From NCBI RefSeq assembly GCF_000737195.2, contig NZ_JALM01000081.1, positions 62,001-126,000 on the forward strand: a stretch of 64,000 nt of DNA, given 5' to 3'. The position numbers and the translations under genes are program-made. The notes beneath the pieces were generated by a model. It searched no databases. It saw only the letters and a program-made list of their open reading frames with translations, and was not told where the DNA came from. This document shows positions 1 through 64,000 of the stretch, one piece after another (position 1 is the first letter of the stretch; each line of letters opens with the position of its first letter). The DNA is from Sciscionella sediminilitoris. Lineage in GTDB: Bacteria > Actinomycetota > Actinomycetes > Mycobacteriales > Pseudonocardiaceae.

Positions 1-900
1 AGCGGCGTTGTTCGAGCCCTGCCCGGTGATCGGGTCGTTGAGCACGATCGCGTCGGCCATCCCGAGCACCGGCCGCCCGGCCGCTTCGTTCGCGACCGGC
101 TTGCGTACCCGCGGGGTCAGCCGTCCGCGGAGCACCCCGGACTCATCGGTCAGCCCGGTCCCGGCGAACCGCTCGTGCAGCGCGGGAAAATGCGCGCGCA
201 GCAGTTCGAACGTACGGCGCAGGTGTTCGTCCGGGGTGCGCACATCCGCCCAGTGATCCAGCGGCCCACCGGGAAGTCCCTCGAGAACCAGGATGTCGCA
301 GCACCCGCTCGCGGTCAGCGCGGGCATGGTGAACACCTCCCCGATCCCCTCCGCGATGTGATATGCGAGCTCCGCACCGGGTTCGGCACCGGTGAGATAA
401 GTCAGCGCGAGCGCGCGCTGCGGGCCCGCGAACGGAGAACGCGCGGGATCCGGGGCGAACATCCCGCCCAGCTCGCCCTTTCCGGAGGACACCACCACCA
501 GATCGTGGGTGCGGGCGAACTCGTGCACGTCGGCGGCGGTGCACTCCTGGATCCGGAGCTCCCCACCGAGCGCGGCGAACCGTTCCATCCACGCGGCTGC
601 CTTGATGCGCTGGTCGACCGACTGGGCGGGGAGATCCAGCGGGGCACGGAAGGTGCTCTCACCGTGGTAGCTGACCGTCCGGATCTGCGGGCACGACCGT
701 TCCCATTCGTCGAGGCCGAGTTCGCGTTCGGTGTGCAGCGCCGAGGCGAACATGCACTGCGAGGAGGTCACCGGCCCGGTGCGTACCTGCTCCGGGGACC
801 GGTCGTTGACCAGTGTGACCCGATAGTCGTGCGCCACCAGGCCGAGCGCGAGCTGGGCACCGGACTGCCCGGCGCCGACGATCGCGATCCGGCGGGTCAT
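1..900 (-). CDS. StyA-type flavin-dependent monooxygenase (3' end outside window)
   Basis: Only the first 300 codons are inside the window; the C-terminus lies beyond position 1. The N-terminus has the Rossmann FAD motif GAGQSG, and further on there is the segment DPITGQGSNNA typical of the styrene/indole monooxygenase oxygenase subunit (StyA, two-component group E). Such enzymes epoxidise or hydroxylate styrene or indole with reduced FAD supplied by a separate reductase. The ATG overlaps the stop of the upstream StyA-like gene by 4 bp (ATGA), so the two are translationally coupled. The two proteins are clear paralogues sharing VTSSQCMF and PAQSVDQR. The real substrate is not visible; no StyB-type flavin reductase is present in the window. 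Confidence 0.85.
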   Translation of the reverse strand, partial: MTRRIAIVGAGQSGAQLALGLVAHDYRVTLVNDRSPEQVRTGPVTSSQCMFASALHTERELGLDEWERSCPQIRTVSYHGESTFRAPLDLPAQSVDQRIKAAAWMERFAALGGELRIQECTAADVHEFARTHDLVVVSSGKGELGGMFAPDPARSPFAGPQRALALTYLTGAEPGAELAYHIAEGIGEVFTMPALTASGCCDILVLEGLPGGPLDHWADVRTPDEHLRRTFELLRAHFPALHERFAGTGLTDESGVLRGRLTPRVRKPVANEAAGRPVLGMADAIVLNDPITGQGSNNAA

Positions 901-2114
901 ACCCGGTCCAGATAGGCCTTGGCGGAATCCGGATCCATGAACCAGTGGAAGTAGTCCCGCGGGTCGTCGAACCCGTTCACGAACCGGTGGCTGATCCGCC
1001 CGTCCTCACCCGCCGCGCCGAACAGGTTCAGCACGTGTTCCGGCAGCGGGGTCAGCAGCGCGTTGGTCCATGCGCTGACGTAGCGGGCGTAGTCCCAGTA
1101 CCGTTCGAAGGCCAGCCGCATGAACTCCGCGTCGAAGGGCCGGTCCCCGTGCGCCAGGATGCTGGCCAGATACGAGGCGGCGCATTTGCTGGCATTGTTC
1201 GATCCCTGCCCGGTGATCGGATCGTTGAGCACGACCACGTCGGCAAGCCCGAGTACTGGTGCGCCGGAGGGCAGAGTGCCGACCGGATGGCGCACCGTCG
1301 GCGGGAACCGGCCGGAAAGGATGCCGTTCTCGTCGGTGAGCGCGATATCCGCGCACCGTCGCGCCTCCCACGGCAGAAAGGTGTCCAGGATCCATTTCGA
1401 GGTCGCCAGGTGCTGTTCCGGGGAACGCACCTCGCCCCAGCAGTCCATCGGACCACCGGGCACGCCTTCGAGCACCATGATCTCGCACGGCCCGCTCGTG
1501 GTGAGCGCGGGAAAGACGAAATACTCGCCGACACCGGGAATCACGTTGAAACAGACGGCCGAATACGGTTCCCTCGGGGTCATCCCGGTGACATAGGTGA
1601 GCGCGAGCGCACGCTGCGGGGCAGCGAAGGTCGAACGCTGCGCGTCCCGCTCGAACAGGCTCGTGATGTCGCCCTTTCCGGCCGCGACGATCACCAGCTC
1701 CGCCTGGCTCGCGTACTCCTCCAGCTCCGCGATACCCGCCTGCGCGTACTCGACCCGCCCGCCCCGGCGTTCGAATTCGGCGAGCCACACCGGCATCTTC
1801 AGCCGCTGGTCCACCGACTGCGCGGGCACATCCAGCCGGGAAGCCCAGGAGATGGCCACACCACCCGCGCCGTCCGGAACGGTGAGCGAAATGCCTTCCA
1901 CCGGCGGGCATTCGGCGTCCCAGAAGTTCAGGCCGAGTGCGTGCTCGCGCATCAGGGCGCTGCCGAACATGCACTGCGAGGAGGTGACCTTTCCGGTCCG
2001 GATCTCCTCCGGGGTCCGGTTGGACACGATGGTCACCTGATAACCGGCGGCCAGCAGCCCGATTCCGAGCTGCAGCCCGGACTGCCCGGCTCCGACGATC
2101 ACGATGCTGCGCAT
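897..2114 (-). CDS. StyA-type flavin-dependent monooxygenase, oxygenase subunit
   Basis: Complete 405-residue protein, the usual StyA length (about 410). GAGQSGLQLG near residue 8 is the FAD dinucleotide motif; VTSSQCMF, PAQSVDQR and NDPITGQGSN are family segments. Expected role: two-component monooxygenase oxidising a vinyl-aromatic or indole-like substrate with FADH2 from a reductase. It begins 4 bp after the stop of the SDR gene at 2119-2928 and overlaps the next StyA gene by 4 bp, so SDR, StyA1 and StyA2 form one operon. Two consecutive oxygenase subunits may mean two oxidation steps or a heteromer. Family confident, substrate inferred. Confidence 0.9.
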   Translation of the reverse strand: MRSIVIVGAGQSGLQLGIGLLAAGYQVTIVSNRTPEEIRTGKVTSSQCMFGSALMREHALGLNFWDAECPPVEGISLTVPDGAGGVAISWASRLDVPAQSVDQRLKMPVWLAEFERRGGRVEYAQAGIAELEEYASQAELVIVAAGKGDITSLFERDAQRSTFAAPQRALALTYVTGMTPREPYSAVCFNVIPGVGEYFVFPALTTSGPCEIMVLEGVPGGPMDCWGEVRSPEQHLATSKWILDTFLPWEARRCADIALTDENGILSGRFPPTVRHPVGTLPSGAPVLGLADVVVLNDPITGQGSNNASKCAASYLASILAHGDRPFDAEFMRLAFERYWDYARYVSAWTNALLTPLPEHVLNLFGAAGEDGRISHRFVNGFDDPRDYFHWFMDPDSAKAYLDRV

Positions 2115-2118
2115 GGGA

Positions 2119-2928
2119 TCACTCCTTCTCGGTCAGTGCAGGAATCGCGGGCACCGCCTGTTCCGGGCCCATGGCGGAATAGCCGCCGTCCACCGCCCAG
2201 TCCGCCCCGGTGACGAAGGAAGCGGCCGGTGAACAGAGAAACGCGACGACCGCGGCGACCTCCTCCGCATCCCCTGCCCGCCCGAGCAGATGGAACGGGG
2301 CAGCGACCCGGTCGGTGCGCGCCCGGTCGGAACCGGAGAGCGAATCCATGATCTTGGACCAGGTCCAGCCGGGGCTCACCGAATTGACCCGGATCCCGTC
2401 CGCGGCGAGGTCCATGGCCATGTTCCTGGTCAGCTGCACGATCGCGGCCTTGCTGACCGGATAGAGCCAGCGGCCTGTCTGTGCCACCCTCGCCGAGATC
2501 GAACCGAAGTTCACGATCACCCCGCCGTCCGCCGCGGCGAGGTGTTCCCGGGCCACGGCGGCCATCCGCACCGCGCCGACCAGGTTCACGTCCAGTGCGC
2601 GCAGCCATTGCGCCCGGTCCGATTCGGCGCCGTTGTCCTCCTCGTACGAGCACGCCAGGTTGACCAGGATGTCGATACCGCCGGTGGCGCGCACCGTCTC
2701 CGCGACCGTGGCGGCGATCTGCGCGTCCTCGGTGATGTCGGTGTGCGCGAACCGGACACCGGGGACCGCCGCGCAGAGCTCGGCACCGCCCGCGTCGTCG
2801 ATATCGGCCACGGTGACCACCGCCCCGGCCTCGTGCAGCGCGCGCACCACGGCCCGGCCGATGATGGTGGCACCGCCGGTGACCAGGGCACTGCGATCCT
2901 GAAGTGACTGCTGTTGCGGTAGTGGCAT
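2119..2928 (-). CDS. SDR family oxidoreductase
   Basis: A 269-residue classical short-chain dehydrogenase. The catalytic Tyr and Lys are in YPVSK and the Ser is in NFGSIS. The cofactor loop reads TGGATIIG, so the second glycine of the usual TGxxxGxG is Ile. The start is fixed by a strong ribosome site (AAGGAGG about 7 bp upstream of ATG). It is the first gene of the StyA operon and diverges from the AraC regulator. SDRs beside StyA-like oxygenases oxidise or reduce the hydroxylated product; in the Acinetobacter iif indole pathway an SDR acts on dihydroxyindoline. Use for that exact step here is inference. Confidence 0.85.
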   Translation of the reverse strand: MPLPQQQSLQDRSALVTGGATIIGRAVVRALHEAGAVVTVADIDDAGGAELCAAVPGVRFAHTDITEDAQIAATVAETVRATGGIDILVNLACSYEEDNGAESDRAQWLRALDVNLVGAVRMAAVAREHLAAADGGVIVNFGSISARVAQTGRWLYPVSKAAIVQLTRNMAMDLAADGIRVNSVSPGWTWSKIMDSLSGSDRARTDRVAAPFHLLGRAGDAEEVAAVVAFLCSPAASFVTGADWAVDGGYSAMGPEQAVPAIPALTEKE

Positions 2929-2977
2929 TTCGTGTCCTCCTTACTGCGGGAACGCTATGACCTGGATTACACTCGCT

Positions 2978-3016
2978 GCTATCCGTGCGGCGCTTCGGTT
3001 GTGCAGATAGCGCCGC
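2978..3016. promoter_or_regulatory. Nested inverted repeats between SDR operon and AraC gene
   Basis: The divergent gap holds GCGGCGC (2987-2993) and its perfect complement GCGCCGC (3010-3016), overlapped by GCTATC (2978-2983) and GATAGC (3006-3011). This dyad-rich stretch lies about 50-65 bp upstream of the SDR start and 30-65 bp upstream of the AraC-type start, a natural operator position. Function is inferred from position only; AraC proteins often bind direct repeats instead. Confidence 0.35.
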
Positions 3017-3043
3017 CGACGAGGTGTTCGGGAGCGTCTGACC

Positions 3044-4015
3044 ATGCCGGAGCGAGTGTCGGAACCGCTGCCGCTTGCCGGTTACGAGCGGCTGCACTCC
3101 ACCGATGTCGACGAGACGCGGGAGGCAGTCGCCGCCGCGTTCTGCCCGCACGGCCTGTTCCCCGTACAGCGCAGACCGGCCTTCGAGGCCCGGTTCCATT
3201 CGGTGCGGCTCGGTGATGTGGGGCTGAACTATCTGGACTACGGCGATGCCGTGCGGATCGCCCCCGGGCAGCTGGAGGACTTCTTCCTGGTGCAGCTGCC
3301 CCTCTCCGGAAGCGCCGAGATCACCTGCGGTGACCGGCACATCGTCTCGCACCCCGGCCTCGCTTCGGTACCCGCTCCGGACCGGATGCTGTCGATGCGT
3401 TGGGGCGCCGGCAATCCGCAGCTGATCGTGTGGATCGACCGGGAACGGCTGGAGAACCATCTGCGCACGCTGCTGGATCATCCGGTGACCGAACCACTGC
3501 GATTCGAGCTCGGCATGGACACCACCGCCTGCCGGCCCTGGCTGAACGTGGTCGCCCTGCTGCGCGGGGAAGTGGAGCGCGGCGGCGAACCGCTCGCCCA
3601 GCACGAGCTGGAACGACTGCTGATGAGCCGCCTGCTGTTGGCACAGCCGAACAACTACAGCGCGGCGCTGCACCGGCGAGCCCCGGAGGCGGCACCGCGT
3701 GTGGTGCGCGCGGCCGTCGAACTGATCGAGGCGCACGCGGCCGAGCGGCTCACCGTCGAGGACATCGCGGAGGCGGTGGGTATCAGCGTGCGCGCGCTCC
3801 AGGAAGGGTTCCGGCGCACCCTGGACAGTACGCCGACGGGATATCTGCGCGAGGTACGGCTGCAACGGGTGCGCGCTGCGCTGGCCGCGGCCGATCCGCG
3901 CACGGCCGGTGTCACCGATATCGCGCTGCGGTGGGGATTCGTGCATCAGGGCCGGTTCTCCGTGCAGTACCGGCAGCGGTTCGGCGAGTCTCCCTCGGTC
4001 ACCCTGCGCCGCTGA
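3044..4015 (+). CDS. AraC family transcriptional regulator
   Basis: A 323-residue regulator. Residues about 20-190 form a cupin-like AraC ligand-binding domain (AraC_binding_2 type); residues about 225-320 form the double helix-turn-helix, with LTVEDIAEAVGISVRALQ as the first helix pair and DIALRWGFVHQGRFSVQYR as the typical second motif. It is divergent from the SDR-StyA operon and upstream of the hydrolase-nitrilase pair, so it probably senses the substrate and controls both units. The iif indole operon is likewise reported next to an AraC-type regulator, which fits but does not prove an indole-like inducer. Confidence 0.9.
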   Translation: MPERVSEPLPLAGYERLHSTDVDETREAVAAAFCPHGLFPVQRRPAFEARFHSVRLGDVGLNYLDYGDAVRIAPGQLEDFFLVQLPLSGSAEITCGDRHIVSHPGLASVPAPDRMLSMRWGAGNPQLIVWIDRERLENHLRTLLDHPVTEPLRFELGMDTTACRPWLNVVALLRGEVERGGEPLAQHELERLLMSRLLLAQPNNYSAALHRRAPEAAPRVVRAAVELIEAHAAERLTVEDIAEAVGISVRALQEGFRRTLDSTPTGYLREVRLQRVRAALAAADPRTAGVTDIALRWGFVHQGRFSVQYRQRFGESPSVTLRR

Positions 4016-4085
4016 CGCGCCATCCGGACATCGGGCGCGTTCGGCGGATAGTCGCGGATCCCCGGGGCACCCTAGCGTCGTGGGC

Positions 4086-4898
4086 ATGGTGAACGCGCAC
4101 GGTCCGAGCATCACCGCCCTGGACGCGGGCCGCCCGAGGCTCGTGTTCGTACACGGTGGCTGTCACGGTTCCTGGCAGTGGACACACTGGCAACGCTGGT
4201 TCGCCGACCGCGGCTGGAGTTCCCTCGCCGTGGACTGGGCACACCACGACCAGGAGCCGGGTCACCGGAACACCCCGGAATGGCTGCATCGTGGCCTGCG
4301 CGAGGTGACCGGGGATGTGGCCGCCGCGGTGCGCGCCGCCGGTCCGGCACCGATCCTGATCGGGCACAGCATGGGTGGCTTCGCCGCGCTGAACCACGCC
4401 TGTTCATCCGGCGCCTGGCTGACCGGGCTCGTGCTGCTCACCCCGGTGCTGCCGAGCGGCTACGGCGGCGAACCCGTCGAGCTGGAGGTGGATCCGGACC
4501 GGCCGTGGGGACCGCCGCCCCCGGAAACCGCGCGGGAACTGTTCTATTCCGGGACCGGCGACCGCCTCGCCGCGGAATATTTCCGCCGCCTGCAACCGGA
4601 ATCACCGCGCGCCGTCTGGGAGGCAACCCGCTGGACCCTCGAGGTGGACACCTCGGCGCTGCAGGTCCCCACCTTCGTGGTCGGCGCGGAACGCGATCTG
4701 CTCACCCCCGCGCCACGGGTGCGCGAGCTGGCGCACGGAATCGGCGCGGATTACGCGGAATTGCCGGGGGCCGGTCACGGCGTCACACTCGATCCGGGCT
4801 GGCAGGCACTCGCGGCCCGGATCGAAACCTGGATGGCACAGCAGCTCAGCACCGAGAACGAGGAGCACGGATGGAGCCGTACAACGCTGTCGGGTTGA
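4086..4898 (+). CDS. Alpha/beta hydrolase
   Basis: About 270 residues from the ATG at 4086. HGGCHGS is the oxyanion region and GHSMGG the nucleophile elbow, so the nucleophile is Ser; the late GAGHG supplies the His. The fold matches the alpha/beta hydrolase superfamily (esterase, C-C hydrolase, methylesterase-like). The frame is open further upstream to 3909, but that part lies inside the AraC gene, so the ATG after 4080 is preferred. Its 3' end overlaps the start of the nitrilase-like gene by 28 bp, so the two are coupled. Substrate unknown; context suggests ring-cleavage or ester product hydrolysis. Confidence 0.85.
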   Translation: MVNAHGPSITALDAGRPRLVFVHGGCHGSWQWTHWQRWFADRGWSSLAVDWAHHDQEPGHRNTPEWLHRGLREVTGDVAAAVRAAGPAPILIGHSMGGFAALNHACSSGAWLTGLVLLTPVLPSGYGGEPVELEVDPDRPWGPPPPETARELFYSGTGDRLAAEYFRRLQPESPRAVWEATRWTLEVDTSALQVPTFVVGAERDLLTPAPRVRELAHGIGADYAELPGAGHGVTLDPGWQALAARIETWMAQQLSTENEEHGWSRTTLSG

Positions 4899-5947
4899 TT
4901 CCCACCTTCTGGGGCATCCGCACCCGTTCGGATATCGAGAAGAACCTCGAACACCTGGAAAGCCTGACCAAGGCCGCGTTCTGGCTGTCCAATCTGGACA
5001 TCCCGGTCCGCCTGCTCGCGATCCCGGAAGGGGCGCTGCAGGGATTCAACGACGAGATCCTGGACCTCGACCACACCGAATACGCGCACCACTGCGCGAT
5101 CGACGTTCCCGGACCGGAGACCGACCGGCTCGGCGAACTCGCCCGTACCTGGAACGTGTACATCCTGGCGCAGGCCAAAGCGCGGCACCCGGAATGGCCG
5201 GATCTGTTCTTCAACCTCGGCCTCGTCATCGGTCCCGAAGGCGACATCCTGCTGCGGCACTACAAACTGAACGCGCTCCTTCCGGTGGAGCGTTCGGTCT
5301 CCCCGCACGACCTGTTCGACTGGTGGGTCGAACGGTACGGCCGCACCCTGGACGCGTTCTGGCCGGTCGCCGACACCCCGATCGGCAGGCTCGGGGTGAT
5401 GATGGCGATGGAGGGCTGTTATCCGGAGAACGGGCGCGGACTGGCACTCAACGGAGCCGAGGTCGTCTACCGCGGATCACTGCCGGTGCCGTTCACCGAG
5501 AACGACGTCTTCGAGGTCTCCAACCGCGCCCGCGCCCTGGAGAACAACATGTACGTGGTCGCCCCGAACATCGGCGGCTACCACCTCTATCCGGAGAGCC
5601 CCCAACCGATCGACGCCGGCGGCGGGCACTCGATGATCGTGAACCACCGCGGCCAGATCGTCGGGAAACAGTTCGACACCAGCGGTTCCACCTTCGTCAG
5701 CGGGGTCGTCGACATCGAGGCCCTGCGCAGTCACCGGGCCAACGCGCAGATCAGCAACTGGGCCAAGGACATCCGCGCCGAACTCGGCCAGCTGATCTAC
5801 GAGCGCCCGATCTACCCGAAGAACCGCTATCTGAACCGGAAACCGCCGCATCACGAGGAATTCCGCCGCGAGGTGACCGAACGCCAGATCGAGTTGTTGC
5901 AGGACCGGGCGATCTGGCAGAAACCGGGGAGCGAGGGGACGGCGTAG
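4871..5947 (+). CDS. Nitrilase-superfamily protein with catalytic Cys replaced by Ala
   Basis: A 358-residue carbon-nitrogen hydrolase fold protein. Glu53 (IPEG) and Lys132 (HYKLN) match the Glu and Lys of the triad. In the Cys motif (Cys-x-Glu, Pro at +6, Arg at +10) Glu181, Pro185 and Arg189 align, but the Cys position is Ala179; the only nearby Cys is Cys183, four residues late. A classical thiol nitrilase or amidase mechanism is therefore unlikely unless Cys183 substitutes. It overlaps the upstream hydrolase gene, so it is co-expressed. The C-terminal 60 residues extend beyond the core domain. Fold confident; activity unknown. Confidence 0.8.
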   Translation: MEPYNAVGLIPTFWGIRTRSDIEKNLEHLESLTKAAFWLSNLDIPVRLLAIPEGALQGFNDEILDLDHTEYAHHCAIDVPGPETDRLGELARTWNVYILAQAKARHPEWPDLFFNLGLVIGPEGDILLRHYKLNALLPVERSVSPHDLFDWWVERYGRTLDAFWPVADTPIGRLGVMMAMEGCYPENGRGLALNGAEVVYRGSLPVPFTENDVFEVSNRARALENNMYVVAPNIGGYHLYPESPQPIDAGGGHSMIVNHRGQIVGKQFDTSGSTFVSGVVDIEALRSHRANAQISNWAKDIRAELGQLIYERPIYPKNRYLNRKPPHHEEFRREVTERQIELLQDRAIWQKPGSEGTA

Positions 5948-6698
5948 CGGCGCCAAGCTACGGTGTATCTATCCGATGTTCCACAAGCGGCCCGTAGGTG
6001 CGCGGCGCTGCACTCCCCCGGAACGCGACGTCACAGATCGTGTGCGCGCTCGGCCTGACGGTCCGGACGATCACGCAGAGCCAGAAGCATCACCGAAATA
6101 CGGCCGCACGGAAACGGGAGACCATTGCCCGCTTCGCGGACGGCAAAGCGGGCAGCAGTTGCGGGACCAGAGCACCTTCCCACAACCGCCGGGTCCAGTC
6201 GGCCTGCTGGAGTTCTCCGACGTCGAGTGGCTCCGGTCATCGTATGGCGGGACCGCTCACCCAGCCGTTACCTACCACCTCCCCGGGCCAGAATAACTGA
6301 ATTGTACCGTCCGGTCACTGATTTCGACCGGAAAGTCCACCTCAGTTACTGCAATAGGTGACATACTGCCTGGTCCATTCGGACCATATTGGTTAACTCA
6401 AACAGCCGCTGGAGAGCCCTCGAAAACACCTGAGGCGGACCTCGATGCGGCCCGTACACCGATGGTTCGATAATCGCAGCACCCATAGCCGTCATCTCCA
6501 GAGCTCGCTCGATGACCATGCAGTTTGCGGATCACAGTGGAGATCTCATGGGCTCACACGCGATACAAGAGTAAAGAAAGTCAACTGTGAATGTCTTTTG
6601 CTATCTAAATCTGCCTGCAATCACCCATTCAGCCGCTGACATTCCTTTTGTAACCAGGTTTCTTCGAGAAAGAGCTGCCATAAAGACAAGGGGCTAGC
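5948..6698. other. Gene-poor lower-GC gap upstream of the restriction-methyltransferase
   Basis: About 750 bp, visibly richer in A and T than the flanking catabolic genes. Short open frames exist on both strands (for example 5998-6300) but none has a recognisable product, good ribosome site or actinobacterial codon bias. The last 60 bp probably carry the promoter of the next gene. I see no tRNA, insertion sequence or clear flanking direct repeat. It is probably part of the same acquired island. Confidence 0.5.
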
Positions 6699-9600
6699 AT
6701 GCATCGAAGCAAGCGCGTCGCAAGGACGAATGGTGCACCGGACCTCAACTTCGCTGTTTCCGACTTCGGTCGTGCCGTCACTCGGAAGCTGATCACAGGC
6801 CACGGTTCCCACGAGGATCACTTGCGCGGTCCCTTCGAGAAGATGCTCGCCGCGATTGCGAACAGCATCGGGCTTCCCATCACCATGATCGGTGAAGCTC
6901 GTCTGCCTGAACTGGCGCTTCGCCCGGACTACGCCGTAGACGTGGCTAGCGCGCGCATCGGTTACGTCGAGTTGAAGAAGCCCGGACATGGTGTTCCCGA
7001 CACCTGGTCAAGTCCCTCAGCACATGACAAAGAGCAGTGGGAGAAGTTCAAGCTGCTCCCGAATGTTCTCTACACCGACGGCGAGCAGTTCGCACGCTTC
7101 AAGTTCGGGAAATTGCAGGGTGAGGTCGCCCGGTTGACACCAGGGCTCGACCACGCAGGCGAGAAGCTGCGTGCGCCGAATCGCGTTTTCGCTCGTGTCA
7201 TAACCGACTTCCTTCTTTGGGAACCAGAACAGCCTCGCTCGCTCGAGGATCTGATACGTCTGACGTCGAACCTCTGCCGACTCCTGCGTGACGACGTTGC
7301 CGCCGAGTTGGACCGGGAACGTACCGGCCGTTCCCAGCAGCAGACCTTCAGCGCCCTGGCAATGGACTGGCGCCAGCTTCTCTTCCCTAACCTCACCGAC
7401 GAACAGTTTGCCGACCAGTACGCGCAGACAGTCACCTTCGCTCTACTGTTGGCCCGAGTGGAAGGCGTAAGCTTCCAAGGACGTTCCATTGGTGAAATAG
7501 CCCGCTTGCTCGGCAAGAAGCATTCACTGATGGGGCGAGCGCTCACCATACTCACCGACCAGCAGGAGCACGAGCTGAGCATCGCGCTCACGACAATGCT
7601 CAGAGTCGTGAGCGTCGTCGATTGGGCAGCATTCCCCGACGATTCTTACTCGATGCTCTACGAGAGCTTCCTCGACAACTACGATCCGGCACTACGTCGC
7701 AGAAGCGGTGTCTACTACACCCCAGCTGAACTGGTGTCGTTCATGACTCGCTTCGTGGATGAAGTACTCCGGAAGAAGCTCGGCCGCCGACTCGGGTTCG
7801 CCGATCGCGACGTGATCGTGGTCGATCCGGCCATGGGGACCGGAAGCTTTCTCGCCGAAGTCATCAACGCGGTCGCCACGACCATCGCTGCCGATGAAGG
7901 CCCTGGTGCGGTCGCACCGCACCTTCGAGAACTGGCGGGACGGTTGATCGGCTTCGAGAACCAGGCTGCCCCGTACGCGATCGCCGAACTACGGGTGCAC
8001 AGTCTACTGAAAAGACGCCACCGCTCGGAGGTACCACACAGTGAGCGCAGGTTTCTCGCGGACACCCTGGACGACCCTGACGTACAGGCGCTGCCGCTGG
8101 GAACCATGTACGAGGCGATCAACAAATCCCGGCGCGGCGCGAATCAGGTCAAACGCGAAGAGCCGGTCATGGTGGTACTTGGCAATCCACCATACGCTGA
8201 CAAGGCGGCCGGCACAGCGCCTTGGATCGAGAATTCGGGCTCCGGCAAGGACGCTCCGGGACTGAAAGCCTTTCGCAAGGCCGGGAACGGGCGCCATGAG
8301 TACGTGCTGTCGAACAAGTACGTCTACTTCTGGAGATGGGCCACGTGGAAGGCATTCGACGCCCATCCTGGGCACCCATCAGGGGTAGTCGCCTTCGTTT
8401 GCTCCGCAGGTTTTCTCGCCGGGCCAGGATTTGCCGGGATGCGTGAGTACCTTCGCCGCACGGCCGACGAGGGATGGATCATCGATCTCACCCCGGAAGG
8501 GCATCAGCCTCCGATGAACACCAGATTCTTTCGGGCCAACCAGCAGCCCATTTGCCTCGCAGTGTTCATCCGGCGGGGCGGGCCCAATCCGGAGGCCCCA
8601 GCACGAGTGCACCGTTCATCCGCTGCAGGAACAGTGAGCGAGAAGATTGAGACGCTCAAGCTGCTGACGATCAACGACGTTCGATGGCAGCGATGCGCAG
8701 ACGGTTGGCAGGCACCGTTCGATCAAAGCGGATCCGAAATGTGGGTCTCCATGCCGTCTCTCCCCGACCTCATGCCATGGGCTGTTCCGGGTTTGAAACC
8801 AAACCGAACGTGGGTCTACGCGCCCGAACCAGAGACGCTCCTCGAACGATGGGCCACACTGATCCGGTCCCCAAGATCCGAAAAGGCCGAAATGCTGAAG
8901 GAAACACGGGACAGTCAAATAGGCTCCGAAAAAGCACACATACCAGGAATGGCCGATCATATCGGCACCATTGCAGCAGAGACCGGGCCATGTCCCACCT
9001 TATGTCGCACGACACACAGATCCTTTGATCGCAAGTGGTCGATCCCCGATTTCCGGCTCCATGATCGACCACGCCCGCCGTTGTGGTATACACAATCCGA
9101 CCAGCAAATTTTCGTCGTAGAACAACACGCGCACCCGATCAGTGCGGGTCCCGCTTTGATCTTCTCATCCCTGATCCCGGATATGCATAGCCATTCGGGC
9201 CGTGGCGGCCGTGTTCTACCCCTGTACCGAGACGCTGCGGCCAGCTCCGCCAACATCAGCCCTGGACTGCTCGAATTTCTATCCCAACACCTCAAATGTG
9301 CGGTCAGCGCCGAGGACCTCGTGGCATATATCGCCGCTGTCACCGCGCATCAGGGGTTCACACGTCGGTTCGCCCATGAGCTAAGACAACCTGGAATAAG
9401 GATCCCGCTCACGAAGAGAGGGCCGTCCTGGCGCACAGCGGTCGCTTTGGGGCGGGAAGTACTCTGGCTCCACACGTACGGGGAACGCTGTGTCGACCCA
9501 GCTGCCGACCGTCCAGCTTCCGTGCCTCGAATGAAGGCAACAGCAGACCGGCCGACCGTACAGGTGGGCATACCGGATACACCGGATCGAATGCCCGACA

Positions 9601-10004
9601 GGTTTCGCTACAACGAATCGAACCGGTCCCTCCACATCGGCGACGGTATCATCGCGCCAGTTAGTCCCGAAGTCATGGCCTTCGAGGTTTCCGGGATGCC
9701 AGTTATCAAACACTGGTTCGGCTACCGGAAGAAGAACCCTGGCGGATCCCACTCCTCACCGCTCGACGACATCGTCGCCACTATATGGACGCCCGCCATG
9801 ACCACTGAACTACTCGAGCTCCTCAATGTGGTGGGGCGATGCGTAGCCCTCGCGCCTAAGCAGGACAAGTTGCTGACCAAGATTCTGGCAGGCCCCTTGA
9901 TCACGACCGAAGACCTGACATCAGCTGGGATTCTTCCGGTTCCCAAATCAGCAACGAAAACCCCTAAGCCCGACGACCAGGCCGCACTGTTCGAAACCAG
10001 CTAA
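6699..10004 (+). CDS. Single-chain restriction endonuclease-N6-adenine methyltransferase (type IIG/ISP-like)
   Basis: A 1,101-residue protein with an AAGGGG ribosome site about 6 bp before the ATG. The N-terminal part carries a PD-(D/E)xK-like nuclease signature (Asp77, then Glu91 and Lys93 in YVELKKPG). The middle is a gamma-class N6-adenine methyltransferase: motif I DPAMGTGSF at 376-384 and motif IV NPPY at 496-499. The C-terminal third is probably the target-recognition region. No helicase motifs were seen, so it is shorter than type ISP enzymes of about 1,600 residues. No separate restriction or specificity gene is adjacent; one polypeptide probably cuts and methylates. Codon use is markedly less GC-rich than its neighbours, a sign of transfer. 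It could also be an orphan methyltransferase with a dead nuclease. Confidence 0.8.
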   Translation: MHRSKRVARTNGAPDLNFAVSDFGRAVTRKLITGHGSHEDHLRGPFEKMLAAIANSIGLPITMIGEARLPELALRPDYAVDVASARIGYVELKKPGHGVPDTWSSPSAHDKEQWEKFKLLPNVLYTDGEQFARFKFGKLQGEVARLTPGLDHAGEKLRAPNRVFARVITDFLLWEPEQPRSLEDLIRLTSNLCRLLRDDVAAELDRERTGRSQQQTFSALAMDWRQLLFPNLTDEQFADQYAQTVTFALLLARVEGVSFQGRSIGEIARLLGKKHSLMGRALTILTDQQEHELSIALTTMLRVVSVVDWAAFPDDSYSMLYESFLDNYDPALRRRSGVYYTPAELVSFMTRFVDEVLRKKLGRRLGFADRDVIVVDPAMGTGSFLAEVINAVATTIAADEGPGAVAPHLRELAGRLIGFENQAAPYAIAELRVHSLLKRRHRSEVPHSERRFLADTLDDPDVQALPLGTMYEAINKSRRGANQVKREEPVMVVLGNPPYADKAAGTAPWIENSGSGKDAPGLKAFRKAGNGRHEYVLSNKYVYFWRWATWKAFDAHPGHPSGVVAFVCSAGFLAGPGFAGMREYLRRTADEGWIIDLTPEGHQPPMNTRFFRANQQPICLAVFIRRGGPNPEAPARVHRSSAAGTVSEKIETLKLLTINDVRWQRCADGWQAPFDQSGSEMWVSMPSLPDLMPWAVPGLKPNRTWVYAPEPETLLERWATLIRSPRSEKAEMLKETRDSQIGSEKAHIPGMADHIGTIAAETGPCPTLCRTTHRSFDRKWSIPDFRLHDRPRPPLWYTQSDQQIFVVEQHAHPISAGPALIFSSLIPDMHSHSGRGGRVLPLYRDAAASSANISPGLLEFLSQHLKCAVSAEDLVAYIAAVTAHQGFTRRFAHELRQPGIRIPLTKRGPSWRTAVALGREVLWLHTYGERCVDPAADRPASVPRMKATADRPTVQVGIPDTPDRMPDRFRYNESNRSLHIGDGIIAPVSPEVMAFEVSGMPVIKHWFGYRKKNPGGSHSSPLDDIVATIWTPAMTTELLELLNVVGRCVALAPKQDKLLTKILAGPLITTEDLTSAGILPVPKSATKTPKPDDQAALFETS

Positions 10005-10030
10005 CCAAATCTTCCGAAAACAACTACTCG

Positions 10031-10963
10031 TCAATTCGACGGGAAGTTCTCCGTCACCCACCGCCAGCTGGCCTTGGCGCTGGCGAGCGGTTCGATGGAG
10101 GGCTGGTCGACCTCCACGATGATCCACCCGTCGAAGTTCTCCGGCAGTTCGCGGAGGTGGTCGAGCAGGGGCACTCCGCCGAGTCCGGGCTCGAGGAAGA
10201 ATCCGTTCCCGGTGGAAGCGAAGTAGGGCAAGGGTTCGGCCCGCAGTTCGGCCACCCGCGCGGTGTCGAGGTCTTTGATGTGCAGTCCGGCGATCCGGTC
10301 GCGGTATCGGCGCATCATGCCGGGCACATCGGCACCGGCCCAGTACAGGTGCCCGAGGTCGAATCCGGCGCCGAGCACCGTGTCCGGGATGGCGTCGAGG
10401 ACGTGTTCGACTTCCTCTTGGGTTTCGATCCAGGATCCCACGTGGTTGTGGAAGGCGGGCCGCACTCCTTCGGCGGTCAGGATTTCGGCGGCACGCCCGA
10501 TCGTCTCGGTGAACCGCTCGAGCCGTCCGGCGTCGAAGCCGTGCCCGACCCCCGCGGCGACGTCGAACCGCGGCATACCACCGCCGGTGACCATCTCCGC
10601 GGAGAGGAACACGGTGTCGAGTCCGAGCAGCAGTGTCTCGTCGGCGCCCCAGCGAATCCCGTCGAACCAGCGGAATTCCTCGGCCGATCCCGGAGCCAAG
10701 GTGACGCCGTGTTCCTCGGGCAGCGGCACCGAGAGATAGCCGGGTGCGACGCGCAGTCCGCTCTCTCCGATGAGTGTGCGGTAGGCGCTGATGGTCTGGG
10801 TGGGCAGCACTTCGAGCATCACCGCGGTAAAACCGGATTCGGCGACCTCACGCAGCACGCGCGGTTGCTTGGCCAGGAATGCCGGGTCGGCGAATTCCCA
10901 CCCGCTGGCCAGATCGGTCCACTGCAGGGTGTTGATGGCGAACTGGGAACGGTCGAGCGTCAT
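10031..10963 (-). CDS. Sugar phosphate isomerase/epimerase family TIM-barrel protein
   Basis: A 310-residue xylose-isomerase-like TIM barrel. Likely divalent-metal ligands are the Asp in GFDLGHLYWAG, the His in GLHIKD and the Glu in IIVEVDQP; FHNHVGSW is typical of the family. GAGGAG upstream of the ATG supports the start. It is the last gene of the sugar operon, 31 bp after the GMC oxidase stop. In glycoside pathways via 3-keto sugars such proteins act as 3-keto-glycoside lyases or keto-sugar isomerases; which of these applies cannot be read from the sequence. Confidence 0.85.
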   Translation of the reverse strand: MTLDRSQFAINTLQWTDLASGWEFADPAFLAKQPRVLREVAESGFTAVMLEVLPTQTISAYRTLIGESGLRVAPGYLSVPLPEEHGVTLAPGSAEEFRWFDGIRWGADETLLLGLDTVFLSAEMVTGGGMPRFDVAAGVGHGFDAGRLERFTETIGRAAEILTAEGVRPAFHNHVGSWIETQEEVEHVLDAIPDTVLGAGFDLGHLYWAGADVPGMMRRYRDRIAGLHIKDLDTARVAELRAEPLPYFASTGNGFFLEPGLGGVPLLDHLRELPENFDGWIIVEVDQPSIEPLASAKASWRWVTENFPSN

Positions 10964-10994
10964 GGGAAACTCCTCGCGAATCGATCGGATCGGG

Positions 10995-12506
10995 TCAGCC
11001 GAGCCGGGCCAGCACCGACCGGGCGGCGCGTACCGCGGTCGTCATCCCGGTCAGGGTGGAATTGCACACCAGCGCGGTCGGGACCACTCCGTTGCCTGCG
11101 GCGAACAGGTTCTCGAATCCCCACACCCGGCAGCCCGGATCGCAGACGCTGGTCCCGTCCTCTCCGGTGCCCATCCGCATGGTTCCGGTGAAGTGCAGCG
11201 AACATCCGGGATCCAGCAGCGCGGATTCGGTTTCCGGATCGAAGGGGCCGAGGGCTTCGGCGACCTCGCGCTGCACCTTACGGCCCTGCTCGATCCGTGC
11301 CCGATCGCTTTCGTTCCAGGAGAATCGGACCGTGATCCGCGGCATCCCGGTGGCATCGGTCTCCTGCTCGCTGAACTCCAGCCGGTTCTCGGCGCGCAGT
11401 TCGGTGGGGATGTACACACCGAGACCGACCTGATAGGCCAGATGTGTTCCGTCCTCGGCCGTGCGCACCTGGGTGCTGATCTGGAATTGGAAAGGCTGGC
11501 GTGTACCGCTGTGCGGCTGCCAGTAGTGCTCGAGCATGGTTTCGCCCTCGGCCTGGACGGGCAGGCTCGCCAGATCGAATCCGAGCCGTTCCGGATCGGC
11601 GAGGACCCGCCCGGTGAGGAAGGCGTGCTCGTTGAGGTAACGGCCGAGCGCGGGCGGCCGGATCCCCGAGGCGAACAGCAACTGCGGACTGCGGATGGTA
11701 TCCGCGCACACCACGGTCGCCGCGGCGTGGACCGTTCGTATCGCACCGCTGCGCACATCCTCGAGCCGGGCACCGTGCACCCGGCCATCCGCGTGCAGCA
11801 GCCGGGTCACCCGCATTCCGGTCCGCAGCGTGCACCGCGGATCGCGTGCGGGATCGGCGATCGGCGCAAAGATGACATTGGGTGCGGTGCGGCGCAGCAC
11901 GCCCGCGGTGTCGGGGTTGGCCGCCATCGGCATCGGCTGGATACCCCGCTCCGGGGCGTCCGCACCGGCGAACACCGCCCCGACCGCGTCCGCCATGGCC
12001 CGGCCCGCGACGGTCGGCGGGAACGGCAGCGGGTTGACCCGGAGGAGTTCGGCGGCCCGCGCCAGATCACCGCGCCATTCGGCGGCGTCCAGGAAATCCG
12101 GGATCTCGGCGCCCCACGGGCTCGGTGTGGCCGCAGTCCAGTGCACCCCCATGCCACCCGCGTTCCACGCCAGCGAGGCGGCGGGCATGTCATCGGCGGA
12201 CTCGCCGAGCGAACTCAGGTGATACATCCCGGGTTCCGCGTCGGCCACGCTCTCCCCGACCGACGGGCTCGGCTCGACACCGGTGTAGAAACCCTGCACC
12301 CCGGAAGCGACCCGGTGGTTGTACCGTTCCCAGATCTCCGGCTCGGCCACGTCGTGCAGATGCTGGCCGGGCACCGCACCGATCACCGGTCCCCCGTCGG
12401 CGATCAGGATGCGCATTCCGGGGTCGGCGGCGCGCAGCTCGCTGGCCACCGCAGCCCCCATCAGCCCGCCGCCGACCAGCAGCACATCGAATTGTTCGGT
12501 GGTCAC
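10995..12506 (-). CDS. GMC-family sugar oxidoreductase (pyranose/glycoside 3-oxidase-like)
   Basis: About 503 residues from the GTG at 12506, which overlaps the stop of the upstream isomerase (GTGA). The FAD motif is GGGLMG near the N-terminus; the C-terminal block HFTGTMRMG then GNGVVPTALVCNSTLT resembles bacterial pyranose oxidases and glycoside 3-oxidases of the glucose-methanol-choline family, where His and Asn of this region form the catalytic pair. Expected reaction: FAD-dependent oxidation of a sugar ring hydroxyl (C2 or C3). The frame stays open far upstream to 12920, but that stretch overlaps the isomerase and has no GMC similarity. Confidence 0.85.
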   Translation of the reverse strand: MTTEQFDVLLVGGGLMGAAVASELRAADPGMRILIADGGPVIGAVPGQHLHDVAEPEIWERYNHRVASGVQGFYTGVEPSPSVGESVADAEPGMYHLSSLGESADDMPAASLAWNAGGMGVHWTAATPSPWGAEIPDFLDAAEWRGDLARAAELLRVNPLPFPPTVAGRAMADAVGAVFAGADAPERGIQPMPMAANPDTAGVLRRTAPNVIFAPIADPARDPRCTLRTGMRVTRLLHADGRVHGARLEDVRSGAIRTVHAAATVVCADTIRSPQLLFASGIRPPALGRYLNEHAFLTGRVLADPERLGFDLASLPVQAEGETMLEHYWQPHSGTRQPFQFQISTQVRTAEDGTHLAYQVGLGVYIPTELRAENRLEFSEQETDATGMPRITVRFSWNESDRARIEQGRKVQREVAEALGPFDPETESALLDPGCSLHFTGTMRMGTGEDGTSVCDPGCRVWGFENLFAAGNGVVPTALVCNSTLTGMTTAVRAARSVLARLG

Positions 12507-13438
12507 GCCGGTACCTCCGGATCGGCGAGCACGAGCGGGCGCAGCCTGCGGTGGGCGATCTCCAGGCCACGGGTGACGCGCCCGGAAGTGCCGCCCCATA
12601 CCGGGTCTTCGTGCTCCACCGAAAGGGTTCCGGTGAAGCCGTGTTCGGCGAGCCGGTCCACCACCCGGTCCCAGTCCACCTGGCCGAGCCCGGGCACCCG
12701 GTAGCGCCACCAGCCGGTCTCCCAGGGATCGGACTTGCCGACCTTGCCGAAGAAGCCGTACCGCTGCCGGGCGCGCGGATCGAGTTCCACATCCTTGGCC
12801 TGCGCGTGCGGAATGCGGTCGGCATAGGGCGCGATGGTCTCCACCGGATCGATGCCGATCCACGTCAGGTGCGAGGGATCCCAGTTCAGATAGAGCCCCA
12901 GTCCGAACATCCATTCCCACAGCTCGGGCGAATAGGCGATATTGCCGGGATACCCGTCCGGATGCCAGCCCTCCATGACGCAGTTCTCCACCATCAGCCG
13001 AACACCGCGTTCACCCGCGTACTCCACGAGTTCTCCGAACACGGCCTCGGCCTCGGCCTGGTTCTCCCGCACCGAGCGGCCCGGGTCGCGGCCGATGAAG
13101 GTGCCGACGAGGTCCAGCCCGATCGCCTGCGCGGCGTCGATAGTGTGCCGCAGATGGGCGTGGATCTCGTCGCGGCGCACGGGATCGGGGTGCAGGTTGT
13201 TCTCGTAGTAGGCCAGGGCGGAAATGCCCAGTCCATGGCGCTCGCACAGCGCGCGGGTGCGTTCGGCCTGTTCCGGGCCGAACTCCGCGACGGGCAGATG
13301 TGCGGCCTCGAAGTCCCGGCCACCGGTGCCGGGCCAGCAGGCGACTTCGAGCGCTTCGTAACCGGCTTCGCTTGCCCAGGCTGCGATCCGGTCCAGATCC
13401 CATTCCGGAAGGCAGGCGGTGAGCATTCCGAGTTTCAT
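12503..13438 (-). CDS. Sugar phosphate isomerase/epimerase family TIM-barrel protein
   Basis: A 311-residue xylose-isomerase-like barrel starting at the ATG at 13438, which overlaps the upstream dehydrogenase stop (ATGA). Likely metal ligands are the Glu in MVENCVMEGW, the Asp in LNWDPSHLTW, the His in IPHAQAKDVE and the Glu in LSVEHEDPVW. It is a distant relative of the operon's other barrel (10031-10963). Its 3' end overlaps the GMC oxidase start. Role inferred: isomerisation or lyase step on the keto sugar made by the operon's oxidase or dehydrogenase. Confidence 0.85.
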   Translation of the reverse strand: MKLGMLTACLPEWDLDRIAAWASEAGYEALEVACWPGTGGRDFEAAHLPVAEFGPEQAERTRALCERHGLGISALAYYENNLHPDPVRRDEIHAHLRHTIDAAQAIGLDLVGTFIGRDPGRSVRENQAEAEAVFGELVEYAGERGVRLMVENCVMEGWHPDGYPGNIAYSPELWEWMFGLGLYLNWDPSHLTWIGIDPVETIAPYADRIPHAQAKDVELDPRARQRYGFFGKVGKSDPWETGWWRYRVPGLGQVDWDRVVDRLAEHGFTGTLSVEHEDPVWGGTSGRVTRGLEIAHRRLRPLVLADPEVPA

Positions 13439-14595
13439 CGTTCCACCTTCGTCCACGCGCCCTCGTGTACCGAGCGCAGTACCGCGTCCACCACTCGCGC
13501 CGAACGCAGTCCATCGGCGAAGCCCGGCAAGCCTTCCGGGGTGGCGCCGTCGATGGCCGCGTAGGTGTCCGCGACGAAGTTCTCGAAGCACTGCGCGTAT
13601 CCCTGCGCGTGCCCGGCAGGCAGGTGCGAGAGTCTGCGTTGTTCGGCCGAGCCGGATCCGTTGTCCCGCACCACGATCCGGGATTCCTCCGGCCCGCCGA
13701 GCCAGATGCTCTCCGGGGCTTCCTGATCGAAGACCGCGCTGCCCGTGGAACCGTCGAGCTCGAACCACAGCCGGTTCTTCCGGCCCGCGGCCACCTGCGA
13801 GATGGTGGCCGAGGCGAGTACCCCGCTTTCGGTGCGCAGCAGCAGCGCGGCGGAATCCTCGGTGTGCACCCGGGATCGCGTTCCGGATCCCGCCACCCCG
13901 AAACTCGGGCCGCCGGTGCCCGGCCGGTCCGCAACGGCGACCGAGGTCGCGGAGGTCAGTTCGGTGAACGGGTCCCCGGTGATCCACTCGACCAGATCGC
14001 ACCAGTGCGAGCCGATATCGGCGAAGGCACGGGAGGGGCCGCCGCTTTCCGGGAACACCCGCCAGCTGGAGGCATCCGGGGAGAGCATCCAGTCCTGCAG
14101 ATAGCTGCCGTGGATCAACAGCAGCCGGTCCCCGAGCTCACCGCCCCGCAACCGGGCGCGCAGTTCCCGGACGATGGGGTGATACCGGTAGACGAACGGC
14201 ACCGTGGCCACCAGTCCGGTGCTCGCGGCGAGCTCGGCCATCCGCTGCGCCTGCGCCGGGCTCACCCCGAGCGGTTTCTCGCACACCACGTGCTTTCCCG
14301 CGCGCAGTGCGGCTTCGGCGTATTCGGCATGGCTCGCGTTCGGGGTGCAGATGTGCACCACGTCCACGCGTTCGTCGGCGAGAACCTCTTCGATGTCCCG
14401 GTATCCGGTCGTCCGCCACTGCCGGGCGGCCTCAAGGGATCGTTCCGGGTTCGAGGCAAGCACTCCGGTCACCTCCGCGCCCGCCAACAGCGCGGCCCTG
14501 CGGTGCACGGCGGCGATCATGCCCGCGCCAAGCACGGCCGCACCCCGCGGCCGGGCGCCGCCGGATCCGTTCTGCCGGGGAATCCGCTCTTCCAT
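13435..14595 (-). CDS. Gfo/Idh/MocA family oxidoreductase
   Basis: About 386 residues. The start at 14595 is chosen for GGAAGGAG about 5 bp upstream; the frame is open to an ATG at 14634 without a ribosome site. The N-terminal Rossmann domain has VLGAGMIAAVHR, and CEKPLGVSPAQAQRM contains the conserved Glu-Lys-Pro at the end of the nucleotide domain; the C-terminal half is the alpha/beta GFO_IDH_MocA_C domain. It would interconvert sugar hydroxyl and keto groups with NAD(P). First gene of the coupled operon leading to two TIM barrels and the GMC oxidase; divergent from the ROK regulator. Confidence 0.88.
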   Translation of the reverse strand: MEERIPRQNGSGGARPRGAAVLGAGMIAAVHRRAALLAGAEVTGVLASNPERSLEAARQWRTTGYRDIEEVLADERVDVVHICTPNASHAEYAEAALRAGKHVVCEKPLGVSPAQAQRMAELAASTGLVATVPFVYRYHPIVRELRARLRGGELGDRLLLIHGSYLQDWMLSPDASSWRVFPESGGPSRAFADIGSHWCDLVEWITGDPFTELTSATSVAVADRPGTGGPSFGVAGSGTRSRVHTEDSAALLLRTESGVLASATISQVAAGRKNRLWFELDGSTGSAVFDQEAPESIWLGGPEESRIVVRDNGSGSAEQRRLSHLPAGHAQGYAQCFENFVADTYAAIDGATPEGLPGFADGLRSARVVDAVLRSVHEGAWTKVER

Positions 14596-14656
14596 CGAGC
14601 TCCTTCCAGGTGCCGAGACGAGTGGGTGTCTCACGCCCAGTTCCGTCGTACCGGAA

Positions 14657-14685
14657 CGTTAACCCTCGGACTTTTGACGGTTCAA
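14657..14685 (-). promoter_or_regulatory. Candidate promoter of the sugar operon
   Basis: On the minus strand TTGAAC (14685-14680) is followed after exactly 17 bp by TTAACG (14662-14657), a fair sigma-70/HrdB-like pair about 60 bp upstream of the dehydrogenase start. It lies in an A+T-rich gap shared with the divergent ROK gene, where the operator is also expected. Assignment is by motif only. Confidence 0.45.
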
Positions 14686-14746
14686 GGCAAAAATAAAGCC
14701 ATCTTCAGTCTTTAATCCCGTCATTATTGGTCTACAGTCGGGGACC

Positions 14747-15970
14747 ATGACCGACTGGACCCCCCTGCGACTCTCCCATCCGGACACCTCACCGGCGCAC
14801 GCCGAGGACCGGATCCGCAGTCAACTGCTCCGGCTGATCGCCTCCGGCTCGGCGAACACCCGCGTGGCCCTGCTGCGCGCGACCGGGCTCGCCCGCTCGA
14901 CCCTCAACGGGCATCTCGACGCGCTGCTGCGCTCCGGTCTCGTCGAACTGGGTGCCACCGAGCACAACGGCCGGGGCAGGCCCGCGCAACGCCTCGGCCT
15001 CGCCGCACGCGCGGGCATCGTGGTCGCCGCGGATCTCGGGGTGCACACCAGCCGGCTGGCCGTCGCGGACACCACCCAGGCCGTCCTCGCCGAGCGGCAG
15101 ATCACCCTCGATCTGGCGCAGGGGCCGGAACCGGCACTGGACCGGCTCACCGAGCTGATCACCGATCTGCTCGGCGAACTCGGTATCGACCGCGCGGAGC
15201 TCAGCGCGCTGGCCATGGGCTTGCCCGGACCGGTCGACGCGCAGACCGGATCCCCGGTGCGGCCGCCGATCATGCCCGGCTGGGACCGGTTCCCGGTGGG
15301 CCAGGTGATGGGCGAACGCCTGTCCTGTGCGGTACTCGTGGACAACGACGTGAACCTGATGGCATTGGGTGAGGCGCGGTCCCGCCCGGCCGATGCCGGT
15401 CCGCTGCTGTTCCTCAAGATCGGCACCGGAATCGGCGGCGGCCTGGTGCTCGCCGACGGGCGCATCCACCGCGGCTCCGACGGTGCGGCAGGCGATATCG
15501 GGCATGTCCGGGTTCCCGGTGCGGACGACACGGTCTGCCAGTGCGGGAACGTCGGCTGTGTGGAAGCCGTGGCCTCCGCCGGAGCCGTATTGCGCTCGGT
15601 GCAGCCGGAACAACCCGCGCTGCACAGCATCGAGGATCTGGCGCAGGCGCTGCGCGACGGTGAACCAACCGTGGTGCGCGGTATCCGCGCGGCCGCCGAG
15701 ACCATCGGCGAGGTCGTGGCGATGCTGGTGCACTCCTACAATCCGCGCACGATCACGCTCGGCGGGTTGATCACGGCCTCCGGGGACGATGTGCTGGCCG
15801 GGATCCGCAGCGTCGTCTACCGTCGCGCGCTCCCCCTGGCGACCCGGAATCTGGTGCTCACCCACAGCAAGCTCGGCCGGTTCGCCGGTGTGGCCGGCGG
15901 GATCGTGGCCGCGGTGGAACACACCCTTTCTCCCGGCGGCATCGGATCGCTTTCCGGCTCCCGGACTTGA
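14747..15970 (+). CDS. ROK family transcriptional regulator
   Basis: A 407-residue ROK repressor. The first 80 residues form a winged helix-turn-helix (RVALLRATGLARSTLNGHL); the rest is the ROK sugar-kinase-like domain with the zinc motif CQCGNVGCVE. ROK repressors of this size sense sugars and control neighbouring catabolic operons. It diverges from the Gfo/isomerase/GMC operon and precedes a transporter on the same strand, so it probably controls both. GGGGA just upstream of the ATG is the ribosome site. No ATP-binding kinase role is implied. Confidence 0.9.
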   Translation: MTDWTPLRLSHPDTSPAHAEDRIRSQLLRLIASGSANTRVALLRATGLARSTLNGHLDALLRSGLVELGATEHNGRGRPAQRLGLAARAGIVVAADLGVHTSRLAVADTTQAVLAERQITLDLAQGPEPALDRLTELITDLLGELGIDRAELSALAMGLPGPVDAQTGSPVRPPIMPGWDRFPVGQVMGERLSCAVLVDNDVNLMALGEARSRPADAGPLLFLKIGTGIGGGLVLADGRIHRGSDGAAGDIGHVRVPGADDTVCQCGNVGCVEAVASAGAVLRSVQPEQPALHSIEDLAQALRDGEPTVVRGIRAAAETIGEVVAMLVHSYNPRTITLGGLITASGDDVLAGIRSVVYRRALPLATRNLVLTHSKLGRFAGVAGGIVAAVEHTLSPGGIGSLSGSRT

Positions 15971-16106
15971 CACAGCGCGCCGCGCACCGGACTATTCTTC
16001 TTGTCTCACGCCCGGGAAAGCCGGAAGCGTCGCCGTGCGGCGGCGTCCGCGTGGCCCGCATTTCCTTGTGTGCCACGCGTTATCGATCCTTCCCCGGGAG
16101 AAAGCA

Positions 16107-17426
16107 ATGACGCACACGGGCACTGGCGGACAGTCCACACGGCACCCCGGAACCGGGTTCGTGGTCGCCTACATCGCGACCCTGTTCGCCTGTTATCTCG
16201 CCATCATCACCCCGGCGAACCTCACCGTCGCCCTGCGCATCGGGCAGATCGACCCACAGGGCAAGGTCGGCGGACTGGCGCTCGCGCTCGGCCTCGGCGC
16301 ACTGTGCGCGGTCATCGCCAACCCCGTGTTCGGTCAGCTCAGCGACCGCACCGCCTCCCGGTTCGGAATGCGCAAACCGTGGCTGGTCATCGGGGTGCTC
16401 GCCGGGACCGCGGGACTGATCATGGTCGCCTTCGCCTCGACCGTGGCCATGGTGGTGCTCGGCTGGTGCATCACCCAGACGTTCTACAACGCCACCCTCA
16501 CCGCCGTCGTCGCCCTGCTCCCGGACCAGATCCCGGCGCGTCGGCGGGGCCTCGTCAGTGGGCTGATGGGGATCTGTTTCCCCGTCTCCCTGGTACTCGG
16601 AAGCTTTGTCGCACAGGCGGTTTCCGCGCTTCCGCCGTTCTGGATGTTCGTGCTCCCCGCCCTGCCCGCTCCGATCATGGTGTTCGTGCTGTGCTCGGTG
16701 CTGCACGACCGGCGCCTCGCCAAGGAGAACCGGGCGCCGCTGGCACTGCGCGATCTGGCCCGGACCTTCGCCGTCCGGCCGCGCCGCAATCCGGACTTCG
16801 CCTGGGCCTGCCTGGTGATCTTCCTGCTGTCCATCGGGACCGGGACGCTTTCCACCTATCTCGTCTACTTCCTCTCCGATGGGCTCGGTATCGCGGCCGC
16901 CGAGGTGCCGCACGTGGCGTTCCTGGTGAACCTGATCACCTACGGCCTCGCGGTTCCGACCAGTCTGCTCGCGGGCTGGCTCAACGATCGCCTCGGCGGC
17001 CGCAAACAGACGATGGTGTTCGCGGGCCTGCTGCTGGCCATCGGGCTGTTCACCATCGTGGCGTTCCGCAGCATGCCCGGGCTCTACCTGGGCGCGGCGA
17101 TCACCGGGCTCGGCTGCGGCGGATACTACTGCGGCCATTTCGGGCTGCCCGCCGAACTTCTTTCCGCGGACGACGAGGCGGCGCGGGAGATGGGCGTGGT
17201 GAACATCGCGCTGACGTTGCCGAGTTCGCTGGTTCCGCTCTACGGCCCGCTGCTACTGGCCGTTGCCTCCCCCGAGGGCACCAACTACTCGGTGCTGTTC
17301 GCCTGTGGGATCGTGCCGTGTCTGCTGGCGATCCTCGCGGTGAGCCGGATTCGCCGGCTCCGGGACCGGCCGGACACCGGTGCGGCCAGCGGGACTTCGA
17401 AGGAGCTGAGTCCGGAATCCCGGTAA
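16107..17426 (+). CDS. MFS transporter, probable sugar or glycoside importer
   Basis: About 439 residues from the ATG at 16107, with GGGAGAAAG upstream. It shows roughly 12 hydrophobic segments and the loop-2/3 MFS signature (GQLSDRTASRFGMRKPW) with its weaker repeat in the second half (LLAGWLNDRLGGRKQT). The Asp/Arg pattern of the first loop resembles glycoside-pentoside-hexuronide and polyol carriers. Being 136 bp downstream of the ROK regulator and opposite the sugar operon, it is the likely uptake system for the operon's substrate. Confidence 0.82.
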   Translation: MTHTGTGGQSTRHPGTGFVVAYIATLFACYLAIITPANLTVALRIGQIDPQGKVGGLALALGLGALCAVIANPVFGQLSDRTASRFGMRKPWLVIGVLAGTAGLIMVAFASTVAMVVLGWCITQTFYNATLTAVVALLPDQIPARRRGLVSGLMGICFPVSLVLGSFVAQAVSALPPFWMFVLPALPAPIMVFVLCSVLHDRRLAKENRAPLALRDLARTFAVRPRRNPDFAWACLVIFLLSIGTGTLSTYLVYFLSDGLGIAAAEVPHVAFLVNLITYGLAVPTSLLAGWLNDRLGGRKQTMVFAGLLLAIGLFTIVAFRSMPGLYLGAAITGLGCGGYYCGHFGLPAELLSADDEAAREMGVVNIALTLPSSLVPLYGPLLLAVASPEGTNYSVLFACGIVPCLLAILAVSRIRRLRDRPDTGAASGTSKELSPESR

Positions 17427-17437
17427 TGCCAAGGTGA

Positions 17438-18277
17438 TCAGCCCTTGCGGATGCGATCGAGATAGCTACTGCGCACCTCGGTGTCCACGGCCGTGATGGC
17501 CCGGTCGTCCCGGACGGCGGTACGCACGGCACGCATCACGGTTTCCGGAACGAGTGTGGAGAGCACCTGCGCGGCGCCGACATAACCGGGAACAGCGATC
17601 TCGGCTTTGCGGCTGCCGACCGATCGCACCACGGCGGCCGCGATGTCCTCCGGTTCGACCGCGGGCAGGGGGCCGTAGTCGATCCCGGAGGACAGCTCGG
17701 TCTTGACCGCGCTCGGCAGGACCGCACTCACGCTCACCCCGGTGTTCTCGAGTTCCAGCCGGACCGCCGCGCTGAGCCCGACCGCGGCGAACTTGCTCGC
17801 GTTGTACACGGCGAGACCCTTGACCGGGAATTTTCCCGCCAGCGAGCAGACGTTCACGATGTGCCCGCGTCCGCGTTCGATCATTCCCGGTGCGGCCGCG
17901 CGCATTCCGTAGATGACCCCGTACACGTTCACGTTCATGGTCAGTTCGTCGACCGCGTCCGACTGTTCGAGAAACGCCCCGTTCGGCATCACCCCGGCGT
18001 TGTTCACCAGTACGGCCAGCGGCGCCTGGTGCGATTCCCGCGCCTCGGCAAGGAAATCCCGCACCGAGGACCGGTCGGTGACGTCCAGCCGATGCGCCGA
18101 GGCACGCGGGCCGAGCTCATCGGCGGCGGCACGGGCCAGTTCGTGGTCCAGGTCGCCGAGTGCCACCGAGGCGCCCCGCTCGGCGAAGGCCCGGGCGGTG
18201 GCCAGACCGATGCCGCGCGCCGCACCCGTCACCGCGACCAGTGCACCATCGAGTTCGATCGTGGGATACCGGTTCAT
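17438..18277 (-). CDS. SDR family oxidoreductase
   Basis: A 279-residue classical SDR with TGAARGIG (cofactor loop), NNAG, the catalytic Ser in VCSLAGKF, and Tyr/Lys in YNASK. The C-terminal 50 residues extend past the core, as in the acyl or steroid SDRs common in mycobacteria and Nocardia. It lies 12 bp downstream of the patatin gene and ends 11 bp from the convergent MFS gene. Probably co-transcribed with the patatin under the divergent TetR; a lipid-derived alcohol or ketone substrate is inferred. Confidence 0.85.
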   Translation of the reverse strand: MNRYPTIELDGALVAVTGAARGIGLATARAFAERGASVALGDLDHELARAAADELGPRASAHRLDVTDRSSVRDFLAEARESHQAPLAVLVNNAGVMPNGAFLEQSDAVDELTMNVNVYGVIYGMRAAAPGMIERGRGHIVNVCSLAGKFPVKGLAVYNASKFAAVGLSAAVRLELENTGVSVSAVLPSAVKTELSSGIDYGPLPAVEPEDIAAAVVRSVGSRKAEIAVPGYVGAAQVLSTLVPETVMRAVRTAVRDDRAITAVDTEVRSSYLDRIRKG

Positions 18278-18289
18278 ACCAACGACTCC

Positions 18290-19255
18290 TCAGTTCGGTC
18301 GGGTTCCTGTTCCTGGACGTTCGCCGTGCCCGATGGCCGCCGCGACGGTGTCCGCCGCGGTGCGCCGCGCGGTCGCGAGCGTGATCGCGCGGCGGCGCGC
18401 CCGCATGAAGTTGGCACCCATCGCCGCGAGGTCCGCCGCCGCGGGCTCGATCCGGATCACCCGCGTTCCGGCCGCCTCGAGCCGCGCGACCTCGCGATCC
18501 AGTCCCCTGGTCATCTGGGCACGGAGAATCCGCTCGACGCGGGAGAGTCCGCGCGCCCGCGCGCCACCACGGGAGGTCATCGGCGCCAGCACGATCACCT
18601 CGTCGAGCGCGAGCGGTAGCAGCAGATCGGCCGAGACCGAGGAGACCGAGCCGCCGTCGAGGTACCGGCGACCGGCGATCTCCACCGGCGGGAACCAGCC
18701 GGGGATCCCCCAGGAGGCCGCGATCGCCTCACCGAGCCCCGCCCGTGGGGCATCGGGGCTGCCGAACGCGACCCGCTCGCCGGTTCCGGCGTCCGCGGCC
18801 ACGATCCAGGTCCGCTGGTGCGCGGTCCAGCCGTCCGGCTCGGCGAGGGCAGCACCGTAGGCGCGCAGCCAGCTCGCATCGCCGCGCCCGAGCGGCAGCA
18901 GTCCCGCCGCGGCGGTGTACGGCTGCCGGGCGCACACCCCCATGCCGAACAGGCCGCCGCCGGGGAAACCGAGGGCCGGGCGCGGCGGAACCGGGCCCGG
19001 CCCTCGGTTGACATGCGCGCTCAGCACCGGGTCGGCGTGCGGGTTGCCGTCCAGCGCGGCGAGCAGATCTGCCGGAGTCCGGCCCGCACCGAGGGCCGCC
19101 ACCAGCTCCGAGCCCGCCGAGGTGCCGATCAGTACCTCGGCCGTGCGCGGGTCCCAGCCGAGAGCCTCCTGCACGGCGCCAAGCAGGACCGCGGTCCAGG
19201 CGAACCCCAAGGTACCGCCACAACCGATCGCGAGTCCGCGCCGCGGTGCGCTCAT
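18290..19255 (-). CDS. Patatin-like phospholipase
   Basis: About 321 residues from the ATG at 19255, chosen because GAGGTGG stands just upstream; an ATG 12 bp earlier would swallow that site. The nucleophile Ser46 is in GTSAGS (GxSxG) and the dyad Asp in YLDGGS. The oxyanion segment GCGGTLGFAW lacks the Arg often present. Expected activity: acyl-ester or lysophospholipid hydrolysis. It is divergent from the TetR gene and followed by an SDR. Confidence 0.88.
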   Translation of the reverse strand: MSAPRRGLAIGCGGTLGFAWTAVLLGAVQEALGWDPRTAEVLIGTSAGSELVAALGAGRTPADLLAALDGNPHADPVLSAHVNRGPGPVPPRPALGFPGGGLFGMGVCARQPYTAAAGLLPLGRGDASWLRAYGAALAEPDGWTAHQRTWIVAADAGTGERVAFGSPDAPRAGLGEAIAASWGIPGWFPPVEIAGRRYLDGGSVSSVSADLLLPLALDEVIVLAPMTSRGGARARGLSRVERILRAQMTRGLDREVARLEAAGTRVIRIEPAAADLAAMGANFMRARRRAITLATARRTAADTVAAAIGHGERPGTGTRPN

Positions 19256-19266
19256 CGTCCACCTCA

Positions 19267-19289
19267 TTCAAAAACCATCGGTATTTGAA
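19267..19289. promoter_or_regulatory. Candidate TetR operator
   Basis: TTCAAA (19267-19272) and TTTGAA (19284-19289) form an inverted repeat with an 11-bp spacer in the 67-bp gap between the divergent patatin and TetR genes, at the patatin leader. Position and symmetry suit a TetR operator blocking the patatin-SDR unit. By eye only. Confidence 0.4.
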
Positions 19290-19322
19290 AGTTGACGGTA
19301 TCCCAACTGTTACGGTGTGTCC

Positions 19323-19931
19323 ATGGCCCGGCTGACCAGAAAAGAGACGCAGGAGCAGACTCGCGCGCGTCTGGTCGAAACCGCCAAAGACCTCTTCCTG
19401 GACAGCGGCTACAACGCGACCTCACTCGGCCAGGTCGCCGAAGCCGCCGGATACAGCAAAGGCGCCGTCTACTCCAACTTCGCCACCAAACACGAACTCG
19501 GCCTCGCCGTTCTCGAAGCCGTGCAGCACGAACGGATCGCCGCCGTGGCCACCCTGCTGGTCGGCGCGGACACCTTCGAGGACAGGCTCGCCGCCTTCGG
19601 CCGCTGGGCCGAGACCAACATCGGCGACGTCGGCTGGACCGCGCTCGAGGTCGAATTCGCCACCAGCACCCGGCACATCGAGGAAGTGCGAGTCGCCCTC
19701 GCCCAGCGACGCCGGACCATCACGACGATGCTCACCGAACTGCTCCGGGGCCAGGCCGAGACCTTCGGAATCACGCTGCCCGCGCCCGCCGAGGATGTGG
19801 CCACCCGCCTGCTCGCGCTCGGCATCGGCCTCGGCGTTCAGCGCGCGTTCGATCCGGAACTTCAGGTCACGGTGCTGCTCGACGCGCTCGCCGATCTGGC
19901 GGCGAACAACACAGCACCGCGGGCCCGGTGA
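19323..19931 (+). CDS. TetR family transcriptional regulator
   Basis: About 202 residues from the ATG at 19323 (a GTG 6 bp earlier is also possible). The N-terminal helix-turn-helix reads TSLGQVAEAAGYSKGAVYSNF, a textbook TetR motif, followed by an all-helical ligand domain. It is divergent from patatin and SDR genes, so a repressor of a lipid-handling unit is likely. The GNAT gene follows 10 bp downstream on the same strand and may be co-transcribed. Confidence 0.9.
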   Translation: MARLTRKETQEQTRARLVETAKDLFLDSGYNATSLGQVAEAAGYSKGAVYSNFATKHELGLAVLEAVQHERIAAVATLLVGADTFEDRLAAFGRWAETNIGDVGWTALEVEFATSTRHIEEVRVALAQRRRTITTMLTELLRGQAETFGITLPAPAEDVATRLLALGIGLGVQRAFDPELQVTVLLDALADLAANNTAPRAR

Positions 19932-19941
19932 CCCCGAAGCC

Positions 19942-20328
19942 ATGTACGACGTGCGCGACGGCTGCCCTTCCGCCCAGGAATACCGGCGGCTTCGGGCCAG
20001 CGTCGGCTGGTCCCAGCCGCCCATGCCCGCGTGCCGGACCGCCCTGGCCTCCACGATCGCTGCGGTCATCGGCAACTACCGCACGGAAACGGTCGCCATG
20101 GCGCGCCTGGTCGGCGACGCCACCCTCTACCTTCTCCTCGTCGACGTCGTCGTCGCACCCGAACATCAGGGAACCGGACTGGGGCGCCGCATGGTCTGGC
20201 GGTTGCACGATTGGGCAAGCCAGAACGGCACGCGCAACACGCTGCTTGTCGCGGGAGATGATCTGGTGCCGTTCTATCGGAACCTCGGTTTCCACACCGA
20301 ACCGAACACCCGCATGATGAGAGGATGA
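19942..20328 (+). CDS. GNAT family N-acetyltransferase
   Basis: A 128-residue small acetyltransferase. VVVAPEHQGTGLGRRM is the acetyl-CoA pyrophosphate-binding motif (Q/RxxGxG/A) and FYRNLGFHTE is the conserved C-terminal beta-bulge segment. The ATG at 19942 follows the TetR stop by 10 bp. The stop overlaps the next methyltransferase start (ATGA). Acceptor unknown. Confidence 0.85.
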   Translation: MYDVRDGCPSAQEYRRLRASVGWSQPPMPACRTALASTIAAVIGNYRTETVAMARLVGDATLYLLLVDVVVAPEHQGTGLGRRMVWRLHDWASQNGTRNTLLVAGDDLVPFYRNLGFHTEPNTRMMRG

Positions 20329-21089
20329 CTGCGAGCTCACGCGCTCATTCGTTCAACCTCGCCGCCGCCCAGTACGACGCGAACCGTCCGACGTATCCGG
20401 CCGCGCTCTTCGCGGGCATCGAGGAGTTCCTGAACCGGCCGCTGGCGGGCGTGTGCGTGGCCGATGTCGGCGCGGGCACCGGGATCGCCTCGGCTCTCCT
20501 GTGTCAGCGGGGCGCCGACCTGATCGCCGTGGAGCCCGGGGAGGCGATGGCCGCCGAGTTCCGCCGGGCCCTTCCGGATGTGCCGATCGTCCGCGGCGAC
20601 GGGAATTCGCTCCCCCTCGCCGATTCCTCGCGGGAGCTGATCACCTATGCGCAGTCCTGGCAGTGGACCGATACGGCACGTTCTGTCCCGGAAGCCTTAC
20701 GGGTGCTGCGATCGGGCGGCGCGCTCGCGATCTGGTGGAACACCACGGCTTTCGACGTGCCGTGGATCCGCGCCCAGCACGAGCGGATCGCACACCACTG
20801 CGGGGTGCCCGCACGATCGGCGGTGCGCCCGGACGACGGCGAGGCCGTCCGGCTCGCGGGCCTGACCGGGCTGCGCGTGAGGCGCAGCCACATTCGTTGG
20901 CAGCGAACGGTTCCGCTCGACACGCATCTGGCCAACCTCGGCAGCCGGTCGGCATTCCTGGTGCTCGAACCGGCGGCGAACCGGGCCTTTCTCGCCGCGG
21001 AACGCAAGCGGCTGCGTGCGATCTTCCCCGATGAGCTGGTGGACGAGACCTATGTGGTCGATCTGCTGATCGCCGCTTCCCCGGCGTAG
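20325..21089 (+). CDS. Class I SAM-dependent methyltransferase
   Basis: A 254-residue Rossmann-fold methyltransferase of the UbiE/Methyltransf_11 type. Motif I is VADVGAGTGIAS; the acidic end of strand 2 is DLIAVEPGEAMA; motif III region LRVLRSGGALAIWW. Coupled to the GNAT gene by a 4-bp overlap. The N-terminal AAQYDANRPTYP is seen in many actinobacterial class I enzymes of unassigned substrate. Confidence 0.87.
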   Translation: MTASSRAHSFNLAAAQYDANRPTYPAALFAGIEEFLNRPLAGVCVADVGAGTGIASALLCQRGADLIAVEPGEAMAAEFRRALPDVPIVRGDGNSLPLADSSRELITYAQSWQWTDTARSVPEALRVLRSGGALAIWWNTTAFDVPWIRAQHERIAHHCGVPARSAVRPDDGEAVRLAGLTGLRVRRSHIRWQRTVPLDTHLANLGSRSAFLVLEPAANRAFLAAERKRLRAIFPDELVDETYVVDLLIAASPA

Positions 21090-21131
21090 CTGTTGCCCGG
21101 GATCGCGGTGCTCGCGGCTATGCTCGGCGCC

Positions 21132-21740
21132 GTGCCCGAAGCCGAACCGCGCTCGTATCACCACGGGAACCTCCGTACCGCGCTGCTCGACGCGGCCGAA
21201 CGCGGGCTGCGCGAGCACGGCGCCGACCAGCTCTCCCTCCGCGACCTCGCCAGGGAGATCGGCGTCAGCCATGCCGCACCACGCCGGCATTTCGCGGACC
21301 GTCAGACCTTGCTGGACACGCTCGCCGAGAACGGTTTCCTGCGCCTGGCCGACATCCTGGGCTCCGCCCTCGCCGAAGCAGCGGACGAGTTCCCCGCGCG
21401 GGTGCGCGCGGGTGTCACCGCCTACGCCCACTTCGCCACGGACAATGCCGCACTGCTCGAGCTGATGTACACCAGCAAGCACCGGCGGGACGCGCCCCGG
21501 ATCGCCGAGGCGGCGGGAAGGGTGTTCGGGCTGCTGATCGGACTGATCGAACAAGGGCAGGCGGACGGTGCCTTGGCGCCGGGCGATCCCGAACAGATCG
21601 GCCTCGTCCTGTACGCGACCGTCCACGGCCTCACCACGATGATCAACGGGGACATGATCGCCGGGGAGCTGCTCGACGAGCTCGTGGAGACGGCGGTGGC
21701 ACAGTTCCTGCGCGGCGCCCGCCCGCTCAGCCCTCCGTGA
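21132..21740 (+). CDS. TetR family transcriptional regulator
   Basis: About 202 residues from the GTG at 21132; an ATG at 21120 is the alternative. SYHHGNLRTALLDAAE followed by LSLRDLAREIGVSHAAPRRHF is the helix-turn-helix of the TetR subgroup with a WHG-type C-terminal domain. It follows the methyltransferase by about 40 bp and its last 14 bp overlap the end of the convergent nucleobase permease. It may regulate the permease or the upstream GNAT-methyltransferase pair; nothing in the sequence decides. Confidence 0.87.
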   Translation: MPEAEPRSYHHGNLRTALLDAAERGLREHGADQLSLRDLAREIGVSHAAPRRHFADRQTLLDTLAENGFLRLADILGSALAEAADEFPARVRAGVTAYAHFATDNAALLELMYTSKHRRDAPRIAEAAGRVFGLLIGLIEQGQADGALAPGDPEQIGLVLYATVHGLTTMINGDMIAGELLDELVETAVAQFLRGARPLSPP

Positions 21741-23079
21741 CCGGATCTCGCTGCTTCCCGCCGCGCAGCAACAGATTCAGCAATACGGCCACCACGGCCC
21801 CCGCGCAGATCCCCGAGCCGAGGACCGTCTGCACCACGGGCGGGAAACGGTGGTAAAACCCGGGCGCCACAATGGGAATCAGCCCGATCCCGATCGAGGT
21901 GGCCACGATCAGCACATTGCCCGGCACGGTCAGATCCGCCGAGGCGAGGGTTTTCACACCGCTGACGGCGACCGAACCGAACAGCGCGATACCGGCACCA
22001 CCGAGCACCGGATGCGGCACCAGTGCGACCACCCCACCGGCGACCGGGAAGAGCCCGAGCAGCAGCAGGATCACCCCGCTCACCGCGACCACGTACCTGC
22101 TCGCGATCTTGGTCAGCGCGATCAATCCGATGTTCTGCGCGAACGCCGAACACGCCATCCCGCCGAACACCGCACTCACCGCGGTGGCGAGGCCATCGGC
22201 GCGCAGCCCGGCCGCGATGGTCTGCTCACCCGTCGGCCGGTCCACCACCTCGCCGAGGGCCACCATGTCCGCGGTGCTCTCGGTCATCACCGTGAGCATC
22301 ACGATCAGCATCGAGACGATCGCGGCCACATCGAACTGTGGTGCACCGAAATGCAAGGGGGTGACCAGACTGAACACCGGCGCCTGGGCCAGCGAACTCG
22401 CGTCCACCGCGCCGAGTGGCCAGGCGAGCAGGGTGCCCGCGGCAAGGCCGATCAGCAGCGAGATGCGTTGCGCGAAACCGCGCAGGAAGCGGTTGCACAC
22501 CAGCACGATCAGCAAGGTGCACGCGGCGAGCAGGATGTTGCGCGGGGCACCGTAATCGGGCGCGTTCTCGTTGCTCCCGCTGATCCACCCGATGGAGACC
22601 GGAAAGAGGGAGAGCCCGATCAGGGTGATCACGGTTCCGCTGACCACGGTGGGAAACAGCCTGGTGAGCTTGCCGAAATACGGTGCCGCGAGCACCACGA
22701 ACACACCGCCGATCAGCGTCGCGCCGTAGACGATCGGCAGGGCCTGCTGAGCACCGTGTTGTTTCGCGATCGCCAGCACCGGCGCGACGGTCGCGAACGA
22801 GACACCGTTGACCAGCGGCAGCCGGGAGCCGATGCGCCAGACGCCCAGCGACTGCAGCATGGTGGCGATCCCCGCGGTGAACAGGCTGGCCCCGATCAGC
22901 AGGCTCAGTTCGAGTGCGGAAAGGCCGACCGCCGCACCGATGATCAGTGGTGGGGCCACCACCCCCGCATACATCGCGGCCACGTGTTGCACGCCGGCGG
23001 CGAGCAGTTGCCATGGCGGTGGGACTTGATCGACCGGATGCCGTTCGGCCGCCGATCGGGTACCTCGTTGTACGGACAT
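21727..23079 (-). CDS. NCS2 family nucleobase (xanthine/urate/uracil) permease
   Basis: About 450 residues from the ATG at 23079, preceded by AGGGAGGG. It is highly hydrophobic with about 14 predicted membrane segments. The NCS2 signature QNIGLIALTKIASRYV and the upstream LGEVVDRPTGEQ segment identify the nucleobase:cation symporter-2 family, with xanthine and urate carriers closest in general pattern. No purine catabolism genes are adjacent. The leader of about 130 nt is unusually structured (see the separate promoter and hairpin entries). Confidence 0.9.
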   Translation of the reverse strand: MSVQRGTRSAAERHPVDQVPPPWQLLAAGVQHVAAMYAGVVAPPLIIGAAVGLSALELSLLIGASLFTAGIATMLQSLGVWRIGSRLPLVNGVSFATVAPVLAIAKQHGAQQALPIVYGATLIGGVFVVLAAPYFGKLTRLFPTVVSGTVITLIGLSLFPVSIGWISGSNENAPDYGAPRNILLAACTLLIVLVCNRFLRGFAQRISLLIGLAAGTLLAWPLGAVDASSLAQAPVFSLVTPLHFGAPQFDVAAIVSMLIVMLTVMTESTADMVALGEVVDRPTGEQTIAAGLRADGLATAVSAVFGGMACSAFAQNIGLIALTKIASRYVVAVSGVILLLLGLFPVAGGVVALVPHPVLGGAGIALFGSVAVSGVKTLASADLTVPGNVLIVATSIGIGLIPIVAPGFYHRFPPVVQTVLGSGICAGAVVAVLLNLLLRGGKQRDPVTEG

Positions 23080-23125
23080 CAGCCCTCCCTGCCTGTTACC
23101 GGTCACGAACGCATGTCGGTCAGAC

Positions 23126-23149
23126 GCACACCGCGGATCGGCGGTGTGC
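23126..23149 (-). promoter_or_regulatory. Stable hairpin in the leader of the nucleobase permease
   Basis: GCACACCGC (23126-23134) and GCGGTGTGC (23141-23149) are perfect 9-bp complements with a 6-nt loop, between the predicted promoter and the permease start. Its RNA would form a very stable stem about 50 nt before the ATG. It could be an attenuator, a protein-binding site or a DNA operator. There is no U-run on the minus strand after it, so a standard intrinsic terminator is less likely. Confidence 0.5.
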
Positions 23150-23161
23150 CGGGCAGTCACC

Positions 23162-23182
23162 ACAGAACGAGTAACATTCTGT
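23162..23182. promoter_or_regulatory. Inverted repeat near the permease promoter
   Basis: ACAGAA (23162-23167) and TTCTGT (23177-23182) flank a 9-bp spacer, about 30 bp downstream of the predicted -10. The dimension suits a dimeric repressor such as a TetR or MarR protein. No protein is assigned. Confidence 0.35.
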
Positions 23183-23211
23183 AATATGGAATTTGTTTTT
23201 CGTCTGCAGGA

Positions 23212-23240
23212 ACGGTAGGGCGACTTGGGGGCAGTGTCAA
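23212..23240 (-). promoter_or_regulatory. Candidate promoter of the nucleobase permease
   Basis: On the minus strand TTGACA (23240-23235) is followed by exactly 17 bp and then TACCGT (23217-23212). A perfect -35 with a fair -10 is a good housekeeping-type promoter. It predicts a leader of about 130 nt for the permease. It starts within 20 bp of the end of ltrA, which is transcribed in the same direction upstream. Confidence 0.6.
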
Positions 23241-23257
23241 CAGCCCGCCGAAGTTGA

Positions 23258-24409
23258 TCAAGCCTCGGTGATCCGCTTGGTGCGCAAGGCAAGCAGCTGA
23301 GCACCGGCCGCCACGGCCATCGCGGTCACGAGCACCGCGGCGGGCACCCAGGGCGCCGACAGCGCGGCCGCCAACGGCACCAGCACCGCGGCCACGCGCA
23401 GCGGCCAGCGGCGCGCGTGGGCCACCAGCAGGTCGATCACCAGCAGGAAGGCCGAGGTGCCGCCGCACATCAGCCAGGCCGAGGACGCGGCGAGGTGCGC
23501 GGCCGGTCCGGCGGCGACCGCACCGAGACCGGCGGCGACGGTCGTGACCGAGGCGATCACCACGAAGTGCGCGGGCAACGCCACCGCGGGCGGGAACCGG
23601 GTCTCTTCGGCGAAACCGTACCGGATGTTCAGCCACCACAGGGTGATCAACAGCAGGAACGCGGAGACCACGGCGAGCAACAGCAACCAGCCCGCACCGG
23701 CGCCCGGCCGCCAGTTTCCGACGCCCGCCACCGCGCGCACGCCCTGCAGCATCGCCTCACCGAACACGATGATCACGAACAGGCCCAGCCGCTCCCCCAG
23801 ATGCCGGGTGTCCAGCTGCGCGGCCTCGATAGCCGGGAGCCGAGGCTCGGCCCGCCGCCGCACCCGTTCGTTCAGCCGCGCGAGCAGTTCGTCGTGGTCC
23901 CCACGGCTCGCGAACACACTGACCGTCATGGTGAGCGCGAGCCCGAACAGCCACAGTCCCAGCTTCGCCCACGGGTTTCCGACCCAGAGGGAGACGATCC
24001 ACGGCACCAGACCGGCGTTCTGGGAAGCCGCGGTCCAGCTCAGCACGACCTTCCCGGAGCGCTGGAACGCGCCGGACCCGATCGCGGTGGTGGCCAGGTA
24101 GGCGGCGGCGAACACCGCGGCGCGGCCGTCCATACTGTGCGGCACCGCGGCGGCCATGACCGCGATCCCGGCCATGCCGACGAACATCGCCGACACGCGT
24201 ACCTTCTCGGCGACGACGCTCGAGTACAGCGTGAAGGTCACCCACACCAGCCAGATCGCCAGATACAGGGTGAAGAAGGCGACGATGTCCAGCGCGCCGG
24301 GGCCGTGCGCGGCGCCACCGTGCAGCAGGTGCGCGAGCTGATTCACCGCCACCACGACGACGAGATCGAAGAACAGCTCCAGCCAGCTGGCGTGCCGGGG
24401 GACGCTCAC
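23258..24409 (-). CDS. ltrA: Low temperature requirement protein A (LtrA) family membrane protein
   Basis: A 383-residue integral membrane protein with about 12 hydrophobic segments. The N-terminal SWLELFFDLVVVVAVNQLAHLL is the LtrA family hallmark, and the HLGERLGLFVIIVFGEAM segment is also typical. The family was named from a cold-growth phenotype in Listeria; its molecular function is not established. The start overlaps the stop of the upstream flavoprotein by 4 bp. Confidence 0.88.
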   Translation of the reverse strand: MSVPRHASWLELFFDLVVVVAVNQLAHLLHGGAAHGPGALDIVAFFTLYLAIWLVWVTFTLYSSVVAEKVRVSAMFVGMAGIAVMAAAVPHSMDGRAAVFAAAYLATTAIGSGAFQRSGKVVLSWTAASQNAGLVPWIVSLWVGNPWAKLGLWLFGLALTMTVSVFASRGDHDELLARLNERVRRRAEPRLPAIEAAQLDTRHLGERLGLFVIIVFGEAMLQGVRAVAGVGNWRPGAGAGWLLLLAVVSAFLLLITLWWLNIRYGFAEETRFPPAVALPAHFVVIASVTTVAAGLGAVAAGPAAHLAASSAWLMCGGTSAFLLVIDLLVAHARRWPLRVAAVLVPLAAALSAPWVPAAVLVTAMAVAAGAQLLALRTKRITEA

Positions 24410-25761
24410 GCCAGCTGACCGAGCGCGTCCTCGATGCCGCGGTGGAAGGTCGGGTAGGCGTAGATCATCTGCCGCAGCCGCCGCACCGGGACCTTGGCGT
24501 GCACCGCGACCGCGAGGGCGGAGAGCACTTCGCCACCGTGCGGGCCGGCACTGGTCGCCCCGAGCAGCACCCCGGAGTCGGTGTTCTCGACCAGCTTGAT
24601 GATCCCCTCGTTGCCCGCCTTGTGTATCCAGCCACGCGCCGAGGAGGGAACCTGTGCGGTGGCCGTGCGCACCGGGTAACCGCGTTCCCTGGCCTGTTGT
24701 TCGGTCAGGCCGACCGCGCCGACCTCCGGATCGGTGAACGTCACCCGCGGCACGGCGTGGTACTCGGCGCCGATCGTGTCCCGCCCGAGGATGTGGTCGA
24801 CCACGATCTGCCCCTGATACATCGACATGTGCGTGAACGCGCCCTTGCCGGTGATGTCCCCGACCGCGTACACCCCATCGGCGGCCCGCAGGAAGGCGTC
24901 GGTCTCCAGGGCCCTGCCGCCGGTGTCCAGGCCGAGCGCGCCGACCCCGAGCCCGGCGAGATCCACGGTGCGCCCGGCCGCAACGAGCAGCGCCTCGGCG
25001 GTGAGCTCGCGCGAGCCCAGGGACACCGTGAACCGCTTCCCATCGTGCGCGACCCGTTCGGCGGCCTGCCCGGTGTGCACCCCGATCCCTTCCGCCGCGA
25101 GCACTCCGGCCAGCACTTCGCTCGCCTCGGGTTCCTCGATGGGCAGCACCCGGTCGGCCATCTCGACGATGTCCACGGCGGTACCGAACCGGGCGAACGC
25201 CTGCGCGAGTTCGATGCCGATCGCCCCCGAACCGAGTACCACCATCGATTCCGGTGCCTGTTCGACCTTCACGATCTCCCGGTTCGTCCAGAACGGGGTA
25301 TCCGCGAGACCCGGGATCGGCGGTATCGCCGGATCGGTTCCGGTGGCCAGGACGAGCGCCCGCTTCGCGGTGAACTCCTGGTCCCCGACGCGTACCGTGT
25401 CCGGACCGGTCACCCGGCCACGCCCGCGCACGAACCGGCCGCCCTTGTCGGTGAACCGGCGCACCGCGATCTCATCGTCCCAGTCGGTGGTGGCCTCTTC
25501 CCGGATCCGCTTCGCCACCGGCGCGAAATCCGCGCGCGCCTGCGCATCCCCGGCCAGCACCGGCACCCGGCGCGCCTCGGCGAGCGAGTTCCCCGCGCGG
25601 ATCATCATCTTGCTCGGCACGCACCCGAAGTACGGGCATTCCCCGCCCACCAGCCGGGAATCGATCCCCACCACGTCCAGCCCGGCCGCGGCGAGCGAGC
25701 CCGCGACATGCTCCCCACCCGGCCCCATTCCGACGACGACGACATCCGCGTTCTCTGACAT
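24406..25761 (-). CDS. Pyridine nucleotide-disulfide oxidoreductase family flavoprotein
   Basis: About 451 residues from the ATG at 25761. FAD motif GMGPGGEHVA at residues 11-20; redox-active disulfide Cys42/Cys47 in GGECPYFGCVPSK; a second Rossmann motif (VLGSGAIGIELAQA) for NAD(P)H; the usual dimerisation domain at the C-terminus. The C-terminal His-x-x-x-x-Glu base dyad of lipoamide dehydrogenase (HPTxxE) is YPTFHR here, so a true lipoamide dehydrogenase is unlikely; a quinone, mercuric or unknown reductase is more plausible. Coupled to ltrA by a 4-bp overlap and 67 bp downstream of a TetR gene. Confidence 0.85.
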   Translation of the reverse strand: MSENADVVVVGMGPGGEHVAGSLAAAGLDVVGIDSRLVGGECPYFGCVPSKMMIRAGNSLAEARRVPVLAGDAQARADFAPVAKRIREEATTDWDDEIAVRRFTDKGGRFVRGRGRVTGPDTVRVGDQEFTAKRALVLATGTDPAIPPIPGLADTPFWTNREIVKVEQAPESMVVLGSGAIGIELAQAFARFGTAVDIVEMADRVLPIEEPEASEVLAGVLAAEGIGVHTGQAAERVAHDGKRFTVSLGSRELTAEALLVAAGRTVDLAGLGVGALGLDTGGRALETDAFLRAADGVYAVGDITGKGAFTHMSMYQGQIVVDHILGRDTIGAEYHAVPRVTFTDPEVGAVGLTEQQARERGYPVRTATAQVPSSARGWIHKAGNEGIIKLVENTDSGVLLGATSAGPHGGEVLSALAVAVHAKVPVRRLRQMIYAYPTFHRGIEDALGQLA

Positions 25762-25828
25762 GTTCGGCTCCTCTGCCGGTTCTCGGGAGTTCGCGGACCA
25801 GGTTAGCCCGGTCCCGCGGACGGCGCGG

Positions 25829-26395
25829 TCAGCGCAACAGATCCACGGCGACCTTACCCGCGCGGGTGAAGGCGTCCTCGAGGCTGTGCATACCCGCGCA
25901 GACGAGCGCGCCCTCGTGCAGCAGCATGATGTGCGCACCGGCCGATTCCGGTTCGTCGGCGCCCGCCCGCGTGGCCAGCTCGGTGAACAGCGCGAGCATC
26001 CGGCGTTTCTGCCCGGTCAGCACCGCATAGGCCGGATGCTCCGGATCGCCGATCTCCGCGTGCGCGTTGATCATCGCGCACCCTTTCCGGCCCCGCTCGC
26101 ACGCCCACCGTGCCGCCGCTTCGAAGACCGCGGCGACCCGGGCCACCGAATCCGGCCGGGTCCGTTCCAGGTACCGGTCGAGAAACGCCCACCACTGCCG
26201 GTCCCGTTCGGCCAGATACTCCACGACCAACCGCTCCTTCGAACCGAACCGGTCGTAGAGGGTCTTCTTGGTGACCCCCGCGTGCTCGGCGATCACATCG
26301 ACCCCGACGGCGTGGATTCCGTGCGCGTAGAACAGTTCCGCCGCGGCCTCGAGCACCGCGCGAGCCTTCGGGGTCCAGTCGATGACGTCCGGCAT
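25829..26395 (-). CDS. TetR family transcriptional regulator
   Basis: A 188-residue regulator with the helix-turn-helix VDVIAEHAGVTKKTLYDRFGSKERLV. The C-terminal half resembles the ligand domain of TetR proteins such as YcdC/AcrR relatives. It sits between the upstream hydrolase (26430-27302) and the flavoprotein-ltrA pair on the same strand, so it may autoregulate this run of genes. Ligand unknown. Confidence 0.88.
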   Translation of the reverse strand: MPDVIDWTPKARAVLEAAAELFYAHGIHAVGVDVIAEHAGVTKKTLYDRFGSKERLVVEYLAERDRQWWAFLDRYLERTRPDSVARVAAVFEAAARWACERGRKGCAMINAHAEIGDPEHPAYAVLTGQKRRMLALFTELATRAGADEPESAGAHIMLLHEGALVCAGMHSLEDAFTRAGKVAVDLLR

Positions 26396-26429
26396 CCGCC
26401 CACCCTAGCGCGGCCCTATACCGTTCTGT

Positions 26430-27302
26430 TTAGTTCGTGTGGAGCACCCGGCCGAGGAAACCGCGCAGGTAACGGGCGACCACGTCCAGGTGACTCTCCA
26501 GCAGGAAATGCCCGCCGTCGATCAGGTGCACCTCGGCGTCCCGGGCATCGCGGGCGAAGGCCTGCGCGCCTGCCGGGCCGAAGATCTCGTCGTTGCGGCC
26601 CCACACCGCGAGCACCGGAACTTCGCTGCCACGCAGGAATTCGTGCAGCCGCGGGTACAGCGGGCGGTTGTTCCGGTAGTCGCGGAACAGTGCCAGCTGG
26701 ACCTCGTCGTTGCCCGCACGGGAAACGAGGGCGAAGTCGTGCTCCCAGGTGTCCGGGCTGACCACGCTCGGATCGGGCACGCCGTGCAGGTACTGCCAGC
26801 GGATGGCATCCCGGCTCAGCGCGGCACGAACGGCGGGTTCGGTGTCCGGACCGGGATTCGCCGCATAGGCCCAGACGTCGTTCCAGAAGGAGTCGACGAA
26901 TCCGTCCTCGTACCCGTTGCCGTTCTGGGTGACGATCGCGGTGATCCGTTCCGGATGGTCGAGCGCGAGCCGCCAGCCGATGGGGGCGCCGTAGTCCTGG
27001 ACGTAGATGGCGTAACGGTCCAGGCCCAGTTGCCCGAGCAGTTCCGCGGTGAGCCCGGCGAGCGCGTCGAAGGTGTAGTCGAACTCGGCCACACCCGGAG
27101 CGGCGGAGCGGCCGAAACCGAGGTGATCCGGCGCGATGACGTGGTAGTCGCCGGCCAGCAGCGGAATGAGCTCGCGGAACATGAACGAGCTCGTCGGATA
27201 CCCGTGCAACAGCACGATCGCGGGAGCCCCGGCCGGGCCGGCCTCGCGGTAGAAGATCTCGTGACCGCGAACGGTGGCGGTTCTGTGGTGCACCGAAGTC
27301 AT
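26430..27302 (-). CDS. Alpha/beta hydrolase with Asp nucleophile (epoxide hydrolase/haloalkane dehalogenase-like)
   Basis: A 290-residue alpha/beta hydrolase. LLHGYPTSSFMFR is the oxyanion HGxP motif typical of epoxide hydrolases and dehalogenases; the elbow VQDYGAPIG puts Asp as nucleophile; the late LIDGGHFLLE gives the His. Substrate could be an epoxide or haloalkane; dehalogenase halide-binding Trp identity cannot be settled here. The start at 27302 lies 2 bp from an inverted repeat (27305-27334) that would sit in its leader, so repression at this site is likely. Divergent from the CGNR gene. Confidence 0.85.
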   Translation of the reverse strand: MTSVHHRTATVRGHEIFYREAGPAGAPAIVLLHGYPTSSFMFRELIPLLAGDYHVIAPDHLGFGRSAAPGVAEFDYTFDALAGLTAELLGQLGLDRYAIYVQDYGAPIGWRLALDHPERITAIVTQNGNGYEDGFVDSFWNDVWAYAANPGPDTEPAVRAALSRDAIRWQYLHGVPDPSVVSPDTWEHDFALVSRAGNDEVQLALFRDYRNNRPLYPRLHEFLRGSEVPVLAVWGRNDEIFGPAGAQAFARDARDAEVHLIDGGHFLLESHLDVVARYLRGFLGRVLHTN

Positions 27303-27304
27303 GT

Positions 27305-27334
27305 CTAACCTCTTCGAAATTGTGATCCGGTTAG
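27305..27334. promoter_or_regulatory. Operator-like inverted repeat 1 (CTAACC-N18-GGTTAG)
   Basis: CTAACC at 27305-27310 and GGTTAG at 27329-27334 with an 18-bp spacer, immediately upstream of the hydrolase start. The same half-sites and spacer recur 57 bp away at 27362-27391. Seen directly; the operator role is inferred from duplication and placement. Confidence 0.65.
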
Positions 27335-27361
27335 GTCCTGGCCAGACAAGCACGCGATGCA

Positions 27362-27391
27362 CTAACCTGTCAATGGATTCGATCTGGTTAG
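27362..27391. promoter_or_regulatory. Operator-like inverted repeat 2 (CTAACC-N18-GGTTAG)
   Basis: CTAACC at 27362-27367 and GGTTAG at 27386-27391, again with an 18-bp spacer, ending 13 bp before the CGNR gene start. The right half extends to GATCTGGTTAG, close to GATCCGGTTAG of repeat 1. The pair therefore brackets the intergenic region, one copy by each gene start. Confidence 0.65.
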
Positions 27392-27404
27392 AGGATGGCG
27401 CACC

Positions 27405-27884
27405 ATGGACGCACTGCTGGACCTGCTCAACAGCAGGCCGCTGATCAACGGGGAGGAACAGGACGCGCTCGGCGACCCGGCAGGCGGCAGGCAGTGGGCG
27501 CGCGAGCACGGCGGCGAGGGCAGCCGCGCGGAACTGGGACTGCTGCGCGAGGCGCGGGACCTCCTGGAAGCGGTGGTGCGCGGGGACAGTTCCCCCGCCG
27601 TCCTGCATCCACTGCTCGACGGCGTCCATCAGGTTCCGGAGCTCACCGCGGACGGTCTGCACTGGACGGTCCGCACTCCCCCGCATGCCCGGCTGGCCGT
27701 GCAGATCGTGCTCGCCTGGGCCGCGACCGAGGAACGACTGCCCGGCAGGCTGCGCCCCTGCGCCAACGAGGAGTGCCGGTTGTTCCTGCTCGACCGCAGC
27801 CGAGCCAACCGCGCCCGCTGGTGCTCGATGGCGGTCTGCGGCAACCGGGAAAAGGCGCGCCGCCACTACGAACGCACCCGGTGA
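27405..27884 (+). CDS. CGNR zinc-finger domain protein, probable regulator
   Basis: A 159-residue member of the CGNR family. The N-terminal 110 residues are the family's stress/ABATE-like domain; residues about 117-155 hold the zinc finger, with Cys pairs in CANEEC and CSMAVCGNREK. CGNR proteins are assumed to bind DNA and often lie next to the hydrolase or dehydrogenase they control. Divergent from the Asp-nucleophile hydrolase with twin inverted repeats in between, so it is the best candidate for binding them. Confidence 0.85.
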   Translation: MDALLDLLNSRPLINGEEQDALGDPAGGRQWAREHGGEGSRAELGLLREARDLLEAVVRGDSSPAVLHPLLDGVHQVPELTADGLHWTVRTPPHARLAVQIVLAWAATEERLPGRLRPCANEECRLFLLDRSRANRARWCSMAVCGNREKARRHYERTR

Positions 27885-27888
27885 ATGC

Positions 27889-28887
27889 CTACGGCTGGAG
27901 TACGGCCGCGCCGGTGACCCGGTTCGCGGCGAGGTCCGCGAGCGCGCGATCGGCACGCAGTAGCGGGTACGGGCTGGTGGTGACCCGTAACGGGTTCCGC
28001 TGGGCGAAGTTCAGGAACTCCCGGGCGTCCGCGCGGGTGTTGGCGGTGACGCTGCGCAGTTCGCGTTCCTGGAACAGATGCCGCTGATAGTGCAGTTCCG
28101 GGATGGCGGTGAGATGGATCCCGGCCACGGCGAGCACTCCCCCGCGATCGAGGGCCTGCATGGCAGGCGGTACCAGTTCCCCGGCGGGAGCGAACAGGAT
28201 CGCCCCGTCCAGTGGTTCCGGTGGTGTTTCCGTGGCGGAACCCGCCGAGGCGGCACCGAGTTCGAGCGCCAGCTCGCGGGCCCGGGCACTGCGGGTGAGC
28301 ACGTGCACCGTGGCCCCTTCGGCCAGCGCCACCTGCGCGGCCAGATGCGCGCTGGCACCGAAGCCATAGATACCGAGCCGTCCGGCCTTCGGCAGGCTCA
28401 CCCGGCGCAGCGCGCGATAGCCGATGATGCCCGCGCACAGCAGCGGCGCGAGTTCGGTATCGCGATAGCCATCCGGCATGGCGAACGCGAACGCGGCGGG
28501 CACCGTCGCGTACTCGGCATAGCCACCGTCGTGGTCCCAGCCGGTGTACCGCGATTCCGGGCACAGGTTCTCCTGTCCCGCCCGGCAATGACGACAGCTT
28601 CCGCAGGTGTGCCGCAGCCACGGGATACCCACCCGGTCGCCCTCGGCGAACCCGCGGGCCCCCGCACCGAGCGCGGTCACCGTGCCGACGACCTCGTGCC
28701 CGGGAACCACGCCGGGACGATGCACCGGAAGATCACCGTCGCGCACGTGCAGGTCGGTCCGGCACACCCCGCATGCGGTCACCTGGACCAGCAGCTCGCC
28801 CGGTTCCGGCCGTGGGCGCGGCTCGTCCTGGAGGGCGAACTCGCCCTCGTCCCCGGGACCGGGGCGGAGTACTCGCCAGGCGCGCAT
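27889..28887 (-). CDS. Zinc-dependent alcohol dehydrogenase
   Basis: A 332-residue medium-chain dehydrogenase. Catalytic zinc ligands Cys39 and the GHE motif (His64, Glu65) are present; the structural zinc Cys cluster is [15 protein letters not shown]; the Rossmann loop is [12 protein letters not shown] rather than GxGxxG. The overall pattern matches AdhA-type alcohol dehydrogenases of actinobacteria. It ends 4 bp from the convergent CGNR gene and is divergent from hypD. A role in fermentative or stress-linked alcohol/aldehyde turnover is inferred. Confidence 0.88.
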
Positions 28888-29045
28888 ACCGCCTCCTGTC
28901 CCGCCGGATCCTGCCGATCCAGGCTAGGCAGGCACCGGAGGAACGGCAATACCGGCGGCGGGGTGACCTTGTGCTCTACAGGCTCTCCGGGGAGCCGGTC
29001 CATGGTGGGACTCCTCTTCGGCGGGCCCGATACGGAGCTGGGCGC

Positions 29046-30131
29046 ATGAAACACCTCGATGACCACCGCGACCCCCTGCTCGAACGGCGGCGGCTGCTGG
29101 CGAGGCTGCGATCGAGCACGACCCGTGCCTGGACGATCATGGATGTCTGCGGCGGCCACACCCGGAGCCGCGGGCGGCTGACCGAACTCCTGCCACGGGA
29201 CATCACCCTGCTCCCCGGCCCCGGCTGCCCGGGATGCGCGCTACCACCGGAGACCATCGACAAGGCGGTCGCGATCGCGGCCAGGAAAGACGTGATCCTC
29301 ACCGGCGCCCCGGAACTGCTCCGGCTTCCGGGCGGCCGCGGTGACCTGCTCGGTGCCCGTGCTCGCGGCGGCGATGTGCGCGCCGTGCGCCGTCCCCTGG
29401 ACGCGGTCCGCATCGCCGAGGGCAACCCGGACCGCGAGGTGGTGTTCCTCGCCGCCGGGTTCGAGACCACGGCACCGGCGAACGCGCGGGCCGTGCTGCA
29501 CGCCAAGGCGCGCGGACTCGGCAATTTCCGCGTGCTAGTGGGCCATTCCCTGGTGCCGCCCGCGATCACCGCCACCCTCGAAGCACCGGACGACCGGGTC
29601 CAGGCCTTCCTGGCGGCGGGTCAGGTCTGCGCCGTCATGGGGTGGACCGAATACGAGCCGATCGCGGCGCGGTACCGGGTGCCGATCGTGGTCACCGGGC
29701 CCGGACCGCTGGACCTGCTCGAGGGCATCGCGGCGGCGACCGATCAGCTCGAATCCGGGCAGGCGCGGGTGGAGAACCGGTACGCGGCACGCGAGTCCGG
29801 TGCCCTCGCGGGCCGGGACCTGGTCGGCCGGGTGTTCCGGGTGACCGGGCTGAGCTGGCGCGGCACCGCAAGGCGCGCGCCCGGCAGCCTGCGGCTGAGC
29901 GAGGAATTCGCCGAATACGACGCCGAACTGCGCTTCGGTGAGCTCCATACGACCGGGCACTCCGGCTGCATCGCAAGCGACATCCTGCGCGGTACGAAAC
30001 CGCCGATCGACTGCGCGTCCTACGGGACCCGGTGCACCCCGCGTACTCCGCTCGGCGCGCCGATGGTGTCCACACGGGGCGCCTGCGCCGCGTTCTACAC
30101 CGCTACTCCTCGCCGAAGGTCCGGCCGGTGA
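29046..30131 (+). CDS. hypD: HypD, [NiFe]-hydrogenase maturation protein (orphan copy)
   Basis: A 361-residue HypD, near the usual 370. HypD with HypC carries and helps build the Fe(CN)2CO moiety of [NiFe] hydrogenases. Key residues are retained: Cys35 in CGGHT, Cys61/Cys64 in GPGCPGC, and the C-terminal iron-sulfur cysteines in the region 308-347 (GCIASDIL, IDCASYGTRCTP, TRGACAAFY). No hypA, B, C, E, F or hydrogenase structural gene is nearby in the window. The ATG at 29046 follows GGAGCTGG. The 3' end overlaps the convergent GAF-ANTAR gene by 29 bp. Confidence 0.9.
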   Translation: MKHLDDHRDPLLERRRLLARLRSSTTRAWTIMDVCGGHTRSRGRLTELLPRDITLLPGPGCPGCALPPETIDKAVAIAARKDVILTGAPELLRLPGGRGDLLGARARGGDVRAVRRPLDAVRIAEGNPDREVVFLAAGFETTAPANARAVLHAKARGLGNFRVLVGHSLVPPAITATLEAPDDRVQAFLAAGQVCAVMGWTEYEPIAARYRVPIVVTGPGPLDLLEGIAAATDQLESGQARVENRYAARESGALAGRDLVGRVFRVTGLSWRGTARRAPGSLRLSEEFAEYDAELRFGELHTTGHSGCIASDILRGTKPPIDCASYGTRCTPRTPLGAPMVSTRGACAAFYTATPRRRSGR

Positions 30132-30843
30132 GCTCGGCCGCGGCGGGATCGTCGGTGACCACCGCCTCGGCGATCTCGACCAGCTTCCGATCGTGACCGC
30201 GGGCGTACCGGCGGATTTCGCCGAATGCCTCGTCGACGCCGATTCCCCGGCGTTCGGCGAGGATTCCCTTGGCCTGTTCGATGGCAAGCCTGCCGTTGAG
30301 CGTGGACTGCAGTTCCTCGGCGAGCAGCTCCCGATCGCGGCTGACCCGTTCGTGCAGCAGGGCGATCGTGGCGACATCCGCGAGCGCCTGCCCGACCGCG
30401 AGCAGTTCCGGATCGAGCCTGCCCGGGGCCGTGGTGAACAGGTTCACCCCGCCGACCGCTTCCTCCCGCAGGTGCATGGGCAGCGCGTGCACGGCGGTGA
30501 ATCCGGCACTCAGCGCCTCCTGGCTGAACCGCGGCCAGCGCTCGGTCTCCTCGGCGAGGTCCGGGCAGCTGACCGGCCGTCCGGTGTAGTAGCAGTCCAG
30601 GCACGGCCCCTCGGCGTTCTGCAGCTGGAACAGCTCGAGCACCCGCGCCCGTTCGCTGGAGGCGGCCACCACGTTGAGCTGTCCGCGGTTGTCGGCGAGC
30701 AGAATGCCGACCGCGTCCACCTCGAGCACCTGCTGGCACCGGTCGGCGAGCAGGTAGAGGAACTCGACCAGATCGAAGTCGGTGACCAAAGTATCGGCGA
30801 GTAACACGAAGGTCTTCGCGATCGACGAGTGCGGCCCGGTCAT
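30103..30843 (-). CDS. GAF and ANTAR domain protein
   Basis: A 246-residue protein: GAF sensor domain at about residues 10-165, ANTAR RNA-binding domain at about 180-235 (LNGRLAIEQAKGILAERRGIG). ANTAR proteins act as transcription antiterminators by binding paired hairpins in mRNA leaders. It overlaps the second GAF-ANTAR gene by 4 bp, so the two are made together. The GAF domain keeps no obvious haem-ligand signature; its signal is unknown. Confidence 0.9.
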   Translation of the reverse strand: MTGPHSSIAKTFVLLADTLVTDFDLVEFLYLLADRCQQVLEVDAVGILLADNRGQLNVVAASSERARVLELFQLQNAEGPCLDCYYTGRPVSCPDLAEETERWPRFSQEALSAGFTAVHALPMHLREEAVGGVNLFTTAPGRLDPELLAVGQALADVATIALLHERVSRDRELLAEELQSTLNGRLAIEQAKGILAERRGIGVDEAFGEIRRYARGHDRKLVEIAEAVVTDDPAAAELTGRTFGEE

Positions 30844-31607
30844 GACTCTTCCTTTCCCTGCTCGCCATCGTCCGGCGTTCCGGCCTCGTCCGGACGGAAC
30901 CGTAGCCGCCGCTCCACGACCGAACGCGCGACCTCGGCGAGCTTCTGGTCATGGCCGTACGCGTAGGCGCGCAGGCGCACCAGGGCGTCCAGCACGGAGA
31001 TGCCCAACTGCACCGAGATCATCCCGGCGGCCTGATGAACTTCAGCGTGCCACAGTGGCGGCGCGTCCTGCACCCGGTTCTCACCGTTGAGCGCAGGCAC
31101 GATTCCGCTGCGCGCATCGAGCAGGAGCAGCAGTGCGGTATCGGCGTACACCAGGGTGTCCAGCAGGATCCCGTTCTGGAGCACGTGCGGGGTTTCGCCG
31201 TACAGCTCGAGTACCCCGACCCGGATCGCGCCGAGGGCGAGCGGAATGCTGTACACCGCGCGGGTGCCGAGCAGCACGGCCTCGTGCGCGAACGCCGGCC
31301 AGCGGCGCGCGCTCGCCGGGGCCGCGAGATCCTCGGTGAGCACCGGCTTCCCCGAGGCGAGCGCCTCCAGCCCGGGCCCCTCGCCCACCGTCACTTGCAA
31401 CTCCACCATCGCGCCGGCCTGAGCGTCGGTGACGTATTCGGGAACCAGGGCATCCAGGCGCCCGGTCAGCGCCAGACTCGCCCGTCCCGCGGAGGCGGCT
31501 TCGGCGCAGGCCAGGCAGGCGTGCCGCACCGACATCGGCGCGTTCTCCCGGCTGGCCCGCAGCGCGATCGTCGTCCAGACCCGCGTCGCCCGATCGTCTT
31601 TCACCAC
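30840..31607 (-). CDS. GAF and ANTAR domain protein
   Basis: A 255-residue protein. GAF-like domain at about residues 30-165 and ANTAR domain at about 185-240 (HQAAGMISVQLGISVLDALVRLRAYA). The ANTAR domain is less canonical than that of its partner (30103-30843), with which it is coupled by ATGA. Two adjacent sensors with output to RNA could work as a heteromer. Divergent from the universal stress genes across a 300-bp gap. Confidence 0.87.
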   Translation of the reverse strand: MVKDDRATRVWTTIALRASRENAPMSVRHACLACAEAASAGRASLALTGRLDALVPEYVTDAQAGAMVELQVTVGEGPGLEALASGKPVLTEDLAAPASARRWPAFAHEAVLLGTRAVYSIPLALGAIRVGVLELYGETPHVLQNGILLDTLVYADTALLLLLDARSGIVPALNGENRVQDAPPLWHAEVHQAAGMISVQLGISVLDALVRLRAYAYGHDQKLAEVARSVVERRLRFRPDEAGTPDDGEQGKEES

Positions 31608-31909
31608 TGTCCGTCCCGCTGCGCGGGTCCCGAACCCGAGCTGCCTAGGTTCTCATCAGCATAGCCATATCGGCACATCGGTGCACCGACCCACTTTCGC
31701 CGCAACGCCCGAGCGTCGCAGCGCGATCCGGCACCCGGTAGAGCCGAAGGTCATCGCGCGGTCCCGTTCCCCGGCCCCACTGGGGCGAACCGGCCGGGGA
31801 CCCAAGACGGGGACCTAAGACATCGCCGCCGCGGACACCCGGCCCTGTCCGGAATGTCATGGGTAAGCGCACGCTCGACAGTCCGGGATCGCGCAGCGGG
31901 AAGGCCACC
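31608..31909. other. Divergent gap with hairpin and short repeat upstream of stress genes
   Basis: About 300 bp without a convincing gene. CCCCGGCC (31769-31776) and GGCCGGGG (31792-31799) form a perfect 8-bp stem with an inner GGGG/CCCC element. It is followed at once by a 13-bp tandem repeat, GGGGACCCAAGAC (31796-31808) and GGGGACCTAAGAC (31809-31821). The region must carry the promoters of both the GAF-ANTAR pair and the stress genes. Confidence 0.5.
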
Positions 31910-32425
31910 ATGTCGATCAGCCAGACAAAACCGATCATCGTGGGTATCGACGGGAGTCAGTACAGCCTCGCGGCACTGCACTGGGCGCTGCCCGAGGCGA
32001 GGCGCCGTGCGTGCCCGATACGGGCCGTGCTCGTCTGGCGCATGGCCCAGTTCCTCTCCTCCGGTCCGCCCGATCTCGGCGGGCTTCCCGCGATGCGCGA
32101 GGAGCGACCCGACCCCATCTATCGGCAGCGGCTCGAGGACACCGTCGCCGCCACGGACGGAGACCGGGACGGTTCACCGGTCAGCACGGAGCTGCTGCAG
32201 GGCAAACCGGCCGAGACTCTGGTGAGCGCCAGTGCCCACGCCCAACTGCTCGTGCTCGGCAGCCACGGCCGGGGACGGCTCGCCGATGCGCTCGTCGGCA
32301 GTGTTGCCCAGTACTGCGTGCGGCACGCGCACTGCCCGGTCGTGCTCATCCCGTCCGGATCGGCCACCGCCGAGAATCCCGGCGAAGCCCCGGATGCCCG
32401 CGCCGAGAAAGGACGAACGCGATGA
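31910..32425 (+). CDS. Universal stress protein, single UspA domain
   Basis: About 171 residues from the ATG at 31910 (GGGAAGG upstream); the frame extends to 31859 without a ribosome site. IIVGIDGSQYSLAALHWA is the N-terminal Usp strand and loop, and GSHGRGRLADALVGSV is the ATP-binding G-2x-G-9x-G(S/T) motif. Such proteins accompany hypoxia and stationary-phase responses in actinobacteria. Coupled to the next Usp gene by ATGA. Confidence 0.9.
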   Translation: MSISQTKPIIVGIDGSQYSLAALHWALPEARRRACPIRAVLVWRMAQFLSSGPPDLGGLPAMREERPDPIYRQRLEDTVAATDGDRDGSPVSTELLQGKPAETLVSASAHAQLLVLGSHGRGRLADALVGSVAQYCVRHAHCPVVLIPSGSATAENPGEAPDARAEKGRTR

Positions 32426-33315
32426 GCACTCTCGACTGGCCGCCGCCGATCATGGCCGGCATCGACGGCTCCGCCACGGCACTGCTCGCCGTCGAATGGG
32501 CGGCCGAGCAGGCGAACGCACGCAATCTGGCCCTGCGGATCGTGCATGCGATCGGTGTTCCGAAAGCCGGTTACGGCAAGAACCTCACACCGCCATCGGT
32601 CTACTTCGACGCGGTCGAGCACGAAGGCCGCGCCCACATCGCCGAGGCGACGACCGCGGCCCGTAAGCACCATCCCGAACTGGCGATCTCCACCGTGCTC
32701 GAACGCGAACACCCGGTGCGGTTACTGACCAGACTCTCCGAAACCGCGAAGCTGCTGGTGCTCGGTTCCCGCGGCTCCGGAACCTTCAGCGGAATGCTGC
32801 TCGGTTCGACCAGCGCGGCCACCACCGCACACGCCCACTGCCCGGTCGCCGTCATCCACGATCACGTCCCCGAAACCGGACCCGTCGTCGTCGGCATCGA
32901 CGGCTCCCCCGCCAGCGAAACCGCCATCGCCTGGGCCTTCGAAGAAGCCGCACTACGGGATACCGAACTCCGCGCCGTGCACACCTGGACCGACTACGTC
33001 TCCGACATCGCCTACGCCCGCGCCAGCCTCGCCGTCGCCGAATGGAAATGGCACGAAACCGAACAGGACGAAATCCTCGCCGAACGCCTCGCCGGATGGC
33101 AGGAGCACTACCCCGAAGTCACCGTGCGCCGCATCGTCGCCCGCGACAAACCGGCCCACCTGCTGCGCGAACAAGCCGAGAACGCCCGACTACTCGTCAT
33201 CGGCAGCCGCGGCCACGGCGGATTCACCGGACTACTGCTCGGATCCACCAGCCACAACCTCCTGCACCACCCACCCTGCCCGGTCCTGATCGCCCGCCCC
33301 GAACCGAAGGCCTGA
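32422..33315 (+). CDS. Universal stress protein, tandem UspA domains
   Basis: A 297-residue protein with two Usp domains (about 8-145 and 150-293). Each starts with GIDGS and ends with the ATP motif: GSRGSGTFSGMLLGSTS and GSRGHGGFTGLLLGSTS. The domain layout is that of mycobacterial dormancy-linked Usp proteins. Overlaps the upstream single-domain Usp by 4 bp. The second half has an unusually C-ending codon pattern (GCC, CGC, ATC) compared with the first. Confidence 0.9.
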   Translation: MSTLDWPPPIMAGIDGSATALLAVEWAAEQANARNLALRIVHAIGVPKAGYGKNLTPPSVYFDAVEHEGRAHIAEATTAARKHHPELAISTVLEREHPVRLLTRLSETAKLLVLGSRGSGTFSGMLLGSTSAATTAHAHCPVAVIHDHVPETGPVVVGIDGSPASETAIAWAFEEAALRDTELRAVHTWTDYVSDIAYARASLAVAEWKWHETEQDEILAERLAGWQEHYPEVTVRRIVARDKPAHLLREQAENARLLVIGSRGHGGFTGLLLGSTSHNLLHHPPCPVLIARPEPKA

Positions 33316-33353
33316 ACTCCCCCATCCTGGTGGTGGACATGCCTCTTTCCCCT

Positions 33354-33366
33354 TGACCCGGGGTCA
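33354..33366. promoter_or_regulatory. Perfect palindrome TGACCC-G-GGGTCA
   Basis: A 13-bp perfect dyad in the 100-bp gap between the Usp pair and the zinc-ribbon gene, about 50-60 bp before the next start. It may be an operator or part of a short terminator for the Usp pair; no T-run follows. Confidence 0.35.
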
Positions 33367-33411
33367 TTGTCCCCTTCAACACCCGGTGCCCGATCCGGTG
33401 TGCTGATCGGT

Positions 33412-33621
33412 ATGGACAGTATGGACAACCGTTACACGGCAGAACTCGATTTCCCCGCCGCCTTCGCGGTTCCGGCTCGTTGCCCGGCATGCGGAGAACA
33501 GGAACTGTTCAACGCCGGCACCGAGGGTGAACCGCTGTTCGAATGCGCGGCCTGCGCGATCGGCTGGTGGTGGGAATCGGGAATGCTGGTGCGAACGAGC
33601 ACGCCATGCGCATCGGACTGA
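33412..33621 (+). CDS. Small zinc-ribbon-like protein
   Basis: About 69 residues (or 66 from the ATG at 33421). Two Cys pairs, CPAC and CAAC, spaced by about 20 residues form a rubredoxin/zinc-ribbon-like fold; the ending GWWWESGM is aromatic-rich. Its last 16 bp overlap the glycosyltransferase start. Function unknown; a small metal-binding adaptor is plausible. Confidence 0.6.
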   Translation: MDSMDNRYTAELDFPAAFAVPARCPACGEQELFNAGTEGEPLFECAACAIGWWWESGMLVRTSTPCASD

Positions 33622-34643
33622 TCGCTCCGCCCTGGCTCCCGGTTCCCCCACCCGCGTACGGCGGTACCGAGGCCGTCATCGACAACCTCGCCCGCGGGCT
33701 GCGCGCTCGCGGGCACGACATCACCCTGTTCAGCCTCGGGGAATCGACCTGCCCGGTGGACACCGCGAGCCTGTACGAGCTGGCCTGCGAACCGATCGGG
33801 GCGAGCATTCCCGAGGCGGCGCACGTGCTCGCCGGCTACGAGGAGCTGAGGAACGCTGGTGTGGACCTCATCCACGACCACACGATGCTCGGACCGCTGC
33901 TCGGCGCGCCGCACGCCCGGGTGCCCGTGGTGGCCACCAACCACGGGCCGTTCACCGCCGCGGCCCGCAGGCTCTACACCCGCTCCGCCGAGCACGCCGC
34001 CATCGTGGCCATCTCGCACTCCCAGGCCCGCAGCGCGGGCACGGTTCCCATCAGCGCGGTGATCCACCACGGCATCGATCTCGAGCAGTACCGCCCGGGA
34101 TCGGGCACCGGCGGCTATGCGCTGTTCGTCGGGCGAATGTGCGCGGACAAGGGCGTGCACCACGCCGTGCGGGTGGCCAAGCGGGCCGGTCGCGAACTCG
34201 TCATCGCCACGAAAATCCGGGAACCCGCCGAGCGCGCCTATTTCGAGGAGGCGGTGCGCCCGCTGCTCGGCCCGGACGACGCACCGCCTGTGGAACAACC
34301 GCTTCCCCGGCGGCTGGAACTGTTCCGGGAGGCCGAGGTGCTGCTGAACCCGATCCGCTGGCCGGAACCCTTCGGTCTGGTCATGGCCGAGGCGCTGGGT
34401 TCGGGTACCCCGGTCCTCGCCTTCCCGAACGGCGCGGCACCCGAGATCGTGGCGGACGGCGAGACCGGCTTCTTGTGCGCGGACGAGGAGGAGATGGGCA
34501 TCGCCGTGGACAAGCTGGCGAGTATCGAGCGCCCACTGTGCCGGTCCTCGGCCGAGCGGCACTTCTCGCTGCACCGCATGGCCGCCGACCACGAACGCCT
34601 CTACACTGAGCTGCTGGAACACTCACCCCGGCGAAGGTGCTGA
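33606..34643 (+). CDS. Glycosyltransferase family 4 protein
   Basis: About 345 residues from the ATG at 33606. GT-B fold: the N-terminal IAPPWLPVPPPAYGGTE loop and the C-terminal EPFGLVMAEALGSGTPVLAF with the E-x7-E nucleotide-sugar motif. Similar proteins with the PPxYGGTE start are common in actinobacterial stress loci. The central domain is short, so the protein is smaller than most GT4 enzymes (about 380). It ends 2 bp before the debranching-enzyme start. Acceptor unknown. Confidence 0.85.
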   Translation: MRIGLIAPPWLPVPPPAYGGTEAVIDNLARGLRARGHDITLFSLGESTCPVDTASLYELACEPIGASIPEAAHVLAGYEELRNAGVDLIHDHTMLGPLLGAPHARVPVVATNHGPFTAAARRLYTRSAEHAAIVAISHSQARSAGTVPISAVIHHGIDLEQYRPGSGTGGYALFVGRMCADKGVHHAVRVAKRAGRELVIATKIREPAERAYFEEAVRPLLGPDDAPPVEQPLPRRLELFREAEVLLNPIRWPEPFGLVMAEALGSGTPVLAFPNGAAPEIVADGETGFLCADEEEMGIAVDKLASIERPLCRSSAERHFSLHRMAADHERLYTELLEHSPRRRC

Positions 34644-34645
34644 CG

Positions 34646-36715
34646 ATGGCGAACCCGTGGTCGCCGGAGGACTCGCCCGCGCCCATCGGATCCGCGACGC
34701 TCACCCTCATCGAGGGCACCTCGTTCTGCATCACCGACCAGGCCGGGCGGATCCAGCCGGGCCGCGCGCACGGCTTGTTCGTCCGGGACACCCGGTTGCT
34801 CAACCGGTGGGAGCTGCGCGTCGACGGCACCACCGCGGAACCGCTCAGCATCCAGCACGGCGATCCCTACACCGCCACCGTGATCGGGCGGCTGGCCACC
34901 GACCGCGATTCCCCGCACCTGCTCGTGCTGCTGCGCCATTCGGTCGGCGGCGGGCTGCGCACCGATATCGAACTGCGCAACCTCGGTCACCGGCCCGTGG
35001 AACCCACGGTGGTCCTGCATGCCGGGGCCGACTTCGCCGATCTGTTCGAGGTCAAGGACAACCGGGTGACCCACCACGAACCGGTGCACAGCAGTGCGGC
35101 GAACGGAACCCTGTCGTTCCGCCGCGAGCAGGCCGGGAAACGGGTCCAGGTCCGGATCGGCGCCGAACCCACGCCGGAGCTCGCCGAGACCACACTCCGC
35201 TGGACCGCGCACATCCCGGCCCGCGGCTGCTGGCGGGCCTGCGTCGAGGTCCGGTTCCAGGATGGCGCGGAGGCCGTGGAACTGCGGCATCCCTGCGGTT
35301 ACCCGATCGAGTACGCGGCACCGGCCCGTCAGCTGCGCGCCTGGCGAGCGGCCGGGCCCTCGGTGCAGACGAACGACCCCGACCTCGCGCGAACACTGCA
35401 CCGCAGCGTCGAAGACCTCGGCTCGCTGCGGATGTTCGACCCGGAACACCCGGGGAACGCCGTGGTCGCCGCGGGATCCCCTTGGTTCATGGCGCTGTTC
35501 GGGCGGGATTCGCTGCTGACCTCCTGGCTGCTGCTGCCCTTCGACCACCAGCTCGCGCTCGGCACCCTGCGCACCCTCGCCGCGCAGCAGGGGGACCGGG
35601 TCGATCCGGCCACCGAGGAGCAGCCGGGCAAGATCCTGCACGAGATGCGGTTCGGCGCCACGAGCACCCTCACCCTCGGCGGCGGGCGCGCCTACTACGG
35701 CAGCATCGACGCCACCCCGCTGTTCGTGCTGCTGCTCGGTGAACTGCACCGCTGGGGCGTGGACCCGGCCGCGATCGAGGAACTGCTCCCGCACGCCGAC
35801 CGGGCCATCGACTGGGTCGAGCGATACGGCGATCGGGACGGTGACGGGTTCGTCGAGTACCGGCGCGCGAACGAGAGCGGCCTGCTCAATCAGGGCTGGA
35901 AGGACTCCTGGGACGCGATCGCCTACGCCGACGGAACACTGGCGCGGCCGCCGATCGCGCTCGCCGAGGTGCAGGGTTATGTGTACGCCGCCTATCGCGC
36001 TCGCGCCCGGATCGCCGAGGACTTCGGTGATCCGGACCGTGCCCGCGAACTGCGCACCCGTGCGGACGGACTCAAACGGCGCTTCGACCAGAAGTTCTGG
36101 CTGCCCTGGACCGGCGCCTACGCACTCGGCCTGGACGCGGACAAGCGCCCGATCGACGCACTGGCCTCGAACATCGGCCACTGTCTGTGGACCGGGATCG
36201 CCGAGCGGCGCCGGGCTCCCGAACTCGCCGCCCGGCTGCGGTCGCCCGCACTGTTCAGCGGCTGGGGAATCCGCACCCTGGCCGCCACGATGACCGCCTA
36301 CGACCCGTTGAGCTATCACAACGGATCGGTCTGGCCGCACGACAACGCCCTGTGCGTGGCCGGGCTCGCCCGCTACGGATTCGTGGAGCAGGCCACCCGC
36401 CTCGCGGTCGCCCTGCTCGACGCCAGCAGCCATTTCCAGCACCGGCTTCCCGAACTCTTCTGCGGGTTCGACCGCGCGGATTTCACCGCACCGGTCCCCT
36501 ATCCGACCTCCTGCTCACCGCAGGCCTGGGCCTCGGCGACCCCGCTCTCCCTGCTGCGCACGCTGCTCCGGCTCGATCCGCAGGTGGCCACCGGGCAGCG
36601 CCGGTTCGCCCCGGCCGTCCCGCAGCGGTACCGGCCACTGCGGGTCGAGCGGCTGCGTCTCGGCGGCCGGGAACTCACCGCGGAGATCACCGCGGATTCG
36701 GCACGGCTGTACTGA
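34646..36715 (+). CDS. Glycogen debranching-enzyme-like amylo-alpha-1,6-glucosidase
   Basis: About 689 residues. Residues about 15-210 form the bacterial debranching-enzyme N-terminal domain (HGLFVRDTRLLNRWEL). Residues about 260-680 are an (alpha/alpha)6 barrel of the amylo-1,6-glucosidase/GH133-like type, with ALFGRDSLLTSW and NQGWKDSWDAI holding likely acidic catalytic residues, and HNGSVWPHDNAL. It starts right after the glycosyltransferase with GAAGG upstream. Expected to trim alpha-1,6 branches or act on a storage or compatible-solute glucan. An alternative GTG start lies 9 bp earlier. Confidence 0.87.
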   Translation: MANPWSPEDSPAPIGSATLTLIEGTSFCITDQAGRIQPGRAHGLFVRDTRLLNRWELRVDGTTAEPLSIQHGDPYTATVIGRLATDRDSPHLLVLLRHSVGGGLRTDIELRNLGHRPVEPTVVLHAGADFADLFEVKDNRVTHHEPVHSSAANGTLSFRREQAGKRVQVRIGAEPTPELAETTLRWTAHIPARGCWRACVEVRFQDGAEAVELRHPCGYPIEYAAPARQLRAWRAAGPSVQTNDPDLARTLHRSVEDLGSLRMFDPEHPGNAVVAAGSPWFMALFGRDSLLTSWLLLPFDHQLALGTLRTLAAQQGDRVDPATEEQPGKILHEMRFGATSTLTLGGGRAYYGSIDATPLFVLLLGELHRWGVDPAAIEELLPHADRAIDWVERYGDRDGDGFVEYRRANESGLLNQGWKDSWDAIAYADGTLARPPIALAEVQGYVYAAYRARARIAEDFGDPDRARELRTRADGLKRRFDQKFWLPWTGAYALGLDADKRPIDALASNIGHCLWTGIAERRRAPELAARLRSPALFSGWGIRTLAATMTAYDPLSYHNGSVWPHDNALCVAGLARYGFVEQATRLAVALLDASSHFQHRLPELFCGFDRADFTAPVPYPTSCSPQAWASATPLSLLRTLLRLDPQVATGQRRFAPAVPQRYRPLRVERLRLGGRELTAEITADSARLY

Positions 36716-36786
36716 GAAGTTGACTGATGCCCGGACGCGGGGTGCACTTGAAGTGAGCCTCGAGCACGGACCCGGGAGGCGAGACC

Positions 36787-37098
36787 ATGGAACGCGTCCG
36801 GTTGACGATCTACGTGAGCGACAGGGAAACCTGGCACGGGGCACCGCTCTACGCCGAGATCGTGCACCGGGCGCGGCGTGCCGGGCTGGCCGGAGCCACG
36901 GTCCAGCACGGAATCGAGGGATTCGGAACGCATCGGCGGGTGCACACCGAACACGTGTTCCGGCTCAACGACGAACTGCCGATGGTGATCACGATCGTCG
37001 ACGAGGCGGAGCCGGTCTCGGAGTTCGTGCGGGATCTGGAGGAACTGCCCCTCGAGGGCATGATGACCCTCGAACACGTCGAACTCCTCGAGCACTGA
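36787..37098 (+). CDS. DUF190 family protein
   Basis: A 103-residue DUF190 protein with a PII-like ferredoxin fold; HGAPLYAEIVHRARRAGLAGATV and GFGTHRRVHTEHV are diagnostic. Start supported by GGGAGG 8 bp upstream. DUF190 genes usually lie next to crcB (fluoride channel); here a second DUF190 gene follows instead. Function not established. Confidence 0.9.
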   Translation: MERVRLTIYVSDRETWHGAPLYAEIVHRARRAGLAGATVQHGIEGFGTHRRVHTEHVFRLNDELPMVITIVDEAEPVSEFVRDLEELPLEGMMTLEHVELLEH

Positions 37099-37105
37099 AG
37101 CCACC

Positions 37106-37444
37106 ATGGACACGGGCGAGCCGGGAACCCGGGCGAGCATCCACCTGCACGACGACGATCGCTGCCACGGCAAGCCGTTGTTCAGCGAGATCGTGCACCG
37201 CGCCGCCGGGGAAGGACTGACCGGGGCGACCGTGCTGCACGGCTGCGAGGGCTACGGCACATCCGGTGCGCTGCACACCGAACGGCTGGTGAGCTCCTGG
37301 GAACGGATGCCGGTCGAGGTGGTGCTGATCGACCGGCCGGACCGGATCGCGGCCTTCCTGGACCGGATCGGCCCGCTCATCACGGGATGCCCGGTGGTAC
37401 TCAGCGAGGTGCGGATCCTGCGCGGCGCGCGACCGGCCGAATAG
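37106..37444 (+). CDS. DUF190 family protein, second copy
   Basis: A 112-residue paralogue of the preceding gene (36787-37098), 7 bp downstream. It shares the GKPLFSEIVHRAAGEGLTGATV and GTSGALHTERL segments, so it probably arose by tandem duplication and diverged. The two may form a heteromer. No crcB is visible within the window. Confidence 0.88.
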   Translation: MDTGEPGTRASIHLHDDDRCHGKPLFSEIVHRAAGEGLTGATVLHGCEGYGTSGALHTERLVSSWERMPVEVVLIDRPDRIAAFLDRIGPLITGCPVVLSEVRILRGARPAE

Positions 37445-37494
37445 CGCGGGCACCGGCCGAAACGCGGATGACACCTCCCGCGTGAGACGCAAGA

Positions 37495-38211
37495 ATGCCG
37501 CTCATGGACACGGTAAGGGATCAACGGCATTGGACCGAAGTCGCCGATCAGTGGATCGCATGGGCCAGGACACCTGGGCACGATGTCTTCTGGAACTACG
37601 TCGGCGCGCTGCGCGAGTTCCTCGGTGCGGGCAAGGGAAACGTGCTCGACGTCGGCTGCGGTGAGGGCCGCGTTTCCCGCGAGCTGCGCGCCCTCGGCTA
37701 CACGGTCACGGCGGTCGACGTGGTCGAGGCACTGGTGGAGGCCGCGCGTGCGGCGGATTCGGCCGATGCCTACCGGATCGCGCCGATCACCGGACTTCCC
37801 TTCGCCGACGGCGCCTTCGACAAGGTCGTCTCCTACAACATGCTCATGGATGTGGACGATCTGCCCGGCGCGGCCCGGGAACTGGCCAGGGTGCTCGCCG
37901 ATGAGGGCGAGGCGTTCGTCTCCGTGGTGCACCCGTTCACCGAGCAGGTGATGGAAACCGAAGGGCGCAGCTACTTCGAGCAGAAACGGTTCGACTCGGT
38001 GGACAGCCGGGACGGGCTGACCATGCGATTCTCCGGCTGGGCCCGGCCGCTGCAGGACTACATCGGCGCGCTGAACGCCGCGGGCCTTGCCGTCACGGCC
38101 GTCCGCGAACCCGCCATCGAGGGGGTGGACGCGGACAGTCCCGCCTCGCGGTGGGCGAAGGAACCCCTGTTCCTCTGGTTCACCCTGCGCAAGCTCCCGG
38201 CGAACGCCTGA
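37495..38211 (+). CDS. Class I SAM-dependent methyltransferase
   Basis: A 238-residue Methyltransf_11/25-type enzyme (ATG at 37495 or 37504). Motif I is VLDVGCGEGRVS, the strand-2 acidic residue is in VTAVDVVE, and ARELARVLADEGEAFVSVVHP is motif III. The ending PLFLWFTLRK is typical. It stands alone downstream of the DUF190 pair; substrate unknown. Confidence 0.88.
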   Translation: MPLMDTVRDQRHWTEVADQWIAWARTPGHDVFWNYVGALREFLGAGKGNVLDVGCGEGRVSRELRALGYTVTAVDVVEALVEAARAADSADAYRIAPITGLPFADGAFDKVVSYNMLMDVDDLPGAARELARVLADEGEAFVSVVHPFTEQVMETEGRSYFEQKRFDSVDSRDGLTMRFSGWARPLQDYIGALNAAGLAVTAVREPAIEGVDADSPASRWAKEPLFLWFTLRKLPANA

Positions 38212-38337
38212 CGGGAGCCATCCGCGTCAACTGTCGCACCATCGGTATGTTGCACGCATCATCTGTCGCTCGCCTTCCTGGCCGCACCGGTGCACAGTGG
38301 GGGTCGGGCACGGTGTTCGACAGGAGGTGCGCGGGCC

Positions 38338-39588
38338 ATGGCGGACGACCTGCAGGAGATCGTCGACGATCTGGCCGAACGGCTGCAGCGCTCGGTGGCG
38401 ATCGACGATCCCTCGCTCCGGCTGCTCGCGGCAAGCAGGCACTTCGGCGACGAGGACGAGTTGCGGGTCTCCTCGGTGCTCAACCGCTCGATCGAGCCGG
38501 AGATCCGCGAGCTGGTGTTCGCGCAGGGCATCGCGCAGTGGACCGGCCCGGGCAAGCTGGCCGCCCCGGTGGAGCAGGCGCGGCACCGGCTGTGCGCGCC
38601 GATCCGCTGTGCCGGGCTGCTGCTCGGTTACCTGTGGCTGATCGATTCGGGCTCCTCGTTCAGCGAACGGCATCGCAAGGCCGCGCGGGAGGTCGCCGAC
38701 CGCGCCGGGGCGGTGCTCTACCGGCGCCTCGTCGTGCACGAGCGCACCAAGGCCCGGCACGAGGCGATCCTGTGGGAGCTGGTGTCCACCGATCGCGCGG
38801 TCCGCTCCCAGGCGGTGGACGATCTGCGGGCCGAGCAGCTGTTCCCGAGCGAGGGCGTGCGGTTCCAGATCATCGGGGTGCAGCGGCTCGGCCCGGATGG
38901 GGCCGCCTCCGAGGATGTCGCGCTGGAGTCCGCGGTGGAGGAGGCCGGGAACCTGCATCCGACCACCACGGGGTCCGCGCTCATGGCCGCCAACCGGTCC
39001 AGGGCCTGGCTGCTGCTCGGCAGGCGGAAACCGCCCGCGCGCCAGGAACTGGACGAGATCTGCGCACGGTTGACCGAGCGGTTCGCCCGGCTCACCGACG
39101 GCAGCGGGCGGCTGGTGCTCGGGATCGGCGGGGTGGTGGACCGGATCGGGCACATCGCCGATTCCTATCGGCAGGCGTTCCTCGCCGCACGCGGGGCGGC
39201 GCTGATCCCCTCGCTCGGTCCGGTCGCGCGATGGGGCGAGCTGGGACCGTACGAACTGCTGCTGACCATGCCCGCGGACAACCTGCTCGCCGCTTCGGAG
39301 GTGCCCGCGTTGCGCGCGCTCGAGAACGGATCCACCGAGCTGCTCGCCACCCTGGAGGCCTACCTGGACAACGCGGGGGATGTCGCGCGCACCGCGGCGC
39401 AGCTCACCGTGCACCGTGCCACGCTGTACCACCGGCTCAAACGCATCGAGCGGCTCAGCGGCTGTGCGCTGAACCGCGGCGAGGACCGGCTGACCCTGCA
39501 TCTGGGGCTGAAGCTGCGGGCCCTCGCCGCGGCCTACCGCAACGAACCGGCCGCGGCCGATCCGCGCGGGATGCGCTCGGTCTCCTGA
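38338..39588 (+). CDS. PucR-type CdaR family transcriptional regulator
   Basis: About 416 residues from the ATG at 38338. N-terminal sensor region, then a GGDEF-like CdaR middle domain (about 220-300), and a C-terminal PucR helix-turn-helix: AAQLTVHRATLYHRLKRIERLSG, followed by LTLHLGLKLRAL. The first 170 residues resemble a GAF-like domain. It is convergent with the prolyl oligopeptidase, so its target is not evident; PucR relatives often activate catabolic genes. Confidence 0.87.
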   Translation: MADDLQEIVDDLAERLQRSVAIDDPSLRLLAASRHFGDEDELRVSSVLNRSIEPEIRELVFAQGIAQWTGPGKLAAPVEQARHRLCAPIRCAGLLLGYLWLIDSGSSFSERHRKAAREVADRAGAVLYRRLVVHERTKARHEAILWELVSTDRAVRSQAVDDLRAEQLFPSEGVRFQIIGVQRLGPDGAASEDVALESAVEEAGNLHPTTTGSALMAANRSRAWLLLGRRKPPARQELDEICARLTERFARLTDGSGRLVLGIGGVVDRIGHIADSYRQAFLAARGAALIPSLGPVARWGELGPYELLLTMPADNLLAASEVPALRALENGSTELLATLEAYLDNAGDVARTAAQLTVHRATLYHRLKRIERLSGCALNRGEDRLTLHLGLKLRALAAAYRNEPAAADPRGMRSVS

Positions 39589-39595
39589 CCGCGCC

Positions 39596-39630
39596 GATCG
39601 GTATCGCGCGGATCGGTATCGCGCGGATCA
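39596..39630. repeat. 15-bp tandem repeat between convergent genes
   Basis: GATCGGTATCGCGCG occurs twice in perfect tandem (39596-39610 and 39611-39625) and the third unit begins as GATC. It lies in the 40-bp gap between the PucR and peptidase stops and touches the latter. Probably slippage; no function assigned. Confidence 0.7.
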
Positions 39631-41697
39631 GTCCGGTGGGGTCAGGCCGAGGACTTTCGCCAGGAAGGCCAGCGACTCGGTCTCCTGGGTGAGCAGCAAT
39701 TCCCGGTCGGTGGCCCAGCCGTGCCCGGAATCGCGCCAGATGTGCAGCAGCACCGGCGAGTCCCCCGCGGTGGCGGCCTGCATGCGGGCGGCGAACTTGC
39801 GCGCGTGCCACGGCGGACAGCGCGGATCGGTGTGCCCCGCCTCGATGAACACCGCCGGATAGTCCACGCCCTCACGCACCAGATGATAGGGCGAGAACCC
39901 GGCGAGGCGGCGGATCTCCTCGGGATCGTCCACCCGCGCGAAATCCGAGTCGATCACCCACCGGTCGTAGCCGTCCCGGCAGGCGCCGATGAGGTCGAGC
40001 AGCGGCACCCGCGGCACGACCGCGCGGAACAGGTTCGGCCGCTGCGTCGCACCCACCCCGGCCAGCAGTCCGCCGTTCGAGGCACCGGAGAGCGCGAGCA
40101 GGTTCGGGCTGGTGACCCGGGTGGCGATCAGGTCCTCGGCGATCGCGTACAGGTCCGCGTACCCGTTCTGCTTACCCCGCATACGGCCCTGTTCCCACCA
40201 GTCCCGGCCCAGTTCCCCGCCACCGCGCAGATGCGTGTGCACGAACACCCCGCCGGAGGCGACGAATGCCGCCATGGCACCGGGAAACTGGGGCAGCCAG
40301 GGCGCGCCGAACGCGCCGTAACCCCACAACAGTGCCGGGCGTGGCCGGTTCAGCGCGAGATCGCGGCGCCGCACCAGGTGATAGGGCACCCTGGTGCCGT
40401 CCGGCGAGGTGGACCAGCCGTCCTCGACCACGCAGTTCTCCAACCGGGTGGCGGGTTCGCGCAGGGTCTCCAGCACGGTGGTGCCCGGCCGATGCCGGTA
40501 GGTACCCCAGGAACTGGTCAGTGTGCTGAACGAGAACACCAGCTGGTCCTCGGGTACCGGGCCGAGGATGTTCATGATGGCGAACGGCAGCTCGCCGAGC
40601 GCGCCGTTGCCGGGCAGCGCCACCGTTCCCCGCGGGGTACCCTCCCGGTCCACGATGCGCAGCCCCGCGTAGGTGTCGAGGAACTCGTGCACGTAGAGCA
40701 CATCCCCGACCGGGCGCACCGCCCGCACCACCGCCTCGGACTCGGGCACGACCGTGCGCCAGGTGCCCGGATCGTTCGGGTCCGGGCTGTCCAGGCCGAC
40801 CGCCACCACCCGGCCGCGCGGCGCCCCGGCGTCGGTGACCGCGATCCATTCCTCGCCGAGCAGGAAACCCGCGAGGTTCAGCGCGGGATCGGTGACGAAC
40901 GGCCGCCAGTGCGGCGCGCCCGGATCGGTCAGTTCCGCCACCGCCACCGGAACGGGATCGAAGAGTCCCTGCACCGCGACGAGACGCCGCCCGTCGGCCG
41001 AGGCGAGCACGGCGCGGTAATCGTCCCCGGGCAGCCACGGCACCTCGATGTCCACAGTGGAGGGTGTACCGCGGCGCAGGTGCAGCACGATCCGGTGTGC
41101 CGCGCTGACCGGGTCCGCATCGGTCGCGGTGAAGTAGAACCCGGAGGAGTCCGGCAGCCATTTCGCTCCGCCGGTCCAGCTGTCCTTGAGGGGCTGCGGC
41201 GGCGGATCCGGGAGCAGCGCGCCGGTTTCGGTGTCCACCAGGCGGATCGTGTTGCGCTCACTGCCATCCGTGCACACCCCGACGGCGAGCACGCGGCCAT
41301 CGGGTGCGGGCGAGATCCAGGACGGGAACGGCGGTTTCGCCGGGTTCTCCGTCCCGGGGTCGAACAGCACCCGCCCCTCGCCGTAGGGTTCCCCGGACAT
41401 CAGGACGCTGGGCCGCTCGGCCCCGGGAACCGCCTCGATCCGGAACCAGTACCCACCCGCGAACGCCGGTACCGAGCCGAACCGCTCGCTGTCGTACCGT
41501 TCCACCAGTTCGCGCATCCGCTCGAAGTGCGGCCAGTCCCGCACATAGGCGGCCGCCGCCGCGCCCTGCGCGTCCTGCCAGCGGTTCACCTCCGCGGTGT
41601 CGGCCTCCAGCCACCGGTAGGGGTCGGGGAACCGCACCCCGGCCGCCTCATCGGTTTCCGTGCCGATGCGTGTCTCCGGAATCTCGGTATCACTCAT
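39628..41697 (-). CDS. Prolyl oligopeptidase family serine peptidase (S9A-like)
   Basis: A 689-residue cytosolic-type peptidase. The N-terminal DPYRWLEADTAEVNRW is the S9A signature, a beta-propeller spans about 70-400, and the catalytic hydrolase domain holds Ser540 in GASNGG, Asp624 in HTDPRCPP and His659 in DSGHG. No signal peptide is seen. The frame is open upstream to 42114, but that part lies inside the neighbouring flavoprotein; the ATG at 41697 with AGGAG is preferred. Expected to cut short proline-containing peptides. Confidence 0.9.
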   Translation of the reverse strand: MSDTEIPETRIGTETDEAAGVRFPDPYRWLEADTAEVNRWQDAQGAAAAAYVRDWPHFERMRELVERYDSERFGSVPAFAGGYWFRIEAVPGAERPSVLMSGEPYGEGRVLFDPGTENPAKPPFPSWISPAPDGRVLAVGVCTDGSERNTIRLVDTETGALLPDPPPQPLKDSWTGGAKWLPDSSGFYFTATDADPVSAAHRIVLHLRRGTPSTVDIEVPWLPGDDYRAVLASADGRRLVAVQGLFDPVPVAVAELTDPGAPHWRPFVTDPALNLAGFLLGEEWIAVTDAGAPRGRVVAVGLDSPDPNDPGTWRTVVPESEAVVRAVRPVGDVLYVHEFLDTYAGLRIVDREGTPRGTVALPGNGALGELPFAIMNILGPVPEDQLVFSFSTLTSSWGTYRHRPGTTVLETLREPATRLENCVVEDGWSTSPDGTRVPYHLVRRRDLALNRPRPALLWGYGAFGAPWLPQFPGAMAAFVASGGVFVHTHLRGGGELGRDWWEQGRMRGKQNGYADLYAIAEDLIATRVTSPNLLALSGASNGGLLAGVGATQRPNLFRAVVPRVPLLDLIGACRDGYDRWVIDSDFARVDDPEEIRRLAGFSPYHLVREGVDYPAVFIEAGHTDPRCPPWHARKFAARMQAATAGDSPVLLHIWRDSGHGWATDRELLLTQETESLAFLAKVLGLTPPD

Positions 41698-41719
41698 TCG
41701 TCCGGTGCTCCTCACCTGA

Positions 41720-43003
41720 TCAACCCATGACCGTGCCGGAGTTCTCCGCGTTGTACGGGCGTTTCCGGGAGAACGCGGAGAGGTCGAGCACGCGGCCGGT
41801 GTGTTCGCCGGTGAACCGCACCGGATTCGTGTCGTGATCGATGCCCCGCTCGGTCTGCTCGATGATCGCCGCCAGGAATTTCCCCACCACCGGCGCGTTC
41901 TTGAACTGGTTCCCGCTGGTGCCCATGGCCACGTAGTACCCGCCGAGGTCCGTGCGGTCGTAGATCGGTGTCCAGTCCGCGGCCACGTCGTAGACCCCCA
42001 CCACCCCGCGGGCCCGGTTCGGCACCGCCAGCTCCGGGAACCGCCGCGCCGCGCGGGTCGCCTGCGCCTCGAACACCGCCATCGTGGGGTGCGGGTGCAC
42101 ACCGTCCGGATCATCGGCCCAGTCGAAGGGATCGCATTCCGGCTCGGTGCCGCCGACCAGCAGCCCGCCGCCGGACTCGCCGCGCATATAGGTGCCCAGA
42201 TCCATGTCCGCGACCGCGATCCCGATCCCGTCGCCCCGCGGGGCCCGCAGGTGCGCGACCTCCTGGCGCATCGGGCGGGTGCGCACCGTGAACTCCGAAC
42301 CCACCCCGGCGAGTTCGTTGATCCGCCCGGACCACGGGCCCGCCGCGTTCACAACCACCGCGCACGGGAGCACGGTCCCGTCGGTGAGCGTCACCGCCCG
42401 CACCCGGTCCCCGGCCCGGGCGATGGCGCGGACCTCGGCGTGGAACCGGAACTCGGCCCCGTGCGCGCGTGCGGCATCGGCCAGGTTCCGCGCGGCCAGC
42501 TGCGGGTCGGTCACGAATCCCGCGTCCGGGGTGTAGACCGCGCCGAGCGTTTCCGTTGCCTCGTCCCAGAACCGGTCCTCGGTGATCGGTTTCGGTGGCC
42601 AGTACCGGCCCGCGTCGATTCCCGGGATCCGCTCGCGCAGTTCGGCGGCGGACCACTGCTCGTACGGCACCCCGACCTCGTCGAAGTACGGCAGATACGC
42701 CGAACGCGGTGCCGCGTCGACATCCAGCATCGCGAGCCCACAGCGTTCGAACCGGGCCAGCTCCCCCACTTCGGCGCCCAGATGCCCGGCCCAGTCCTGC
42801 CAGCCGAACCGTGCCTCCCACGCCGCGGAAACCCCCACCAGCGTGGAGAAATTGAACCGCACCACCGCGCTCGAGGCCCCCGTGGAACCGTGCCCCGCAT
42901 CGCCTGCCTTGTCGAGCACGGTCACCCGCATGTCCCGGCGGGCGAGCTCCAGTGCGATCGAGGCGCCGAGCACCCCGGCACCGATCACCACCACATCCGT
43001 CAT
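41720..43003 (-). CDS. FAD-dependent oxidoreductase, DAO/sarcosine-oxidase type
   Basis: A 427-residue DadA/SoxB-like flavoprotein. IGAGVLGASIALELARR is the FAD-binding motif, the C-terminal GTSGNQFKNAPVVGK is the second flavin-binding block, and VVNAAGPWSG is typical of the DAO fold. Likely oxidises an N-methyl or D-amino acid. It lies 22 bp upstream of the peptidase on the same strand, suggesting a shared transcript for peptide or amino-acid use. Divergent from clpP. Confidence 0.88.
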   Translation of the reverse strand: MTDVVVIGAGVLGASIALELARRDMRVTVLDKAGDAGHGSTGASSAVVRFNFSTLVGVSAAWEARFGWQDWAGHLGAEVGELARFERCGLAMLDVDAAPRSAYLPYFDEVGVPYEQWSAAELRERIPGIDAGRYWPPKPITEDRFWDEATETLGAVYTPDAGFVTDPQLAARNLADAARAHGAEFRFHAEVRAIARAGDRVRAVTLTDGTVLPCAVVVNAAGPWSGRINELAGVGSEFTVRTRPMRQEVAHLRAPRGDGIGIAVADMDLGTYMRGESGGGLLVGGTEPECDPFDWADDPDGVHPHPTMAVFEAQATRAARRFPELAVPNRARGVVGVYDVAADWTPIYDRTDLGGYYVAMGTSGNQFKNAPVVGKFLAAIIEQTERGIDHDTNPVRFTGEHTGRVLDLSAFSRKRPYNAENSGTVMG

Positions 43004-43135
43004 CGAATCCGGCCTCCTTCCCACCGGGAGAGCATGCCCGCCGCGGGAAAGCGCCACCATTGCCCGGATGTCGCACAACACCGCCGCACGACACGACATC
43101 CGTCGACCACCCGAGCCTCGCGCTGCCGAGAGCTG

Positions 43136-43152
43136 TTCTGCTGAGGGCAGCA
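43136..43152. promoter_or_regulatory. PopR-box-like palindrome upstream of the clpP pair
   Basis: TTCTGCT-GAG-GGCAGCA matches the PopR box reported for Streptomyces clpP3-clpP4 (TTCTGCC-3N-GGCAGAA, as I recall it) at 12 of 14 defined positions with the exact spacer. It ends 41 bp before the first clpP start, suitable for an activator. The popR-like gene is just past the second clpP. Confidence 0.6.
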
Positions 43153-43193
43153 AAGCGGGCGCAGGCATGCCGGACGAAGGCATCGTCTGCGGT

Positions 43194-43820
43194 ATGACGG
43201 AAAACGAGAAGCAGCCGCTGTTCGATCACCGGATGCGCGAACGGTTCTTCAGCCAGCGCGTGCTCGTGCTCGACGGTGTGCTCGACGATGACAACGGAAC
43301 CGTGCTCGCCACCCAGTTGCTGTCCCTGGCCAGCGAGGATCCCCGCCGGGACGTCGCGCTGTGGATCCACTCACCGGGTGGCTCGGTTCCGGCGATGCTC
43401 GCGATCCGGGACGTGATGCGGATCGTGCCCTGTGACGTGTCCACCCTGGTGCTCGGCGTCGCCTACAGCGCGGGCCAGTTCCTGCTCTCCGCGGGAACCC
43501 CGGGGAAACGCTTCGCCCTCCCACATTCCCGGGTGCTGATGCACCAGGGTTCGGCGGGGATCGGCGGATCGGCGGTGGAGATCGAGGTACAGGCCGACGA
43601 TCTGCGGCACACCAGGGACACGGTGCTCGGGCTCATCGCCGAGGACACCGGGCAACCACTGGAGCGTGTCTTCTCCGACTCGCTGCACGATCGCTGGTAC
43701 ACCGCCGGACAGGCCCGCGAGTACGGCTTCATCGATCACATCGTCGAGGACCTCGGCCAGGTGGTGCCGGTGCGCACCCATCAGCTGGGCCTCGGCTCGA
43801 CGGCGGGAGCGAACGCATGA
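43194..43820 (+). CDS. clpP: ClpP-type serine peptidase subunit with intact triad (ClpP3-like)
   Basis: A 208-residue ClpP from the ATG at 43194. The triad is complete: Ser92 in GVAYSAGQ, His117 in VLMHQ, Asp166 in HDRWYT; the substrate strand HSPGGSV is conserved. ClpP rings degrade proteins delivered by ClpX or ClpC. It overlaps a second clpP by 4 bp. The popR-like neighbour and the upstream palindrome identify the accessory clpP3-clpP4 type of Streptomyces rather than the essential clpP1-clpP2 near tig/clpX. Confidence 0.9.
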   Translation: MTENEKQPLFDHRMRERFFSQRVLVLDGVLDDDNGTVLATQLLSLASEDPRRDVALWIHSPGGSVPAMLAIRDVMRIVPCDVSTLVLGVAYSAGQFLLSAGTPGKRFALPHSRVLMHQGSAGIGGSAVEIEVQADDLRHTRDTVLGLIAEDTGQPLERVFSDSLHDRWYTAGQAREYGFIDHIVEDLGQVVPVRTHQLGLGSTAGANA

Positions 43821-44407
43821 GCACCTACACCATCCCCAATGTCATCACCCGGGGCGCGGGTGGCGAGCGGATCACCGATATCTACTCGCACCTGCTCTCG
43901 GCGCGCATCGTCTACCTCGGCACCGCGATCGATTCCGGGGTGGCGAACGCGCTGATCGCCCAGCTGCTCTATCTCGAGGAGGACAACCCGGAGCTGGAGA
44001 TCAACCTCTACATCAACTCCGAGGGCGGTGATCCTTCCGCGATGCTCGCGCTCTACGACACCATGCGTTACATCAAGGCTCCGGTGGCCACCACCTGCGT
44101 CGGTCAGGCCGTGGCGGCCAGTGCGGTACTGCTCGCGGCCGGGGAATCCGGGCACCGCCGGGTACTGCCGCACACCCGGGTGGTGCTCCACCAGCCCGCC
44201 GCACAGGGCCGCGGCGCGATCCCGGATCTCATCCTGCAGGCCGACGAGGTCGTGCGGGTGCGCGCGCAGATGGAGGAGATCCTTTCGGCGCACACCGGGC
44301 ACGAGATCGCCGAACTGCGCCGGGACACCGACCGGGACCGGGTCTTCGACGCGGCGGGTGCGGTCGGCTACGGCCTCGCCGACCACGTCCTGGACCATCG
44401 CCCCTGA
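43817..44407 (+). CDS. clpP: ClpP-like subunit lacking the catalytic Ser (ClpP4/ClpR-like)
   Basis: A 196-residue ClpP homologue. His125 (VVLHQP) and Asp174 (DRDRVF) are at the triad positions, but the GxAxSxG elbow reads VGQAVAASAVLL, placing Ala100 where Ser is expected; the nearest Ser (102) occupies the usual Gly position. It therefore looks catalytically dead, like ClpR subunits. Translation is coupled to the active ClpP upstream, so mixed rings of one active and one structural heptamer are likely. It ends 13 bp from the convergent popR-like gene. Confidence 0.88.
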   Translation: MSTYTIPNVITRGAGGERITDIYSHLLSARIVYLGTAIDSGVANALIAQLLYLEEDNPELEINLYINSEGGDPSAMLALYDTMRYIKAPVATTCVGQAVAASAVLLAAGESGHRRVLPHTRVVLHQPAAQGRGAIPDLILQADEVVRVRAQMEEILSAHTGHEIAELRRDTDRDRVFDAAGAVGYGLADHVLDHRP

Positions 44408-44420
44408 GCCGGGGATCGGA

Positions 44421-44783
44421 TCAGGCGGCCATGAGCACGGGGCCCGCGGGCCGGTTCGCGGGAACGGGTCCCGTGCTCCGCTGCCGATGCACGTCCCCGA
44501 CGATGCCGGTGAGCAGGCCGGTGAGGTCGATCCCGAGGGCGCCGGTGACCGCGGCGATCATCTCGCTCGAGGGCTCCTTGCGGCCGCGTTCGATCTCGGA
44601 GAGGTACTGCGGCGAGATCCCGGCACGCTCCGCGATGTCCACCAGGCGGCAGCCGTGTTCCTCCCTGGTCGCCCGGAGGCGCTGACCGAGTACCTCGCGC
44701 CACAGCGGTTCCGGCTCGTCCTCGTGCGTCCGGTCGCCCGACCGCTGGTTGCGATGCCGCTGGAACGAGAGGATGTCCGCCAT
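44421..44783 (-). CDS. popR: XRE-family regulator, PopR/ClgR-like
   Basis: A 120-residue regulator. The helix-turn-helix at about residues 30-92 reads LVDIAERAGISPQYLSEIERGRKEP, the ClgR/PopR type that activates clp genes in actinobacteria. The protein ends in Ala-Ala; in Streptomyces lividans PopR a C-terminal Ala pair is reported to be needed for its degradation by ClpP1/P2, giving feedback control. It is convergent with the clpP pair, and a PopR-like box stands before that pair. The frame stays open far upstream through the permease gene; the ATG at 44783 is the only sensible start. Confidence 0.78.
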   Translation of the reverse strand: MADILSFQRHRNQRSGDRTHEDEPEPLWREVLGQRLRATREEHGCRLVDIAERAGISPQYLSEIERGRKEPSSEMIAAVTGALGIDLTGLLTGIVGDVHRQRSTGPVPANRPAGPVLMAA

Positions 44784-44848
44784 TCCGCCATCCTGGCACC
44801 CGGAGGCCCTGCAGGGCAGTGGTTCCGCTCCCAGCGAACCGCGCGCCC

Positions 44849-46300
44849 TCACGAGCTGCCCCGTTCCCCGGGAACCGGTGCGGCGAGTCCGGGTCCGCCG
44901 TCCGCTGCCCGTCCGTTCCGGCGACCGGCCCGCCACAGTTTGACCTGGTACGCGCCCAGGATCACCGCCACGGTCAGCAGGCTCAGCAGGAACTCCGCCC
45001 GGGTGCCGGGCAGCACCGCCATGCCGAGGATCACCGCGCCCAGCGCGAGGATCGTGCACCGGCTCAGCCACGGGTAACCCCACATCCGCAACGGGATCCC
45101 GGCGCCCTCCCGTTCCAGGGCCCGGCGCATCCGCAACTGGGTCACCGCGACCATGAGGTACACGAACATCGCGATCGCGCCGTAGGAATTGACGATGAAC
45201 GGGAAGACCAGATCCGGGGAGAAATACGCGAAGATCACCGCCACGAACCCGAGGACCGTACCGGCCAGGATCGCCCTGCGCGGCACCCCACCGCGGCCGA
45301 GCCTGGTCAGCCCGCGCGGCGCGTCTCCGTTGCGGGTCAGCGCGAACAGCATCCGCGATCCGGTGTAGAGGGAGGAATTCAGGCAGGACAGCACCGCCAC
45401 CAGGATGATCGCGTTCATGATCGTCTCCCCGCCGGGGATGTGCAGCGCGCCGAGCACCGCGGCGTAGGGACTGGCGAGGGTGCCCGCCGAATCCCACGGC
45501 AGCACGGTGATCACCACGAGGATCGAGCCGACGAAGAAGGTGAGCACCCGGACGAGGATGGTGCTCATCGCACGGGAGACGGCGCGCACCGGATCGGCCG
45601 ATTCCGCGGCGGCGATGGTGACGATCTCCATGCCGCTGTAGAACGCCACGCACGGCACGATCGCGGCCACGATCGGCAGGATCCCGTTCGGGGCGAAACC
45701 GCCGTGCGCGACCAGATTCCCGAATCCGGGGCGAGCGTCCGGCCAGGCCCCGCACAGATAGAGCACACCGAGCGCCAGGAACGCGAGGATCGCGAGCACC
45801 TTGATCGAGGAGAACCAGTACTCGAATTCGCCGTACGAACGCGCGGAAACCAGATTGGTCGCGGTCAGCAGGCCCATCAGGACCAGGCAGATCAGCCACA
45901 GCGGCAGTTGCGGCAGCCAGACCTGCACGATCCGGCCGCCCGCCACCGCTTCGAGGCCGACGACGACAACGTAGAAGTACCAGTACATCCAGCCGACCGC
46001 GAACCCGGCGCGGTCGCCGAGCGCCTCGCGTGCGTGCACGTAGAACGCGCCGACGGCCGGTCTCGCCGTGGCCATCTCCGCGAGCATCCGCATGACGAGC
46101 ACCATCAGCGCGCCGGCGATGAGGAACGCGATGATGGCGGCCGGGCCGGTGTCGTGGATGACGACGCCGCTACCCGCGAACAGGCCGGCGCCGATGACGC
46201 CGCCGAGAGCGATCAGGTTGACATGGCGGCGTTTCAGGCCGCGGCGCAGTCCGCCGGATGGATCGGATCGGGGCTCGGTGTGCACGTCTCCTCCTTCCAT
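44849..46300 (-). CDS. APC-superfamily amino acid permease (AAT/GABA-permease type)
   Basis: A 483-residue carrier with about 12 membrane segments. LKRRHVNLIALGGVIGAGLFAGSG is the conserved first helix of the amino-acid transporter family, with ARPAVGAFYVHAREALG following. The pattern is closest to GABA/aromatic amino-acid permeases. It stands downstream of the RidA-lyase-reductase operon (55 bp gap) on the same strand, so it may import the substrate of the PLP lyase. Confidence 0.88.
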   Translation of the reverse strand: MEGGDVHTEPRSDPSGGLRRGLKRRHVNLIALGGVIGAGLFAGSGVVIHDTGPAAIIAFLIAGALMVLVMRMLAEMATARPAVGAFYVHAREALGDRAGFAVGWMYWYFYVVVVGLEAVAGGRIVQVWLPQLPLWLICLVLMGLLTATNLVSARSYGEFEYWFSSIKVLAILAFLALGVLYLCGAWPDARPGFGNLVAHGGFAPNGILPIVAAIVPCVAFYSGMEIVTIAAAESADPVRAVSRAMSTILVRVLTFFVGSILVVITVLPWDSAGTLASPYAAVLGALHIPGGETIMNAIILVAVLSCLNSSLYTGSRMLFALTRNGDAPRGLTRLGRGGVPRRAILAGTVLGFVAVIFAYFSPDLVFPFIVNSYGAIAMFVYLMVAVTQLRMRRALEREGAGIPLRMWGYPWLSRCTILALGAVILGMAVLPGTRAEFLLSLLTVAVILGAYQVKLWRAGRRNGRAADGGPGLAAPVPGERGSS

Positions 46301-46354
46301 CGCGCGTGCCCGGGTGGCTCGCGCGGGGACACGTGGGGATGAGCGAATGACCGG

Positions 46355-47332
46355 TCAGGGAGTGACGACCACCTTTCCCGCGCCCGCACGGCCGTGGGAC
46401 CGCCAGGCCTGGACGGCCTCGTCCAGGCCGAAGCTGGTCACCGGAAGGCCGACCGTGCCGGTGAGCGCCGCGGCGCAGAGTGCCCCGTATCCGGCCCTGC
46501 GGACCGCGGCTGGGGTGGCGAGGATGCTGAAGCCACGGATGTCGAGCTGTTTGCCGCGCAGCGCCGCGCTCGTCAGGCTGCTCTCCGGCCCGGCGGACTG
46601 GCCGAGCTGGACCAGCCGGGCGCCCGGGGCAGCGGCCTGGATCGCCGCCGCTGCCGGGATTCCCCAGAGCGGATCGATGATCAGGTCCGGTCCACCGCCT
46701 TCGAAGGCCGCGCGAAACCGTTCCGCGAGCACCGATTCCGCGGCCTTGTCACCGAGTTCGACCGTCTCGTCCGCACCGGTCTCGTACAGCTCGCCGAGCG
46801 TGGACCCGGTGCGCCCCGCCGCGACCACGCGGGCCGCTCCGGTGAGCCGGGCCGCCTGCAGGGCCACTCGCCCGACCGCGCCCGTGGCACCGAGCACCAG
46901 CACCCGGTCGGCAGGGCGGATCTCGCCCCGCCAGGTGGTGGCCAGCCAGCCGGTGAGCCCGGCCTGCCCGAGTGCCCCGGCCTGTGCCGGTTCCAGCCCG
47001 CTCAGGACCGGTTCCACCTGTGCATCGGAGACGAGGGCGTACTCGGCGGTCCCGCCGTCGCGCGCGGTTCCGGCACCGCCGCCGCCCGCCCAGACGGTGA
47101 TCCCGGCGGGCCACTCATCGCTTTCGAGTACTTCGCCGATCACCTCGTTGCCCGGAACGTACGGGTACGGCGGGTGCCCCGCGTAGAAGGTCCCGGCGGC
47201 CACCGCGAAGTCGATCGGGTTCAGCGGGGCGGCCAGCGTGCGGACCAGTGTCGTGCCCGGAACCCGTTGCGGCACCGGCCGTTCCGCGATCCTGGGCGGC
47301 TCGCCGGGAGCGTCGAGGAGGAGCGCTTTCAT
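46355..47332 (-). CDS. MDR-family NADPH:quinone reductase-like oxidoreductase
   Basis: A 325-residue zinc-independent medium-chain reductase. It lacks the catalytic Cys/His zinc ligands; the Rossmann motif is LGATGAVGRVALQAARL. Quinone-oxidoreductase and enoyl-reductase relatives use NADPH to reduce activated double bonds or quinones. Start overlaps the PLP lyase stop by 4 bp (ATGA). In context it may reduce the product of the lyase. Confidence 0.85.
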   Translation of the reverse strand: MKALLLDAPGEPPRIAERPVPQRVPGTTLVRTLAAPLNPIDFAVAAGTFYAGHPPYPYVPGNEVIGEVLESDEWPAGITVWAGGGGAGTARDGGTAEYALVSDAQVEPVLSGLEPAQAGALGQAGLTGWLATTWRGEIRPADRVLVLGATGAVGRVALQAARLTGAARVVAAGRTGSTLGELYETGADETVELGDKAAESVLAERFRAAFEGGGPDLIIDPLWGIPAAAAIQAAAPGARLVQLGQSAGPESSLTSAALRGKQLDIRGFSILATPAAVRRAGYGALCAAALTGTVGLPVTSFGLDEAVQAWRSHGRAGAGKVVVTP

Positions 47333-48306
47333 GTGTCGTCTCCCATCAGGATTTCGATATCGAGGTTGCCGCCACAGCTCAGTACGCCGACCCGCTCCCC
47401 TGCGGCGGGAACGTAGACACCACTGGTGAGCGCGGCCAACGCGGTCGCACCGCCGCCCTCCAGCCCGATCCGGAGCCGGTCCCAGGCCAGCCGCTGCGCC
47501 GCCCGGATGGCCTCGTCACTGACCTCGACGTGCCGCACCGCGTGCCGCCGCGCGGCACCGAAGGCGATCGAGCCGATACGCCGCGGTCCGAGGGAATCCA
47601 CCGCCGCCCCGGAAACCGCCACCTCCACCGGTGCGCCCGCGGCCAGTGCGGCGCCGAGGCACCGGCAGTTCGCGGGTTCCACCGCCACGACCCGGACCGG
47701 GGTGCCGCGCACCCAGGCCAGTGCGCCCGCGAGCAGTCCGCCCCCGCCGACCGGGACGAGCAGGGTGTCCAGTCCTTCGGTGTCCGCGCAGATCTCGGCG
47801 GTGACCGTGCCCGCCCCCGCGATCGTCAGCAGCTGGTCGAAGGGGTGCACCAGCCGCGCGTCGTGGTCCCGCGCGAACCGCCGGGCGTGGGTCAGGGACT
47901 CGTCATAGGCCTTGCCGATCACGGTCAGCTCCGCGCCGTATTCGAGCAGCCGCCGTCGTTTGACCTCCGGACAGGTACCGGGCACGAACACCGCCGCGGG
48001 CACGCCGATCTCGCGCGCCGCCCAGGCGAGTGCCTGACCGTGGTTGCCACCGCTGGCCGCACACACCCCGCCGGATGGCACCGGTTCGGCGAGCACACTG
48101 TTCAGCGCGCCGCGCGCCTTGAACGCGCCGGTGTGCTGCATCGATTCGAGCTTCAGCCAGAATTCGCCGACACCTGCCCCGAACCCGCCCGCCTCGATGT
48201 GCAGCGTCGGGGTGCGGCGGACCCGGCCGCCGAGCCGAACCCGCGCGGATTCGATGTCCTCCCGGGTGAGCACGGGGACCGTGGCGGTCCCGGGGTCAGT
48301 GTGCAT
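47329..48306 (-). CDS. PLP-dependent threonine/serine dehydratase-like lyase
   Basis: About 325 residues from the ATG at 48306. Fold type II PLP enzyme: the Schiff-base Lys is in HTGAFKARGA, the phosphate and carboxylate loop is SGGNHGQALA, and the glycine-rich phosphate cup is VGGGGLLAG. No C-terminal ACT regulatory domain, so it is like catabolic threonine dehydratase or hydroxy-aspartate/diaminopropionate-type lyases. It overlaps the RidA gene end by 11 bp. Elimination would release an enamine that RidA hydrolyses. Confidence 0.87.
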   Translation of the reverse strand: MHTDPGTATVPVLTREDIESARVRLGGRVRRTPTLHIEAGGFGAGVGEFWLKLESMQHTGAFKARGALNSVLAEPVPSGGVCAASGGNHGQALAWAAREIGVPAAVFVPGTCPEVKRRRLLEYGAELTVIGKAYDESLTHARRFARDHDARLVHPFDQLLTIAGAGTVTAEICADTEGLDTLLVPVGGGGLLAGALAWVRGTPVRVVAVEPANCRCLGAALAAGAPVEVAVSGAAVDSLGPRRIGSIAFGAARRHAVRHVEVSDEAIRAAQRLAWDRLRIGLEGGGATALAALTSGVYVPAAGERVGVLSCGGNLDIEILMGDDT

Positions 48307-48685
48307 CGGCGGCGACCGCCTGGATCTCGATCTTCGCCCCGAACGGCAGCGCACCCGCCTGGAAGGTGAACCGCGCCGGTGCCCCGGCGACGTCCGGGAA
48401 CTGTTCGCGCCACCAGGCGTTCACGGCGGCGTAGTCCTCGATATCGGCGAGCACGATCTGCACGAACACGATCGCCGCCGCGGAGTGCCCCGCGGCCCCG
48501 GCGATGGCGAGGATGTTGGCCCAGGCCCGGTCGGCCTCCTCGGTCAAGGTGCCCGCGATGTAGCGGCCGTCCGCGTCGAGTGCGGGCATCCCGCTGATGA
48601 AGCAGGTCGTGCCGGACTGCACGGCGAGGCTGAACGGGAATCCGCTCGGCAGACCGGTCCCGCTCGTGGTGCGGGTGATGGCCAT
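48296..48685 (-). CDS. RidA family enamine/imine deaminase
   Basis: A 129-residue RidA (YjgF/UK114) protein, start at 48685 fixed by AAGGAGGG. The Arg of APARFTF matches the catalytic Arg of RidA, and GAKIEIQAVA is the end of the family signature. RidA proteins hydrolyse reactive enamines such as 2-aminoacrylate. First gene of the operon with the PLP lyase and reductase; divergent from a LysR gene. Confidence 0.88.
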   Translation of the reverse strand: MAITRTTSGTGLPSGFPFSLAVQSGTTCFISGMPALDADGRYIAGTLTEEADRAWANILAIAGAAGHSAAAIVFVQIVLADIEDYAAVNAWWREQFPDVAGAPARFTFQAGALPFGAKIEIQAVAADAH

Positions 48686-48791
48686 GAACCCTCCTTGGGT
48701 CGGTCGGTGTTTTCGGACAGCTACCAATGTGGCCGCCGGACACCTCGAGGTCTATTGAAGACTTTTGAGCTAATGCGTAAGGTCTGCTGAT

Positions 48792-49715
48792 GTGTTCGAG
48801 ATTCGGCGACTGCAGATGCTCGCGGAGCTGCAACGGCTCGGCACGATGGCCGCGGTCGCCACGGAGCTGCACCTGACCGCGCCCGCCGTGTCGATGCAGA
48901 TCGCCGCGCTGGAGCGGGAGGTCGGCCTCCGGCTCACCGAACGACAGGGCAGGCGGGTGGTACTCACCCCGGCCGGGCAGGTGCTCGCCCAGCACGGGCG
49001 GGACATCGCCGACCTGGTCAGCGTCGCCGAGATGGAGGTCGAGACGCTGCGCGAGGGCACATCCGGCACCTACCGGATCGCCGCCTTCCCCAGTGCGGCG
49101 CGCTCCTATGTGGCGCAGACCTGGCGCCAGCTGCGCGAGGATGCCGGGGCGGGGCCCGAGCTGCGGCTGCGCGAGCTCGAACCGCAGGCCGCCACCGCCG
49201 CGTTGGCCTCGGGCGAGACGGATATCGCGATCACGCACGCCTATTCCAACGCCCCCGCGGACTCGGCGCCCGGTCTGATGGTCACCGCGCTGACCACCGA
49301 GGAGGTACTGCTGGCCACCACGGCCGATTCCGGACCGGCGGGGCCCGCCCGGCTGGATGAGCACGCCAAGAGCGACTGGGTGGTTCCGCAGTCCGATCTG
49401 GCCTGCGCGGAGATGGTCCGGCGCGCCTGCGGGAGCGCGGGTTTCGAACCGGTGGTCGTCGCCGAGGCCACCGACTTCGCCGTGCAGCTCGGGCTGGTGG
49501 CCGCGGGCCTCTGCGTCGCGCTGGTCCCCCGCCTCGCCGCGGATTCGGTGCCCCGGGGAGTGCGGCTGCGCGCGCTGGAGCAGCCCGTCCGGCGGCACCA
49601 CTTCGCGGTCACCCGCCGGTCCTCGCGCGGTGATCCGGGCATCGGCCGGGTACTCGAGCTGCTCGAGCGCAATGCGGACGGCCTGGCCAGGGAACACCCC
49701 GACGCCCGGCGCTGA
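48792..49715 (+). CDS. LysR family transcriptional regulator
   Basis: A 307-residue LysR protein, GTG start. Residues 1-60 are the winged helix ([22 protein letters not shown]), the rest the periplasmic-binding-like sensor. Divergent from RidA by about 106 bp, so it should regulate the RidA-lyase-reductase operon with an amino-acid-derived effector. Confidence 0.9.
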
Positions 49716-49758
49716 ACCGGCCGGGAATAGTAGCGGCCCGGAGCGTGTTGGCCACGGC

Positions 49759-50190
49759 ATGTCAGACGAAACCGTTGAGCTGAGCCCCACGGACTGGGTA
49801 CAGGACCAGACGAAGAAGATCCTCGAGACCGGAACCACCGAGGGAATCGAGATCCTCGGATCCCCGATCGTGCTGCTGACGCTGCGCGGCGCGAAGTCCG
49901 GCAAGCTGCGCTACACGCCGCTGATGCGGGTGGAGCACGAGGGCAAGTACGCGGCCGTCGCCTCCAAGGGCGGTGCCCCGGAACACCCCACCTGGTACTA
50001 CAACATCAAGGCGCATCCCGAGTTCCCGCTGCAGGACGGCACCGTGACGCGGACCTACGTGGCGCGCGAGATCGAGGGCGCCGAATACGACGAGTGGTGG
50101 GAGCGCGCGGTCGCCGCCTACCCGTCCTACGCCGACTACCGCAAGAAGACCGACCGGCGTATCCCGGTGTTCCTGCTCGAACCGAAGTGA
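49759..50190 (+). CDS. F420-dependent nitroreductase family protein (Ddn-like)
   Basis: A 143-residue split-barrel flavin/deazaflavin protein. [23 protein letters not shown] and the later [11 protein letters not shown] with [19 protein letters not shown] are diagnostic of the Ddn family (FDOR-A), which use F420H2 to reduce quinones or nitro groups. This supports an F420-producing actinomycete. It stands alone, convergent with the MATE gene. Confidence 0.9.
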
Positions 50191-50228
50191 TCCTCCCGGT
50201 CGGCGGCGGAGGTCCCGCCGCCGACCGG

Positions 50229-51605
50229 CTACCGTTGCGGGACCTCCGCCCGGGTGAACCGCACGAGCAGCTGTACCGCGGTGGCCCCGAATCCGAGGCA
50301 GAGCCCCACCCAGACCCCGGCTGCCGCCCAGCCGAACACATAGGCGCACAGCAGCATCCCCGGCACCCCCACGCCCCAGTAGCCGACCAGGCTGCTGCGG
50401 AATCCGGCCTTGGTGTCGTCGAGCCCGCGCATCAACCCGACCGCGATGTTCTGCCCGCCCTTGGTGATCTGCTGGATGATGCCGAGCAGCAGCAGGGTCG
50501 TCGCCGTGCCGAACACGACGGTGTCGTTCGAGCCGAGGAACAGGCCGAGCACCGATCGCGGGGCGAGCAGGTAGACCGCGGCGAGCACCAGCTGCAGTGC
50601 CCCGGCGAGCGCGAAGGCCCGGTACGCGATCCGGCGGGGCTCCGCCCGGTCGCCACGCCCGACCGAACGGCTGACCAGGATCGAGGCGCCCTGGGAGATC
50701 CCGATGCTGAACTGGTACACGATGTAGGTGATCTGGTTGACCAGGTTGTGCGCGGCCAGTGCGACCGGTCCGAAGTTCCCCATCACCAGGGTGGCCACCG
50801 AGGTGATGCCCGCCTCGGAACCATAGGTGAGACAGGCCGGGGTGCCGAGCCGGACGATCTCGGCCACCCGCTGCCGCTCGGCGCGCCAGCCGCGCAGCGA
50901 GAGCGCGGGCCTCAGGTGCGGATCGCGGCGCACGATCAGCAGGTAGGCCAGGAAACTCAGCAACTGGACCAGCGCGGTGGCCAGGCCGATCCCGGTCACC
51001 CCGATGATGGGGAGGCCGAGCCAGCCGTAGAGGAAACCGCCGTCCAGGACCAGGTTCACCCCGATCGAGGCGATCGTGACCCCGAGCAGCGAACCGGCCC
51101 GGTGCATGCCGACCGCGAACTGCCGCAGCACCTGCAGCCACAGCATCGGGATCAGCCCGGGTGCCAGGGCGGCCATCATCGGGAACGCGACCGCCACCAC
51201 ATCCGCGGACTGGCCGAACCACGGCAGGACACAGCCGATCCCGATGACCGCCCCGGCGGCCAGTGCACCGACCACCGTGGCCACCGCGAACGAGGCCCGC
51301 ACCACGCCGCGGACCTCCTCGTGCACCGCCCGCTCCCCGTTCGCAGCACCGGATTCGTGCCTGCCGAGCGTCCCGGCGACGAGATTGCCCGCCGGGGTGA
51401 CCATGCCGACCGTCATGGTGCGGATCTGGTTGTAGAGCAGCGCGGCCAGTCCGCCCGCGGCGACCGCCCTGACCCCGAGTGTGCCCATCATGGCGATATC
51501 GGTGGTGGTCAGGGCGACCTGGGCCAGCTGCACCCCGGTCAGCCGGGTGCCGAGCGCGAGCAACGGGCGGAATCCGTTGCGTGGCGCGGTTTCCGTCACG
51601 GTCAC
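50229..51605 (-). CDS. MATE family efflux transporter
   Basis: About 458 residues from the GTG at 51605 (GGGAG upstream), 5 bp after the stop of the preceding methyltransferase. Two sets of six membrane helices with the MATE pattern (LTGVQLAQVALTTTDIAMMG, later SIGISQGASILVSRSVGRGD). It would export a small molecule with Na+ or H+. Last gene of the FecCD-methyltransferase operon, so it may export the metal ligand or drug made or handled there. Confidence 0.88.
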   Translation of the reverse strand: MTVTETAPRNGFRPLLALGTRLTGVQLAQVALTTTDIAMMGTLGVRAVAAGGLAALLYNQIRTMTVGMVTPAGNLVAGTLGRHESGAANGERAVHEEVRGVVRASFAVATVVGALAAGAVIGIGCVLPWFGQSADVVAVAFPMMAALAPGLIPMLWLQVLRQFAVGMHRAGSLLGVTIASIGVNLVLDGGFLYGWLGLPIIGVTGIGLATALVQLLSFLAYLLIVRRDPHLRPALSLRGWRAERQRVAEIVRLGTPACLTYGSEAGITSVATLVMGNFGPVALAAHNLVNQITYIVYQFSIGISQGASILVSRSVGRGDRAEPRRIAYRAFALAGALQLVLAAVYLLAPRSVLGLFLGSNDTVVFGTATTLLLLGIIQQITKGGQNIAVGLMRGLDDTKAGFRSSLVGYWGVGVPGMLLCAYVFGWAAAGVWVGLCLGFGATAVQLLVRFTRAEVPQR

Positions 51606-51609
51606 GCCG

Positions 51610-52398
51610 TCACTCCCCAGGTGGCGGGACCGCCCGGCCGGTCGCGCCGCCGTAGATCGCGGTGACATACAGCATCGATCCCTCGAGCTCGGTCGGTGTC
51701 ATCTCGGTGTTGTCGTACATCTCGATGTCACGAAAACCGTGCGAGGTGAGATAGCGCTCCAGCTCCATCGGGAACAACAACCGGTAGCGCGCCAGGTCCT
51801 CCTCGGTCGCCCCTTCCGGCAACGACCAGGTCCGGTGCCTGGTCAGGATCTGGTTGCGGCGGTCCACCGTGAACGAGGCCTGACCGGTCGCCTTGAAACC
51901 CTCCAGATCGATGGAGAAATCCCTGCGCGAACCCAGACCGTGCAAATCCCCGATGGGATTGTGCGTGTCGAACACCAGCAACGTCCCGGGTTTCGCGTGC
52001 GCTTCGAAGGTGCCCATCGCCTTGGCGATATCGCTGCAGGAGTGCACATTCTCGATCACCCAGCCGAGACAGGTGATCACATCGAACCTGCCGCCCACCC
52101 GCACATCCCGGATGTCCCCCACCTCGAACCGCATGTCCGGGTACTGCTCCCGGGCGTAGGAAACCATCGCCTCCTGATAATCCACACCGGTGCAGTCATA
52201 ACCCTGATCCCGCAGATACGCGAGCTTGAAAGCCGTCCCGCAGCCGATATCGAGAATCGAACTCGGCGGCTCCTTGCCATTGCGCACCAGCAGGGCATGA
52301 CACATCTTCTTCAGCTGGTCACCCGTCTCCGCGTAGCGGAACACATAATCGTAGAGTTCGGGATTCCGATAGAGATAATTCGTGAGTTTCGGGTCCAC
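51610..52398 (-). CDS. Class I SAM-dependent methyltransferase, atypically low GC
   Basis: A 262-residue methyltransferase (GTG start). Motif I is ILDIGCGTAFKLAYL, the strand-2 acid is in CTGVDYQEAM, and ITCLGWVIENVHS is motif II. Its codon use is clearly less GC-rich than the flanking genes (for example AAT, TAT, GAA), suggesting later acquisition. No substrate is assignable; the N-terminal LYRNPELYDYVF is seen in natural-product N/C-methyltransferases. Sits between methyltransferase 2 and the MATE exporter. Confidence 0.82.
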   Translation of the reverse strand: MDPKLTNYLYRNPELYDYVFRYAETGDQLKKMCHALLVRNGKEPPSSILDIGCGTAFKLAYLRDQGYDCTGVDYQEAMVSYAREQYPDMRFEVGDIRDVRVGGRFDVITCLGWVIENVHSCSDIAKAMGTFEAHAKPGTLLVFDTHNPIGDLHGLGSRRDFSIDLEGFKATGQASFTVDRRNQILTRHRTWSLPEGATEEDLARYRLLFPMELERYLTSHGFRDIEMYDNTEMTPTELEGSMLYVTAIYGGATGRAVPPPGE

Positions 52399-52430
52399 GC
52401 CTGATTCCCTCGGTGTCGGTGAGCCGGACG

Positions 52431-53228
52431 CTAAGCCGCGGCCAGGAAGATCTTGCGGTGAAAGTCCTGCCAGATCACGGCGAATTCGGTGAAGCCGGCG
52501 GCGTTGAGTGCCGACTCGTGACTTTCCAGGGTGGTGCCCTCCGGCCGATCCGAACCGGAGAACAAGCGGCCACGGGCCGGTGCGAGCACCCGATCACGTT
52601 CGGCGAAGGCCTCGCCCAGTTCGGGCACCGCGCGCATGGCCTCCCACCAGTCCTGCCAGGCCTCGCTACCCGCGGCAAGGGCACGGTCCTGGCGGGCACG
52701 GTCGATCGCCCTGGCCGCCGCCGCGTAGCCGGATGCGGGACTGGACAACGGGAATCCGTCGAAGTTCAGGAAAATCCCGCCCGGGCGCAGCAGCCCGGCT
52801 AGGGATTCGTAGAGCTCGGTGAGCGCGTCCGGGGTGAGCCAGTGCAGCGCCGTCGAGGAGAGCACCGCATCGAACCGCCGCTGCGCCAGCCGATCGGTCC
52901 AGTCCGGCTCGCGCAGATCGGCCGTGACCCAGCGCAGGCGTCCGCCCATATCACCGAGCGCGCCCCGGCCCACGGTCTGCAGCACCGGATCCAGATCCAC
53001 CGCGACACTGCTCACGTTCTCCCGGTGCTCCAGCAGGCGTTTGCTGAGCGAACCAGGGCCCGCGGCCAGGTCCAGGACCACGATCTCCTCGGGAAGCAGC
53101 GCGTCGAGTACCGACAGCATCGCCTCGAATCCGCGTTCCCTTCCCGGGACGTAGACGCTCTGTTGCGCATCCCAGCGCTCGAGCAGATCCGTCCACACCA
53201 GGGCCGGGAGTGTTTCGGTGAAGGTCAT
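52431..53228 (-). CDS. Class I SAM-dependent methyltransferase
   Basis: A 265-residue enzyme. Motif I is VLDLAAGPGSLS, the strand-2 acid is VAVDLDPVL, with HWLTPDALTELYESLAGLLRPGGIF as motif III region. GGAGAATGC precedes the ATG. It follows the binding-protein gene by 46 bp and precedes the second methyltransferase by 32 bp. Substrate unknown; both could methylate the same compound. Confidence 0.85.
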   Translation of the reverse strand: MTFTETLPALVWTDLLERWDAQQSVYVPGRERGFEAMLSVLDALLPEEIVVLDLAAGPGSLSKRLLEHRENVSSVAVDLDPVLQTVGRGALGDMGGRLRWVTADLREPDWTDRLAQRRFDAVLSSTALHWLTPDALTELYESLAGLLRPGGIFLNFDGFPLSSPASGYAAAARAIDRARQDRALAAGSEAWQDWWEAMRAVPELGEAFAERDRVLAPARGRLFSGSDRPEGTTLESHESALNAAGFTEFAVIWQDFHRKIFLAAA

Positions 53229-53274
53229 GCATTCTCCATGAGGTTGTCGTTGTTCGGCAATGGTGCTCGGCGCG

Positions 53275-54258
53275 CTAGTGCTGCCGGGGCATGTTCCGGG
53301 CCATGTTCTCCAGACCGTTCACCGACAGGGTGCCTTGGGACGAGTACTCGTAAGGCTGGACGAACAGCGCGTTGTTGCGCGCCGCGGCCAGATTCGAGGC
53401 TCCCGGAAGGGCGAGGAACTTCTTCCTGGCCGCTTCCGCGGTGTCGCTGTACGAGAGAATCATGAGGACATCGGGATTGCGCGCGGCGATCTCCTCCATG
53501 TTCGCCTCGAACACCCGGCTGTCCGCGTTCCCGAACACATCCTTGGCGCCGAGCGCGGCGAGCTGGGTGTGCGCCATCGAACGGCGGCCGTATGCTTCGA
53601 GGGAATTGTCGAACACGATCACCGCGGCCGCGGTCTTTCCGCGCAGCGGTGCGGTCGAGGTGGCTCGTTCGATCCGCTCTCGCATGCTCCCGGCCGCGGC
53701 GGAGGCCTGCGGTTCGGTGCCCAGCAACCGGCCGTAGAGCCGCAGATCGCTGAACACATCCGCGAAGTCCGCGGTGCCGTCGCTGGCCCCGGGCGCGTGG
53801 TTCGAGCCGCAGTTCCCGCGCAGGCTGAGCATCGGGATCCCCACCGCCTCCAGGGATTCCGGGGTGATCGACTCACTGACCGAGCCCACGACCAGATCCG
53901 GCTGCATGGCGATCAGGTTCTCCCTGGTGAGTTCACCACCCGAGCCCAGCTGCGGAACCTTGCGCACCGCGGACCGGATCTCCGAGGTGTACGGGGCGCT
54001 CTTCATCCCCGCATCGTCCCGGCCGACCAGTTTTCCCGCGGCACCGGCCGAGTACAGCGACGTCACCTCCGAAGGGCCGAGCGCGACCACCCGTTCCGGT
54101 TTGCGCTCGATCTGCACTCGGTGACCGCAGTTCTGGACCGTAGTGGGAAAACCGTTCCCAGTGCCCGGCGAACGGCCCGCGGAATCACCGGCACCGCAAC
54201 CACTCAGCACGAGCACGGCTACCGAGGCCGCACCGGCGACCTTCATTCCGGATCGCAC
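53275..54258 (-). CDS. ABC transporter substrate-binding lipoprotein (FecB/BtuF-like)
   Basis: About 327 residues from the GTG at 54258, chosen for AAGGAAG; an ATG lies 12 bp later. Signal peptide with lipobox LSGC. Then a class III binding protein with a long spine helix: RVVALGPSEVTSLYSAG and NPDVLMILSY. This family binds Fe-siderophores, haem, cobalamin or other metal complexes outside the cell. Third gene of the FecCD operon. Ligand unknown. Confidence 0.87.
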   Translation of the reverse strand: MRSGMKVAGAASVAVLVLSGCGAGDSAGRSPGTGNGFPTTVQNCGHRVQIERKPERVVALGPSEVTSLYSAGAAGKLVGRDDAGMKSAPYTSEIRSAVRKVPQLGSGGELTRENLIAMQPDLVVGSVSESITPESLEAVGIPMLSLRGNCGSNHAPGASDGTADFADVFSDLRLYGRLLGTEPQASAAAGSMRERIERATSTAPLRGKTAAAVIVFDNSLEAYGRRSMAHTQLAALGAKDVFGNADSRVFEANMEEIAARNPDVLMILSYSDTAEAARKKFLALPGASNLAAARNNALFVQPYEYSSQGTLSVNGLENMARNMPRQH

Positions 54259-54283
54259 AACGTCTTCCTTTCCTCGCCGGCCA

Positions 54284-55075
<792 letters not shown>

Positions 55076-55100
55076 CGCACAGTCCCCTTTCCCTTGCCGC

Positions 55101-56198
55101 TCATACATTTCCCGCATAGAACCGGCGGACCAGTACCGCCAGGAAGGGCGCGCCGACCACCGCGGTCACGATGCCCAGCGGTAGTTCTCGCGGGGCGAAG
55201 GCCACCCGCGCGAACACGTCCGCCCACGCCAGGAATATCGCGCCGATCAGCGCGGCCACCGGGAAAACCCGCCGATGTGCCCCGCCGACGCAGAGCCGCG
55301 CGATGTGCGGTACCACCAGGCCCACGAACCCGATTCCCCCGGCGACCGCGACAACGGCGCCCACGCACAGCGAGACCAGGGCCAGCGAGAGCGCCCGGAA
55401 CCGGTCCGGTGAGACTCCCAGGGTGCGCGCGCTGTCGTCGCCGACCGCCAAGGCGTCGAACCGGCGCGCCCACAGCACGAGCAGGATCAGCGCGGCCAGT
55501 ACCACGACGACCGCGATCCCGATCGACGACCACTGCGCCCTGGCCAGTGAACCCAGCAACCAGAACAGCACCGCGCGCGCACCATCCGGGGCATCCGAGA
55601 GGAAGATCAGGAAGCTGGTCACCGCGGAGAGCACGAAGCCGATCGTCACCCCCGCCAGCAGCAGCCGGATCGAGGTGATCCGTCCCCCGACCCTGGCGAG
55701 CAGGAAAAGCAGGGCGGTCGCCGCGGCACCGCCGATGAAGGCACTCCCGGTCAGGCCCGCCGCCCCCATGCCGCCGCCGACCCCGAACAGGATCGTCGCG
55801 GCCGCCCCGGTGGATGCCCCCGAGGTCACACCCAGAATGTAGGGATCGGCGAGCACATTACGCACCAGGGCCTGCAGCGCGACACCGGTCATGCCGAGCC
55901 CGGCTCCGACCGCGATCCCGAGCAGCACCCGCGGAATGCGCACCAGCCAGACGATCGTGTCCGCCGACCCGGGCCAGTCCGGCACCGCGGGCAGGCCGGA
56001 CAGATGGTGCCCGACGATCCGGAGCACGGTGCCCGGCGGAACACCCACCGGTCCGATCCCGACCGCCACCGGAATCGTACCGAGCAGGATCAGCGAAAGA
56101 CCGCCAAGCCAGGTGAGAGTGTGCCGCCGTCGCCGCGCGTGTTCCAGGTCATCACCTGCACCACCCCACGCGATGGGCGACGACCGATACTGCGACAT
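55101..56198 (-). CDS. ABC transporter permease (FecCD/BtuC family)
   Basis: About 365 residues from the ATG at 56198 (GGGGG upstream). Ten membrane helices; RIPRVLLGIAVGAGLGMTGVALQALVRNVLADPYILGVTSGA and the coupling region GGIGFVGLVVPHIARL are FecCD hallmarks (quoted in parts: residues about 100-140 and 285-300). The cytoplasmic N-terminus of about 35 residues is longer than usual. First gene of the operon, 20-25 bp downstream of a Fur/Zur-like palindrome. Confidence 0.9.
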   Translation of the reverse strand: MSQYRSSPIAWGGAGDDLEHARRRRHTLTWLGGLSLILLGTIPVAVGIGPVGVPPGTVLRIVGHHLSGLPAVPDWPGSADTIVWLVRIPRVLLGIAVGAGLGMTGVALQALVRNVLADPYILGVTSGASTGAAATILFGVGGGMGAAGLTGSAFIGGAAATALLFLLARVGGRITSIRLLLAGVTIGFVLSAVTSFLIFLSDAPDGARAVLFWLLGSLARAQWSSIGIAVVVVLAALILLVLWARRFDALAVGDDSARTLGVSPDRFRALSLALVSLCVGAVVAVAGGIGFVGLVVPHIARLCVGGAHRRVFPVAALIGAIFLAWADVFARVAFAPRELPLGIVTAVVGAPFLAVLVRRFYAGNV

Positions 56199-56217
56199 GC
56201 GACCCCCAGGCTCGACT

Positions 56218-56237
56218 GAAGATGACAATCATTTTCA
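56218..56237. promoter_or_regulatory. Fur/Zur-like box upstream of the FecCD operon
   Basis: TGACAATCATTTTCA (56223-56237) is a 7-1-7 near palindrome (six of seven pairs) like the actinobacterial Zur consensus TGaaAatgatTttCA. The overlapping 56218-56236 stretch fits the 19-bp E. coli Fur consensus at 15 of 19 positions. It stands 20-39 bp before the permease ATG, a repressing position. Actinobacterial iron control normally uses IdeR/DtxR boxes, which are not seen here, so zinc (Zur) is the more likely signal. Confidence 0.6.
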
Positions 56238-56306
56238 GTAAGCCTACACGAGCGTGCTGGGGTGCGCGCAACACCCATCGGGTGCCGCGCTGCGCGGACC
56301 GTCGGC

Positions 56307-57200
56307 TCAGACGGTGAAGTCGTACACGCCCGAATCGAACTGGCTGTACGACTCGTAGTCGAGCAGTTCGTAGAGCCGGGCGCGGGTCTGCATCTGGGGC
56401 ACAAGGGACTCCAGCGTGCCGTGTTCGGTGATCGTGTCCAGCGCGCGTTCGGCGCCGCCCATGGCCAGCCGCAGCAGGGAGACCGGGAAGATCACCAGGT
56501 TGACGCCGACCTCGGCGAGGGCCGCGGTGCTGAACAGCTCGCTCTTGCCGAACTCGGTCATATTGGCCAGGATCGGCACATCCACGGCCGCGCGCATGGC
56601 GGCGAACTCCTCCAGATCCGTCATCGCCTCGGGGAAGATCGCGTCCGCCCCCGCGTCGGCATAGGCCTTCGCGCGTTCGATCGCCTCGTCCATTCCGGAC
56701 ACCCCGCGTGCATCGGTGCGCGCCATGATCAGGAAGTTCGGATCACGGCGGGCTTGCACCGCGGCGCGGATCCGCTGTACCGCGTCCGCGAGGGGCACCA
56801 CGTGTTTCCCGTCCAGGTGCCCGCATCGCTTGGGATTGACCTGATCCTCGAGATGGATCCCGGCCACCCCGGCATCCTCCATGCACTGCACCGTGCGCGC
56901 CACGTTCATCGCCTCACCGAATCCGGTGTCCGCGTCCACGAGCACCGGGAGCTCGGTGACCCTGGCGACCTGCCCGGCCCGCCCGGCGACCTCGGTCAGC
57001 GTGGTCAGCCCGATGTCCGGGAGCCCGAGATCGGCGGCGATCACCGAACCGGAGAGATAGACCCCCTCCATCCCCTTGTCCTGGATCAGTTTCGCGGAAA
57101 GCGGGTTGAACGCACCGGGCAACCGGAGCAGTTCGCCGCCGCGCAGCCGTTCGCGGAACGCGGCCCGCTTCTGCGCCGGGGTTTTCGTGGAGTGCAACAT
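56307..57200 (-). CDS. Isocitrate lyase/PEP mutase family lyase (methylisocitrate lyase-like)
   Basis: A 297-residue TIM barrel with the KRCGH catalytic loop (EDQVNPKRCGH) and the Mg2+ site DADTGFG. Close in length and motif to 2-methylisocitrate lyase (PrpB), which splits 2-methylisocitrate into pyruvate and succinate. No prpC or prpD is adjacent, so a related substrate such as dimethylmalate or another 2-hydroxy acid is possible. ATG at 57200 with GGAGG. Same strand, 29 bp after the MFS gene. Confidence 0.85.
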   Translation of the reverse strand: MLHSTKTPAQKRAAFRERLRGGELLRLPGAFNPLSAKLIQDKGMEGVYLSGSVIAADLGLPDIGLTTLTEVAGRAGQVARVTELPVLVDADTGFGEAMNVARTVQCMEDAGVAGIHLEDQVNPKRCGHLDGKHVVPLADAVQRIRAAVQARRDPNFLIMARTDARGVSGMDEAIERAKAYADAGADAIFPEAMTDLEEFAAMRAAVDVPILANMTEFGKSELFSTAALAEVGVNLVIFPVSLLRLAMGGAERALDTITEHGTLESLVPQMQTRARLYELLDYESYSQFDSGVYDFTV

Positions 57201-57229
57201 GGACAGTCCTCCCTGATTGACGAACCGGG

Positions 57230-58597
57230 TCACGATACGGGTTCGGGTTCCGCGAGCCGTTCGAGGCTGCGGGTGCTGGTGTCGACGGCGAGCAGCGCGG
57301 CGAACAGTGCGCAGGCCAGCCAGCTCGCTCCGGCGATCACGATCAGATACGGCCCCGCCGCCTCGACCCCGAGCGCGGCGATGATCGCCGAAGCGGCCAG
57401 CGGCGCGAGAAAACCGCCGAGCCTGCTGATCGAGAACGAGGTTCCGGCACCGCGGGCGCGGAGCTCGGTCGGATAGATCTCGGCCTCATAGGTGTGCAGC
57501 AAGGGGCCGTCGATGAAGATCAGCATGGAGGTCAGGAATCCGCACAGCACGACGAGCCAGTCCGTGCCCGCGAAGTAGAACCCGATGCCGACGCCCACAT
57601 TGAGCGTGTAGAACGCGGCCATGCCCCATTTGCGCGGTATCCGGTCGGTGATGAACGAGGACAGCAGTGTGCCGACCGGATACGAGAGCTGGATCAGCGC
57701 GGTGTAGCCGACCGCGTGCACCAGATCGTAGCCGCGCGCGTAGAGCATCACCGGAACGAAGGTGGTGAATCCGTAGGAGCCGAATCCCTGGCAGAGCTCG
57801 ATCAGCCAGGCGCTCAGCGTCCTGCGCAGATAGGCGGGTTTGAGCAGGGTCGTCGTCGAGACGGCGCGGGCCTCGGGAACCGCGGGCGGCGCCGCCGGTT
57901 CGGGAAGCCGTTCAGCACCGGTCCCGCGCGCTACCGCGGACTCGATCCGCCGCAGCACCGCCTCCGCTTCGGCATGACGGCCCCTGCGTTCGAGCCAGCG
58001 CGGCGATTCCGGGACCCAGAGCCGGAGCCCGATGGTGAGCAGCGCACCCGCCGCGGCGATCAGCAGCCCGATCCGGAATCCGCCGGATACCTCGGCCATC
58101 GCCGCCGCGATCAGCCCACCCGTGGTGCCGCCGAGGAAGCCGATCGCCAGCATCAGCGAGCTGAGCCGACCTCGGCGCGCGGAGGGGGCGAGCTCTTGTA
58201 CGTAGGTCACCGAGAGCGGGATCTCCGCACCGGTTCCGATACCGGCCACGAAAATCGCCAGCAACAGCAGGAAGTTCACCGGAACCAGCGCGGCCACACA
58301 GGCACCGATCGCGAGCACCGCGAGATTGAGCGTGAACGCCCGGGCGCGGCCGATCCGGTCGGCGATCCGGCCCAGCAGCACCGCACCGATGAAGGTGCCG
58401 AGGAACAGCGCGGTCGGGATCTGGGTCGCCAGCTGCTCCTGGTGCGCCGCCTTCACGAATGCCGAGGACAGCGGCCCGATCGAATAGAGCATGTAGGTGT
58501 CCCAGAAGACCCCGAGGCTGATCAGCACCAAACAGGCCCACAGAAACCGGGAGGCGGGCAGCCGGTCCAGCCTGCCCGCGGCGTTCGGCGCGCTCAT
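57230..58597 (-). CDS. MFS transporter of the sugar/aromatic-acid porter type
   Basis: About 455 residues from the ATG at 58597, overlapping the upstream amidohydrolase stop (ATGA). Twelve membrane helices; GRIADRIGRARAF (loop 2-3), LAPSARRGRLSS and PESPRWLERRGRHAEA are motifs of the sugar porter/AAHS-like families. Long central loop as usual. Likely imports the organic acid used by the amidohydrolase and lyase. Confidence 0.86.
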   Translation of the reverse strand: MSAPNAAGRLDRLPASRFLWACLVLISLGVFWDTYMLYSIGPLSSAFVKAAHQEQLATQIPTALFLGTFIGAVLLGRIADRIGRARAFTLNLAVLAIGACVAALVPVNFLLLLAIFVAGIGTGAEIPLSVTYVQELAPSARRGRLSSLMLAIGFLGGTTGGLIAAAMAEVSGGFRIGLLIAAAGALLTIGLRLWVPESPRWLERRGRHAEAEAVLRRIESAVARGTGAERLPEPAAPPAVPEARAVSTTTLLKPAYLRRTLSAWLIELCQGFGSYGFTTFVPVMLYARGYDLVHAVGYTALIQLSYPVGTLLSSFITDRIPRKWGMAAFYTLNVGVGIGFYFAGTDWLVVLCGFLTSMLIFIDGPLLHTYEAEIYPTELRARGAGTSFSISRLGGFLAPLAASAIIAALGVEAAGPYLIVIAGASWLACALFAALLAVDTSTRSLERLAEPEPVS

Positions 58598-59388
58598 CCG
58601 GCCGCCGCCAATCCGAACAGCCGCGCCGGATTGTCCGCCAGCACGGCCCGGCGCAGGTGTTCCTCGGGAACCCATTCGCCCAGCCAGTCCACTGTGGAGG
58701 AATACCCGAAGCCCTCGTGTTCGTGGCTGACCCACGGCCAGTCACTGCCCCACAGCAGGCGATCGGGCCGGTGCGCCAGCAGTTCCGCGGCCCGATCCGC
58801 GGCCACCGCGCGGTTCGGCAGCCGATACGGCGCGGAGAGCTTCACCCAGGTGTCGCCGCCCGCGACCGCCTCGAGCACGAAGCCCAGGTCCGCGTCCAGT
58901 CCGAAATGGTCCAGCACGAGCACTCCACCGGCCGCGAGCACGCTCGCCCCGAGCGCGGGGATCCGGTCCGCCTCGGCGAGCAGTTCCAGATGCAACCCGG
59001 TGGCCGCCGCCTTCTCGGCCAGGGTCCGCAGTCCGGTTTCCGGACGGCCGATCAGATTGCAGCGGATCCCGCGCACCCCGGAGCGGGCGAGCCGTTGCAG
59101 CTCCACCACGCTCGTCTCCGGCCCGGCCGTGATCGTGCCGAGCAACCGGGATTCCCCTTGTGCCAGGGCGTCCAGCAACACCGTGTTGTCCTCGCCGTAG
59201 AAACTCGGGGCGGTGAGCACCGCGTGCGAGAGCCCTTGCGCGTCCAGCAGGCCGAACAGCTCGGGCACCGTGGTGTCCCTGCTCGGCGCGGAATGCCGGT
59301 CGGCGGCCAGGCTCGCGTTCACCCGCAGGATGTGCACGTGGGTGTCCACCCCGGTGACGGCGGGACCATGCTTCGACGCTGAATTCAC
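58594..59388 (-). CDS. Amidohydrolase-superfamily TIM-barrel protein (LigI-like)
   Basis: About 264 residues. The metal-binding HVH is near the N-terminus (VDTHVHILR), with LVLDHFGLDADL and LLWGSDWPW holding later His and Asp residues: the amidohydrolase_2 family that includes 2-pyrone-4,6-dicarboxylate lactonase and related decarboxylases. Start uncertain: no good ATG; GTG at 59388 is preferred. First gene of the unit with the MFS and lyase genes; divergent from a LysR gene. Confidence 0.8.
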   Translation of the reverse strand: MNSASKHGPAVTGVDTHVHILRVNASLAADRHSAPSRDTTVPELFGLLDAQGLSHAVLTAPSFYGEDNTVLLDALAQGESRLLGTITAGPETSVVELQRLARSGVRGIRCNLIGRPETGLRTLAEKAAATGLHLELLAEADRIPALGASVLAAGGVLVLDHFGLDADLGFVLEAVAGGDTWVKLSAPYRLPNRAVAADRAAELLAHRPDRLLWGSDWPWVSHEHEGFGYSSTVDWLGEWVPEEHLRRAVLADNPARLFGLAAAG

Positions 59389-59428
59389 GTCCCCGATGCT
59401 AGGCAACGAGCCCGTTCACGTTGATCAG

Positions 59429-59450
59429 TTATCCACGTCATTTCTGATAA
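59429..59450. promoter_or_regulatory. LysR-type box between amidohydrolase and LysR genes
   Basis: TTATC (59429-59433) and GATAA (59446-59450) with a 12-bp spacer lie in the 71-bp divergent gap, ending 10 bp before the LysR start. Interrupted dyads of this size are typical LysR operator sites. Confidence 0.45.
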
Positions 59451-59459
59451 GTTTCCCTT

Positions 59460-60347
59460 ATGCTGGATATCACGCCGCGTCAGCTGGAGGCGTTCGTCTG
59501 GATCGTCCGGCTCGGCACCTTCCGCGCGGCGGCCGAACGCCTCGGGCTCAGCCAGCCCGCCATCTCGTTGCGCATCCGCCAGCTGGAGACCGCCGCCGGT
59601 ACCGCGCTGTTCCACCGGCGGGGCACCGCGGTCGGGCTCACCGCGGACGGGACGCTGCTGCTGCACTACGCGGAACGCGAGCTCGCCCTGCTCGAGGAAC
59701 TCGGGCAGCGGCTGCGCGCCGGCGATCCGTGGCAGGGAACACTGCGCCTCGGTTCCTCGGACCTGTTCGCCATGACCTGCCTGCCGAGGGTGCTCGAACG
59801 GCTGGAACGCAGTCACCCCGAGGTCAATGTGCGCCTCACCGCCTCGTCCAGCGTCGCACTGGCCCGCATGCTCGACCGGGGCGAGCTGGACCTCGCGTTC
59901 ATGAGCAACGCCGAACCGAGCGAGCACGTGCGCGTCGAGGAACTCGGCAACACCGCGCTGACCATCGTCAGCAACGGGAACCGCGGACTCCCCGAGCGGA
60001 TCGCACCGGAAGACCTTGCCGGGCAGCGGATCCTGATCAATCCGCCGCCCTCGGCCATCCACGGGATAGTGGCGCGCTGGTTCGGCGAGGCGGACATTCC
60101 GCTGCCCAACTTCAGCACCTGCAACAGCCTCCCGGTCACCAGCGGACTGGTCGCGGCCGGTGGCGGGATCGGTTTCCTCCCGCACTGGCTGGTGCGCGCC
60201 GACCTGGAGGCGGGAATCCTCACCGCGCACCGGCCGCGCACGCCGCTGCGGGACCTGCGCCTGTCCCTCGCGCACAGCAGGACCACACCGCAGGTGATCG
60301 TGGATTTCCTGCGCAGCGCGGGCCGCCGGGCCTTGCGCGACCAGTAG
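59460..60347 (+). CDS. LysR family transcriptional regulator
   Basis: A 295-residue LysR regulator. Winged helix at residues 1-60 (FRAAAERLGLSQPAISLRI), effector domain from about 90. Divergent from the amidohydrolase-MFS-lyase unit, which it should control; convergent with the MaoC-type hydratase. The effector is probably the carboxylic acid substrate. Confidence 0.9.
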   Translation: MLDITPRQLEAFVWIVRLGTFRAAAERLGLSQPAISLRIRQLETAAGTALFHRRGTAVGLTADGTLLLHYAERELALLEELGQRLRAGDPWQGTLRLGSSDLFAMTCLPRVLERLERSHPEVNVRLTASSSVALARMLDRGELDLAFMSNAEPSEHVRVEELGNTALTIVSNGNRGLPERIAPEDLAGQRILINPPPSAIHGIVARWFGEADIPLPNFSTCNSLPVTSGLVAAGGGIGFLPHWLVRADLEAGILTAHRPRTPLRDLRLSLAHSRTTPQVIVDFLRSAGRRALRDQ

Positions 60348-60364
60348 CGTTTCCCCCGGCGGAG

Positions 60365-61189
60365 TCAGCGGTGCAGCGGGCGGAGCCTGCCGCTCGCGGT
60401 CTGCCGCCCGTGGATGTCCCGGACCGCGCTGACCGTCTCTCCCGGCTCTCCGGGAACCGCGCTGACCACCATGCCCTGATGGTCGAACAGCGGGGAGACG
60501 AGCCGGTAGTCGAACGCGGTGTGCGCAGAGGGCCCGCCGTCGCGGGCCTTCTCGGCCATGACGATCGCCTGCAGCGGGCCGTGGGTGAGCAGTCCCGGAT
60601 AGCCCTCGACGTCCCGGCAGTAGTCGCGGTCGTAGTGGATGCGGTGCGCGTTGTAGGTGAGCGCGGAGAAACGGAACAGCAGCACCGGCGAGACATCGAC
60701 CGCCCACTCCCCCGGCGCCACGGGCACGGTGGAATCCGGTTCCCCGGTCGTGGCACCCCGTTCCGGGATCGGCCGGTACACGATGTCCTGTTCCTCGTCC
60801 ACGATCAGCCGACCGGCCTGCTCGATCCGGTGCCCGACAACCACGAAGGTCAGCGGACCGGAGCGCCCCTGTTTCTCCTCGACCGACAGGATTCTGGTGC
60901 GCCGGTTCGCGTGCTCACCGCAGCGCAGCTCGCCGTGCTGGCGCACTCGGCCACCCGCCCACATCCGCCGCTGCCCTGGTTTCGGTGGCGCGGGCACGGT
61001 GTTGCGCGCCGGATGCCCGTCCGGGCCGAGGTCCGACTGTGCCGGGTGGTCGAGCAGGTAGATCCAGTGCCACAGCAGCGGAATTCCCGCGCCACCGGCC
61101 AGATCGGGCACCGGAACGCCGAGCAGCGCGCCGAGAGCCTGGGCCGGTCCGGGCATCAGGAGTTCTTCTCGCTCAACGGTTTCACTCAT
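60365..61189 (-). CDS. FAS1-like/MaoC-type CoA dehydratase (mesaconyl-C4-CoA hydratase-like)
   Basis: A 274-residue double hot-dog protein. The N-terminal half is the FAS1-like dehydratase domain (WHWIYLLDHPAQSDLGPDGHP, RMWAGGR), the C-terminal half has YNAHRIHYDRDYCRDVEGYPGLLTHGPLQA with the hydratase Asp/His. Relatives hydrate mesaconyl-C4-CoA or 3-methylfumaryl-CoA. Its ATG overlaps the CoA-transferase stop (ATGA), so the two form a pair acting on one dicarboxylyl-CoA. Confidence 0.85.
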   Translation of the reverse strand: MSETVEREELLMPGPAQALGALLGVPVPDLAGGAGIPLLWHWIYLLDHPAQSDLGPDGHPARNTVPAPPKPGQRRMWAGGRVRQHGELRCGEHANRRTRILSVEEKQGRSGPLTFVVVGHRIEQAGRLIVDEEQDIVYRPIPERGATTGEPDSTVPVAPGEWAVDVSPVLLFRFSALTYNAHRIHYDRDYCRDVEGYPGLLTHGPLQAIVMAEKARDGGPSAHTAFDYRLVSPLFDHQGMVVSAVPGEPGETVSAVRDIHGRQTASGRLRPLHR

Positions 61190-62346
61190 CGTGCCGACTC
61201 CCCGGCTTGCTGTGGGCCGAAATCGGCGCGCACCGATTCGTTGTGCGCGCCGAGCGCCGGGACCGGGCGCATGGGCGGTTCCCCGGTGTCCGATTCCACC
61301 GGAGGGAGCATGGCGCGGACCGGACCCTCCGGGGTGTCCACCTGGCGCCAGCGGTCCCGCGCCCGCAGTTGCGGATGTTCCAGGAGCTCGTCCGGGGTGC
61401 GCAGGGTGGCATTGGCGATTCCCGCGCGCTCCAGCAGTTCCACGGCCTGTTCCGCGGTGTATCCGGCGAACACCGACTCGATGACCGCGGTCAGTTCGGC
61501 ATCGTTCGCCACCCGGTCCACATTGGACCGGAACCGCGGATCCCCGGCCAGTTCGGGACGCTCGAGCACGGTGTGGCACAGCGCGGACCATTCCCGGTCG
61601 TTCTGGATACCGAGGAACACCGTCCCCTCGCCGGTGCGATACGGGCCATAGGGCGAGATCGAGGGATGCTTCGCCCCGGTTCGCCGCGACGGTGTTCCGC
61701 TGTAGTGCGCGAAGGAGGCGGGCTGGCTCATCCATTCGCCGAGCGCGTCGAGCATCGCGATCCGCAGTGTGGCGCCCCGCCCGGTGCGCTCACGTTCGTA
61801 GAGCGCGGTCAGGATGCCGCTGTAGCCGTACATCCCGGTGGCGATGTCGGCGATGGAGAACCCGGCCTTCGACGGTAACTCCGGTGTTCCGGTGGCCATC
61901 ACCAGTCCGGCCTCGCACTGCACGAGCAGGTCGTAGGCCTTCTTGCTGCGGTAGGGGCCTTCGGGGCCGTAGCCGGACATCGAGCAGTGGATCAGTTCGG
62001 GCCGGGAGGCGCGCAGCGTGACCGCGTCGAGTCCGAGACGGTCGGCCGCGCCCGGGGCGAGGTTCTGCACGAACACGTCCGCCTCGGCGAGGATCCGCAT
62101 CAGGACCGCCCGGTCCGCGGGGTCCTTGATGTTGAGCTCGACGCTTTCCTTGCCGCGGTTGAGCCAGACGAAGTAGCTGGACTGTCCGTGCACGGCGCGG
62201 TCGTAGCCGCGGGCGAAGTCGCCCGCGGCCGGGCGTTCGACCTTGATGACGCGCGCCCCGAGATCGGCGAGCTGGCGGGTGGCGAACGGGGCGGCCACCG
62301 CCTGTTCGAGTGCGAGGACGGTGATACCGCTCAGCGGTCCGGACAT
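61186..62346 (-). CDS. CaiB/BaiF family (family III) CoA-transferase
   Basis: A 386-residue family III CoA-transferase. The catalytic Asp is Asp139 in AYDLLVQCEAG; VIKVERPAAGDFARGYD and LNRGKESVELNIK are conserved CoA/nucleotide regions. It would move CoA from succinyl-CoA or another donor to a carboxylic acid such as mesaconate or itaconate. Starts 12 bp after the acyl-CoA dehydrogenase and overlaps the hydratase. Confidence 0.9.
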   Translation of the reverse strand: MSGPLSGITVLALEQAVAAPFATRQLADLGARVIKVERPAAGDFARGYDRAVHGQSSYFVWLNRGKESVELNIKDPADRAVLMRILAEADVFVQNLAPGAADRLGLDAVTLRASRPELIHCSMSGYGPEGPYRSKKAYDLLVQCEAGLVMATGTPELPSKAGFSIADIATGMYGYSGILTALYERERTGRGATLRIAMLDALGEWMSQPASFAHYSGTPSRRTGAKHPSISPYGPYRTGEGTVFLGIQNDREWSALCHTVLERPELAGDPRFRSNVDRVANDAELTAVIESVFAGYTAEQAVELLERAGIANATLRTPDELLEHPQLRARDRWRQVDTPEGPVRAMLPPVESDTGEPPMRPVPALGAHNESVRADFGPQQAGESAR

Positions 62347-62358
62347 GCCGTGCCCCCT

Positions 62359-63510
62359 TCAGATGCGGTGGCGCTTGATCAGCTGCCGGGCGATGACATT
62401 GCGCTGGATCTCGTTGGTGCCCTCACCGACGATCATCAGCGGCGCATCCCGGAAGTAGCGTTCCACGTCGAACTCGGTGGAATAGCCGTAGCCGCCGTGG
62501 ATGCGCACCGCGTTGAGCGCGACCTCCATCGCCGTCTCCGAGGCGAACAGCTTCGCCATCCCGGCCTCCAGATCGGCGCGCTCCCCGGAGTCGTAACGGC
62601 GCGCCGCGTGCTGCACGAGCTGGCGCGCGGCCTCCAGTTTGGTGGCCATGTCCGCCAGGTAGTTGCCGATCGACTGGTGCTGCCAGATCGGCTGCCCGAA
62701 GCTCTCCCGCTCCTGGGCGTAGCGCAGCGCGTCGTTCAGCGCCGCCTGGCCGACTCCGAGCGCGCGGGAGGCGACCTGGATACGGCCGATCTCCAGGCCG
62801 CGCATCATCTGCGCGAAACCACGGCCCTCCGTGCCGCCGAGCAACGCGTCCGCCGGGACCCGGACATCGTCGAAGGACAGCTCGCAGCTCTCCACGCCCT
62901 TGTAGCCGAGCTTGGGCAGATCGCGGGAGACCTGGAAACCAGGCCCTTTCTCGAGAAGCAGGATGCTCACCCCCTTGTGCGGGGGGTCGGCGTCCGGATC
63001 GGTCTTGCACAGCAGCGCCACCAGCTGCGAGCGGCGCGCGTTGGTGATCCAGGTCTTCGCGCCGTTCACCACGTACTGCTCGCCTTCACGGCGCGCCACC
63101 GTGCGCATCGCCTGCAGATCGGAGCCGCCACCGGGTTCGGTCAGCGCCATGGTGGCCCGGATCTCGCCGGTCGCCATCCGCGGCAGGTACCTGTCCTGCT
63201 GCTCTTTGGTGCCGAAGGCCAGCAGCAGCTTCGCCACCACGGTGTGCCCGCCCATCGAACCGGCCAGGCTCATCCAGCCGCGCGCCAGCTCCTCGGTGAC
63301 CGCCGCATAGCACTGCGCCGAGACCGCGGCCTCGCCCCAGGGTTCCGGGATCGCGAGCCCGAAGATGCCCATCTCCTTCATCTGTTCGATGAGCTTCTCC
63401 GGATACGTGTTGCTGTGGTCCAGTTCCTGTGCGACCGGTTTCACCTCCCGATCGACGAACTCGCCGACCAGCGCGACGATCGCGTTTTCCTCCTCCTCGA
63501 GCCCGTCCAT
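62359..63510 (-). CDS. Acyl-CoA dehydrogenase
   Basis: A 383-residue FAD enzyme from the ATG at 63510 (GGAGG upstream; an ATG 15 bp earlier lacks one). ALTEPGGGSDL and TWITNARR are the ACAD signature 1 region; the likely catalytic Glu is in VGEGTNEIQR. Introduces an alpha-beta double bond into a short acyl- or dicarboxylyl-CoA. First gene of the operon with CoA-transferase and hydratase; divergent from the last LysR gene. Confidence 0.9.
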   Translation of the reverse strand: MDGLEEEENAIVALVGEFVDREVKPVAQELDHSNTYPEKLIEQMKEMGIFGLAIPEPWGEAAVSAQCYAAVTEELARGWMSLAGSMGGHTVVAKLLLAFGTKEQQDRYLPRMATGEIRATMALTEPGGGSDLQAMRTVARREGEQYVVNGAKTWITNARRSQLVALLCKTDPDADPPHKGVSILLLEKGPGFQVSRDLPKLGYKGVESCELSFDDVRVPADALLGGTEGRGFAQMMRGLEIGRIQVASRALGVGQAALNDALRYAQERESFGQPIWQHQSIGNYLADMATKLEAARQLVQHAARRYDSGERADLEAGMAKLFASETAMEVALNAVRIHGGYGYSTEFDVERYFRDAPLMIVGEGTNEIQRNVIARQLIKRHRI

Positions 63511-63539
63511 CGGGTGCCCTCCCATTCCTCGTTCTCGAT

Positions 63540-63550
63540 TCCATCATGGA
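63540..63550. promoter_or_regulatory. Palindrome TCCATCATGGA between dehydrogenase and LysR genes
   Basis: An 11-bp perfect dyad about 30 bp before the acyl-CoA dehydrogenase start and 57 bp before the LysR start, in an A+T-rich divergent gap. Candidate operator; by position only. Confidence 0.3.
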
Positions 63551-63606
63551 TTACTATGACCCGAGCTGAGAAATACCTTTTCCTGATGGAGATATGCGCG
63601 GTTGCG

Positions 63607-64000
63607 ATGGACCTCAAACAGCTCAACGCACTGGTGACCGTCGCGGAGGCGGGCAGCGTGACCCGCGCCGCCGAACTGCTGCACCTGGTCCAGCCCGCGG
63701 TGACCCGGCAGATCAAGGCACTCGAGGACGAGCTCGGCGTCCCGTTGTTCGACCGCACCCGCACCGGCATGCGCACCACCGAGGCAGGGAGCGCCCTGGT
63801 GGAGCGGGCCCGCCGGGCGCTGACCGAACTCGATCGCGCTCGCGCCGAGCTCGCCCCCACACCCGGAGTCGTGACCGGGATCGTCACCCTCGGCCTGTTG
63901 GAGAGTACCGCCGAACTGCTCGCCGAACCGCTCGTCGCACGCCTCAGCCAGGACCATCCCGGGATCGAACTGCGGCTGCAGACCGCCTATTCGGGACACC
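63607..64000 (+). CDS. LysR family transcriptional regulator (3' end outside window)
   Basis: The first 131 residues are present. Winged helix at 1-60 (GSVTRAAELLHLVQPAVTRQI), then the start of the effector domain. An in-frame ATG 21 bp earlier is possible. Divergent from the acyl-CoA dehydrogenase operon, its likely target; the gene is cut by the window end. Confidence 0.88.
   Translation, partial: MDLKQLNALVTVAEAGSVTRAAELLHLVQPAVTRQIKALEDELGVPLFDRTRTGMRTTEAGSALVERARRALTELDRARAELAPTPGVVTGIVTLGLLESTAELLAEPLVARLSQDHPGIELRLQTAYSGH

What the first reader, a model, noticed from the sequence alone, without database searches (positions are those of the whole stretch)
50229..56237. Zur/Fur-type operon with importer, two methyltransferases and MATE exporter
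A Fur-family palindrome precedes a single six-gene run: FecCD permease, ATPase, lipoprotein, two SAM methyltransferases and a MATE pump. Actinobacterial iron genes use DtxR/IdeR, so a Fur-type box suggests zinc. Import plus modification plus export of one ligand is the logic of a metallophore system, yet no known backbone synthase is present. This is the best candidate for an undescribed system in the window.
Basis: partly seen in the sequence, partly recalled or inferred. Interest (0 to 1): 0.66.

Follow-up and report, generated by a model that had tools for sequence, protein, structure and literature searches.

The report
Zinc-controlled import, methylation and export operon
An actinobacterium carries a six-gene unit, predicted to be switched by a zinc sensor, that joins a metal-chelate importer and an exporter with two methylating enzymes but shows no gene for building the chelator, and related units recur in other actinobacteria beside apparent zinc or nickel switches.

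Summary
In a Sciscionella genome an exact match to the Zur motif (56223-56237) lies 24 bp before six co-directional genes with gaps of 4-46 bp: FecCD permease, ATPase, lipoprotein SBP, two class I SAM methyltransferases (MT1, MT2) and MATE. The genome's other exact match serves a CobW-like gene and Cys-free L33; weaker sites lie at Cys-free L31/S14 and znuA. Zinc/Zur is thus well supported, by sequence only.

Seven of the 31 carry opine-zincophore genes CntKLM; 24 hit none of eight backbone baits. Orthologous importers with MT1 plus another second methyltransferase recur in two other families, with Nur-like (nickel) sites instead. Some MT2 relatives (70%, about 33%) lie in two kinds of boxed metallophore-like cluster. 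I propose import of a Zn-chelate, methylation of the ligand, expulsion by MATE; tailoring of a home-made chelator is a close rival. Ligand, metal and reaction are untested. An extra methyltransferase in FecCD opine-zincophore clusters was already reported (PMC7438024).

The parts
56223..56237 (.). Zur-type box TGACAATCATTTTCA (7-1-7 motif; a one-mismatch overlapping copy at 56217-56231)
   Evidence: fits published Zur motif tGaNNatSatNNtCa (PMC5472717, passages)
55101..56198 (-). FecCD-type permease of ABC importer (start ATG 56198; the longer ORF to 56228 overlaps the box)
   Evidence: PF01032 297 bits; 60-64% to importers of L166-L170, L174, L175, L184
54284..55075 (-). ATPase of the importer (start GTG chosen by likeness to L169)
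   Evidence: PF00005; 62-71% to L166-L170, L174, L175
53275..54246 (-). Substrate-binding lipoprotein (Peripla_BP_2)
   Evidence: PF01497; best solved relative by sequence 5cr9, E 3.5e-42; 34-38% to L166-L170, L174, L175
52431..53228 (-). MT1, class I SAM-dependent methyltransferase
   Evidence: PF13649; importer near its relatives in 31 of 53 loci against 3 of 57 random stretches
51610..52398 (-). MT2, class I SAM-dependent methyltransferase; best solved relatives by sequence are sugar-amine N-methyltransferases
   Evidence: PF13649; 3px2, 3bxo, 3pfg, E 1e-14 to 6e-14; 70-71% relatives in A. azurea and G196
50229..51605 (-). MATE-family exporter (start GTG 51605, 4 bp after MT2)
   Evidence: PF01554; NCBIfam NorM-type 229.7 bits, cut-off 449; TIGR00797 142.8, cut-off 147.4
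50186..50235 (.). Hairpin between convergent genes, likely terminator
   Evidence: -35.6 kcal/mol, z -4.88, 0 of 200 shuffles as good

Best explanation
A Zur-repressed zinc-metallophore handling operon. Supported by sequence: a Zur-type box just before the first gene should keep the six genes off when zinc is plentiful, so that they are made under zinc shortage together with Cys-free ribosomal proteins. Inferred: the lipoprotein catches a small metal-chelate and FecCD/ATPase bring it in. MT1 and MT2 then methylate the ligand on donor groups, which weakens zinc binding or marks the spent ligand, and MATE expels the product. The ligand is not built by this operon, so it is either taken from neighbours or made from a common metabolite by genes outside. 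Methylation after import is the least certain part; I favour it because the methyltransferases stay with importers of this kind whether or not backbone genes are seen.
For: Box: exact here and at a CobW/L33 promoter, weaker at L31/S14 and znuA. Operon and box present in S. marina, all six genes under purifying selection. Importer near MT1 relatives in 31 of 53 loci (12 of 15, 11 of 20, 8 of 18) against 3 of 57 random stretches of 20 of the same genomes, Fisher 5e-10 (loci are not independent, several share a genus). 24 of the 31 hit none of the CntM, CntL, CntK, ATP-grasp, PALP, OCD, OrnDC, DUF364 baits. Orthologous importer + MT1 + a second, different methyltransferase in 5 genomes of family f34 and 2 of f43. 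SBP-MT1-FecCD-ATPase with a Zur-like site and no PF10100 in two genomes with near-identical loci. Importer + MT1 + another methyltransferase, with Zur-like sites, in G407. Strict Nur-like sites: 9 in 0.84 Mb of MT1 loci, 0 in 0.91 Mb of random stretches, all 9 at promoters of MT1 or its importer operon.
Against: No experiment; ligand, metal and reaction unknown. MT1 also sits with a full CntKLM backbone in 7 loci, which suits tailoring. 22 of 53 MT1-family loci have no importer nearby, and 14 of 25 MT2-family loci have none, so parts of both families do something else. MT1 of Sciscionella has no supported place in the tree beside the MT1s of the orthologous importers. No MATE and no MT2 bait hit in any of the 53 MT1 loci: the exact six-gene set is known from two close species only. 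S. marina has one further exact box at no known zinc gene. 'No backbone' rests on local gene content and PF10100; other backbone genes were not searched genome-wide, and the genome is 96.87% complete in 215 contigs.
Confidence: 0.42

Rival explanations
1. Biosynthesis/tailoring: MT1 and MT2 finish a metallophore of the cell's own, from a common metabolite or a backbone made by unlinked genes; MATE secretes it and FecCD takes back the zinc complex.
For: CntKLM beside MT1 and FecCD in 7 loci; MT2 at 70-71% inside a cluster with OrnDC-, OCD-, aminotransferase- and PALP-type enzymes in A. azurea and G196 and at 31-35% inside ATP-grasp/DUF364/PALP clusters with Zur-like boxes in 8 loci; published view for opine zincophores (PMC7438024); MT2 resembles amine N-methyltransferases.
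Against: No backbone gene recognised at the Sciscionella operon or at the f34/f43 orthologues nor among named shared neighbours of 16 MT1 loci; PF10100 absent genome-wide in G000, G001, G338, G323.
Confidence: 0.36
2. Uptake of cobalamin, F420-0 or haem by a BtuCDF-like importer; methyltransferases act on the tetrapyrrole or cofactor.
For: Best NCBIfam scores of permease and ATPase are F420-0, B12 and haem models; the second methyltransferase of the orthologues scores best against CpaM, under its cut-off.
Against: Those scores are under the curated cut-offs (281.8 vs 437.35; 229.6 vs 461; 242.1 vs 261); no riboswitch at gathering score in the window (no Rfam match at all) or in 8 orthologue loci (only match an sRNA, Ms_IGR-7, in L170); Zur- or Nur-like sites.
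Confidence: 0.06
3. Iron-siderophore importer with unrelated methyltransferases that happen to be co-transcribed.
For: FecCD/Peripla_BP_2 transporters are best known for iron (recalled); 22 of 53 MT1-family loci lack an importer.
Against: Zur box shared with Cys-free ribosomal genes; no IdeR-type match in the window at 3 mismatches (a weak test); pairing of MT1 with importers far above random.
Confidence: 0.08

Closest known systems
Opine-type zincophore clusters of actinomycetes with FecCD importer (CntKLM; PMC7438024)
   Same: FecCD/SBP/ATPase importer, exporter, extra PF13649-type methyltransferase (MT1 relatives at 49-53%, 47-50%)
   Different: No CntK/L/M at the locus, PF10100 absent genome-wide; second methyltransferase MT2; MATE instead of MFS
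Amycolatopsis azurea cluster found here (L091/L123; relative L122 in G196)
   Same: MT2 at 70-71%, followed by SBP, FecCD, ATPase; Zur/Fur-like sites at the cluster start
   Different: Carries OrnDC-, OCD-, aminotransferase-, PALP-type enzymes and two ABC half-exporters; no MT1 bait hit in the stretch
Importer plus two methyltransferases in families f34 and f43 (L166-L170, L174, L175)
   Same: Orthologous importer (FecCD 60-64%, ATPase 62-71%), MT1 at 43-49%, no backbone recognised
   Different: Second methyltransferase is of another subfamily; Nur-like instead of Zur-like promoter site; no MATE bait hit
Streptomyces coelicolor Zur regulon (PMC5472717, passages read)
   Same: 15-bp 7-1-7 box; Cys-free ribosomal paralogues and zinc uptake under one box
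   Different: Its zincophore coelibactin has its own cluster SCO7676-92 (NRPS-type: recalled); this operon has no synthase
[S,S]-EDDS (aes) zincophore of Amycolatopsis japonica (recalled; paper not found in the library)
   Same: Zur-controlled, Pseudonocardiaceae (recalled)
   Different: Gene content not compared; a recalled lead only

Membership tests
Zur regulon | box tGaNNatSatNNtCa at the promoter | tested here: met
Zur regulon | same box at diagnostic Zur targets of this genome | tested here: met
   CobW_C/L33 (exact) and L31/S14 (two mismatches) promoters; znuA weaker, 16.5 against 28.3, the matrix having been built from Sciscionella boxes with the window's among them
Zur regulon | derepression by zinc depletion, Zur binding | not testable with these tools
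   needs RNA and protein work
Opine-type zincophore cluster | CntM, staphylopine dehydrogenase PF10100 | tested here: not met
   absent in G000 and G001, present in 7 of the 18 genomes of the search
Opine-type zincophore cluster | CntL, nicotianamine-synthase-like enzyme | not tested
Opine-type zincophore cluster | importer plus exporter in one cluster | tested here: met
FecCD/Peripla_BP_2 importers | PF01032 permease, PF01497 SBP, PF00005 ATPase | tested here: met
   all over cut-off
BtuCDF cobalamin importer | equivalog scores of BtuC/BtuD/BtuF, cobalamin riboswitch | tested here: not met
   214.6 vs 334, 130.8 vs 281, 20.4 vs 234; no Rfam match in the window
F420-0 importer | TIGR03869/TIGR03873/TIGR03868 cut-offs | tested here: not met
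   281.8 vs 437.35, 276.4 vs 372.4, 54.6 vs 392.4

The most novel reading that the evidence does not exclude
Ligand methylation is a general, unrecognised unloading or disposal step of zinc and nickel metallophore uptake in actinomycetes: SAM-dependent methyltransferases travel with FecCD- and Opp-type importers of different ligand specificity, under Zur in some lineages and Nur in others, and this operon is a self-contained import-methylate-expel cycle without any backbone synthase.
Probability: 0.27. Interest if true: 0.82.

Novelty: new variant of a known kind. Interest (0 to 1): 0.6.

Why it matters
How zinc or nickel is taken off an imported opine-type or EDDS-type chelator inside the cell is, as far as I know (recalled), not settled. 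A set of operons that keep importer and methyltransferases but show no synthase makes a role in post-import handling directly testable, and gives a search handle (MT1 beside an importer, Zur- or Nur-like box) for backbone-free metallophore systems.

Tried and rejected
AlphaFold models of MT2 (3-row alignment, pLDDT 40.6) and MT1 (2 rows, 45.7) were too poor, so no fold search was run. Cobalamin, F420-0 and haem importers: scores under cut-off, no riboswitch. Iron/IdeR: no match. Search for the EDDS (aes) paper: not listed. Zur-like one-mismatch 15-mers at C121 (inside an integrase by eye) and C74 were set aside as not clearly promoter sites. A first idea, to use the MT2-family loci without importers as control, was dropped as circular; the random stretches replace it.

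Sampling. The 53 MT1 loci are top-ranked hits, not a random sample: the first 15 after the two Sciscionella operons and the next 20 of the family search (113 of 390 genomes with a hit; G343:C146 skipped), and 18 of the class search (71 of 394; G077 already held, G719 and G627 skipped, near contig ends). Not counted: S. marina's own operon, G000's paralogue L121, the extra G337 stretches L184/L185, and loci with 1.5-kb flanks. L148 is a 9-kb stretch. Random control: 60 stretches drawn by script; 3 not fetched because they overlapped another draw (G323, G315) or an MT1 locus (G476); 57 used. At the laxer setting the counts are 31 of 53 and 4 of 57.

The Nur-like pattern was chosen after seeing the f34, L174 and L175 promoters, which give 7 of its 9 hits; L163 and L171 came after. 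Relaxed to 3 mismatches, 9 of 20 hits in the MT1 loci lie within -250 to +30 of the MT1 start (0.35 expected if uniform, 0.8 after shuffling), L174 and L175 among them; random stretches have 12 relaxed hits. The S14 translation was out of frame; one search repeats it in frame, no Cys. In one search the ATPase and SBP comparisons include some codons before my chosen starts.
Full report
What is there. On the minus strand six genes follow one another with gaps of 25, 37, 46, 32 and 4 bp (starts chosen by me): FecCD permease, ATPase, SBP, MT1, MT2, MATE. A strong hairpin ends the run. The next gene is convergent; upstream, a prpB-like gene (by eye) on the same strand ends 69 bp before the box.

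The box. TGACAATCATTTTCA fits the published 15-bp Zur motif of Streptomyces coelicolor (passages of PMC5472717) and ends 24 bp before the first ATG. In the genome the stricter 15-mer TGANAATNATTNTCA has two exact places. The other one, with a one-mismatch copy beside it, lies between a CobW_C protein and an L33 without cysteine. Two overlapping two-mismatch boxes lie between L31 and S14 paralogues (Pfam), both without cysteine. The only ZnuA match of the genome has a weaker site 24 bp before its ORF, score 16.5 against 28.3 for the window box (itself in the matrix), with about 5 sites of 12 or more per Mb after shuffling. Other one- and two-mismatch places are not at recognised zinc genes, and the reversed pattern gives 6 places against 26. 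In S. marina the exact pattern occurs at this operon, twice at the CobW/L33 promoter and at one further place without a known zinc gene. Zur is the likely regulator; 4 FUR-family matches exist and which one is Zur was not worked out.

Conservation. All six genes are kept in S. marina (88-97% identity) with dN/dS 0.07 (FecCD), 0.11, 0.20, 0.13 (MT1), 0.08 (MT2), 0.16 (MATE), and the promoter is nearly the same. Both methyltransferases are thus maintained. The two species are close, so box conservation alone is modest evidence.

MT1 relatives. Family search: 113 of 390 genomes at E 1e-15 or better; class search: 71 of 394 at 1e-25. Of 53 top-ranked loci fetched beyond the Sciscionella operons, a FecCD- or Opp-type importer (permease FecCD or a binding protein) lies in the stretch of about 8 kb each side in 31: 12 of 15, 11 of 20, 8 of 18. 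The same baits hit 3 of 57 random stretches of equal length from 20 contigs of the same genomes (Fisher 5e-10). Many loci share a genus, so the P value overstates independence. Seven of the 31 carry CntK, CntL, CntM and MFS (L106-L112; PF10100 in all 7 genomes; CntL and CntK NCBIfam models hit under their cut-offs in the two proteins tested). The other 24 hit none of eight backbone baits. Two (L115, L116, near-identical) are SBP-MT1-FecCD-ATPase with a Zur-like site at the SBP start, in genomes without PF10100. Twelve of the 31 have an Opp/SBP_bac_5 importer (L118-L120, L146, L147, L149, L150, L152, L153, L155, L164, L171), two of them with FecCD too. Among 16 MT1 loci compared gene by gene, the families shared by three or more that I could name are SBP5, permeases, ATPases, MT1, FecCD, MFS and, in some, a ribonucleotide reductase (by eye); three further shared groups I could not name, probably antisense.

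The closest relatives of the operon. In five genomes of family f34 and two of f43 the importer is orthologous by identity (FecCD 60-64%, ATPase 62-71%, SBP 34-38%) and stands with MT1 (43-49%) and a second class I methyltransferase of another subfamily. I looked through the ORFs of L166, L169, L174, L175 and, more briefly, L167, L168, L170. G337 has the importer with a relative of that second methyltransferase divergent to it. G407 has an A. azurea-type importer, a divergent MT1 and another methyltransferase, with Zur-like sites. So an importer with two methyltransferases and no recognised synthase exists in several forms.

Metal. None of L166-L183 has a Zur-like site of score 15 or more. The f34/f43 promoters carry TGC[AG]A-N5-T[CT]GCA, which resembles the Nur (nickel) box tTGCaa-N5-ttGCAA (passage of PMC3919588). 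The strict pattern has 9 hits in the MT1 loci (0.84 Mb) and 0 in random stretches (0.91 Mb), 9 in 1.41 Mb of all loci against 1 after one shuffle. All 9 lie at promoters of MT1 or of its importer operon; five are from one genus and two from another. L171 has a FUR-family gene right after MT1. I read this as divalent metals, zinc here and perhaps nickel elsewhere; Nur binding was not tested and no known Nur target in those genomes was checked.

MT2 relatives. 100 of 390 family genomes at 1e-20. A. azurea and G196, of one genus group, hold a 70-71% relative inside a cluster with OrnDC-, OCD-, aminotransferase- and PALP-type genes, two ABC half-exporters, SBP, FecCD, ATPase, with Zur/Fur-like sites at the start. 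Of 25 MT2-family loci fetched, 11 have importer genes: three of that kind (L122, L123 and none other; L091 is a second copy of L123's genome) counted as two, eight at 31-35% with ATP-grasp, DUF364, PALP, SBP_bac_5 and a Zur-like site of score 15 or more near the ATP-grasp start in all 8, and L141, a looser case without a site of 15 or more. The other 14, among them all fetched relatives at 36-42%, have none.

Interpretation. Supported: operon, box, conservation, recurrent pairing. Inferred: the ligand is a metal chelate, the methyltransferases act on it, MATE expels it. Two orders of events remain open. If the methyltransferases belonged to backbone building, they should be lost with the backbone; instead they stay with importers in 24 of 31 loci where no backbone is recognised. 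This favours action on the imported ligand, but a chelator made from a common metabolite by methylation alone, or a backbone made elsewhere, fits nearly as well. The tree of MT1 does not settle it: Sciscionella forms its own branch, nearest by path to the CntKLM-type MT1s, without supported placement.

Prior knowledge. PMC7438024 (passages and section 8 read) reports extra methyltransferases in opine-zincophore clusters and notes that the actinomycetes with FecCD alone are those with the extra methyltransferase; it suggests tailoring. Searches for zincophore/methyltransferase/FecCD/Zur/Nur combinations listed no title that names a backbone-free importer-methyltransferase operon; apart from passages of PMC5472717, PMC3919588, PMC7055735 and PMC9774294 I saw listings only, and subscription papers are mostly not held.

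Noticed in passing
L042, L043, L044, L132, L134, L137, L138, L140: Uncharacterised-looking cluster in Pseudonocardiaceae: ATP-grasp, DUF364, PALP, MT2-like methyltransferase, Opp-type importer, with a Zur-like box near the first gene in all 8; a candidate zincophore cluster.
   Followed up: partly
L091:1600-13700, L122: Amycolatopsis-type cluster with OrnDC-, OCD-, aminotransferase-, PALP-type enzymes, ABC exporters, MT2 relative and FecCD importer; perhaps a diaminopropionate-type metallophore cluster.
   Followed up: partly
L002:6629-6643 and L143:1501-1515: Zur-like 15-mer (one mismatch / exact) inside a tiny possible ORF between DoxX-like and hydrolase genes (by eye) in both Sciscionella; role unknown.
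   Followed up: no
L124, L127, L129, L130, L133, L135, L136: MT2-superfamily methyltransferases near a shared Asn_synthase-like gene (gene cluster 10; Pfam of one member); possibly a separate natural-product family.
   Followed up: no
L171:8623-9129: FUR-family regulator directly after MT1 at the end of an Opp-importer run with a Nur-like site in front.
   Followed up: partly
L174, L175: The importer/two-methyltransferase operon adjoins CopA-like ATPase genes plus a CDF-like or CsoR/CopZ-like genes (by eye), so copper was not excluded there.
   Followed up: no
window 6699-10004: 1101-aa ORF in a stretch of lower GC (about 0.59-0.60 against mostly 0.68-0.72), perhaps acquired; not searched against any library.
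   Followed up: no
L151:2805-4069: DsrE-like gene (by eye) and a TehB-like methyltransferase, each with a Zur-like site upstream, in G407.
   Followed up: no
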